Shown here: positions 1 to 38,159 of the stretch, one piece after another
How positions within the stretch are numbered: position 1 is the first letter of the stretch
How the letters are laid out: each line of letters starts with the position of its first letter
Assembly (NCBI GenBank): GCA_944326055.1
Contig: CALVCT010000002.1
Coordinates: 1 to 38,159, forward strand
Length of the DNA: 38,159 nt
From: an uncultured Erysipelotrichaceae bacterium
GTDB taxonomy: Bacteria > Bacillota_I > Bacilli_A > Erysipelotrichales > Erysipelotrichaceae
Direction: 5' to 3'
Program-made: the position numbers and the translations under genes
The notes under the pieces: model-generated
Database searches by the model: none
What the model was told of the DNA's origin: nothing
What the model saw: only the letters and a program-made list of their open reading frames with translations

Positions 1-16
1 AAACTAGTATAAAAAC

Positions 17-45
17 AAGGAGGCATTTGATCGCCTCCTTTTTTT
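17..45. terminator. Bidirectional intrinsic terminator
   Basis: An 8-bp perfect stem (17-24 with 33-40) closes an 8-base loop. It is followed by a T-run on the plus strand and by an A-rich tract upstream that gives a U-rich tail on the minus strand. It lies directly after the minus-strand alanine racemase stop codon, so it should end that transcript. It may also end a plus-strand gene outside the window. Confidence 0.85.
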
Positions 46-1132
46 AGATGAATCTAGGATCATAGATCAGGTAGACCTGATCTTCTTTTTTATAGCGTCT
101 TTCTAAGCGATCTGAAAGATTGGTCAATACCTCATAGGGAATAGTATTCAGATCTTTTGCCATTTCATAAAGCGAGATATGTTCACCAAAGATCTCTACA
201 TCGCTATTAATAGGTACATACCCTTTTGAAAGGCACATCATTTGATCCATACAGATATTACCAACGATCTTCTTTTTAGAGCCAGCGATATAGACTTCTC
301 GGCCTTTATTAGCTCTAAGTAGTCCATCAGCATATCCTATAGCGACCGTCAATATATAAGCGTCTTCATCAAGTGTATAAGTCTGACCATAGCCGATACC
401 TTCACCTTTTTTGATATAGCGACAATTTGTGACAGTTGAATGCAGGCTAACACTTTGTAATAAAGAACTCTGTTTACTACTATAGCCGAGTAAGCCAATG
501 CCGCAGCGCACATGTGTTGAAATATCGTCTTTAAGATCGATCGAGGCATCGGTATTTGATGTGTGTATGTATTTAAAGTCATAGTCTAACTTCTTGACGA
601 TATCTTTGAAACGTCTAAGTTGCAATTCAGTAAACGCCATGTCATCATCAGATCTTGCGAAATGCGTAAAGATGCCTTCGATTTTGGCGCTATGATCTTG
701 AAGATATGACAAGACTTCTTCTACTTCATCAGGAAAAAGACCGATACGATGCATGCCAGTATCGATAGCGATATGGATCTTCAATCCTTTGAGCACATCT
801 TTATCGATCGCATAGATATAATCTTTAGAAATAGATGAGATAGCGATATCGAGCTTTTTTGCTTCATCTAGCTCATCTATCGGTATATAGCCTAAGACCA
901 AGATATCGCCTTTGATGCCATGCTTTCTAAGCGACATCGCCTCAAGTAGAGAAGAGACACCAAAAGCTCTGACTCCTTCCTCATACAAGATATCAGCGAC
1001 GATATGATCGACAAGACCATAGCCATTAGCTTTGATGATCGCTATCATCTCCTTTTTTGAAAGATCTTTAAGTATTTGGATATTTTTACGATACCTGTCA
1101 GTATCTAAGATCATATAACTCAGTGCACGCAT
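44..1132 (-). CDS. alr: Alanine racemase
   Basis: PLP-dependent enzyme that interconverts L- and D-alanine in the cytosol, supplying D-Ala for peptidoglycan. The fold-type III N-terminal barrel starts with the PLP-lysine motif IIKANGYG (Lys about residue 34 from this start). The histidine-rich barrel region (HIAIDTGMHRIG, FTHFARSD) and the C-terminal GYADG and CMDQ motifs of the Alr family are all present. At about 362 residues the length is normal. The start is ambiguous. An in-frame ATG at 1150 has a weak GGAAAGAAG site. The ATG at 1132 sits 6 bases after a perfect TATAAT on the minus strand (1144-1139), which would make the message leaderless. I prefer 1132 because other genes here show the same arrangement. 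It is a single gene, divergent from the tRNA cluster. Confidence 0.93.
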   Translation of the reverse strand: MRALSYMILDTDRYRKNIQILKDLSKKEMIAIIKANGYGLVDHIVADILYEEGVRAFGVSSLLEAMSLRKHGIKGDILVLGYIPIDELDEAKKLDIAISSISKDYIYAIDKDVLKGLKIHIAIDTGMHRIGLFPDEVEEVLSYLQDHSAKIEGIFTHFARSDDDMAFTELQLRRFKDIVKKLDYDFKYIHTSNTDASIDLKDDISTHVRCGIGLLGYSSKQSSLLQSVSLHSTVTNCRYIKKGEGIGYGQTYTLDEDAYILTVAIGYADGLLRANKGREVYIAGSKKKIVGNICMDQMMCLSKGYVPINSDVEIFGEHISLYEMAKDLNTIPYEVLTNLSDRLERRYKKEDQVYLIYDPRFI

Positions 1133-1138
1133 GCGTAT

Positions 1139-1169
1139 ATTATAGTACATTTTCTTCTTTCCATTTCAA
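1139..1169 (-). promoter_or_regulatory. Promoter of alr
   Basis: The minus strand carries TATAAT at 1144-1139 and a TTGAAA at 1169-1164. The spacer is 19 bp, longer than ideal. The -10 box lies inside codons 3-4 of the longer alr frame, so it supports the shorter start at 1132. Confidence 0.5.
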
Positions 1170-1186
1170 TAAAAGTATGCTAACAT
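1158..1186 (+). promoter_or_regulatory. Promoter of the tRNA cluster
   Basis: An extended -10 box (TGC then TAACAT, 1178-1186) has a 17-bp spacer to a partial -35 TTTCCA (1158-1163). Predicted transcription starts a few bases before tRNA-Gln. A perfect 6-bp inverted repeat with a 4-base loop (1174-1189) overlaps the -10 box. The region also overlaps the divergent alr promoter. Confidence 0.5.
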
Positions 1187-1197
1187 ACTAAGCGCAT

Positions 1198-1273
1198 TGG
1201 GGTGTAGCCAAGCGGTAAGGCAACGGACTCTGAATCCGTCATTTCATAGGTTCGAATCCTATCACCCCAGCCA
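1198..1273 (+). tRNA. tRNA-Gln (anticodon CTG)
   Basis: A 76-base cloverleaf with CCA encoded. The acceptor stem TGGGGTG pairs with CACCCCA, and the discriminator is G as usual for tRNA-Gln. The anticodon loop CTCTGAA gives CTG. It closely resembles the Gln-TTG gene 356 bases downstream and is probably a diverged duplicate reading CAG. Confidence 0.95.
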
Positions 1274-1292
1274 TCATTTTAAAAAGAAATGA

Positions 1293-1322
1293 TTGACATA
1301 GCGATATATACTGTAGTATATT
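1293..1322 (+). promoter_or_regulatory. Internal promoter before tRNA-Val
   Basis: A consensus TTGACA (1293-1298) lies 18 bp from TATATT (1317-1322), and transcription would start about 15 bases before tRNA-Val. This makes the last six tRNAs independent of the first. Confidence 0.6.
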
Positions 1323-1343
1323 AGTAAAGCTTTGAGAGAAGCT

Positions 1344-1419
1344 GGAGGTTTAGCTCAGTTGGGAGAGCATCTGCCTTACAAGCAGAGGGTCAGCGGTTCG
1401 AGCCCGTTAACCTCCACCA
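1344..1419 (+). tRNA. tRNA-Val (anticodon TAC)
   Basis: A 76-base cloverleaf. The acceptor GGAGGTT pairs with AACCTCC, CCA is encoded, and the anticodon loop CTTACAA gives TAC. All arms pair normally. Confidence 0.97.
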
Positions 1420-1431
1420 TCTGAAAAATGT

Positions 1432-1507
1432 GCCGACTTAGCTCAATTGGTAGAGCAACTGATTTGTAATCAGTAGGTTGTGGGTTCAAGTCCTATAGTC
1501 GGCACCA
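1432..1507 (+). tRNA. tRNA-Thr (anticodon TGT)
   Basis: A 76-base cloverleaf with acceptor GCCGACT paired to AGTCGGC and encoded CCA. The anticodon loop TTTGTAA gives TGT. Confidence 0.97.
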
Positions 1508-1516
1508 TCTTTTTAC

Positions 1517-1601
1517 GGAGAGGTAGCGAAGTGGCTAAACGCGGCTGACTGTAAATCAGCTCCCTACGGGTTCGGCAGTTCGAATCTGCCCCTCTCCACC
1601 A
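1517..1601 (+). tRNA. tRNA-Tyr (anticodon GTA)
   Basis: An 85-base class II tRNA with a long variable arm, as expected for bacterial tRNA-Tyr. The acceptor GGAGAGG pairs with CCTCTCC, CCA is encoded, and the anticodon loop CTGTAAA gives GTA. Confidence 0.97.
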
Positions 1602-1628
1602 CTTATATTTCGTTGGTGATGCTATAGT

Positions 1629-1704
1629 TGGGATGTAGCCAAGTGGTAAGGCAACGGACTTTGACTCCGTCATTTCGCTGGTTCGAACCCAGCCATCCCA
1701 GCCA
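1629..1704 (+). tRNA. tRNA-Gln (anticodon TTG)
   Basis: A 76-base cloverleaf. The acceptor TGGGATG pairs with CATCCCA, the discriminator is G, and CCA is encoded. The loop CTTTGAC gives TTG. This is the canonical tRNA-Gln. In organisms with GatCAB and no GlnRS it is charged first with Glu and then amidated; gatCAB is in this window. Confidence 0.97.
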
Positions 1705-1711
1705 AGTATAT

Positions 1712-1787
1712 GTCCCGGTAGCTCAGGCGGTAGAGCATCTGACTTTTAATCAGAGGGTCGAAGGTTCGATTCCTTTCCGGGACACCA
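1712..1787 (+). tRNA. tRNA-Lys (anticodon TTT)
   Basis: A 76-base cloverleaf with acceptor GTCCCGG paired to CCGGGAC and encoded CCA. The anticodon loop CTTTTAA gives TTT. Confidence 0.97.
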
Positions 1788-1794
1788 CTAAGTC

Positions 1795-1868
1795 GCAGGT
1801 GTAGTTCAATGGTAGAACTTCAGCCTTCCAAGCTGACTACGTGAGTTCGATTCTCATCACCTGCTCCA
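1795..1868 (+). tRNA. tRNA-Gly (anticodon TCC)
   Basis: A 74-base cloverleaf with acceptor GCAGGTG paired to CACCTGC, discriminator T and encoded CCA. The anticodon loop CTTCCAA gives TCC. It is the last tRNA of the cluster. Confidence 0.96.
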
Positions 1869-1901
1869 TATAGAAATATCTGATATTCAGTTATTATAGA
1901 T

Positions 1902-1927
1902 ATCTGCTTAGGCAGATTTTTTTATTT
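1902..1927 (+). terminator. Intrinsic terminator of the tRNA cluster
   Basis: A 6-bp stem ATCTGC/GCAGAT with a 4-base loop (1902-1917) is followed directly by a T-rich tail. Confidence 0.85.
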
Positions 1928-2191
1928 TTAGTTTCTTTAATTAGGATCATTTCGACTAGATGTATGGCTAAAAAACATAAACATTCAAATTTAGAATGAT
2001 CAAATATTAGAATCTGATCATGATATCAAAGTAAAACATTCAAAGATAAACGGTGTATATTCAGATATCTAAAAATGGCAGTTTCTTCATTTTCAAAGAT
2101 AAAAGCTGAAAACGCTTTGATTCTCATTGAATTTAGATGTCCTTTAGTTTATCATTGTCCTGTAAAGATGTTATTTCAGGAGGGATATTAG
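1928..2191. other. Non-coding leader region upstream of ptsH
   Basis: AT-rich with no credible reading frame. It holds a 12-base direct repeat TTCAAAGATAAA at 2039-2050 and 2092-2103 (53-base period), a cre-like site at 2107-2120, and the ptsH ribosome site AGGAGG near 2178-2184. I could not place a convincing promoter; an AAAGAT preceded by TGT at 2161-2169 is only a weak candidate. Confidence 0.5.
2107..2120. promoter_or_regulatory. Putative cre (CcpA) site
   Basis: TGAAAACGCTTTGA is a near-palindrome matching the CcpA consensus (TGNAANCGNNNNCA type) except for G in place of the penultimate C. It lies 72 bases before the ptsH start. CcpA binds cre with HPr phosphorylated on Ser46 as corepressor, so a site in front of ptsH would be a direct feedback. 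No CcpA gene is in the window, and one match could be chance. Confidence 0.45.
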
Positions 2192-2458
2192 ATGAAAGAA
2201 ATAAAAGTCGTTGTCGTAGATCCAGTTGGATTACATGCACGTCCTGCAACAGTAGCTGTCAATGCTGCTAGTAAGTTCAAGAGTGATGTTAAAGTCTCTT
2301 ACAAGGATCGTGCAGTCAATATGAAATCAATCATGGGCGTTATGTCACTTGGCATCCCAACACAATCTGAGATCACTATCACTTGTGAAGGTGAAGATGA
2401 AGATGTAGCTATCCAAACGATCGAAGAGATCTTGAAGACACAAAAAGTAATTGCTTAA
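2192..2458 (+). CDS. ptsH: Phosphocarrier protein HPr
   Basis: Small cytosolic phosphocarrier of the sugar phosphotransferase system, accepting phosphate from enzyme I and passing it to the EIIA proteins. The 88-residue length is typical. The active His15 is in GLHARPA and the regulatory Ser46 is in NMKSIMGVMSLG, the target of HPr kinase in Firmicutes. A strong AGGAGG site precedes the start. No ptsI (enzyme I) follows, unlike the usual ptsHI operon; a terminator hairpin comes next. The upstream cre-like site suggests catabolite control. Confidence 0.97.
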   Translation: MKEIKVVVVDPVGLHARPATVAVNAASKFKSDVKVSYKDRAVNMKSIMGVMSLGIPTQSEITITCEGEDEDVAIQTIEEILKTQKVIA

Positions 2459-2467
2459 GAAAGATAA

Positions 2468-2492
2468 GGGAGATCGATGATCTCCCTTTTTA
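2468..2492 (+). terminator. Intrinsic terminator after ptsH
   Basis: An 8-bp stem GGGAGATC/GATCTCCC with a 3-base loop (2468-2486) is followed by five T. It ends only about ten bases before the phosphoglucomutase start, and the T-run abuts that gene's ribosome site. Downstream expression therefore needs read-through or a promoter I cannot see. Confidence 0.8.
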
Positions 2493-2502
2493 AGAGGTAG
2501 AT

Positions 2503-4185
2503 ATGAATACAAAAGAAAGATATGAATATTGGAGAGATCATCCAGATCTAGATCCAGAACTTAAAAAAGAGTTATTGAGTCTTAGTGAAAAAGATATCGA
2601 AGATTCTTTTTACACTGATGTCAAGTTCCAGACAGCTGGTATGAGGGGCTTGATGGGACCAGGTCCAAACAGATTGAATATCCATACTGTACGTAAGGCA
2701 ACGATGGGTTTCATCAATTACTTGAAGAAACTTACTGACGCGCCAAAAGTCGCTATCTCATATGACAATCGTTATCATTCCAAGGAATTTGCGTTCGATT
2801 GTGCTAAGCTTTTAGCTAGTCATGGTATAGAAGTATATGTCGCAAGGGATCTGAGACCGACACCTGAACTTTCATATATGACGCGTTTCTACCACGCTGA
2901 TGGTGGTATCATGATCACAGCTAGTCACAATCCTAAAGAGTACAATGGCTATAAATTATATGATGCGAATGGTTGTCAATTGATACCAGAACTTGCTCAA
3001 AAAGTCATCGATGAGATCGATAGACTTGATGATATCCTAGCGATCAAACCTGGCAAATATGATGAAGCTTTGATCCATGTCGTCGCTGAAGAAGTTGATG
3101 AAGCTTACCTCAAGGAAGTCTTGGATATTAGACTCAGACCTGATCTTGACAAGAACTTTAAGATCGCTTTTTCGCCTGAACATGGTGCTTCGAATATGCC
3201 TGTGCGTGAAGCGCTCAAAAGGGCTGGTTATACAGTCTGCCCTGTCCTTGAGCAATGTGAGGCTGATCCAGCTTTTTCTAAAACTAAGACACCGAACCCT
3301 GAAGAGCCAGGTGCATATGAGAAGGTCTTAGATCTAGCTAAAAAAGAGGGTTGTGAACTCATATTGGTTTGTGATCCAGATGGCGATAGGATGGGTGTCG
3401 GTATAAGACACAGTAATGGCGATTACATGATCTTCAATGGCAATCAGACTGGTGCACTATTACTTGAATATATCTTGAGTTCAAGGAAGGAACTAGGATC
3501 GATGCCGAAAGATCCTTGTATCTTCAATACGATCGTCACTTCTGATATCGGTGAGGCAGTAGCTAGATATTATGGTGTCGATTGTGAGAAGACACTTACC
3601 GGTTTTAAATACATTGGCGATAAAGTTGCTAAGTATGAGAAAGATCATTCAAAGAATTATGTCTTTGGTTATGAGGAATCATACGGTTCCCTCATTGCAC
3701 CATTCGTTCGTGATAAAGATGCGACACAAGCTTGTTTGATGTTGGCAGAAGCTTGTGCTTACTATAGATCTTTGGGTAAGACACTATATGATGTGATGCG
3801 AGATATCTATGATCGCCTTGGAGCTTACTATGATTCACAATTGTCGATCATGTTGCCGGGCGCTGATGGTGCAAAACGTCTCGCTGAGATCATGGAAAAT
3901 ACACGTAATCATCCACTTACGGAGATCAAAGGCAATAAAGTCTTAAAATGGGAAGATTATAAAGAACGTAAAGTCCACGAAGGCGATGAGACAAAAGATC
4001 TTTTGGGTTATGATGTATCAGATGTGCTCAAGTATTATCTTGAAGATGGTTCTTTCATCGCGATCAGACCAAGTGGAACTGAGCCTAAATGTAAGGTCTA
4101 TTTCTCGATCAAAGATAAGACTTATAAAGATGCTAAAGAAAAGAACGATCTTTATAAAGAATTCATGAGTGGATTACTTAAATAA
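2503..4185 (+). CDS. pgcA: Phosphoglucomutase / phosphomannomutase (PgcA type)
   Basis: Alpha-D-phosphohexomutase that interconverts glucose 1-phosphate and glucose 6-phosphate, feeding UDP-glucose and envelope glycan synthesis. The phosphoserine loop TASHNPKEYNG has its active Ser at residue 141. The Mg-binding DPDGDR has Asp 291, 293 and 295. The sugar-specificity motif is YEESYGS, and the C-terminal phosphate-binding loop is RPSGTEPK. The 560-residue length fits the PgcA/PGM2 group. AGAGGT precedes the start. The stop overlaps the next gene by one base (TAATG), so the two are translationally coupled. Confidence 0.93.
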   Translation: MNTKERYEYWRDHPDLDPELKKELLSLSEKDIEDSFYTDVKFQTAGMRGLMGPGPNRLNIHTVRKATMGFINYLKKLTDAPKVAISYDNRYHSKEFAFDCAKLLASHGIEVYVARDLRPTPELSYMTRFYHADGGIMITASHNPKEYNGYKLYDANGCQLIPELAQKVIDEIDRLDDILAIKPGKYDEALIHVVAEEVDEAYLKEVLDIRLRPDLDKNFKIAFSPEHGASNMPVREALKRAGYTVCPVLEQCEADPAFSKTKTPNPEEPGAYEKVLDLAKKEGCELILVCDPDGDRMGVGIRHSNGDYMIFNGNQTGALLLEYILSSRKELGSMPKDPCIFNTIVTSDIGEAVARYYGVDCEKTLTGFKYIGDKVAKYEKDHSKNYVFGYEESYGSLIAPFVRDKDATQACLMLAEACAYYRSLGKTLYDVMRDIYDRLGAYYDSQLSIMLPGADGAKRLAEIMENTRNHPLTEIKGNKVLKWEDYKERKVHEGDETKDLLGYDVSDVLKYYLEDGSFIAIRPSGTEPKCKVYFSIKDKTYKDAKEKNDLYKEFMSGLLK

Positions 4186-4760
4186 TGGATCTTAAGACAA
4201 AGGCACTAAGTGAAGGGGTCCCGATCATCAAAGACGGGACCCTTGAACACCTCAAGGGTCTGATCATAAAAAACTCTTACCGCAACATCTTAGAACTTGG
4301 AACAGCTGTTGGTTATAGTGCGATCGAAATGGCACGGATCGATCCACTTATCCATATCGATACGATCGAAAGAGATAAAGAAAGGTACAAAGAAGCTTTA
4401 AGAAACATCGCAGATGAACATCTACAGGATCAGATCGATGTCTATCTTGAGGACATCAGAGAGCTCAAATTATGGCATGATTATGATCTGATCTTCATCG
4501 ATGCAGCTAAAGCTCATTATAAAGAGTATCTCGAAATGACTATTGATCATCTTGTGCCTTATGGCACCATCGTTTTTGATAATATAGCTTTTCATGGATT
4601 TGTCAAAGATAACTCTTTGACTCACAATCGTCACACTTTGGCAATGGTAAAAAAGATGCAGGCTTTTTTAGATTATGTGCAAGAAGATAAAAGGTTTGAT
4701 ATAATGCTTAATGAAGATATCGGTGACGGTATACTAGAAGTAAGGAGGAAGAAGTCGTGA
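4185..4760 (+). CDS. trmR: Class I SAM O-methyltransferase, TrmR-like
   Basis: Family of B. subtilis YrrM/TrmR, which methylates 5-hydroxyuridine at tRNA position 34 to 5-methoxyuridine. The SAM-binding motif LELGTAVGYS is at residues 36-45, and the metal-binding motif FIDAAK has Asp106, both typical of the COMT-like (Methyltransf_3) fold. The 191-residue length is slightly short. In B. subtilis this gene sits next to the U32 hydroxylases that make its substrate; they are absent here. It is coupled to pgcA upstream and overlaps the next gene by four bases. The symbol rests on family resemblance, and other small-molecule O-methyltransferases share the fold. Confidence 0.75.
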   Translation: MDLKTKALSEGVPIIKDGTLEHLKGLIIKNSYRNILELGTAVGYSAIEMARIDPLIHIDTIERDKERYKEALRNIADEHLQDQIDVYLEDIRELKLWHDYDLIFIDAAKAHYKEYLEMTIDHLVPYGTIVFDNIAFHGFVKDNSLTHNRHTLAMVKKMQAFLDYVQEDKRFDIMLNEDIGDGILEVRRKKS

Positions 4761-5818
4761 AGTTTGGACATGTCGTATTATTTGCCGCAGCGGCTTCAGT
4801 ATTGACTTATCTCAACTCCGTCCTTAAAGACGAGGGCGATGATGACGACAGTGCTTTGAGAGAACTTGAAGAACTGACAGATGAAGAAAGTCAAAAACTG
4901 ATCGAAAAAGAAGATCTAGATCAAACGATCGAAGATGATATAAGTGATATAAGTGAATCGCTAAGGTATATCGGCAGCTCTCTACTTGATGAGATATTCG
5001 ATCATCAAGATGAAGATGAGGCTGTAAGGATAAATAAAGAAGACTTCAAGGATGAAGAAGTCAAAGAAGAAGTTGAAGAAGAAAAAGAAAAGGATAGTAC
5101 TGACCTTATCTCTGACATCGAAGAACTTTTAAAGGAACTCGATGCTGAAACTAATGAGCGCAGTGTTATCGATGATTTTGACGAGGATTCCTACTTCAAA
5201 GAGATCCAAGATGCAATAAATAAGACCATCGCTCTTGATGAAGAAGGCGAGAAAGTCGATCTTACTGAATTGCTCAAAGAAGAAGACACAAAAGATATCT
5301 CAGAAGATGAGATCGACGAGATCTTCAAGGAGATCTTAGACCAAGAAGGTCTTAGAGCTGAAATTAAGGATGAGGAAGAAAAAGCTGATAAAGAAGATGA
5401 ATATCTAGCGACTCTTGCCGACGAGCTCAAAGATGCACTTGAAACAGATGAAGTGGAAGACGAGCAAGAAGATGTCTACACGAAGATCGGTGAGCTCTAC
5501 CCATATCTTTCGCCTAATTTCATCAAGGCTGTCTATGATCTTAAAGGAACATTGGCATCAGAATATCCACTTGACTATGACGTCGTCGTCTTACATCGTT
5601 TAAGTTTTACCGATCTTGAAGATCTAAGACAATTCATCGAGATCGTCCTAGACCATGATTATCAGATCAATGTAGACGAAGATAAGATGATCGTCGATGT
5701 CTTCAAAGAGTTTAAGAATGAGGATGGCAAGATCCTAGCTAATATCTACGAGATAGCAAATCAAGCTAAAGTGCTCAATGGTAACTATGAAGGCTATCGT
5801 GTTGAGATCTTGATCTAA
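4757..5818 (+). CDS. Acidic membrane-anchored protein, possible RraB-like C-terminal domain
   Basis: I do not recognise this as a named family. It starts with GTG after a strong AAGGAGG and overlaps trmR by four bases. Residues 5-20 form a short hydrophobic segment (uncleaved anchor or weak signal). A long, very acidic, probably disordered or coiled linker rich in Glu and Asp covers about residues 25-235. A compact domain fills the last 110 residues. Its end has a pattern LSFTDLEDLRQF, a DYQI strand, a second helix and a closing NGNYEGYRVEI. By eye this resembles RraB, the ferredoxin-like RNase E inhibitor, which ends with a similar aromatic-Gly motif. That link is inference. As the third gene of the pgcA-trmR unit, it might tether an RNA-related function to the membrane. 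Alternatives are a cell-division or envelope scaffold. Confidence 0.7.
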   Translation: MKFGHVVLFAAAASVLTYLNSVLKDEGDDDDSALRELEELTDEESQKLIEKEDLDQTIEDDISDISESLRYIGSSLLDEIFDHQDEDEAVRINKEDFKDEEVKEEVEEEKEKDSTDLISDIEELLKELDAETNERSVIDDFDEDSYFKEIQDAINKTIALDEEGEKVDLTELLKEEDTKDISEDEIDEIFKEILDQEGLRAEIKDEEEKADKEDEYLATLADELKDALETDEVEDEQEDVYTKIGELYPYLSPNFIKAVYDLKGTLASEYPLDYDVVVLHRLSFTDLEDLRQFIEIVLDHDYQINVDEDKMIVDVFKEFKNEDGKILANIYEIANQAKVLNGNYEGYRVEILI

Positions 5819-5846
5819 AGCTCCAAACGGAGCTTTTCTTCTTTTT
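5817..5846 (+). terminator. Intrinsic terminator of pgcA unit
   Basis: An 8-bp stem AAAGCTCC/GGAGCTTT with loop AAAC (5817-5836) is followed by a T-rich tail. It begins within the preceding stop codon. Confidence 0.85.
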
Positions 5847-5850
5847 AAAG

Positions 5851-5878
5851 ATGACATAAAGAAAAGTAATGCTATAAT
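5851..5878 (+). promoter_or_regulatory. Promoter of the sugar ABC operon
   Basis: ATGACA (5851-5856, one mismatch to TTGACA) lies 16 bp before a perfect TATAAT (5873-5878). The leader is short, about 27 bases, with an AAGGAGAAG ribosome site. I see no operator-like palindrome. Confidence 0.75.
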
Positions 5879-5911
5879 GAAATAGTCCACTGGGACTGAT
5901 AAGGAGAAGTA

Positions 5912-7159
5912 ATGAAAAAGATTATCACACTACTCTTGGCTTTAGTTCTTACTATAAGCCTAACTGCTTGCTCAAATTCAGGTGGTACGACAACTGAAGA
6001 CGGCAAGACACGCGTTGTCTTATGGCACACTTATACTGAAGATCAACAAGCTTTCATCGATCAAGCTGTTGCTGACTTCAACGCTAGCCACGAAGATATC
6101 GAAGTTGTCGTTGAAACACAAGCTTTACAAGACTTTGAATCAAAAGTTATGCAAGCTGTATCAACAGGCACTGGCCCAAATCTTATCATCCACTACGCTA
6201 CTGAAGCTGCGAACTATGTACCAGATAACATGGTTGCGGATTTAGGTAAGTATGTTCCAGAAAACTTTGAAAGTACAGTTGATGAAGGTGCATACAAAGA
6301 AGCTACAAGTTTCATTGATGGTAAATTACATATCTTACCTCTATTCACATCAGGTCCTGTCTTCTTCTACAATAAGACGATCTATGATGAATTAGGTCTT
6401 CAAGCTCCAGCTACTTGGGAAGAGTTGGTTGCTAACTGCGAAACTATCAAAGCTGCATACCCAGAAAAATACGGTTTTGCTATCGATGGTAGTTTCACTG
6501 ATTTCGGACAGACTCTAATCATGCAAACAGGCAATGAACTTATCGATGTCGCTAATAAGAGCGTCACTTTCAACACGCCTGAAGTTGCAGAACAATTCCA
6601 ATGGTTTGCTGATGCTATCACAAATGAATATATTATGTTAAGTCCTACTGGACAATATTTCTCAGAAGATTTTAATACTGAAAACTTAGTTTCTTACATG
6701 GGTTCAGTTGCTGGTGTTCCATATATCCAATTACCTGAGGGAAGTGATTATGCTGTAGCACCAGTTCCACAAGTTGGTACTGTTGAATGGACACCTGCTT
6801 GGAACCGTGGCATCATCGTTTTCTCAGCTGATGAAGCTACTGAAGCTGCAACAGCAGAATTCGCTTTATATTTAGCTTCACCAGAAGTCAATGCTGAATT
6901 CTGTAAAGTAGCTAACTATGCTTCACCATACCAAGCAACAAGAGATACTGAAACTTATAAGAGCTTCGTAGCTGATAACCAAGCGCTTGAAAGTTTAAGA
7001 TCTGATATCGGTGGTTCTTTCTCAGCTGTAACAGGTGTAGCCACAGTACGTACACAAATCGACGAGATGCTTTCTGCTATCGCAACAGGTACAAAAGATA
7101 TCCAAACTGCAATCAACGATGCAGAAGCTGCTTGTAATTCTGCTTTACAAGAAGGTTAA
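5912..7159 (+). CDS. Sugar ABC transporter substrate-binding lipoprotein
   Basis: Family 1 extracellular solute-binding protein (UgpB/MalE-like), anchored outside the membrane, where it captures the sugar for the downstream permease. The signal peptide ends in the lipobox LTAC with lipidated Cys20. The mature part starts with the typical strand VVLWHTYTEDQ and an amphipathic helix with DFNASHEDIEV. Length 415 is usual. It is the first gene of a four-gene importer, separated from the ATPase by a hairpin that probably keeps the binding protein at higher dosage. Its base composition has more C-ending and CAA codons, consistent with high expression. The substrate cannot be read from sequence; UgpB-like proteins include glycerol-3-phosphate and oligosaccharide binders. 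Confidence 0.93.
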   Translation: MKKIITLLLALVLTISLTACSNSGGTTTEDGKTRVVLWHTYTEDQQAFIDQAVADFNASHEDIEVVVETQALQDFESKVMQAVSTGTGPNLIIHYATEAANYVPDNMVADLGKYVPENFESTVDEGAYKEATSFIDGKLHILPLFTSGPVFFYNKTIYDELGLQAPATWEELVANCETIKAAYPEKYGFAIDGSFTDFGQTLIMQTGNELIDVANKSVTFNTPEVAEQFQWFADAITNEYIMLSPTGQYFSEDFNTENLVSYMGSVAGVPYIQLPEGSDYAVAPVPQVGTVEWTPAWNRGIIVFSADEATEAATAEFALYLASPEVNAEFCKVANYASPYQATRDTETYKSFVADNQALESLRSDIGGSFSAVTGVATVRTQIDEMLSAIATGTKDIQTAINDAEAACNSALQEG

Positions 7160-7182
7160 TTTTAACTTTACGTCTAAATATT

Positions 7183-7217
7183 AAAAGCCTAGGGTCTTTT
7201 AGGCCCTAAGCTTTTTT
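7183..7217 (+). terminator. Attenuating hairpin between binding protein and ATPase
   Basis: Stem AAAAGC-C-TAGGG pairs with CCCTA-A-GCTTTT (7183-7194 with 7204-7215), followed by a T-run. It looks like a full intrinsic terminator inside an operon and should cause partial termination. This is a common way to make more binding protein than transporter. Confidence 0.8.
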
Positions 7218-7237
7218 CTTTATCAAAGGAGAAGAAT

Positions 7238-8293
7238 ATGCAAATTAAGATAGATCATCTTACCAAGAAGTTTCCGGATACCACAGCTGTTGATGATTTT
7301 ACTATGGAGTTCGAAAGTGGTAAATTGACCGCTTTATTAGGTCCGTCGGGATGTGGTAAATCGACGATGCTCAATATGTTGGCTGGTATCTTACCTGCAA
7401 CGGATGGACATATATACTTCGATGATGATGATGTTACAGATATGCCACCACAAAAAAGAGGGGTTGGTCTTGTTTTCCAAAACTATGCCCTATATCCACA
7501 TATGACCGTTTTAGAGAACATCTGTTTCCCTCTTGAGATCCAAAAGGTCAATAAAGCTGAAAGGATCGAAAAAGCCAAAGAGATGGCTAAACTTGTTCAT
7601 GTTGATCAATATCTTGATCGTAAACCAAAAGAGCTATCTGGTGGTCAGCAACAACGTGTTGCTATTGCACGTGCTTTGATCAAGACGCCTCGTTTATTAT
7701 TACTCGATGAGCCACTTTCAAATCTAGATGCGCGCTTACGTATTGAAATGCGTGAGGAGATCAGGCGTATCCAACAAGAGACTAAAGTCACCACGATCTT
7801 TGTCACTCATGACCAAGAAGAGGCGATGTCTATCTCTGATAGTATCGTACTTATGAAAGATGGTATATTAATGCAAGTCGATAAACCACAAGCTCTGTAC
7901 GATGATCCAAACCATACCTTTGTTGCTAGTTTCTTAGGTAACCCACCGATCAATAACCTTGAAGGTATCATCAATGATGCTGGTGACTTTGAATTAAAAG
8001 ATCATAGTGCAACGATCAAATTGAATGAAAAGAAGGGCATAAAAGGTGAAGAGGTCATCTTAGGTATCCGTCCAGAAGCTATTACGATCGGTCCTGATTT
8101 CAATACGAAGGCTGAGATCTTAGAACGCTATACGATGGGTAAAGAGGAATTAGCTAATATCAAGATCGGAAGTGCTGAGTTAAGGGTCTATATATCAGTT
8201 GATCATGATTGTAAGAAAGGCGATGTGATCGATCTTGTCTTACGTAATAAAGGTGTCTTCTTATTTGATAAAGCAAGTGGCAAGAGGCTTTGA
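7238..8293 (+). CDS. Sugar ABC transporter ATP-binding protein (MsmX/UgpC type)
   Basis: Cytosolic ATPase that powers the CUT1 sugar importer as a homodimer. Walker A GPSGCGKST has Lys41, the Q-loop is VFQNYALYPHM, and the signature LSGGQ is at 133-137. Walker B has Asp157 and Glu158, and the switch His191 is in VTHDQEEA. The C-terminal 115 residues form the OB/TOBE regulatory domain typical of MalK, UgpC and MsmX. In many Firmicutes one MsmX serves several importers and is encoded apart; here it is inside the operon, so it may be dedicated or shared. AAAGGAGAAG precedes the start. Confidence 0.95.
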   Translation: MQIKIDHLTKKFPDTTAVDDFTMEFESGKLTALLGPSGCGKSTMLNMLAGILPATDGHIYFDDDDVTDMPPQKRGVGLVFQNYALYPHMTVLENICFPLEIQKVNKAERIEKAKEMAKLVHVDQYLDRKPKELSGGQQQRVAIARALIKTPRLLLLDEPLSNLDARLRIEMREEIRRIQQETKVTTIFVTHDQEEAMSISDSIVLMKDGILMQVDKPQALYDDPNHTFVASFLGNPPINNLEGIINDAGDFELKDHSATIKLNEKKGIKGEEVILGIRPEAITIGPDFNTKAEILERYTMGKEELANIKIGSAELRVYISVDHDCKKGDVIDLVLRNKGVFLFDKASGKRL

Positions 8294-8295
8294 TC

Positions 8296-9216
8296 ATGGC
8301 GGAAGCAGTACTAAAAAGTAAAAAGCGCAGTAGTTCTGGTATCTTCAATACCAAATGGGAACCACTCATCTACTTAGCACCGTTTTTGATCGGAGTCATT
8401 ATCTTTACGTTATATCCTTTCTTCAATATCATCTTGATCTCTTTCAAGGAAGGATACAGACAGATGACTGGTGCTTTTCAAAGCTTCGGCTTTGATAACT
8501 ACGTCCATATCTTTACTGATCCATACTTTATCAATGCGCTTAAGAATACAGCGATGTATGTCGGCTTTGTCGTTCCGATCAGTACGGCATTATCCTTATT
8601 TTTCGCTAACCTATTGAATCAAAAGATCAAGGGTATCGGTATTTTCCAAACAGCTTTCTTCTTACCGATGGTCACATCAGTTACCGCGATCGGCCTTGTT
8701 TGGAAACTGATGTTCAATGACAGGATCGGTGTCATCAATGCGATGTTAGGACTATTTGGCGTAGAACGGATTGAGTGGTTACTTGATCCAGCTATGAACA
8801 TATGGGCTCTTATCATATACGGTATTTGGAATATGATGCCTTTTACGATCATCATCTTATTATCAGGTCTTCAGAATATCGATCCACTGTACTACACAGC
8901 AGCTAAAGTCGATGGCGCTAGCAGTCGTAAGCAGTTCTTTAGGATCACGGTGCCACTTTTAGCGCCAACTATCGGTCTTACATGTATCATCAATATGATC
9001 AGTGCTTCGAAAGTCTTTGGTGAACTGTTTCCACTGTTCAGTGGCCGACCAGGTACAGCATACAATCTCTTTACGATGGTCTATTACATCTATTATGAGT
9101 TCAATGTTGCAAGACATCTAGGTTATGCTGCTGCAGCTTCGATCATCTTATTTATCATCGTCTTTGTCTTTACGATGATCCAGTTGTACGTCCAAAGACG
9201 TTGGCGTTACTATTAG
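8296..9216 (+). CDS. Sugar ABC transporter permease (MalF/UgpA type)
   Basis: Integral membrane subunit of the CUT1 importer. It shows about six membrane segments and the EAA coupling loop YYTAAKVDGASSRKQFFRI, with the ITVPLLAPT continuation that contacts the ATPase. The frame extends upstream to a TTG at 8290, but the ATG at 8296 has AGAGG at proper distance (8 bases), so I chose it, giving 306 residues. It begins two bases after the ATPase stop codon. Its partner permease follows. Confidence 0.94.
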   Translation: MAEAVLKSKKRSSSGIFNTKWEPLIYLAPFLIGVIIFTLYPFFNIILISFKEGYRQMTGAFQSFGFDNYVHIFTDPYFINALKNTAMYVGFVVPISTALSLFFANLLNQKIKGIGIFQTAFFLPMVTSVTAIGLVWKLMFNDRIGVINAMLGLFGVERIEWLLDPAMNIWALIIYGIWNMMPFTIIILLSGLQNIDPLYYTAAKVDGASSRKQFFRITVPLLAPTIGLTCIINMISASKVFGELFPLFSGRPGTAYNLFTMVYYIYYEFNVARHLGYAAAASIILFIIVFVFTMIQLYVQRRWRYY

Positions 9217-9225
9217 GAGGTGACT

Positions 9226-10056
9226 ATGCGATTTCACTTTGATATCAAGAAATTCTTTGTCTACTTCTTTTTGATCCTTGGAGCCTTGATCATGATCTTT
9301 CCATTCTATTGGATGATCGTGAACTCATTAAAGACGGCTCAAGATATGACGGCTTATCCACCAACTTGGGTGCCTTCTAACTGGTTCAATTTTGATAATT
9401 ATATCGAAGCTTTCAATAAGGCACCATTTGGTATCTATTTCATCAATTCTGTCATCGTCACGATCTCCTGTGTCATCATCACGACTTTTACGACGATCTT
9501 AGGCGCTTTTGCCTTCTCCAGACTTAAGTTTAAAGGTCGTGATCTTATCTTCTCTTTGATGCTCGGTCTGATGATGGTACCATTTGAGATGTTGGTCATC
9601 ACAAATTATACGACAGTCGCTAAGCTAGGCTTGATCGATACATTAGCAGTACTCATCTTGCCATTTACTTCATCGATCTTCTACACTTATATCTTAAGGA
9701 ACTTCTTCCTTTCGATACCGGACAGTCTTTATTACAGTGCCAGGATCGATGGTGCTTCAAACTGGAAGTATCTATGGCGTATCATGGTACCTATCGCTAA
9801 ACCAAGTCTTATGACGATAACGTTATTGAATGCGATCACCTGTTGGAACTCATTCTTTTGGACCTTACTTGTCATCAATAATGATGTCAATCGTACCTTA
9901 CCGTATGGTCTCTATGCGTTTATGACAGAGGGTGGTTCAGATACGAAACTGATGATGGCTGCCGCGACCTTTACGGTCTTGCCGATGATAATCTTATTCT
10001 TGTTTGCTAGAAAATATATCGTTAATGGTGTTGCAAGAGGCGGACTTAAAGGCTGA
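9226..10056 (+). CDS. Sugar ABC transporter permease (MalG/UgpE type)
   Basis: Second permease subunit, expected to pair with the preceding one. There are six predicted membrane segments. The EAA loop YYSARIDGASNWKYLWRI continues into MVPIAKPS, and the C-terminus is short and basic (RGGLKG), typical of MalG-like subunits. An in-frame GTG at 9220 exists, but it overlaps a perfect AGGAGGTGA ribosome site placed five bases before the ATG at 9226, so the ATG is the likely start (276 residues). Confidence 0.94.
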   Translation: MRFHFDIKKFFVYFFLILGALIMIFPFYWMIVNSLKTAQDMTAYPPTWVPSNWFNFDNYIEAFNKAPFGIYFINSVIVTISCVIITTFTTILGAFAFSRLKFKGRDLIFSLMLGLMMVPFEMLVITNYTTVAKLGLIDTLAVLILPFTSSIFYTYILRNFFLSIPDSLYYSARIDGASNWKYLWRIMVPIAKPSLMTITLLNAITCWNSFFWTLLVINNDVNRTLPYGLYAFMTEGGSDTKLMMAAATFTVLPMIILFLFARKYIVNGVARGGLKG

Positions 10057-10073
10057 TCTTCAATATTGACAAT

Positions 10074-10100
10074 AAGCGAGGTGACTCGCTTTTGTTTTGC
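10074..10100 (+). terminator. Intrinsic terminator of the ABC operon
   Basis: A 7-bp stem AAGCGAG/CTCGCTT with loop GTGA (10074-10091) is followed by a T-rich stretch. Confidence 0.85.
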
Positions 10101-10126
10101 TTTTAACTTTTCTATAACAAAGTTTA

Positions 10127-10135
10127 TGTTAGAAT
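10127..10135 (+). promoter_or_regulatory. Extended -10 promoter, leaderless start
   Basis: TG-T-TAGAAT (10127-10135) is an extended -10 box with no clear -35. Nine bases separate it from the ATG at 10145, so the message should begin within two or three bases of the start codon. No ribosome site is present. Confidence 0.6.
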
Positions 10136-10144
10136 ATTTAGCGT

Positions 10145-11290
10145 ATGAGAAATTTATTCAAAGACAAAGATCTGATGCGTCAAGTTTTCATCTTTGCAGC
10201 GGCTGGTATCATCGTCGTCTCGTTTTATCTTGTCATATCTAATCTCGATATCGTTGGTGGCGTTATAAGCGAAGTCGTCGATGTCCTCATGCCATTTATC
10301 TGGGGCATAATCTTTTACTTGCTCTTAGGAAAAGTAGAGAAATTCATTGAGGAAAGGATACCGGCAAAACTATCGCTCAAATGGCGACGTATCATCGCTA
10401 CGTTTGCTTCGATCATCTTTTTGCTCTTGTTTATTGGTCTTTTCTTTTTGATCATCGTACCATCGCTCATCGATTCTGGCACGCGTCTAGCGATCAATAT
10501 CAATACTTATATCGGTGATCTAATGAATTGGTTAGAATCGCTTGACTTGCAGTATCTGATCAATGACAATACGATACAGACCTTAGAGACATATATGACA
10601 GATGTCTTCTCTGAGCTTATCAATTTCTTAAGAGCCAGCATCCCATCTATCGTCTCAACGACCTATGCAACGATCAGTGGTATCTTCTCATTTATAATCG
10701 GACTTATCATCTGTGCATATATCATGATCGATCGTGATCGCTTGCATCATCAGTTCATAAAGCTTGGAAAAGCATTTCTTAAAGATGGACATCTTATCAA
10801 TATCACACGTGTCTTATCGAAGGCAGTCGAGAAGTTCAATAGTTTCATCCGCGGTCAGCTCATCGATGCTTTGATCGTCGGTATCTTATGTTTCATCCTC
10901 ATGACTATCTTACATCTTGATTATGCTGTACTTATCAGTTGTATCTGTGCTCTGACTAATGTCATACCAGTTTTTGGACCTTTCATCGGTGCCATACCTT
11001 CTGCTTTTCTCTTACTGATGGTAGATCCTATACAATGTCTTGTCTTCGTCATCATGATCGTCGTTTTACAACAGGTCGATGGCAATATCATCTGTCCAAA
11101 GATCCTAGGTGATTCGATAGGTCTTTCGAAGGTCTGGATCATGTTTGCGATCATCGTTGGTGGCGGATTATTTGGTATCGTTGGCATGTTCTTTGGTGTA
11201 CCGATCTTCGGACTTTTCTATTATTTCCTCAACGAGTATGCACAAAGTCGTATCGATAATAAAAAAGAGTCGACAGGCGACTCAGAATAG
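10145..11290 (+). CDS. AI-2E family transporter
   Basis: Member of the AI-2E/UPF0118 membrane protein family (TqsA, YdbI, YtvI relatives), thought to export small molecules or act as a sodium-driven antiporter. The actual substrate is unknown. It shows an N-terminal membrane pair, a long amphipathic central region, and the family C-terminal half with VIPVFGPFIGAIPSA, a QQVDGNIICPKILGDSIGL loop and GGGLFGIVGMFFGVP. The 381 residues are normal. The start follows an extended -10 box with no ribosome site, implying leaderless translation. Its 3' end overlaps the convergent Fe-S scaffold gene by nine bases. Confidence 0.9.
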   Translation: MRNLFKDKDLMRQVFIFAAAGIIVVSFYLVISNLDIVGGVISEVVDVLMPFIWGIIFYLLLGKVEKFIEERIPAKLSLKWRRIIATFASIIFLLLFIGLFFLIIVPSLIDSGTRLAININTYIGDLMNWLESLDLQYLINDNTIQTLETYMTDVFSELINFLRASIPSIVSTTYATISGIFSFIIGLIICAYIMIDRDRLHHQFIKLGKAFLKDGHLINITRVLSKAVEKFNSFIRGQLIDALIVGILCFILMTILHLDYAVLISCICALTNVIPVFGPFIGAIPSAFLLLMVDPIQCLVFVIMIVVLQQVDGNIICPKILGDSIGLSKVWIMFAIIVGGGLFGIVGMFFGVPIFGLFYYFLNEYAQSRIDNKKESTGDSE

Positions 11291-11530
11291 TTGATCTTGA
11301 GCTAACCTGACTTCTTTGACATCAGGTATCTCATCCAATATGATGGCTTCTATGCCATCTTTTATTGTTAAGTCTAGAGCACTACAACCGATACAAGCAC
11401 CATGTACTCGGACATAGACGATGCCATCTTCTAAGTGATCAAAAGTCACATCGCCACCATCTCTTTGCACATAAGGTCTGATCTTTTCGATCGTTTGCTC
11501 GATCTTGATGATCATCTCATCTTTATCCAT
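11282..11530 (-). CDS. NifU C-terminal domain protein (Fe-S cluster scaffold)
   Basis: Small cytosolic Nfu-type protein, the family of B. subtilis YutI, which carries and delivers Fe-S clusters. The 82 residues are the NifU-C domain alone. The motif RDGGDVTF is followed by the cluster-binding CxxC in GACIGCSA. It lies downstream of the PAP2-like gene with nine bases between and a good ribosome site, so the two probably share a transcript. Its end overlaps the convergent transporter gene by nine bases, with no hairpin between them. Confidence 0.92.
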   Translation of the reverse strand: MDKDEMIIKIEQTIEKIRPYVQRDGGDVTFDHLEDGIVYVRVHGACIGCSALDLTIKDGIEAIILDEIPDVKEVRLAQDQLF

Positions 11531-11539
11531 ATCTGCCTC

Positions 11540-11992
11540 CTATAATATCGACAAGAACAACGCACAAGCCATACCGATGATAGCTCCCACAAAGACTTCT
11601 GGCCACTTATGGCCTAAGACATCTTTAAGTGGTTCTTCATAGATCGGATCGTCAAGTTCGATCTCGGGGTCCTGTTTGAGATCACGAACGATCTGTTTAG
11701 TGACTTGGATGTTCTTACCTGCATAGTATCGGACATTAGCTGCATCATATGCAACTATGATGCCTAAGGCCAGTGTCACTGCAAAAAGAGGGGAATTGAA
11801 CGACTCTTGAAGACCGACGGAAAGACACAAAGAAGCAACACCAGCTGTATGGCTTGATGGCATACCGCCACTTGCGAAAAAGAGCCGCGATCTAAAAGGG
11901 CTTCCTTTGAACATTGGCAAGAAAGGTTTGATGCCCTGTGCTAAAAGCACAGAGATGATAAAAGACCAAAAAGGGTACATCGCATGAAACAT
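11540..11992 (-). CDS. Divergent PAP2 family membrane protein (YuiD type)
   Basis: Acid phosphatase/vanadium haloperoxidase-related family (DivPAP). The motifs GGMPSSHTA, AYDAANVRYYAG and LGHKWPEVFVGA are all present. These correspond loosely to PAP2 phosphatase motifs, but the biochemical role is unproven. Expected location is the membrane, with hydrophobic segments at both ends and around residues 65-85. The 150 residues are typical. AGAGGTG six bases upstream supports the ATG at 11992. Divergent from the S1-domain gene. Confidence 0.88.
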   Translation of the reverse strand: MFHAMYPFWSFIISVLLAQGIKPFLPMFKGSPFRSRLFFASGGMPSSHTAGVASLCLSVGLQESFNSPLFAVTLALGIIVAYDAANVRYYAGKNIQVTKQIVRDLKQDPEIELDDPIYEEPLKDVLGHKWPEVFVGAIIGMACALFLSIL

Positions 11993-12041
11993 CTATTCAC
12001 CTCTTTCTAAAAGAGTATACCACAAAAGGATGCCTAAGCTG

Positions 12042-12047
12042 TATAAT
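12042..12047 (+). promoter_or_regulatory. -10 box of the S1 protein-pgi unit
   Basis: A perfect TATAAT preceded by TG lies inside a longer possible reading frame starting at 12030, with nine bases to the ATG at 12057. I see no clear -35. This places transcription start at about 12053-12054 and excludes the upstream ATG. Confidence 0.6.
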
Positions 12048-12056
12048 AGACGCGTT

Positions 12057-12428
12057 ATGAAGATCGAAGATTATAAGCCAGGCATGATCGTCTATGGAAA
12101 GATAACAGGTATCCAAGCCTATGGTGCTTTCGTCTCTTTTGCGGGCGATGTCAAGGGACTCATCCATATCTCAGAACTATCAGAGCGTTATGTGCGTGAT
12201 GTCAAACATTTTGTCTCTATCGGTGATTATGTCTTTGTTAAAGTGGTTGATGTCGACATCGAACATCGACAACTACGTCTATCGCTCAAAGCCTTAGACC
12301 ATACTTTACGCAAAGCACGCCGCCACGTCGTCTTTGATGGCATGCCAAAACATAAAAAGGGCTTTTCTTCACTTCAGGATAGACTTCCGATCTGGGTAAA
12401 AGAAAGTAAGGAGAAGATATGCGATTAG
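12057..12428 (+). CDS. S1 RNA-binding domain protein (CvfD/YugI type)
   Basis: Single S1 domain at about residues 8-75 (YGKITGIQAYGAFVSF, KGLIHISELS, VKVVDVD, RLSLKAL) with a short basic tail. This is the architecture of general stress protein GSP13/CvfD, which binds ribosomes or RNA and tunes translation. In B. subtilis yugI lies close to pgi, as here, which supports the family. The start at 12057 is chosen because a -10 box occupies the upstream extension; the message would be leaderless. The last ten bases overlap pgi. Confidence 0.88.
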   Translation: MKIEDYKPGMIVYGKITGIQAYGAFVSFAGDVKGLIHISELSERYVRDVKHFVSIGDYVFVKVVDVDIEHRQLRLSLKALDHTLRKARRHVVFDGMPKHKKGFSSLQDRLPIWVKESKEKICD

Positions 12429-13690
12429 ATCTAACGAATGCAAAATTGAATGTAGATCTTTCTTCATGGCAAGAAAGAGTCGATGAAGCTCATGATTGGC
12501 TTCATGAAAAGACGGGAAAAGGAAACGACTACGTCGGATGGGTAAAGTGGCCTCTTGAATACGATAAAGAAGAAGTCAAAAGGATCAAAGATCTAGCTTT
12601 AAGGCTTAAAGACAAGACTGATGTCTTGATCGTCTGCGGTATAGGTGGCTCCTATCTTGGTGCTAGAGCTGCTTTAGAGATGATACGAGGTCTTTATCCC
12701 AACGATGGACCTGAGATCATCTTTGTCGGCAACACTTTTAGTGCGACATATCTAAATCAAGTCCTTGAACATGTCAAAGATAAAGAGATCGTCGTCAATG
12801 TCATCTCCAAGTCGGGAACGACGACTGAAACTTCTGTTTCTTTCAGGCTCTTTAAAGAACTTGTTGAAAAGAAGTATAGTAAAGAAGAGGCTAAGGAGCG
12901 TATCATCGCAACGACAGATAAAGCTCGCGGCACTCTAAAAGCTCTCGCTGATGAGATGGGCTATGAGACTTTCGTCATTCCTGATGATATCGGTGGTCGC
13001 TATAGTGTTTTCACTGCAGTTGGCTTACTTCCTATGGCTTTTGCAGGTATCGATCCTGAAGAAGTCCTAAGAGGATCAAAGGCAGCATTTGACGACTTCA
13101 GCGTCAGTGATATCTCTAAGAATATCGCTTATCAATACGCAATCGCTAGACGTATCATGGATGAAAAAGGCAAGAGCGCTGAAATGTTTGTGACATATGA
13201 GTTACAACTCGCTTCGATCGGTGAATGGTGGAAACAACTCTTTGGTGAATCAGAAGGTAAAGATGGTCTAGGTATCTTACCGACAAGCGCTACTTTCTCA
13301 ACTGATCTGCATTCTCTTGGACAATTCATCCAACAAGGACGCAAATGCCTGTTTGAGACACTACTTTGGATCGATAAGATGCCAAATGATATAACATTCC
13401 CACGTGAAGAAGTTGACTTTGATCATATGAACTATCTTGCTGGAAAACAAGTCTCTTGGGTCAATGAGATGGCAATGCGTGGAACTCTTAGTGCTCATGT
13501 CGATGATGGTGATGTTCCTAATATCGTCATCCATCTTGATGATGCAAGTGCATATAGCTTTGGCTATATGATCTATTTCTTCTTCAAAGCTTGTGGAATG
13601 TCTTGCTATCTATTGGGTGTCAATCCTTTTGATCAGCCAGGCGTTGAAGTATATAAGAAGAAGATGTTCAAATTATTGGGCAAAGAATAA
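12419..13690 (+). CDS. pgi: Glucose-6-phosphate isomerase
   Basis: Glycolytic enzyme interconverting glucose 6-phosphate and fructose 6-phosphate. Recognised by VCGIGGSYLGARAALE, the phosphate-binding NVISKSGTTTET, GGRYSVFTAVGLLP, the GESEGKDG region and the C-terminal VNPFDQPGVEVYKKKM with its catalytic Lys. The 423 residues match the short Firmicutes form. AAGGAG precedes the start inside the upstream gene, so translation is coupled. It links the imported sugars to glycolysis. Confidence 0.97.
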   Translation: MRLDLTNAKLNVDLSSWQERVDEAHDWLHEKTGKGNDYVGWVKWPLEYDKEEVKRIKDLALRLKDKTDVLIVCGIGGSYLGARAALEMIRGLYPNDGPEIIFVGNTFSATYLNQVLEHVKDKEIVVNVISKSGTTTETSVSFRLFKELVEKKYSKEEAKERIIATTDKARGTLKALADEMGYETFVIPDDIGGRYSVFTAVGLLPMAFAGIDPEEVLRGSKAAFDDFSVSDISKNIAYQYAIARRIMDEKGKSAEMFVTYELQLASIGEWWKQLFGESEGKDGLGILPTSATFSTDLHSLGQFIQQGRKCLFETLLWIDKMPNDITFPREEVDFDHMNYLAGKQVSWVNEMAMRGTLSAHVDDGDVPNIVIHLDDASAYSFGYMIYFFFKACGMSCYLLGVNPFDQPGVEVYKKKMFKLLGKE

Positions 13691-13699
13691 AGCGATAAG

Positions 13700-13722
13700 A
13701 GCTGGGTGACCAGCTTTTATTA
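13700..13722 (+). terminator. Intrinsic terminator after pgi
   Basis: A 6-bp stem AGCTGG/CCAGCT with loop GTGA (13700-13715) is followed by a T-rich tail that abuts the -35 box of the next unit. Confidence 0.8.
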
Positions 13723-13751
13723 TTGACAATGATTAATACACATAATACAAT
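13723..13751 (+). promoter_or_regulatory. Promoter of the GntR-ABC operon
   Basis: Consensus TTGACA (13723-13728), 17-bp spacer, TACAAT (13746-13751). It is strong in its boxes and overlaps a 9-bp tandem repeat array, so tight regulation is likely. Confidence 0.85.
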
Positions 13752-13768
13752 TAATACAGATAATACAG
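13733..13768 (+). repeat. Four 9-bp tandem repeats over the promoter
   Basis: The unit (A/T)TAATACA plus one variable base occurs at 13733, 13742, 13751 and 13760. It covers the spacer, the -10 box and the transcription start. It probably forms the operator of the GntR protein encoded just downstream. Confidence 0.8.
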
Positions 13769-13780
13769 AAAGGAGAAGTA

Positions 13781-14137
13781 ATGTTTACGATCAATCTACA
13801 TGGTAAAGAATCCATTTATGAACAGATCAGATCGCAGATCATCCGATTCATCAAGATCGGTATCTTACAGCCTGATGATAAATTGCCTTCTGTAAGAGAG
13901 CTCTCTATGGAACTGGGAATAAATCCAAATACTGTTCAAAGAGCTTATAGTCAACTGGAAAGTGATGGTTATCTTTACATCTTATCTAAAAAGGGCGCAT
14001 TTATCGCCGACCGTCATGTCGATAAAGATGAGATGATAATCTCGTTTAAAAAAGAAGTGATACATTATAGAGATGAAGGACTGACTCATGAAGATGTCCT
14101 TAAGACGATAGAAGAAGTATATGGGGGTAAACAGTGA
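13781..14137 (+). CDS. GntR family regulator, YtrA subfamily
   Basis: DNA-binding repressor of 118 residues. The N-terminal winged helix-turn-helix (about residues 10-72) has the signature IYEQIRSQI, DKLPSVRELSMELGINPNTVQRAY, GYLYILSKKGAFI. Only a short helical tail follows, with no ligand domain, as in YtrA-type regulators. These usually sit at the head of an ABC transporter operon and control it, as in B. subtilis ytrABCDEF. It is followed by an ABC ATPase overlapping by one base. It likely binds the tandem repeats in its own promoter. AAAGGAGAAG precedes the start. Confidence 0.92.
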   Translation: MFTINLHGKESIYEQIRSQIIRFIKIGILQPDDKLPSVRELSMELGINPNTVQRAYSQLESDGYLYILSKKGAFIADRHVDKDEMIISFKKEVIHYRDEGLTHEDVLKTIEEVYGGKQ

Positions 14138-15018
14138 TGTTAGAAATAAAAGGTCTTGATAAGAGTTTTGAAGATAAACAGGTCCTCAAAGATCTTGATA
14201 TGCATCTTGATGATGGACATGTCTTTGGACTTGTTGGGGTAAATGGTGCAGGCAAGAGCACACTATTGCGCTGCATTGCTGGTGTCTATATGTGGGATGA
14301 TGGTGTCATTGATTTTGATGATGTCGATGTTCGCGATGCTAGATGCCGTAAGGATATCTTGCTTATCGGTGATGATCCTTTCTTTCAAAGGACAAGTACG
14401 ATCGAAGATATCATCAGTTTCTATGCAACTTTTTATAATTTTGATAAAGAAGCTTATTATCGCTATCTGAACATGTTCAAACTTGATCCTAAAAAACCAC
14501 TCAATTCTTTCTCCAAAGGTATGAAAAGACAAGTCTTCCTCATCGTTGCTTTAGCGATCAGACCAAGGCTGCTCTTGCTTGATGAAGCTTTTGATGGTCT
14601 TGATCCTTTGACAAGACTTGACTTCAAGCGAGCTTTGGCTGAGTTATTGAATGACGACAAAGTCTCAGTCATCATCTCAAGCCATAACCTCAAAGAGCTT
14701 GAGGATATCTGTGATAGCTTTGGTCTGCTTGAAGATGGTAGGATCAAGACTTCAGGTGATCTTGATATCTCTAAGGCGATGGTCAATCGTTATCAGATCG
14801 CTTTTGATAAAGAAGTCACTAGAGAAGATTTCGATGATCTAGATGTTCTTAATTTTGCAAGTTCAGGACGCATTGTCACCCTTGTCATCAAAGGTGACGA
14901 AGATAAGGTACTAGAAGCTATTGAAGCTAAGGATCCTCTATTGGTCGATGTCTTACCTGTCGACTTTGAAGAACTTTTCATCTATGAAGTAGAAATGCGA
15001 GGTACGATCGATGAATAA
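14137..15018 (+). CDS. ABC transporter ATP-binding protein (YtrB/BcrA-like)
   Basis: ATPase of an exporter-type ABC system. Walker A GVNGAGKST has Lys40, the signature is the variant NSFSKGMKRQ, Walker B is LLLDEAFDGLDP, and the switch His is in SSHNLKELEDICD. A C-terminal extension of about 80 residues follows, as in bacitracin-type and YtrB-like ATPases. The ATG overlaps the regulator stop (TGATG) after GGGGGT; a GTG three bases earlier is an alternative. It overlaps the permease by eight bases, so all three genes are one unit. Substrate unknown; relatives respond to cell-wall antibiotics. Confidence 0.9.
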   Translation: MLEIKGLDKSFEDKQVLKDLDMHLDDGHVFGLVGVNGAGKSTLLRCIAGVYMWDDGVIDFDDVDVRDARCRKDILLIGDDPFFQRTSTIEDIISFYATFYNFDKEAYYRYLNMFKLDPKKPLNSFSKGMKRQVFLIVALAIRPRLLLLDEAFDGLDPLTRLDFKRALAELLNDDKVSVIISSHNLKELEDICDSFGLLEDGRIKTSGDLDISKAMVNRYQIAFDKEVTREDFDDLDVLNFASSGRIVTLVIKGDEDKVLEAIEAKDPLLVDVLPVDFEELFIYEVEMRGTIDE

Positions 15019-16483
15019 AACTTATTTTCAATATCTGTTACGCTCTAAGCGCCATTTGAGCATCTTCTTGATACTTATCGGACTATTACCGACTTTCGTT
15101 TTCATCCTAGAGTATGGTAGTTATGATCAAAATAGAAGCCTAGATCTAGCTCTATCGATGGTGGTCTTCATCAGTTTTATCGAGGCTTTGATATTGCCTT
15201 TTATCTACTTTAATTTCTTACAATCAAAAAGGGCTTTAGATACATATTATAATCTGCCTATAGATAGATCGAAGCTCGTGATCACAAACTTCATCCATAT
15301 GTATCTATCAGTCATCGTTTCTTTACTTATTGGTGTCACCATACCTGTCTTGATGACGATATTTAGTGCCGTTTCACCGTTTTTCATCCTGCCATTTTTC
15401 ATCTTTATGGCTATAGGTATCGCGATGATCATGCTTTATGTTTTAGCTATCATCTATAAGACGTATTCGATCATCGATAGTATCCTTATAACTATTGCTT
15501 ATCTTTTGATCCCTGTGATCTTTACGCTCGCTCTATCGATATTTGAGGATACCCAAGTCTTTATGAGTGTCAACTCATTCGAACTTGTCTTCAAATATGC
15601 CAATATGCCAACAGCTTATTTCGTTCCGCTATTCTCGATGATCGATATTATCACTTTTAGTTCGACTTTTGTAGATATCGGATATGGTCTTATGATCGAG
15701 ACGATCTTGATCGCGCTTGTCGCAATGATCTCTATCAGAAACGATATCAAAAAGCGAAAGGCTGAAGTGTCTGAAACTGTTTCTAATAATTTCTTTGCTT
15801 ATCCATTAGCTTTAGGTCTAGGTACGATGGGCATGTTTTTGATCGTCGGTCTTTCGGGGCTCGATCTATATATGATGATGATCTTATACATCTTCATCTT
15901 CATCGCTTATCTCATCATCACCTTTATCTATCGAAGAAGGATAACTTTTAAAAAGAAAGATATCTCGCTTTTTGCAGGCGGCATCATACTTTCGGTATTT
16001 ATTTTGATGGTCGCATCCAATACTGATGCCTTTGGTCTATCAACGAGATACCGTAGTGTCAAAGAAATAAGAAATATGAGGATACAGATGCAGATCGATA
16101 GGATGGATGTTGAAGATAGCGCTAATTACACAGTGACTATTGAAGATTATGGTACTAGCGATCAGGATATCATCGATGAATTCATTGCGTACGAGGATGT
16201 ACTATATGATAGATTCAAAAGCGATGGCTATGACTATGATCCAGACTACAACTTATATGTATGGACTGATATGTATTATCAAGATGAACATTATAATAAC
16301 TATAGTTATCACGATTCGACTCTTGGAGATGTATCTGATAAAACAACACTTGAAAATGCACTGTCTTTGATCGAGATATTCAAGGATGATGCGACGGTCA
16401 GTAAGTACACATACGATGAAGCAACGGGCGAGGAAGAGTTTGTAGCGATCAGTGTGGAAGAACTTGTCAATGAACTAAGATGA
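15011..16483 (+). CDS. ABC transporter permease with extracytoplasmic tail
   Basis: Integral membrane protein of 490 residues with several hydrophobic segments spread over about residues 15-345, partner of the preceding ATPase. The motif DTYYNLPIDRSKL after the second segment is typical of the YtrC/YtrD-like permeases in GntR-regulated operons. After the last membrane segment (about 320-340) come some 150 soluble residues, predicted outside, including a stretch dense in Tyr, Asp and Asn (about residues 405-445). Relatives with an appended outer domain exist (DUF6449-like, from memory), but I cannot confirm the family. It may sense or bind an envelope ligand. Confidence 0.8.
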   Translation: MNKTYFQYLLRSKRHLSIFLILIGLLPTFVFILEYGSYDQNRSLDLALSMVVFISFIEALILPFIYFNFLQSKRALDTYYNLPIDRSKLVITNFIHMYLSVIVSLLIGVTIPVLMTIFSAVSPFFILPFFIFMAIGIAMIMLYVLAIIYKTYSIIDSILITIAYLLIPVIFTLALSIFEDTQVFMSVNSFELVFKYANMPTAYFVPLFSMIDIITFSSTFVDIGYGLMIETILIALVAMISIRNDIKKRKAEVSETVSNNFFAYPLALGLGTMGMFLIVGLSGLDLYMMMILYIFIFIAYLIITFIYRRRITFKKKDISLFAGGIILSVFILMVASNTDAFGLSTRYRSVKEIRNMRIQMQIDRMDVEDSANYTVTIEDYGTSDQDIIDEFIAYEDVLYDRFKSDGYDYDPDYNLYVWTDMYYQDEHYNNYSYHDSTLGDVSDKTTLENALSLIEIFKDDATVSKYTYDEATGEEEFVAISVEELVNELR

Positions 16484-16504
16484 GCCAGAAATGGTTCATC
16501 TTTT
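16480..16504 (+). terminator. Intrinsic terminator of the GntR-ABC operon
   Basis: An 8-bp stem GATGAGCC/GGTTCATC with one G-T pair and loop AGAAAT (16481-16500) plus four T. It overlaps the last codons of the permease. Confidence 0.7.
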
Positions 16505-16582
16505 GAATCATGAGCTTTAGCAAGCTATCTAAAAGAATGTGATATGGCATATAGATCAAGATAGATCCTATTTGCTAAGTAA

Positions 16583-18874
<2,292 letters not shown>

Positions 18875-18875
<1 letters not shown>

Positions 18876-20272
18876 TGGATATCAGAACACTAGAAGAAAT
18901 GCCGATCAGCGAACGTAAAGCGTACGCACTAAAGAAGGTGAAAGGGCTGCAAGATAAACTTAATGCATCCATCACGATCATCGAAGATGATGAAGTCAAG
19001 GCTGATGGTAAACTTATGGGCATCCCTGTAGCTTTAAAAGATAATATCTCGACAAAAGGTATCAAGACGACAGCTGCTTCAGATATATTAGACAACTATG
19101 TACCAGTCTATGATGCGACGATCGTCAAAAAGCTCAAAGAAGCAGGTGCTATCTTCGTCTCTAAGACTTCGATGGATGAGTTAGCTATGGGTGGCACTAA
19201 TAGAACAGCAAATATTGGTCCTTGTCATAATCCTTATGATCTAGACCGTATCACTGGTGGATCATCTGGTGGCAGTGCAGCTTTAGTTGCTGCAGGAGCA
19301 GTTCCACTGGCGATCGGTTCTGATACAGGTGATTCAGTAAGAAAACCTGCTGCATATTGTGGTATCGTCGGTGTCAAACCGAGTTATGGCCGTATCTCAC
19401 GTTATGGTATCATTCCATATGCCTCAAGTCTTGATCATGTTGGTTATTTCACAACGAATGTAGAAGATGCTGCCTTAGCGCTTGAAGTATTGGCAGGACG
19501 TGATGATCTCGATATGACATCATCATATGAAGAGGTCTTAGAATACTCCAAATTATTGGACGCAAATGTCAAAGGTAGACGCTTAGCGATCTTTGGAAAC
19601 GTCTATGATGCAATAAGTGATAGTTCGATAAAAGAAGCTTTTGATAAAATCATCGTTTCTTTAGAAGATAAAGGCGCGATCATCAAAAAAGTCTACTTTG
19701 ATGGTGACCTTATGAAGTGTCTTTTCCCGACTTACTTCATCATCGCCAATGCTGAAGCGACAGCCAACCACTCTAATCTTGATGGTGTACGTTTCGGACA
19801 TCGTATCGATGGTGATTCGATGGAGGATGTAATGATGGCTACTCGGACGCGTGGTTTCTCTTCTTTCATCAAAAAACGTTTTGTCATCGGTTCATATTCG
19901 CTTTTTGAAGAAAACCAGGAACGTCTTTTGAAGAAAGCGCAACGTGTCAGAAGGCTGATCGTCGAAGCTGTACTAAATGAACTCAAAGAAGTTGATGCAT
20001 TACTGGCACCAGCAAGCGGTAGTATCGCACCGCGATTAGATGATCCATCAAGTGACGAGCTCAGTGATGAATATTTAATAGCAGAGAATCATATGGTCAT
20101 CGGTAATTTTGGTGGTTTACCTTCAATGACATTACCGATGGGTTTCAAGGATGATCTGCCTATCGGTATCAATATCACATGTAATGCTTTTAAAGAAGAA
20201 GAGATGTTCGACATCGCCTTGGCGATCGAAGATATCACAGGTCTTAAAGGCCACGTTAAGGAGGTGCTATGA
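18875..20272 (+). CDS. gatA: Glutamyl-tRNA(Gln) amidotransferase subunit A
   Basis: Glutaminase subunit that releases ammonia for amidation of Glu-tRNA(Gln) or Asp-tRNA(Asn). The amidase-signature triad is intact: Lys55 in VALKDNIS, cis-Ser130 in GGSSGGSA and nucleophile Ser154. Their spacing equals that of S. aureus GatA (79/154/178) shifted by 24, so the N-terminus is about 24 residues shorter than usual. The motif before the nucleophile is GSDTGDS, with Asp153 where most homologues have Gly. I have an uncertain memory of this variant in Mollicutes GatA. The total of 465 residues is a little short. It is coupled to gatC and gatB by overlapping ends. Confidence 0.96.
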
Positions 20273-21696
20273 TGGAATATGAAATCATCGTAGGATTAGA
20301 GATCCACACAGAGCTCAATACAAAAACGAAGATGTTCTCAGGTGCGCCATACCATTTTAAAGCGGAAGCTAATACTTGCACTAATGAAGTAGATCTAGCA
20401 CATCCTGGAACTTTGCCTTGTGTAAATCATGAAGCAGTGAAAAAAGCTATCGAATTATGCACGGCATTAGACCTATCTATCGACCCTTTAGTGCGTTTTG
20501 ATCGCAAGAACTATTATTATTCAGATCTACCTAAAGGCTATCAGATCACCCAACAATTCCATCCGATTGGTAAAGATGGAAAACTTCAGATCGATGATGA
20601 TGGCATCAAAAAGATCATTCGCATCGATCGTATCCATATGGAAGAAGATACAGCTAAGCAATTTCATCTATACGATGAGACCCTCATTGATTTTAATAGA
20701 GCAGGCGTACCACTAGTTGAGATCGTTTCCAAGCCTGATATCAGATCAGGAAAGGAAGCAGCTCTCTATGTAGAAAAACTAAGGCAGACGCTTACCTATC
20801 TTGATGTTTCCTGCGCCAAAATGGAAGAAGGTTCGATGCGTTGTGATGTCAATATCTCACTTAGACCAAAAGGGTCAGATGTCTTTGGAACTAAAGTTGA
20901 GATCAAGAACCTTAATTCTATCGCCAATATCAAAGACGCTATCGAATATGAAGCAAATAGACAAAAAGAGATCTTAGATGACGGTGGACATATCGATCAA
21001 GAGACAAGGCGTTTCGATGAAAAAACGATGACTACTGTAACGATGCGAAAAAAAGAAGGTAGTGTCGACTATAAGTTCTTCCCTGAACCTAACATCTTCC
21101 CGATCTTAATAAGTCAAGAAGAGATCGATCATATCGTTTCAGAGATGCCTGAGCTTCCTGATGTCAAAGAACATCGCTATATCGAAGTATATGGTCTAAG
21201 TACATACGATGCATCACAACTCATCGCAAATAAAGAATTAGCTCTCTACTTCGATGAGATGATGAAAAGTTCAATCGATCCGAAGGCTGCTTGCAATATC
21301 TTAGTCAGTGAACTTGTTGGTCAGCTTACAAAAAGAGGAGAAGATATCACCTCAACCAAAGTCCAAGCGAAAGATCTTGCACGTTTAGTAGAGCTCATCT
21401 CTAAAGGTGATATCTCATCTAAACAAGGTAAAGAAGTCTTAAGTGTGATGTTAGATGGTGATGACCCAGATAAGATCATTGAAGAACGTGGTCTTAAACA
21501 ACTCAGTGACACAAGTGCGATCGAAAAGCTTGTTGAGGAAGTTTTAGATGAGAATCCAACATCGATCGAAGATTATAAGAATGGTAAAGATCGTGCACTC
21601 GGTTTCTTGGTCGGACAACTTATGAAGAAATCTAAAGGGCAAGCGAATCCAAAAATGGCTTCAGATATGCTCAAAGATAAGCTCGCTAAACGCTGA
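20272..21696 (+). CDS. gatB: Aspartyl/glutamyl-tRNA amidotransferase subunit B
   Basis: tRNA-binding kinase/transamidase subunit that activates the misacylated aminoacyl-tRNA and amidates it with ammonia from GatA. Signatures are EIIVGLEIHTEL, DLAHPGTLPCVN, RKNYYYSDLPKGYQITQ, EDTAKQFH, NRAGVPLVEIVSKPDI, SMRCDVNISLR and KVEIKNLNS. The C-terminal helical and YqeY-like tail ends with GFLVGQLMKKSKGQANP. ATGs at 20269 and 20272 are both possible; AAGGAGG is seven bases before 20272, which I chose (474 residues). It is the last gene of the ligA-gatCAB unit. Confidence 0.97.
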   Translation: MEYEIIVGLEIHTELNTKTKMFSGAPYHFKAEANTCTNEVDLAHPGTLPCVNHEAVKKAIELCTALDLSIDPLVRFDRKNYYYSDLPKGYQITQQFHPIGKDGKLQIDDDGIKKIIRIDRIHMEEDTAKQFHLYDETLIDFNRAGVPLVEIVSKPDIRSGKEAALYVEKLRQTLTYLDVSCAKMEEGSMRCDVNISLRPKGSDVFGTKVEIKNLNSIANIKDAIEYEANRQKEILDDGGHIDQETRRFDEKTMTTVTMRKKEGSVDYKFFPEPNIFPILISQEEIDHIVSEMPELPDVKEHRYIEVYGLSTYDASQLIANKELALYFDEMMKSSIDPKAACNILVSELVGQLTKRGEDITSTKVQAKDLARLVELISKGDISSKQGKEVLSVMLDGDDPDKIIEERGLKQLSDTSAIEKLVEEVLDENPTSIEDYKNGKDRALGFLVGQLMKKSKGQANPKMASDMLKDKLAKR

Positions 21697-21702
21697 GACT
21701 TG

Positions 21703-21711
21703 TGTTAAGAT
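21703..21711 (+). promoter_or_regulatory. Extended -10 promoter, leaderless start
   Basis: TG-T-TAAGAT (21703-21711) followed by eight bases and the ATG at 21720. No ribosome site and no clear -35. Confidence 0.5.
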
Positions 21712-21719
21712 TTTAGTGT

Positions 21720-22322
21720 ATGACAAATAGAGTTAAAAAGAAAAGACGCTTTTCAAAAAGTGCTGTGTTATTGATAGTTGGATGTGTCATCATCCTAATA
21801 CCTTGTCTCATCTTTGGCGGCATCCTCATCAGTGCGGCATTGGGGACTGGAACACCGATCTTTGGCGATCGTTATGAAGGTGATCTTGATCCAGCGATCA
21901 CGGATGAAGATATTAGCGCTCTAGAGACTGATATCCGAGCATTATCTGGTGTTGAAAATTTAGACATCACTTTGATCTCTGGTCAACTTCGTATCAATAT
22001 CGATACGACTGATGCTTTGACGGCTGAGGAGATAAATGCTCTTGTTAAAGAAGTGTATACTGCCGTCGATAATCGTACAGCGATCGCAACTTACTTTACT
22101 TCAACGGAAGATAAAAAGATGTATGATCTAGCTATAAATGCTTATAACTATATCGATAGTGAAAATGAAGGAATGATATACTACATCCTAACTAAGAATG
22201 CGATGATGGAAGAATATGATATCCAACTCGTATCTGAGCCACTGGATGAAGAATTAGCTAGTGACCTTAGAGGCGATACAGAACCTACGACTTCGCCATC
22301 ATCTCAAAACGTCATTGAATAG
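21720..22322 (+). CDS. Single-pass membrane protein of unknown function
   Basis: I do not recognise this 200-residue protein. A basic N-terminus (residues 2-14, KKKRR) precedes one strong membrane segment (about 15-40, LLIVGCVIILIPCLIFGGIL). This orientation puts the remaining 160 residues outside. They include a predicted alpha/beta domain (VENLDITLISGQLRINID, then helices) that recalls small stress-condition lipoproteins, and a Thr/Ser/Pro tail. It stands alone downstream of gatCAB, with an extended -10 just before its ATG and a strong terminator after it. Probably lineage-specific; function not inferable. Confidence 0.8.
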   Translation: MTNRVKKKRRFSKSAVLLIVGCVIILIPCLIFGGILISAALGTGTPIFGDRYEGDLDPAITDEDISALETDIRALSGVENLDITLISGQLRINIDTTDALTAEEINALVKEVYTAVDNRTAIATYFTSTEDKKMYDLAINAYNYIDSENEGMIYYILTKNAMMEEYDIQLVSEPLDEELASDLRGDTEPTTSPSSQNVIE

Positions 22323-22354
22323 AAAATGAGAGTCATGATCGTGACTCTCATTTT
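22323..22354. terminator. Strong bidirectional terminator
   Basis: A 13-bp perfect stem AAAATGAGAGTCA/TGACTCTCATTTT (22323-22335 with 22342-22354) with a 6-base loop. A and T tracts on both sides make it work on both strands. It serves the convergent ends of the membrane protein gene and the ATP-grasp gene, and overlaps the latter's last codons. Confidence 0.9.
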
Positions 22355-23352
22355 GCATCTAATACTTTTTTGAATCGTGGCCATAGACCGATATGGTCCT
22401 TAGCCATGTGTGCTGGTAATTGATAGATATCATGTCCAGGATATTCATTAGCTTCGATGATGAGTGGACCAGTTTCGCTGATCGCTACATCCCAACCAAT
22501 GTATCCAAGATCATCAAAGCGTAGAGCAGCTTTCTTTACAAGTTCAAGTGCTTCTTTAAGATATGGTATCTTATAGCCTTCTATCTTCACTTTTGTGATC
22601 GGATGCTCATAGAAGACTTGATCTTTTCTATCGGTTCCAGGAGCGATCAGTTCTCCTTTTTGAAGGTCGATGATGATAGCCATGCCACCGTGATTGAGAT
22701 TGTCCACGTTTGCATAATCATTTCCGACTCTAAGACAAGCAAACACCACTGTAACATCACTATTCTTTCTGATCGTTACAAGACGCAATGTATTTACAGA
22801 GTAAGGATAGATATTAGCGAGCTCTCGATCTTGTTTGACACACTCTTCGATGAGCTTTTGTTCATTCTTTAAAAGTCGATCATAGATAGCTTTTGGGTCT
22901 TGATCATTTTTAAGCAGTTCAACACCGGCGCCGTGGATACCACATTTTGGTTTGACGATGAAATCCTCATGAGCCTTATAGAAAGCTAAAAAATCGTTAT
23001 AACTACAGACATCAAGATCGAGCCATTCTCTTTTGATAAGGTCATCTAGCTTCTTATATAGCAAGGACTTGTCTTCAAGTATTTTCATGCCATCTTTTGT
23101 ATTGAGTGATTTGACGATATAGTCGTTCTTACCTCTTGTGATATATGTATCACGCTTATCTTTGGGTACTTGATCTAGTCTAAAGATGAGATAGTCCATA
23201 TAACCGGCTTGATATTTGAGCCCACAATGCACGATATCATAGAAAAGATAAAGGCGGCTTTTCTTGGTGATCTTGTGCATCTTAGCTACGACCTCAAAGA
23301 GCGCACTATAATCTAAAGACGCGATCCTTTTGATCAAAAATGAAATGTTCAT
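22348..23352 (-). CDS. ATP-grasp protein, sugar-transfer-associated type
   Basis: ATP-dependent ligase-like protein of the ATPgrasp_ST group, often found in capsule and glycan clusters. ATP-grasp features: FIVKPKCGIHGAGVELL (nucleotide-binding Lys and Gly-rich loop), LIEECVKQ, NTLRLVTIR, NHGGMAIIIDL, and the metal-binding region GWDVAISETGPLIIEANEYPG. The 334 residues are normal. It begins one base after the kinase-like gene stop, so both form a two-gene operon. The ligated substrates are unknown; members may attach amino acids or similar groups to glycans. Confidence 0.88.
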   Translation of the reverse strand: MNISFLIKRIASLDYSALFEVVAKMHKITKKSRLYLFYDIVHCGLKYQAGYMDYLIFRLDQVPKDKRDTYITRGKNDYIVKSLNTKDGMKILEDKSLLYKKLDDLIKREWLDLDVCSYNDFLAFYKAHEDFIVKPKCGIHGAGVELLKNDQDPKAIYDRLLKNEQKLIEECVKQDRELANIYPYSVNTLRLVTIRKNSDVTVVFACLRVGNDYANVDNLNHGGMAIIIDLQKGELIAPGTDRKDQVFYEHPITKVKIEGYKIPYLKEALELVKKAALRFDDLGYIGWDVAISETGPLIIEANEYPGHDIYQLPAHMAKDHIGLWPRFKKVLDAK

Positions 23353-23353
23353 A

Positions 23354-23959
23354 TCACTTGAAGAGCTTAGCTACGACTTCGACAAGCTCTTTGATGTTGG
23401 CGTTTGTCGTATTGATACACAGATCGTAATTAAGCTTGTCACCCCAATTTCGACCTGTATAGTATTCATAGTATTGCGCACGGCCTTTATTTACACTGTT
23501 GATCTTCTTACGAAGTTCTTTATCACTTAAGTCTTCACCTTCAGGCGCTCTTTCTTTACATCTTTTTACTTTTGATTCCATATCAGCATAGATGAAGATG
23601 CGGAAAGGATCTTTGTCTTCCAAGATATAATCAGCACAGCGACCGATGATGATACAATTCGATCTTTGAGCCATCTCTTTGATGATGTTGTTTTGTTCGA
23701 TATAGATATCGTTAGCTTGGTGTAGTGGATAATAGTTATCGATGTAGATAAAAGTATGACCGAAAGTGATAGGGAAGAGGTTATGAGGTTTCTTATCTGT
23801 CACTTCTTTGATGAATTCCTCGGACATCGAAGTCTTTTTTGCGATCTCACTGATGATCTCTTTATCATAGTAGTCAAAACCAAGCTCTTCAGCTAAACGG
23901 CGACCGAACTCACGACCACCACTGCCGAACTCACGACTTATCGTTATAACTTTGTTCAT
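23354..23959 (-). CDS. Cytidylate kinase-like protein (Cytidylate_kin2 family)
   Basis: P-loop kinase fold of 201 residues starting ITISREFGSGGREFGRRLAEELG, the signature of this group, with the second motif NCIIIGRCADYIL and the lid region RCKERAPEGEDLS. Unlike true Cmk, the Walker loop is SREFGSGG and the central region is larger; the substrate in this family is not established. AGGAGG lies eight bases before the start. It shares an operon with the ATP-grasp gene and is divergent from the rRNA methyltransferase. Confidence 0.87.
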   Translation of the reverse strand: MNKVITISREFGSGGREFGRRLAEELGFDYYDKEIISEIAKKTSMSEEFIKEVTDKKPHNLFPITFGHTFIYIDNYYPLHQANDIYIEQNNIIKEMAQRSNCIIIGRCADYILEDKDPFRIFIYADMESKVKRCKERAPEGEDLSDKELRKKINSVNKGRAQYYEYYTGRNWGDKLNYDLCINTTNANIKELVEVVAKLFK

Positions 23960-23979
23960 GGAAACATCCTCCTAGAAAT

Positions 23980-24002
23980 ATTGTAGCATTTATCTGTATA
24001 AT
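23980..24002. promoter_or_regulatory. Divergent overlapping promoters
   Basis: The minus strand reads TGC-TACAAT (23988-23980), an extended -10 for the kinase gene. The plus strand reads TATAAT at 23997-24002, the -10 for the methyltransferase. Only 11 bases separate the two boxes, so two polymerases cannot bind together. Confidence 0.65.
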
Positions 24003-24009
24003 ATAGTCT

Positions 24010-25323
24010 ATGAAAAATGATATCTTACATGTCTACTGTGTCGATATGACAGTCGATGGCTATGGCGTAGCTAAAGTCGATGGACTAGTGATCTTTGTCA
24101 AGGGCCTCATCATCGAAGAAGAAGCGATGGTCAAGATCATCGCTCATAAAAAGAACCTAGCTTATGCGATAATAGATCGCTTGATCAAAGAGAGTAGACA
24201 TCGCGTTATGTCTAGCTGTAAGATCGCTTATAAATGTGGCGGTTGTGATCTAAGACATATAAGTTATGAGTTTCAATTAGAATTGAAAAAGAAGTGGTTA
24301 AAGACGACTTTGAACAATATCGCTGGTATCGATCTTGAGGTACCAGAGATCATTGCTTCACCTTCGATCGACGGTTATCGCAATAAAGTGCAGGTACCGG
24401 TCGCTCTTCACAAAGTAGGTTTTTATCGTTCTAATTCACATGATATCGTCGAGTATGACAAGTGTGATGTTCAAAGTCAAAGGGCTAATGATGTTATTGC
24501 ATATATCAAAGATATCATCATCAAAGAAGGTCAAGATCGTGATTTTAGACATATCATCATCAAAGAAGCCTTTGCGACAGGCGAGATGATGGTCGCTTTT
24601 GTCTTGCACAAAGAACATTTCAATGGACTTGAGACTTTAGTCAGTATGGTCGTTAATAGATTCCCATTTATAACTTCTGTCATCGTCAATGTGAATGATA
24701 AAGATACTAATGTCATCTTGGGTGATAAGGATATCATCATATATGGTTCTTCATATATCATCGACAAGTTAGGTGATCTGGATTTTAAGATCTCTTTGCA
24801 TTCCTTCTATCAGATCAACCCAAAACAAGCTATAGCGATCTATGATGAGATACTTAAGGAAGCGACTATCACAAAAGATACGAAAGTCTTAGATCTCTAT
24901 AGCGGCATTGGAACGATCGCCCTATATCTAGCTAGATCAGCTAAAGAAGTCGTTGGTGTTGAGGTCGTCAAGAAAGCTGTTGAAGATGCTAAAGATAACG
25001 CGCTTGATAATGGTATCGAGAATGCTAGATTTTACTTTGATGATGCTAAAGGCGATATGCAAAAATATATTGCAGGTAAGGATCTTGTCGTCGTCGATCC
25101 ACCACGTAAAGGATTGAATGCTGGTCTTATCAAAACACTTATAGATGAAGGAACTGATGAGATAGCTTATGTCTCTTGTAATCCTGCAACGCTTGCTAGA
25201 GATCTGGCTCTTTTTCTTGAAGGTGGCTATAAGATAAAGAGTTTAAGAGGTTTTGATATGTTTCCACATACGACACATATCGAGACTGTCTGTATCTTAC
25301 AAAAAGATGAAAAGAATAGATGA
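24010..25323 (+). CDS. 23S rRNA (uracil-5-)-methyltransferase, RlmCD type
   Basis: SAM- and Fe-S-dependent enzyme of the RumA/TrmA family that methylates uracils in 23S rRNA. It has an N-terminal TRAM domain (about 1-60), cluster ligands Cys70, 76, 79 and 152, and a SAM-binding fold starting LDLYSGIGTIALYLA. The DPPRKGL motif is present, with the nucleophile Cys390 in VSCNPATLARDL. The C-terminal HTTHIETVCIL is typical. The 437 residues are normal. The start is seven bases after TATAAT with no ribosome site. The symbol (rlmCD) is probable but the site specificity cannot be read. Confidence 0.9.
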   Translation: MKNDILHVYCVDMTVDGYGVAKVDGLVIFVKGLIIEEEAMVKIIAHKKNLAYAIIDRLIKESRHRVMSSCKIAYKCGGCDLRHISYEFQLELKKKWLKTTLNNIAGIDLEVPEIIASPSIDGYRNKVQVPVALHKVGFYRSNSHDIVEYDKCDVQSQRANDVIAYIKDIIIKEGQDRDFRHIIIKEAFATGEMMVAFVLHKEHFNGLETLVSMVVNRFPFITSVIVNVNDKDTNVILGDKDIIIYGSSYIIDKLGDLDFKISLHSFYQINPKQAIAIYDEILKEATITKDTKVLDLYSGIGTIALYLARSAKEVVGVEVVKKAVEDAKDNALDNGIENARFYFDDAKGDMQKYIAGKDLVVVDPPRKGLNAGLIKTLIDEGTDEIAYVSCNPATLARDLALFLEGGYKIKSLRGFDMFPHTTHIETVCILQKDEKNR

Positions 25324-26837
25324 CAAAGAAACTTGTCTTTGATAAAAGAAGCATAGTAGTCTTGATCATTGCCATACAGGTTTTAGTGATGGTCTACCAC
25401 GGTATGATCAAAGAGGGCTATTTCATCGATGAAGTGTCATCTTATGGCCTCTCCAATAGTTATTATGAGCCTTTCATTCAAAACGATGACGATTTCATAG
25501 AACGTTATTATACTAAAGAAGAACTAACTGATTATTTAAGTGTTACAGATGATGGTTTCAGCTATGACTCAGTCTACTATAACCAAACAAAAGATGTCCA
25601 TCCACCGTTTTATTATTTCATCTTTCATACCTTATCATCACTCTTTCCAAACAATTATTCAAAATGGATAGGCCTAAGTATCAATATCTTGATCTTCATC
25701 CTTATCGATATCATGGTCTATCGATTGGTTTTTGAAAGTGTGAATCGTGAAGCTGGTATTTGTGCTTTGATCATTTGGGGCTTTAGTGCCGGAGCGATAA
25801 ATACGATCACCTTTGTCAGAATGTATGCCTTATTGTCGCTTCTGGTTTTGATGTTTATCTATCTATTAAGAAAGTTCATCAAATGCGAAGCTAAAAAAGT
25901 CGATCATTTTTTGATCATGCTAGTCACATTCCTTGGCTCTTTGACACATTATTATTTCATCATCTTCGCCTTTATCGCATCCTTCATAACTTGCCTCTAT
26001 CTTTTATATAAAAGGAAGATCCAAAATCTTTTGGTTTTTGGTTTTACAGAATTGACTTCTGTCATCCTAGCGATGATCTTTTTTCCAGCGATGCTGACAC
26101 ATGTCTTTAGTTCATATCGTGGCGTCGATTCTTTTTCGGCTTTAGATAGTGCATCACTCAATATCACTGGTTACATCAAGATCGTTATCGAAGCTATTGG
26201 TCCATTATTTATTGTTTTGGGTGCGATATCTTTGCTTATCATCATCTATCTATCTATTAGAAAGAAGTTGGATCTATCTGAAGAGATCGATCTTTCTTAC
26301 TATGTGATCTTAGGCATCATCTCCATTTTATATTTTATTCTGATCACTAAGATAGCTCCTTATATTGCGGATCGTTACATTATGATCTTATTTCCTATCA
26401 TCGCTATCTATTTGGCTATACTGATCTATCTGATACTAAAGCGATCGATCATAAAAGGAAATTTGATCATTATCTCTATATGCCTATGTATCTCTGTACT
26501 ACAATTTCCTTTCATGACTCTAAATTATATCTATGAGCAGGGTAAGGTCAGAAATGCGATCAATATCGAATATAGTACACTACCTGTAGTTTATTTTTAT
26601 GATGACCTTTGGAACACAAGTACTTATCTTAGTGAGTTAGCTCACCATCCAAGGACGTATTTTAGAGATAAGACACTTGAAAGTGATCTTAAACTTGATG
26701 AAGATCGTCTTTTAGTTTATATCGATGGAACGGATGAAGATGATGAGATGATACTTCAAGAGCATTTTAAAGACTATGACCATGAGCTTCTCACCGATCT
26801 AAGAACAAGGATCTATCTTTTATACATTAAGTCTTGA
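25320..26837 (+). CDS. GT-C type membrane glycosyltransferase-like protein
   Basis: Polytopic protein of 505 residues with about ten membrane segments. The first outer loop contains FIDEVSSYGLSNSYY, with an acidic pair where GT-C enzymes (PMT/ArnT-like) have their catalytic residue. The later KDVHPPFYYFIFH is typical of lipid-sugar-dependent mannosyl- and arabinosyl-transferase relatives. The C-terminal 90 residues are soluble. It would move a sugar from a polyprenyl carrier onto an envelope target; donor and acceptor are unknown. The ATG overlaps the methyltransferase stop by four bases, so it is co-transcribed, although the functions look unrelated. Confidence 0.78.
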   Translation: MTKKLVFDKRSIVVLIIAIQVLVMVYHGMIKEGYFIDEVSSYGLSNSYYEPFIQNDDDFIERYYTKEELTDYLSVTDDGFSYDSVYYNQTKDVHPPFYYFIFHTLSSLFPNNYSKWIGLSINILIFILIDIMVYRLVFESVNREAGICALIIWGFSAGAINTITFVRMYALLSLLVLMFIYLLRKFIKCEAKKVDHFLIMLVTFLGSLTHYYFIIFAFIASFITCLYLLYKRKIQNLLVFGFTELTSVILAMIFFPAMLTHVFSSYRGVDSFSALDSASLNITGYIKIVIEAIGPLFIVLGAISLLIIIYLSIRKKLDLSEEIDLSYYVILGIISILYFILITKIAPYIADRYIMILFPIIAIYLAILIYLILKRSIIKGNLIIISICLCISVLQFPFMTLNYIYEQGKVRNAINIEYSTLPVVYFYDDLWNTSTYLSELAHHPRTYFRDKTLESDLKLDEDRLLVYIDGTDEDDEMILQEHFKDYDHELLTDLRTRIYLLYIKS

Positions 26838-26852
26838 TTAAGTTAAGGAGCC

Positions 26853-26858
26853 TATGAT
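26853..26858 (+). promoter_or_regulatory. Possible -10 box before the response regulator
   Basis: TATGAT six bases before the ATG at 26865 would give a leaderless message. An AAGGAG lies at 26845-26850, 14 bases from the same ATG, which is too far for normal use. The two readings compete, so confidence is low. Confidence 0.35.
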
Positions 26859-26864
26859 TAGATC

Positions 26865-27530
26865 ATGAAATTATTATATGCTGAAGATGAAAGAGACATG
26901 GCTGAAGCTGTGTGCGATGTGCTTGAGATGAATGGCTATCTCATCGATGTCGTCTATGATGGCGAGGATGCTTTAGAATGCGCCTTAGACAGTCAATATG
27001 ATGGCATCATCTTGGATATCATGATGCCAAAGAGAAGTGGCCTCGATGTTTTAAAGACGATCAGAGCTAAGGGCATAAAGACGCCAGTACTGCTTCTTAC
27101 TGCTAAATCTGAGGTCGAAGATCGTATCAAAGGACTAGATCTTGGGGCAGATGACTATCTGGCAAAACCATTTTCGATGGGCGAGCTTTTGGCGCGCATA
27201 CGTGCTTTGCTTAGGAGGAGAGATGTCTATACGCCAAGTCTTATGACTTTCAAAGATCTTGAGTTAGATATCTTGAGCTATGAGATAAAGACAAAAGAAA
27301 AGTCTCTAAAGTTGACGAAGATCGAATATCAATTGATGGAGTTATTGCTTTTGAATAAAGATATCTATCTATCATCAGAGACGATCTTTATCAAGATATG
27401 GGGCTACGATTCAGATGCAGATATGGGTATCGTTTGGGTATATATATCTTATCTCAGAAAGCATCTTAAAGATATCGGCTCAAATGTCGTCATAACTGCT
27501 AAACGTAATATAGGGTATCGGCTTGAATGA
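26865..27530 (+). CDS. Two-component response regulator, OmpR family
   Basis: The receiver domain (1-115) has acidic residues in YAEDERD, phosphoacceptor Asp51 in GIILDIMMPKRSG, a switch Thr in LLLTAKSE and conserved Lys in DYLAKPF. A winged-helix DNA-binding domain (about 125-221) ends in SYLRKHLKDIGS and TAKRNIGYRL. The 221 residues are normal. It overlaps the sensor kinase gene by four bases. Regulatory targets are unknown; the adjacent GT-C and hydrolase genes are candidates by position only. Confidence 0.95.
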   Translation: MKLLYAEDERDMAEAVCDVLEMNGYLIDVVYDGEDALECALDSQYDGIILDIMMPKRSGLDVLKTIRAKGIKTPVLLLTAKSEVEDRIKGLDLGADDYLAKPFSMGELLARIRALLRRRDVYTPSLMTFKDLELDILSYEIKTKEKSLKLTKIEYQLMELLLLNKDIYLSSETIFIKIWGYDSDADMGIVWVYISYLRKHLKDIGSNVVITAKRNIGYRLE

Positions 27531-28765
27531 TCAAACAGATAAAACGTAAGTTCATCATGACAGCGATGATCGCGATCACCATCTTACTTTTGATGGTCGT
27601 TTTGGTCATCAACACTGTAAACTATAAGATCCTTGATAGGCAAATCAATGATACGCTTGATATACTTTCCAAAGTTGAAGGTAATTATGTAATGATGAGT
27701 GGTTATGAGGGGGCTAGTGAAGCATTCAGCTACACTATTCCTAAATCGCGTATCGATGTTTTCTTGTCATCGAATTTTTTTGTGGTCAAATTTGACCGTT
27801 TTGGCAATGTCAGCTATTGTGATACGGAAAGGACAAGATCGATCGATAATGAAGAGGCGATCGCCTTAGCTAGAGCATACTATGATCCTATGGATCTTAC
27901 AGGACATACTGATCAGTATTCATACATCTATACGAATAATGGTTTCTATAATGATACATATGCGATCTTTTTAGATACTACAGCAGAGAGAGGCAATTTT
28001 ACTAGAATATTGATCGTTACTTTAGGAAGTGCTTTTTTAGGTTGGTGGATAATGTTTGTGATCGTCATCATCTTATCTAAAAAGATGTTGAGGCCGATAG
28101 CTGAAAATATCGAAAGACAAAAAGAGTTTATTACTAATGCAGGTCATGAACTGAAAACACCTCTTGCAGTGATCCAAGCTAATACGGAAGCTCTTGAGAT
28201 GAAAGATGGATCGACAAAATATTCATCGAACATCAAAAAACAAGTTCAAAGGCTGAGTTCGCTGATGAGCGATCTTCTAGTGCTATCGAAGATGAGCGAG
28301 CTAAAGAAAGATGAGATCAAAAAGAAGATAGATATCAGCGCAATGCTCGATCAGAAGCTCGAAGAATTCAAAGAAGCTTTTGATATAAGAGATATCAAGA
28401 TCATCAAGGATATCGAAGAAAAGATCTATTATGAGGGTATCAGTGATGATATTCAAAAGATGTTTGAGATCTTTATCGACAATGCTCAGAAATATACGAC
28501 TGAAGGCGGTGAATTCTTTATTAGCCTCAAAAAAGAAAACAAGAAGATCTTTATCACGTTCAAAAATACATCAGAAGCGATCGATAAAGATGATCTTTCT
28601 AAGCTTTTTGATCGCTTCTATCGCACCGATGAATCTCACAATCAAAAAGGTGGGTTTGGTATTGGTCTAGCACTAGCTAAGACGATAATTGAAAACCATC
28701 ACGGCAAAGTTATTGCTAAATATGAAGATGGCTATATAAGTTTTATCTTGACTCTTGGTTTGTGA
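27527..28765 (+). CDS. Sensor histidine kinase
   Basis: Membrane sensor partner of the preceding regulator. Two membrane segments (about 10-32 and 160-185) flank an outer region of some 125 residues with no recognised ligand domain. There is no clear HAMP domain; only a short linker precedes the phosphoacceptor His207 in NAGHELKTPLAVIQ. The N box (FIDNAQKYT), F region (LFDRFYRTDESHNQKGG) and G box (GFGIGLALAKTI) are intact. The 412 residues are normal. The start overlaps the regulator stop, giving fixed stoichiometry. Confidence 0.94.
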   Translation: MIKQIKRKFIMTAMIAITILLLMVVLVINTVNYKILDRQINDTLDILSKVEGNYVMMSGYEGASEAFSYTIPKSRIDVFLSSNFFVVKFDRFGNVSYCDTERTRSIDNEEAIALARAYYDPMDLTGHTDQYSYIYTNNGFYNDTYAIFLDTTAERGNFTRILIVTLGSAFLGWWIMFVIVIILSKKMLRPIAENIERQKEFITNAGHELKTPLAVIQANTEALEMKDGSTKYSSNIKKQVQRLSSLMSDLLVLSKMSELKKDEIKKKIDISAMLDQKLEEFKEAFDIRDIKIIKDIEEKIYYEGISDDIQKMFEIFIDNAQKYTTEGGEFFISLKKENKKIFITFKNTSEAIDKDDLSKLFDRFYRTDESHNQKGGFGIGLALAKTIIENHHGKVIAKYEDGYISFILTLGL

Positions 28766-28771
28766 TAGACT
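28763..28771 (+). promoter_or_regulatory. Possible extended -10 before the hydrolase
   Basis: TG-A-TAGACT (28763-28771) overlaps the kinase stop codon and ends six bases before the ATG at 28778. No ribosome site is visible, which favours a leaderless start or read-through coupling. Confidence 0.35.
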
Positions 28772-28777
28772 TGAGCT

Positions 28778-29677
28778 ATGGATAAAAGAATAGAAAAGAT
28801 CAGATCGTCGTCAGATGGTCTAGAAATAGAAGTCTTATCACTTGTGCCAGATCAAGCAACAGCTATCTTTATCATCAGCCACGGTATGTGCGAACATAAA
28901 GAGCGCTACCTTAAGTTTATGGAGTTTCTTACGGAAAATGGTCTTATATCAGTAATACATGATCATCGAGGACATGGGGAAAGCATCAAAAACGATGATG
29001 ATCTTGGCTATTTTTATGGTCCAGATCCAAGTGCTATCGTCGATGATGTCCATGACGTCATAAGATCGATCAAAAGTCGCTACAAGGGACTTCCCGTCTA
29101 TCTTTTCGGACATTCAATGGGATCACTTGTCGTAAGATGCTATATCCAAAAGTACGATGATATCGATAAACTTATCGTTTGTGGTACACCTTGCAAAAAT
29201 GAGATCGTTGATCTTGGGATCTTACTTGCTAAGCTGATCGGTAAGATCAAAGGTGATCACTATCGCTCTAGGTTTTTGACAGAACTAGTCACAGGCCGTT
29301 TTGATCAAGCGTTTGATGGTGATCTTAAAAATAGATGGCTATCATTTGATGAAGTAAATGTTGAAAGTTTCAATAATCACAAAAAAGATGGTTTTATTTT
29401 TACTGTCGATGGATATCTTAACCTTTTTGGACTATTAAAAAGAACTTATGATAAAGACCAAAGGGTCTTGAATAGCGATCTTCCTATACTTTTTATTGCC
29501 GGTAAAGATGATCCTGTCATCGGAGGACTCATGAGATGGCATCAAAGTATAAGTTTTATGCAAGAACTTGGTTATAATGTGCATGCCATTGCCTACGATG
29601 ATATGCGCCACGAGATCTTAAATGAGAGTGGAAAAGAGAAGGTATACGAAGATATCAAGAGTTTTATCTTGGAATGA
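28778..29677 (+). CDS. Alpha/beta hydrolase, lysophospholipase / monoacylglycerol lipase-like
   Basis: Cytosolic serine hydrolase of the Hydrolase_4 group. The oxyanion motif is SHGMCEHKERY, followed by the family marker HDHRGHGES. The nucleophile is Ser113 in GHSMGS, the acid is Asp244 or Asp245 in AGKDDPVIG, and the base is His278 in DDMRHEIL. The 299 residues are normal. There is no signal peptide. Likely substrates are monoacylglycerols or lysophospholipids, by family only. Twelve bases after the sensor kinase; no ribosome site. Confidence 0.88.
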   Translation: MDKRIEKIRSSSDGLEIEVLSLVPDQATAIFIISHGMCEHKERYLKFMEFLTENGLISVIHDHRGHGESIKNDDDLGYFYGPDPSAIVDDVHDVIRSIKSRYKGLPVYLFGHSMGSLVVRCYIQKYDDIDKLIVCGTPCKNEIVDLGILLAKLIGKIKGDHYRSRFLTELVTGRFDQAFDGDLKNRWLSFDEVNVESFNNHKKDGFIFTVDGYLNLFGLLKRTYDKDQRVLNSDLPILFIAGKDDPVIGGLMRWHQSISFMQELGYNVHAIAYDDMRHEILNESGKEKVYEDIKSFILE

Positions 29678-29695
29678 TTAGCATACGCTTGCGCA

Positions 29696-29724
29696 TTTAC
29701 AAATCAAGTCATTTATTGTACAAT
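29696..29724 (+). promoter_or_regulatory. Promoter of tRNA-Leu
   Basis: TTTACA (29696-29701), 17-bp spacer, TACAAT (29719-29724). Transcription should start about five bases before the mature tRNA. Confidence 0.75.
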
Positions 29725-29735
29725 ACACAAGTCAT

Positions 29736-29820
29736 CCCCATATGGCGGAATTGGTAGACGCGAACGACTCAAAATCGTTTGGTTAACACCATGCCGGTTC
29801 GAGTCCGGCTTTGGGGACCA
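29736..29820 (+). tRNA. tRNA-Leu (anticodon CAA)
   Basis: An 85-base class II tRNA with a long variable arm and encoded CCA. The anticodon loop CTCAAAA gives CAA, reading UUG. The acceptor stem CCCCATA against TTTGGGG has one T-T mismatch at the sixth pair, unusual for a working tRNA. D and T arms are normal. Confidence 0.93.
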
Positions 29821-29860
29821 TTTTTAAAGCGAAGCTCTTACAGGGCTTAAAAAATGAACG

Positions 29861-29888
29861 AAGAACGGTATGCCGTTCTTTCTTTTTT
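29861..29888 (+). terminator. Intrinsic terminator after tRNA-Leu
   Basis: An 8-bp stem AAGAACGG/CCGTTCTT with loop TATG (29861-29880) and a T-rich tail. A weaker hairpin lies just upstream (29832-29848). Confidence 0.85.
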
Positions 29889-30144
29889 GTCCTTTTCCAT
29901 TAATATCAAATGCACCGACGTGTTTTGATATTAATAGCTTTATTACTTATATCATAAAAGAAACTCCGATATAGTCTCAATGAGATATATGAATGTCTTA
30001 AAATAGCTAAAATATTAGATAGTCAGTTATAGATGCTTTTTGAGTTAGCTGACTTTTCTCTATTGCAGACGGATCTACATTTGATCCATAGTTGAAGGTA
30101 GGGATAAGAATCTTGACTCACGATATAAGATAGACAAACGAAAA
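29889..30144. other. Gene-free stretch between tRNA-Leu terminator and the next gene
   Basis: AT-rich, with no credible coding frame. It holds a 12-bp perfect inverted repeat at 29899-29935 (see separate entry). The rest shows nothing I can interpret. Confidence 0.5.
29899..29935. repeat. 12-bp inverted repeat with 13-base centre
   Basis: ATTAATATCAAA (29899-29910) and TTTGATATTAAT (29924-29935) are exact inverse copies. The centre holds CAC and GTG that could pair as well. No T-run follows, so it is not a typical terminator. Confidence 0.75.
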
Positions 30145-30164
30145 AAGACCACCGAAGTGGTCTT
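30145..30164 (-). terminator. Intrinsic terminator of the unknown minus-strand gene
   Basis: An 8-bp stem AAGACCAC/GTGGTCTT with loop CGAA (30145-30164). On the minus strand it is followed by a run of T (plus-strand A run at 30141-30146). Confidence 0.85.
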
Positions 30165-30192
30165 GCCTATAAGGGGAAGAATGAATATTACA

Positions 30193-30795
30193 CTAACTCG
30201 TAGCTAACTTTGATCTGAGATCCAGATCTTTAGCTTCAGTGATGATCGTCAAGATCGTAGAAGGTAAGAGTTCCTTATATATGACATCGATACGAGCTTC
30301 ATTGTTTATCTCGCAGATCATATCGTCTTTGAAGAAGTCATCGATCATATGAGACACTCTTTCTTTTGTGCTCAAGATGATCTTAGTTTCAGATAGATGA
30401 TATTCGAAGACATAAGTCTCATTCTCGTAAATTTCTAGTGGTCTTATGTCTTCATTTGTCACTCTAGCTAATAATTCTTCAAGAAGCGGTTTGATCGGTC
30501 TAAGAAGGTCGCTGCCATCTTTAGAAAAGATCGCTTCGACTTCTTCTTCAGTCAAAGGTATACGCTCAAGATCATAGCTATCATGATAGATCTTCTTCTT
30601 ATGCAGTTCGATATAGCTTGGATCTCTTCGATAATAAACGAGGCTATATTCGACATCTTTGTAAGTAGAAAACTTCAAGCTTCGAATGATGAAACTATCA
30701 CCCAAAGTATGGATATCATAGCTGAAGTTATCTTCTAGGCGTCTTTTCATATCAGAGATGTCATCAACTTTGAAACTCTTTTTTCTGTATCTCAT
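30193..30795 (-). CDS. Protein of unknown function
   Basis: I do not recognise this 200-residue protein. It is soluble, without membrane segments or signal peptide. It has a basic N-terminus (RYRKKSFKVDD) and a mixed alpha/beta composition with two similar-looking strand-rich parts (IIRSLKFSTYKDVEYSLVYYRR and VFEYHLSETKIILSTKERV). No catalytic motif is evident. The frame opens at 30816, but a GAGGTGATG ribosome site sits six bases before the ATG at 30795, which I chose. It lies alone between tRNA genes with its own terminator. Probably a lineage-specific gene; the CYTH fold is one possibility for such a strand-rich acidic/basic pattern, but I would not claim it. Confidence 0.75.
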   Translation of the reverse strand: MRYRKKSFKVDDISDMKRRLEDNFSYDIHTLGDSFIIRSLKFSTYKDVEYSLVYYRRDPSYIELHKKKIYHDSYDLERIPLTEEEVEAIFSKDGSDLLRPIKPLLEELLARVTNEDIRPLEIYENETYVFEYHLSETKIILSTKERVSHMIDDFFKDDMICEINNEARIDVIYKELLPSTILTIITEAKDLDLRSKLATS

Positions 30796-30850
30796 CTTCA
30801 TCACCTCGACTATCATGATAAAGAAGATACTTTAATGAAGACTTAGAAAA

Positions 30851-30876
30851 TAAAAAAAGTTTGGATTACCAAACTT
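30851..30876 (-). terminator. Intrinsic terminator after tRNA-Trp
   Basis: An 8-bp stem (30857-30864 with 30869-30876) with a 4-base loop. On the minus strand it is followed by seven T. It ends the tRNA-Glu/tRNA-Trp transcript. Confidence 0.88.
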
Positions 30877-30878
30877 GA

Positions 30879-30952
30879 TGGCAGGGGTGGCAAGAATCGA
30901 ACTCGCGTCAGTGGTTTTGGAGACCATTGTACTACCATTGTACTACACCCCT
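30879..30952 (-). tRNA. tRNA-Trp (anticodon CCA)
   Basis: A 74-base cloverleaf on the minus strand with acceptor AGGGGTG paired to CACCCCT, discriminator G and encoded CCA. The loop CTCCAAA gives CCA. The D arm happens to contain an 11-base direct repeat (TAGTACAATGG twice) that still pairs normally. Confidence 0.95.
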
Positions 30953-30958
30953 AAGCTT

Positions 30959-31035
30959 TGGTGACTAGTACGGGATTCGAACCCGTGAATGCCGCCGTGA
31001 AAGGGCGGTGTGTTAAGCCGCTTCACCAACTAGCC
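30959..31035 (-). tRNA. tRNA-Glu (anticodon TTC)
   Basis: A 77-base cloverleaf on the minus strand. The acceptor GGCTAGT pairs with ACTAGTC through one G-T pair, CCA is encoded, and the loop CTTTCAC gives TTC. It is co-transcribed with tRNA-Trp, six bases apart. Confidence 0.95.
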
Positions 31036-31049
31036 AACTGAGCTTTGTA

Positions 31050-31078
31050 ATTCTACTATATTTGCTTAGAATACGCAA
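31050..31078 (-). promoter_or_regulatory. Promoter of tRNA-Glu/tRNA-Trp
   Basis: The minus strand reads TTGCGT (31078-31073), a 17-bp spacer, and TAGAAT (31055-31050). Transcription would begin about eight bases before the mature tRNA-Glu. Confidence 0.75.
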
Positions 31079-31088
31079 ATGATTTCTC

Positions 31089-31117
31089 TTTAAAAATATA
31101 TCATGAAGCTATAAAAT
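31089..31117 (+). promoter_or_regulatory. Probable promoter of udp
   Basis: TTTAAA (31089-31094), 17-bp spacer, TAAAAT (31112-31117) in an AT-rich stretch. A leader of about 19 bases with AAAGGAA follows. The boxes are moderate and alternatives are close by. Confidence 0.4.
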
Positions 31118-31142
31118 ATAGTTAAAAGAAAGGAATTATAAA

Positions 31143-31922
31143 ATGATAGATTATACAGAAGGTTCAGGAAAAGAATATCACATCGGTGTCGGTAAAGGAG
31201 ATGTTGGTGAGTATGTCATCTTGCCAGGAGATCCTAAGCGTTGTGCTAAGATCGCCGCTTTTTTTGATGATGCAAGATTAGTTGGCGATAGTCGTGAATA
31301 TACTACTTACACTGGTTATCTTGATGGTACGAAAGTCTCAGTCACATCGACTGGTATCGGCGGACCTAGTGCTTCGATCGCAATGGAAGAACTCTATAAG
31401 TGCGGCGCAAAGACCTTTATTAGGGTCGGGACTTGTGGCGGCATGGATATCGATGTCATGGGTGGCGACCTTGTGATAGCGACAGGTGCTATACGTTTTG
31501 AAGGAACTTCAAAAGAATATGCTCCGATCGAATTCCCAGCTGTAGCTGACCTTGATATCGTCAACGCATTAGTTAAGGCTGCTAAAAATCAAGGCAAACG
31601 TTATCATACAGGTGTCGTTCAATGTAAAGACTCGTTCTATGGTCAACATCGCCCTGAGACTTTACCTAATAGTCATGAACTTTTAGATAAATGGGATGCT
31701 TGGCTCAAACTTGGGACGAAAGCTAGTGAGATGGAATCAGCAGCCCTTTATATCGTCGCTTCTTATCTAAAAGTACGCTGTGGATCGGTCTTCTTAACTG
31801 TCGCTAATCAAGAAAGAGCTAAACAGGGACTAAGCAACACCCAAGCTCATGATACAGAGGATGCGATAAAGGTCGCTATCGAAGCGATGTGCATCTTGAT
31901 AGCTGATGATAAAGCGAAGTAG
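31143..31922 (+). CDS. udp: Uridine phosphorylase
   Basis: Nucleoside phosphorylase of the PNP/UDP family that splits uridine into uracil and ribose 1-phosphate for pyrimidine salvage. Recognised by [11 protein letters not shown], the phosphate-binding [26 protein letters not shown], the base-binding [13 protein letters not shown] and the ribose-binding [12 protein letters not shown]. The 259 residues are normal. AAAGGAA precedes the ATG. The end overlaps a membrane-protein frame by 17 bases, and a terminator hairpin lies 34 bases past the stop. Confidence 0.95.
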
Positions 31923-32433
31923 GGTAGTTCTATATATCGTAAATATCCTATATTTGATCAGTCTCTTTTGGGGGACTGATCTTTTTAAGGAGAATATTTC
32001 TGGTATGACGATCAGACCATATGGGTACTTAAGAGTCGTTATATTTGCCTTACTGTATCTGGTAATTGTATCTAATGGTCTTAAGATGATTGGGAAATAT
32101 ATCTATATTACTGAATTTTCGATCTTGATGACTTGTTTTATGCCATATAGTCAGGAAGGAACATTGATAGCTACTTTTCATGTGATCGTAGCTTATCTAA
32201 GCTTTTGCATCCTTACGATGAGTCATCTCTTTGCGATCTATCTTCTATATTTTAATGACCCCAAAAGATCAAAAACATGCTTCTATTTACTGTTTTGTGT
32301 ATTGCTTTGTATCTTTATTCTTTATCTATATTTTATGGGCGTCAATGGTCTAATGGAACTTATTTATCTGAGTGGACTGATCATCATCTCGTTTATCATC
32401 GAGACTAGTTGTGCTAGAATAAGCACGTTATAA
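31906..32433 (+). CDS. Small polytopic membrane protein of unknown function
   Basis: Up to 175 residues with five or six membrane segments and short basic loops. I do not recognise the family. The upstream part of the frame (ATG at 31906, inside udp) encodes a plausible first membrane segment, [19 protein letters not shown] perfect terminator hairpin lies within that part, so the real start may be the ATG at 32005 after AAGGAG (11 bases away), giving 142 residues. The hydrophobic pattern favours the long form; the hairpin favours the short one. The gene ends shortly before ychF, whose promoter lies inside its last codons. Confidence 0.6.
31956..31986 (+). terminator. Terminator hairpin after udp, inside a membrane-protein frame
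   Basis: An 8-bp perfect stem GATCAGTC/GACTGATC (31956-31963 with 31974-31981), a 10-base loop and five T. It is well placed to end the udp transcript but lies within the open frame beginning at 31906. Confidence 0.75.
32392..32420 (+). promoter_or_regulatory. Promoter of ychF unit
   Basis: TTTATC (32392-32397), 17-bp spacer, and an extended -10 TGC-TAGAAT (32412-32420), all inside the 3' end of the preceding gene. A leader of about 24 bases with AAGAGGT precedes ychF. Confidence 0.6.
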
Positions 32434-32450
32434 AAAAGAGGTATCAAGAA

Positions 32451-33551
32451 ATGAGTTTACAAGCAGGTATCGTCGGATTACCAAATGTTGGAAAATCAAC
32501 GCTCTTCAATGCGATCACAAATTCACGCGTAGAAGCAGCTAATTATCCATTTGCAACTATCGAGCCGAATGTCGGTATCGTCGAAGTCAAAGATGAGAGA
32601 CTGATCAAATTGAGCGAATTATATAGACCACAAAGGACGATCTTTACGACTTTTGAATTTACGGATATCGCTGGACTTGTTAAAGGTGCAAGTAAGGGCG
32701 AGGGGCTAGGTAACAAATTTTTGGCCAATATCAGAGAAGTCGATGCGATATGTCATGTCGTGAGATGTTTTGATGATAACGATATCGCCCATGTCTATGA
32801 TGGTGTCGATCCTAAAAGAGACATTGAGATCATCAACTATGAATTGATCATGGCTGACCTTACGACTGTCGATAATCGTATATCTAAAGTCGAAAAGAAG
32901 GCACAAGTCAAAGATAAAGAAGCGTTATTTGAATATACGATCTTAGAAAAGGTCAAAAAGACGCTTGAAAGTGGTTCATTACTTCACAATAAGGATTTCA
33001 ATAAAGAGGAACTTGCTTATCTCAAGACTTTAAATCTATTGACGATCAAACCTGTCATCTATATCGCAAATGTCAAAGAAGACGATATCGATGAACCTGA
33101 AAAGAACCCGCATTTTTTAGTTGTCAAAAAGATCGCTCAGGATGAAGGTAATGAGGTCGTAGCTATCAGTGCAAAGATCGAAGAGGATCTCAGTAGCCTT
33201 GAAAAAGAAGAAAAATTGGCTTTCTTAGAAGAGTTAGGTATTCATCACTCAGGGCTTGACGAGCTGATTCTCAAAGCTTATAAGACTTTGGGACTTAAGA
33301 CTTTCTTTACAGTTGGAAGCGATGAATGTCGTGGATGGACTTTCAAAGATGGTATGACTGCTCCTGAATGCGCTGGCATCATCCACAGCGATTTCCAAAA
33401 AGGTTTCATCCGTGCTGAAGTCTTTACTTATGAAGATATAATGGAATATCAAAGTGAAAGCAAACTTAAAGAAGCAGGGAAATTGAGACTAGAAGGAAAG
33501 GATTATATCGCAAAAGATGGCGATATCATGCATTTTAGATTCAATGTCTAA
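32451..33551 (+). CDS. ychF: Ribosome-associated GTPase/ATPase YchF (OLA1)
   Basis: Conserved Obg-family P-loop NTPase that associates with ribosomes and stress responses and prefers ATP in studied members. The P-loop GLPNVGKST has Lys15. NYPFATIEPNVGIV is the switch region, and DIAGLVKGASKGEGLGNKFL is G3. A coiled insertion follows, and the C-terminal TGS domain (from about residue 280) contains TVGSDECRGWTFKDG and RAEVFTYEDI. The 366 residues are normal. The last eight bases overlap the next gene. Confidence 0.97.
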   Translation: MSLQAGIVGLPNVGKSTLFNAITNSRVEAANYPFATIEPNVGIVEVKDERLIKLSELYRPQRTIFTTFEFTDIAGLVKGASKGEGLGNKFLANIREVDAICHVVRCFDDNDIAHVYDGVDPKRDIEIINYELIMADLTTVDNRISKVEKKAQVKDKEALFEYTILEKVKKTLESGSLLHNKDFNKEELAYLKTLNLLTIKPVIYIANVKEDDIDEPEKNPHFLVVKKIAQDEGNEVVAISAKIEEDLSSLEKEEKLAFLEELGIHHSGLDELILKAYKTLGLKTFFTVGSDECRGWTFKDGMTAPECAGIIHSDFQKGFIRAEVFTYEDIMEYQSESKLKEAGKLRLEGKDYIAKDGDIMHFRFNV

Positions 33552-34194
33552 TATCTTTGATCTCAATTACGATAAAGTCATAGCTAACTATGGCTTTCTT
33601 TTAGATACTCCAAATTTGAAGATCGCCTATGATGAAGTAGAAAGAGTCTATTTTATAAGAGGAAATGATCAAGCAGCTTTTGATCACTTAGATCTTAAGA
33701 TCGAAGATGGAGCATCATTCGACATCCTTGACTATGATCTAAAAGAGCATATCAAGGATCATTATGATCTAACAGAGGATGTGCCATATCGTGTCTATGT
33801 CTATCATGATGACAAGATCGAAATCGAAGATCATGACTTTCGTATCTTAGATCTTGATTTCTACGATCTTATCAGAGATAACTATGAGTATGCCACTGAT
33901 GATGAACTGAAACATATCTTTGAAAAGAAAGAGATGTATGGGCTTTTTGTGAGCGGCGAGATCGTCGGTTTCATCGGTGTACATCGTGATGGAACGATGG
34001 GTCTATTACATGTCTTTGATAATTATCGTAAAAGGGGATATGGACTTATCCTTGAAAAGTGTCTTATCGCACGCTTGATAGCGGAAGGTAAGATCGCTTA
34101 TTGTAATGTCGTGATCGACAATGAAGCTTCAAAAAGGATCCAAAAGAAATTAGGATTAAAGTATAGTGATGAAAGATATTGGTTGTTCAAATAG
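33544..34194 (+). CDS. GNAT family N-acetyltransferase
   Basis: The C-terminal 90 residues form a GNAT core: GLFVSGEIVGFIGVH, motif A with acetyl-CoA loop NYRKRGYGLIL, and motif B EASKRIQKKLGLKYSDERYW. The N-terminal 125 residues are acidic and unlike a standard GNAT arm; they may be a degenerate first GNAT half, as in tandem or glycine-acyltransferase-like proteins. The frame extends to an ATG at 33517, but the ATG at 33544 overlaps the ychF stop and is the simpler start for coupling; no good ribosome site exists for either. The acceptor is unknown. Overlaps tilS by 26 bases. Confidence 0.8.
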   Translation: MSNIFDLNYDKVIANYGFLLDTPNLKIAYDEVERVYFIRGNDQAAFDHLDLKIEDGASFDILDYDLKEHIKDHYDLTEDVPYRVYVYHDDKIEIEDHDFRILDLDFYDLIRDNYEYATDDELKHIFEKKEMYGLFVSGEIVGFIGVHRDGTMGLLHVFDNYRKRGYGLILEKCLIARLIAEGKIAYCNVVIDNEASKRIQKKLGLKYSDERYWLFK

Positions 34195-35377
34195 CTATGT
34201 GATCGTTGGTGTCTCTGGTGGACCTGACTCGATGGCTCTTTTAGATCTTTTAAGAAGGATAGGGATGAAGGTCGTCATTGCGCATGTCAATTATCAAAAA
34301 AGACCGACGGCAGATCGCGATGAAAAGATCGTCAAGGATTACGCTAAAAGATATGGGATCCCATATTTTGTGACAAGACCTACTTATCATAAAGATAATT
34401 TTCAAGCTTGGGCACGCGAAGTTCGCTATAGTTTTTATAAAGAGATCGCTGATATCTTTTCGACAAGATCGATTTTTTTAGCACATAATCTAGATGATTA
34501 TATCGAAACTTTGATGATGCAGATGAAACGTGGTTCTTTTCATAAACACTATGGTATAGCAAAATTCTCTTTGCATGATGACTATCAGATCTTTAGACCA
34601 CTTATCATTTATCCAAAGTCATTACTTGAAACTTATTGCCAGAAAAATGCTATTGAATATGGCGTTGATGAGACGAATCTAGAAGATGATTATACAAGGA
34701 ATTATCTAAGGCATCATGAACTTAAAGATCTCACACTCAAAGCCAAACTTGAGATCTATAAGATCTCTGAGGATATCGGCAAAAGAAGAGATGCATATCT
34801 GCAAATGATCGAAGATCGATATCAAAGAGATATCTATAGTTTTGAAGAATACGAACAGATCATCGACAAGGACGCTTTCTTACGTTTAAAGACACGCTAT
34901 GAATTAAGCAAAGAGCACCTAAAGGAGATCAAAAGACAATTAGAAGACGCTGAGGAAGTTATGATAAGGATCGACAAGTCGATCATTTCTAAAGAAAGAA
35001 ACAGTATCTATTGTCTTAAAAATGTTGAACCATATGTTTATATTTATAATAAGATCGCGCTAGATAAAAAGAGATTCTATACGCTTGTCAGTAAAGCTGA
35101 TAATTTTCATGCGTGTACTGTCTATGACAGCGATCTACCGATAAAAGTGAGATCTTTTAAAGACGGTGATAAGATAGTGATGCGCTATGGTACCAAGAAG
35201 ATCAGTCGCTTTTTTATCGATCACAAGATACCGAAGATCTATCGCTTGATCTGGCCGGTAGTCGAAAACAGAGAAGGCGAGATCATCTTTACTCCTGGTA
35301 TCGGCGCAAATAAGACGCATTATAGTACTAATAACAATCTTTTTATGCTAGAATATGGCAATATGGAGGATAGATAG
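34169..35377 (+). CDS. tilS: tRNA(Ile)-lysidine synthase
   Basis: ATP-pyrophosphatase that converts C34 of the CAU-anticodon tRNA-Ile to lysidine, allowing AUA decoding; essential in most bacteria. The PP-loop VSGGPDSM is at residues 15-22, followed by AHVNYQKR, LAHNLDDYIETLMMQ and RNYLRH. The C-terminal domain (FKDGDKIVMRYGTKKISRFFIDHKIP) is present. The 402 residues are a bit short. The GTG at 34166 is an alternative start. The order tilS-hpt-ftsH-hslO matches the B. subtilis yacA-hprT-ftsH region, though a GNAT gene overlaps the front here. Confidence 0.95.
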   Translation: MKDIGCSNSYVIVGVSGGPDSMALLDLLRRIGMKVVIAHVNYQKRPTADRDEKIVKDYAKRYGIPYFVTRPTYHKDNFQAWAREVRYSFYKEIADIFSTRSIFLAHNLDDYIETLMMQMKRGSFHKHYGIAKFSLHDDYQIFRPLIIYPKSLLETYCQKNAIEYGVDETNLEDDYTRNYLRHHELKDLTLKAKLEIYKISEDIGKRRDAYLQMIEDRYQRDIYSFEEYEQIIDKDAFLRLKTRYELSKEHLKEIKRQLEDAEEVMIRIDKSIISKERNSIYCLKNVEPYVYIYNKIALDKKRFYTLVSKADNFHACTVYDSDLPIKVRSFKDGDKIVMRYGTKKISRFFIDHKIPKIYRLIWPVVENREGEIIFTPGIGANKTHYSTNNNLFMLEYGNMEDR

Positions 35378-35911
35378 ATGCATACCGATATCGAAGAGAT
35401 CTTGATCAGTGAAGAACAGATCCATCAAAGAGCTAAAGAATTAGGAGAGATGATCTCTAAGGATTATGAAGGGAAAAGACCGATCTTGATCGGGCTGCTC
35501 AAAGGCTCAGTGCCTTTCTTAGCTGAACTGATGAAACACATCACTGTCGATCTAGAGATCGATTTCATGGATGTCTCAAGTTATGAAGGAACAGAATCTA
35601 CAGGTGATGTCCGTATCAATAAAGATCTTGAGAATTCAGTCAAAGATGATGACCTGATCATCGTTGAAGACATCATCGATACCGGCAAGACTTTGAAAAA
35701 AGTCATCGAGATCTTATATTCAAAGGGAGCCAAGAGCGTCAAAGTGGCTACTTTGCTTGATAAACCAGAAGGACGCATCACAAGCGATATCGAAGGTGAT
35801 TATGTTGGGTTCACTGTCCCAAATTGTTTCCTTGTCGGCTTTGGACTTGACTATAATCAGAAGTATCGCAATCTACCTTATGTAGGTATACTTAAAAAGG
35901 AGTGTTACTGA
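35378..35911 (+). CDS. hpt: Hypoxanthine phosphoribosyltransferase
   Basis: Purine salvage enzyme that makes IMP or GMP from hypoxanthine or guanine and PRPP. The PRPP-binding motif LIIVEDIIDTGKTLKKV is at about residues 94-110. The dimer/PPi loop GLLKGSVPFL and the base-binding end VGFGLDYNQKYRNLPYVG are intact. The 177 residues are normal. It starts directly after the tilS stop with GGAGG in place. In B. subtilis the Hpt-TilS pair also controls ftsH transcription; the shared neighbourhood is kept here. Confidence 0.96.
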   Translation: MHTDIEEILISEEQIHQRAKELGEMISKDYEGKRPILIGLLKGSVPFLAELMKHITVDLEIDFMDVSSYEGTESTGDVRINKDLENSVKDDDLIIVEDIIDTGKTLKKVIEILYSKGAKSVKVATLLDKPEGRITSDIEGDYVGFTVPNCFLVGFGLDYNQKYRNLPYVGILKKECY

Positions 35912-35916
35912 TCTAA

Positions 35917-37791
35917 ATGCCAAACAACAAGAATAAGTTTATCTATTCATTACCTTATTTGATGGTAGTCATCTTCATATTGGCACTGACGATGATGCCC
36001 TCATCAAGTAGGACAGATACATTGACTTATGGCGCTTTCAATAGCTTACTTGATAGCGGTGATATCGTAAGTGTCAATGTATCGCTTGACTACAATACAG
36101 CTGATGTCGTAGGTGTCTATACTGATCAAAATGGCTCTGAACGTAATTTTACAACGACCATCCCAAATTCAGAAGCAGTCATCGATGATCTGATGCCAAA
36201 GCTTGAAGCAGTGCAGAATGCGACATTTAGCGATGCGAATGCTTCAAATATCTTTATTGACTTATTGACTAATCTATTACCGTTAATACTCTTTGTCGTA
36301 TTTGGTTACATCATGTTGAAGAGTATCAATGGTGGCGGCGCTAATAAACAAGCATTTGATTTCTCTAAGTCACGCGCACGCCTAGAGTCAGACATCAAAG
36401 TACGCTTTGCGGATGTTGCAGGATGTGATGAAGAGAAAGAAGAGATGGCGGAGATCATTGAGTATCTCAAGACACCAAGAAAGTTTGCTAAGATGGGCGC
36501 GAGGATCCCTAAAGGTATCCTCATGGTCGGTCCGCCAGGAACCGGTAAGACTTTACTTGCAAAAGCGGTAGCTGGTGAAGCTGATGTCCCATTCTATTCG
36601 ATCTCTGGTTCAGATTTCGTTGAGATGTTCGTCGGTGTCGGTGCTAGCCGTGTACGTGATATGTTTAAGAAAGCTAAGCAGACAGCGCCATGTATGATCT
36701 TTATCGATGAGATCGATGCTGTTGGACGCCAAAGAGGCGCAGGTATGGGTGGTGGCCACGATGAGCGTGAGCAAACTCTCAATCAGATGCTCGTAGAGAT
36801 GGATGGTATGGCTGACAATAATGGTATCGTCGTCATTGCAGCGACGAATAGACCTGATGTCTTAGATCCAGCCCTACTTCGTCCTGGACGTTTCGATAGA
36901 CAGATCACTGTATCATTACCTGATAAGAAAGGTAGAGAAGCGATCTTAAAGGTGCACGCTCGCAATAAGCACATAGCTGATGATGTTGATCTTGCAGCTT
37001 TAGCTACTAGAACACCAGGCTTTAGTGGTGCTGATCTAGAAAATGTTCTTAATGAAGCTGCTATCTTAGCAGTTCGTTCAAACAAAGATATCATTGAAAT
37101 GAGTGATATCGATGAAGCCATCGACAGAGTTATGATGGGCCCCGCTAAGAAGTCTAAGACTTATGATGAAAAAACAAAGAAACTGGTCGCTTATCATGAA
37201 GCTGGTCATGCGATAGTTGGTCTCAATCTTCCAGATGGTGCTGTTGTACAGAAGGTCACGATCATTCCTCGTGGTAATGCAGGTGGCTATAACTTGATTA
37301 CACCAAAAAAGGAACGTATACTCAACACGCGCAAAGAATTACTCGACACGATAACATCCTATATGGGTGGACGCGCATCTGAGGAGATCTTCTTCGATGA
37401 CATCTCAACAGGTGCAAGTGGCGATATCGAACAAGCGACTAAGATCGCTAAAGATATGGTCACATATTATGGCATGAGTGATCTTGGCCCTATTCAGTAT
37501 AATCATGGAAATCAGAACGTCTTTTTAGGTCGTGATTATAATTCACCGAGTAATGTTTCATCCCAGATCGCATTTGAGATCGACCAACAAGTACGTAAGA
37601 TCATTGATTATTGTCACGATCTAGCGCGTGATATCATCAATAAGAACAAAGATGATCTCATTAAGATTGCAGAAGCGCTGATCGTCAATGAGACACTTAC
37701 TGCAGAAGAGATCGACGAAGTACTTAAGGATAAGTTAGTCATCGCTGATGGCAAGCTTATCGCCAATACTAATAATGAAGAAGCTGCTTAA
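35917..37791 (+). CDS. ftsH: ATP-dependent zinc metalloprotease FtsH
   Basis: Membrane-anchored AAA+ protease that degrades misfolded membrane and regulatory proteins. Two membrane segments (about 10-28 and 112-130) flank a small outer domain. The AAA module has Walker A GPPGTGKT (Lys211), Walker [11 protein letters not shown] and the second region of homology [18 protein letters not shown]. Zinc site HEAGH is at 427-431, with Asp503 in [10 protein letters not shown] as third ligand. The 624 residues are typical. AAGGAG is about 12 bases upstream, rather distant. A terminator overlaps its last codons. Confidence 0.97.
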
Positions 37792-37802
37792 AGCTTCTTT
37801 TT
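37778..37802 (+). terminator. Terminator overlapping the ftsH stop
   Basis: An 8-bp stem AAGAAGCT/AGCTTCTT (37778-37785 with 37792-37799). The loop contains the ftsH stop codon, and a short T-run follows. It may reduce read-through into hslO rather than block it fully. Confidence 0.6.
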
Positions 37803-37819
37803 AAAAGGAGGATGATCAA

Positions 37820-38159
37820 ATGAGTTATGTGATAAACGCTCTTGATAGAGTACATAATATACGTATATTAGCTTGTGATAGTAAAGATGTCGTTGAAGAA
37901 GCAAGAAGACTTCATGATCTTTATCCAACTTCCAATGCAGCATTAGGCCGCACAATGTCGATCGCTGCACTGATCGCTATGAATATCAAGGAAGAAGATG
38001 AAAAGATCCAAGTCCGTATAGATGGTAATGGACCACTTAAGACTCTATTTGTGGAAGCACGATCTAATGGTGAACTTAAAGGGTATTGTAGTGATAGAGA
38101 TATCTACCTCAAATATAATGACTCTAATAAGCTTGCTGTAGGCCTTGCTATCGGAGATG
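37820..38159 (+). CDS. hslO: Redox-regulated chaperone Hsp33 (5' part, cut by window end)
   Basis: The first 113 codons of the Hsp33 family protein that holds unfolding proteins under oxidative stress. The N-terminal domain is recognisable: YVINALDRVHNIRILACDSKDVVEEARRLHDLYPTSNAALGRTMSIAALI, then VRIDGNGPLKTLFVEARSNGELKGY. The zinc-binding redox switch lies in the missing C-terminal part. AAGGAGG precedes the ATG. Downstream of ftsH, as in B. subtilis, where hslO follows ftsH closely. Confidence 0.93.
   Translation, partial: MSYVINALDRVHNIRILACDSKDVVEEARRLHDLYPTSNAALGRTMSIAALIAMNIKEEDEKIQVRIDGNGPLKTLFVEARSNGELKGYCSDRDIYLKYNDSNKLAVGLAIGD

Follow-up and report, generated by a model that had tools for sequence, protein, structure and literature searches.

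The question raised by this locus is how a GntR-family regulator of the YtrA type might recognize an operator whose half-sites all point in the same direction. Long palindromes are the operators reported for the YtrA subfamily (PMC4494728), and B. subtilis YtrA binds AGTGTA-13bp-TACACT (PMC8060467). In the window, i.e., the whole analysed stretch of 38,159 nt from an Erysipelotrichaceae genome, we found four 9-bp units with the core TAATACA arranged head-to-tail at positions 13733–13768, where they overlap the promoter of a GntR(YtrA)-ABC operon. A sequence-only reading of this DNA had pointed to a four-copy 9-bp array on a consensus promoter and to a layout unlike that of known YtrA operators; the first observation proved exact to the base, and the B. 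subtilis site bears out the second.

All elements of this region lie on the forward strand. Unit 1 (TTAATACAC, 13733–13741) occupies the spacer between the -35 and -10 boxes, unit 2 (ATAATACAA, 13742–13750) provides the -10 box, unit 3 (TTAATACAG, 13751–13759) covers the transcription start predicted from the -10 box, and unit 4 (ATAATACAG, 13760–13768) closes the array; all four units were read from the sequence. The -35 box TTGACA (13723–13728), recognized in the sequence and by a promoter consensus scan, and the -10 box TACAAT (13746–13751), composed of the TACA core of unit 2 and the following two bases, form a promoter with a 17-bp spacer and 11/12 consensus matches in that scan (TTGACA-17-TACAAT). 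The sequence AAGGAG at 13770–13775 resembles a Shine-Dalgarno element. Tandem Repeats Finder describes the array both as 2 x 18 (score 65) and as 4 x 9 (score 51), and of the 26 rows that it lists for the window these two score highest. Across the four copies, within the 90-bp stretch 13691–13780, seven of nine columns are identical. Not one of 20,000 dinucleotide shuffles of this stretch attains the observed period-9 match level (shuffle maximum 4), and none of 3,000 shuffles gives the same fraction of identical columns at any period from 5 to 14. Searched exactly, the four-unit string has a single match in the window, on one strand only. A search of the 81-contig genome for further copies of the unit, as the sequence-only reading had proposed, returned the exact two-unit pattern at this site only (3 overlapping matches); the remaining 24 matches carry 2 mismatches each, while the reversed control pattern gave 40 matches.

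The alternation of T and A at the first base of units 1–4 had been read correctly, but the doubled 18-bp unit suggested on its account does not hold. The T at 13751 is no sign of such a unit, because it is the last base of the -10 hexamer. A T after the -10 unit is fixed by our selection rule for relatives' arrays and the other units alone are informative: the unit upstream of the -10 unit begins with T in 8 of 45 of these arrays.

The gene following the array (13781–14137, + strand) encodes a GntR-family regulator of the YtrA type, 118 aa in length, with an N-terminal winged helix-turn-helix (wHTH) domain (PF00392, residues 13–75, E 1.6e-15). Its AlphaFold2 model (pLDDT 88) comprises a winged helix (helices 12–26, 38–45 and 49–61; wing strands 65–68 and 72–75) and two C-terminal helices (82–98 and 103–114), i.e., the short two-helix C-terminal domain of the YtrA subfamily, and the closest solved folds are 4ham, 6sbs (YtrA of S. 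acidocaldarius), 3by6 and 3neu. The next ORF encodes an ABC transporter ATPase (14134–15018, + strand; PF00005, E 1e-23), an operon order that fits the YtrA subfamily. It is followed by a 490-aa putative membrane partner of the transporter (15011–16483, + strand), whose membrane character was judged from the translation and which gave no Pfam or NCBIfam match. A search of the same genome with the regulator gave two further matches, both of low significance (5.4e-6 and 0.001) and in longer open frames (258 and 270 residues); judged by size, the protein looks like the sole YtrA-type regulator of its genome. TGTA-N13-TACA was not found within 150 bp upstream of the GntR gene (best match with 2/8 mismatches), and since this long inverted operator is missing we classify the regulator as YtrA by protein, not by operator. 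The locus shares with the YtrA subfamily (Suvorova et al., 2015) the GntR wHTH, the two-helix C-terminal domain, the regulator-ABC order, the half-site TARTACA and likely autorepression. In contrast to that subfamily, it has no inverted half-site, carries at least two half-sites head-to-tail at exactly 9 bp, and encodes Lys for Gly in the wing.

The wing turn of the regulator reads KKG (K70-K71-G72, codons at 13988–13996, + strand), with Lys70 replacing the usual Gly at a position that corresponds to Gly-66 of FadR (FadR numbering from Table 1 of PMC4494728, matched by eye). The wing Gly (HTH position 59) of FadR and AraR contacts the backbone or bases and contributes to preventing a clash; G is recognized by Arg residues of the HTH (PMC4494728). 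A wing Gly is usual in the YtrA subfamily, yet it is not given as a defining trait in the literature available to us. No KKG wing occurs among the solved structures of the five best sequence matches with alignments. Arg39, the likely counterpart of the G-reading Arg of FadR and AraR, and the PNT motif are invariant in alignments of 14 and 29 sequences.

We compared wing residue and operator layout in 155 distinct loci of YtrA-type regulators, fetched by protein and blind to the DNA. They represent the best 30 loci from each of three protein searches and the best 80 of 592 from a fourth, the query of which was built from 14 Lys-wing proteins with known arrays and therefore enriches the Lys-wing type. 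Ten loci in which the regular expression found no GntR protein were dropped (L240, L264, L269, L274, L276, L279, L280, L282, L283 and L285), further matches (L198–L203) were excluded, and the homologue counts depend on script-chosen start codons, so that some rows may be wrong. The 64 Lys-wing rows, all KKG, possess the 9-bp direct repeat TACA-N5-TACA in 62 cases and the exact TGTA-N13-TACA in 3. Among the other 91 rows (GKG 45, GRG 28, TKG 8, GLG 5, AKG 3 and ARG 2, or by wing residue Gly 78, Thr 8 and Ala 5), 62 carry the inverted site; direct repeats occur in 17, of which 15 combine them with the inverted site, and 27, including the TKG group, show neither operator type within 150 bp. The first 110 loci show the same division: 27 direct pairs and one exact inverted site for 28 Lys-wing rows vs. 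57 inverted sites and 15 direct pairs (13 loci with both) for 82 others. With near-copies removed, 139 rows are left (56 Lys-wing and 83 others), in which the direct repeat is present/absent in 54/2 Lys-wing loci vs. 17/66 others and the inverted site in 3/53 vs. 56/27; Fisher tests on these splits take no account of relatedness among the loci. Viewed from the operator, Lys stands at the wing in 51 of 53 non-redundant loci with a direct pair alone, and a non-Lys residue in 56 of 59 with an exact inverted site. One Lys-wing locus (L043) has a degenerate array and another (L286) has none.

The inverted operator is thus missing from nearly all Lys-wing loci. When homologous operons with the same regulator but without the repeat were looked for, the repeat turned out to be kept in 62 of 64 Lys-wing homologues. 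The array is very probably, as had been proposed, a regulatory site of the adjacent YtrA-type regulator. The half-site TA[AG]TACA is identical in both wing classes and only its arrangement differs; hence, the word has been kept and the grammar changed. In the eight TKG-wing loci (L080, L088, L093, L096, L102, L103, L109 and L112) the 150 bp upstream contain neither a direct pair nor an exact inverted site; these regulators may not be the first gene of their operon. Four loci of non-Lys-wing regulators (L057, L077, L097 and L213) have an inverted site extended by 9-bp direct boxes, and to judge by their sites they are possible evolutionary intermediates.

We also searched the DNA of 272 genomes of the family, blind to protein, for the three-unit pattern TRRTACANNTRRTACANNTRRTACA. 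It matches in 85 of the 272 genomes and its reversed control in 0. We counted 89 array places and inspected 88, all but that of G210 at a contig end, with L119/L197 counted once as the same locus and L144 resolved to a Lys-wing GntR gene. In 82 of the 88 the array lies directly upstream of a Lys-wing GntR gene (one of them KRG), and in two others (L124 and L142) before a GntR gene cut by the contig end. The rest precede VanW-like genes (PF04294; L162/L287 and L163/L289) or a family-2 glycosyltransferase gene (L192/L288), or have no clear gene beside them (L196, 1/88). Beyond the family, 7 of 196 genomes match in Oscillospiraceae, the family of G312, which was chosen for having an array and is one of the seven (reversed control 1 match); five of the seven matches precede a Lys-wing GntR gene, one a GRG regulator with inverted and direct sites, and one lies elsewhere. 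Among 160 genomes of the order to which an Anaeroplasma genome belongs, 9 match (reversed control 0), 6 of them before Lys-wing GntR genes and 3 elsewhere. The matches without a GntR gene outside the family are L208, L218, L221 and L224. The data show the array, its phasing on the promoter and its conservation, and the tie to Lys-wing YtrA proteins recurs in three bacterial groups. As for the window's own genus, neither G001 (96% complete) nor G004 (84% complete) has the array pattern, and a close regulator was not found in them (no match, and a best match of 2.5e-11); in G007 the regulator is present and the array is too degenerate for the pattern.

The few arrays before VanW-like genes (two genomes) and the glycosyltransferase gene (one genome) would suit a different protein, e.g., a response regulator, reading the array with the GntR gene as an operon passenger, the more so as several response regulators use direct repeats (PMC5859096). 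We consider this improbable, given that the array is followed by a Lys-wing GntR gene at 82 of 88 places, that the array half-site is the half-site of the YtrA inverted operator, and that Lys vs. other wings splits direct from inverted operators. The arrays before the VanW-like genes in L287 (G182:C30) and L289 (G183:C5) have five exact units and a degenerate sixth, which suggests that the regulator of these species could also control a second, cell-envelope gene. The array of L288 (G026:C6) comprises 4 units with, by eye, the same -35/-10 phasing, and an ORF on the opposite strand resembles a transposase by eye.

Placement of the arrays was determined in 126 distinct Lys-wing upstream regions, 120 of which gave a promoter by a lenient rule with spacers of 16–18 only. 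This rule still succeeds in 55% of cases after shuffling of the 5' flank, while promoters scoring at least 2 make up 64% with real and 3% with shuffled flanks. In 76 of the 120 promoters the first base of the -10 hexamer coincides exactly with that of a unit's TACA, compared with 22% of shuffled-control promoters; the commonest -10 hexamers are TACAAT (39), TATAAT (27), TACACT (24) and TACAGT (11). The array overlaps the region from -35 to +10 in 117 of 120 promoters vs. 68% in the shuffled control. Of 86 Lys-wing genes with sufficient flank, 85 stand ahead of an ORF that contains a Walker A motif; 40 others had too little flank. The 16–18 scan being narrow by construction, the real test of spacing is a free scan from TTGACA (one mismatch allowed) to a -10-like unit: it peaks at 17 bp (49 loci), with 16 bp in 2 loci and 18 bp in 11, and has a second peak at 26 bp (19 loci) that corresponds to the next unit. 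The number of exact units per promoter is 4 in 56 of the 120, 3 in 37, 2 in 25 and 1 in 2. Four is the commonest number; yet four units are not essential, as the 25 two-unit arrays indicate. The idea of the sequence-only reading that gain and loss of units may shift promoter spacing between strains found no support, for the unit number varies between species (compared with one genome per species) and the free scan nonetheless peaks at 17 bp.

These counts also bear on whether the array is a neutral minisatellite left by replication slippage, with no regulatory role. Its units are near-identical, and at least one array found by the pattern (L218) resembles a plain minisatellite. For the arrays as a whole we find this barely credible: the 17-bp spacing to a unit is conserved, the array stays over the promoter across many genera, and it is tied to one type of regulator. 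A local minisatellite was rejected on the 0/272 of the reversed pattern, the tie to the wing class and the conserved 17-bp spacing. We likewise regard action of the repeats at the transcript level, as leader RNA instead of DNA sites, as most improbable. The predicted start does fall close to or ahead of units 3 and 4, and the last unit touches the ATG in L013 and L014, but units 1 and 2 sit in the spacer and the -10 box, and in a group from the Anaeroplasma order (L266, L268, L271, L272 and L273) the -35/-10 spacer holds both units.

The most serious alternative concerns geometry. Ordinary symmetric YtrA dimers could bind units 18 bp apart (1+3 and 2+4), or one unit and non-specific DNA, with no head-to-tail contact. 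The helices of a C. glutamicum YtrA-type dimer are 62 angstrom apart, about two turns and near 18 bp (PMC6746942), NanR dimers bind asymmetrically (PMC8012715), and L043 retains an 18-bp pair though its middle unit is degenerate. We scanned pair distances from 5 to 40 and retained those common to at least 3 loci. Among the 56 Lys-wing loci, TACA-TACA distances of 9, 18, 27 and 38 occur in 54, 45, 25 and 3, respectively, and the TGTA-TACA distance of 17 occurs in 3, compared with 56 of the 83 others. The 45 loci with distance 18 and the prevalence of four exact units (56/120) would suit such dimers. Yet the 9-bp pair in 54 of 56 loci leaves 18 without 9 in at most 2, the 25 of 120 loci with two exact units mostly offer no second pair, and the strict 9-bp period favors contact between neighbors. 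Since two-unit arrays exist, bridging over 18 bp in its pure form conflicts with the data, and binding by symmetric dimers appears possible but rather unlikely.

Head-to-tail assembly has precedents outside the YtrA subfamily. In print, direct repeats are known for FarR, NagQ, NanR and MocR-type proteins, i.e., for a few FadR-, HutC- and MocR-type GntR regulators (PMC4494728). E. coli NanR places three dimers cooperatively on (GGTATA)3, binds poorly to one repeat, and binds more weakly with longer spacers (PMC8012715). Its repeats are 9 and 8 bp apart. Our regulator resembles this member of the FadR subfamily in having a GntR wHTH and head-to-tail repeats, here four at 9 bp vs. three in NanR. 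NanR needs two or more repeats and binds them cooperatively, as our regulator may do too. NanR differs in its FadR-type ligand domain, its 32-residue N-terminal extension held to mediate cooperativity, its wing Gly and its repeat; the 118-residue protein, with its first helix starting at residue 12, has neither such a ligand domain nor such an extension. In BldC, one wHTH protomer occupies each 9-bp direct repeat, the repeat number varies, the recognition helix enters the major groove and the wing the minor groove, and each repeat consists of an A/T-rich element and, 4 bp on, a C-G pair read by Arg (PMC5859096). The array shares the 9-bp direct repeats, here four, and by analogy may share the contact between protomers. 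BldC, however, is a MerR-type wHTH protein without the MerR dimerisation domain, while here a GntR wHTH is joined to C-terminal helices.

Direct repeats are also used by FarR/MngR, names that we take to denote one protein, and by NagQ, both of the HutC subfamily and, unlike our regulator, equipped with a HutC ligand domain. The FarR repeat TGTATTAWTT (PMC4494728) is nearly the reverse complement of the unit described here. E. coli NanR and MngR keep the wing Gly (by eye from translations; GSG in MngR), so Lys is not required for direct repeats generally, and we rejected the notion that Lys70 marks direct-repeat GntR proteins in general. Closer to YtrA itself, weaker half-sites beside palindromes are reported (PMC4494728; PMC6746942): additional boxes of YtrA-type sites lie 7–12 nt from the site centre (PMC4494728), and for YtrASa of Sulfolobus acidocaldarius extra half-sites were shown to add affinity (PMC6746942). 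Similar to these, our arrays place extra half-sites in direct orientation beside a half-site. In contrast, the boxes of YtrASa and of Suvorova et al. (2015) are weaker and flank a palindrome, whereas here the direct array stands alone.

Taken with these precedents, the array is in our estimate, with a probability of roughly 0.78, the autoregulatory operator of the adjacent 118-residue YtrA-type GntR protein, which would bind it cooperatively and head-to-tail at a 9-bp pitch. A single winged-helix domain would use each 9-bp unit, with the consensus TARTACA and mostly GA or GT thereafter, as its half-site. The C-G pair of TACA is predicted to be recognized by an Arg of the helix-turn-helix, and the wing, in which Lys70 takes the place of Gly, would sit in the A/T-rich minor groove of TAR. 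Protomers would pack one-way, head-to-tail and cooperatively at the 9-bp pitch over the spacer, the -10 box and the transcription start, excluding RNA polymerase and keeping the regulator-ABC operon silent until a signal releases them. As to stoichiometry, one dimer might serve two units, or each unit might receive its own dimer as in NanR. Placement over the promoter would fit repression by exclusion of polymerase, and activation is unlikely. We favor cooperative one-way assembly because NanR and BldC provide two solved precedents, while for the 118-residue protein itself we infer binding, head-to-tail geometry, cooperativity, repression, a role of Lys70 and an inducer. The modelled protein still has dimerising C-terminal helices suited to an inverted site, which counts against a one-way array.

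Besides position 70, which tops the class-separation ranking by construction as the classes are defined on it, positions 73 (Ala/Val/Ile vs. Ser/Cys/Thr), 25, 9, 17 and 5 separate the two wing classes; lying in the wing and the first-helix region, they are plausible contact surfaces for the neighboring protomer. A tree of the 139 rows (117 columns, wing masked), built by a quick method and with many unresolved forks, needs 2 changes for the Lys wing and is compatible with 1 origin. The tie between Lys70 and the array would therefore count as a single event in evolution or as two, and Lys70, possibly a bystander, need not be the cause of the direct layout. A bolder proposal, to which we give somewhat less than even odds, is that a deep YtrA branch gave up two-fold symmetric recognition, its Lys-wing domains assembling one-way like a BldC filament made from GntR parts and keeping the ancestral half-site in a new arrangement. 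If true, the wing change and the operator change together would toggle between two operator grammars, inverted and tandem, and this switch could be re-enacted experimentally.

The array appears to be a real, conserved operator array with a layout new for the YtrA subfamily. Pure direct-repeat operators are not described in the YtrA section of PMC4494728. The main text of open-access papers gave no prior description of a direct-array YtrA system among the matches listed, and the repeat string had one match, in an unrelated Dictyostelium paper. Because this YtrA branch is widespread and combines purely head-to-tail operators with an unchanged half-site and a single fixed substitution in the wing, it is a compact system for testing how a regulator family changes its operator symmetry. 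For regulon annotation of Firmicutes regulator-ABC operons we suggest the rule that a Lys wing predicts TARTACA every 9 bp and a Gly wing TGTA-N13-TACA.

Several minor features were seen in individual loci. In Oscillospiraceae arrays (L229, L230, L232–L235 and L244) there are four positions; by eye, degeneracy recurs at the second of them, as though a weak unit were maintained deliberately. L208 (G361:C2) contains several TGATACA repeats in both orientations, iteron-like and with no adjoining GntR gene. In L012, L013 and L014 the last unit abuts or almost abuts the start codon and we see no Shine-Dalgarno sequence, which suggests that the leader of the regulator mRNA may be very short. In the window, a hairpin with a T-rich 3' arm (13694–13721, + strand) ends just 5' of the -35 box. 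Its predicted fold (-16.7 kcal/mol, z -5.7) is equalled by 0 of 200 shuffles, and it is absent from the list given by the consensus scan. It is probably the intrinsic terminator of the upstream gene, which from its translation we take to be pgi, encoding glucose-6-phosphate isomerase. A terminator-like hairpin abuts the -35 box in a similar arrangement, by eye, in L010, L011 and L040, and a T-tailed perfect hairpin lies within 45 nt of the -35 box in 36 of 118 Lys-wing promoters, a raw count with no control.
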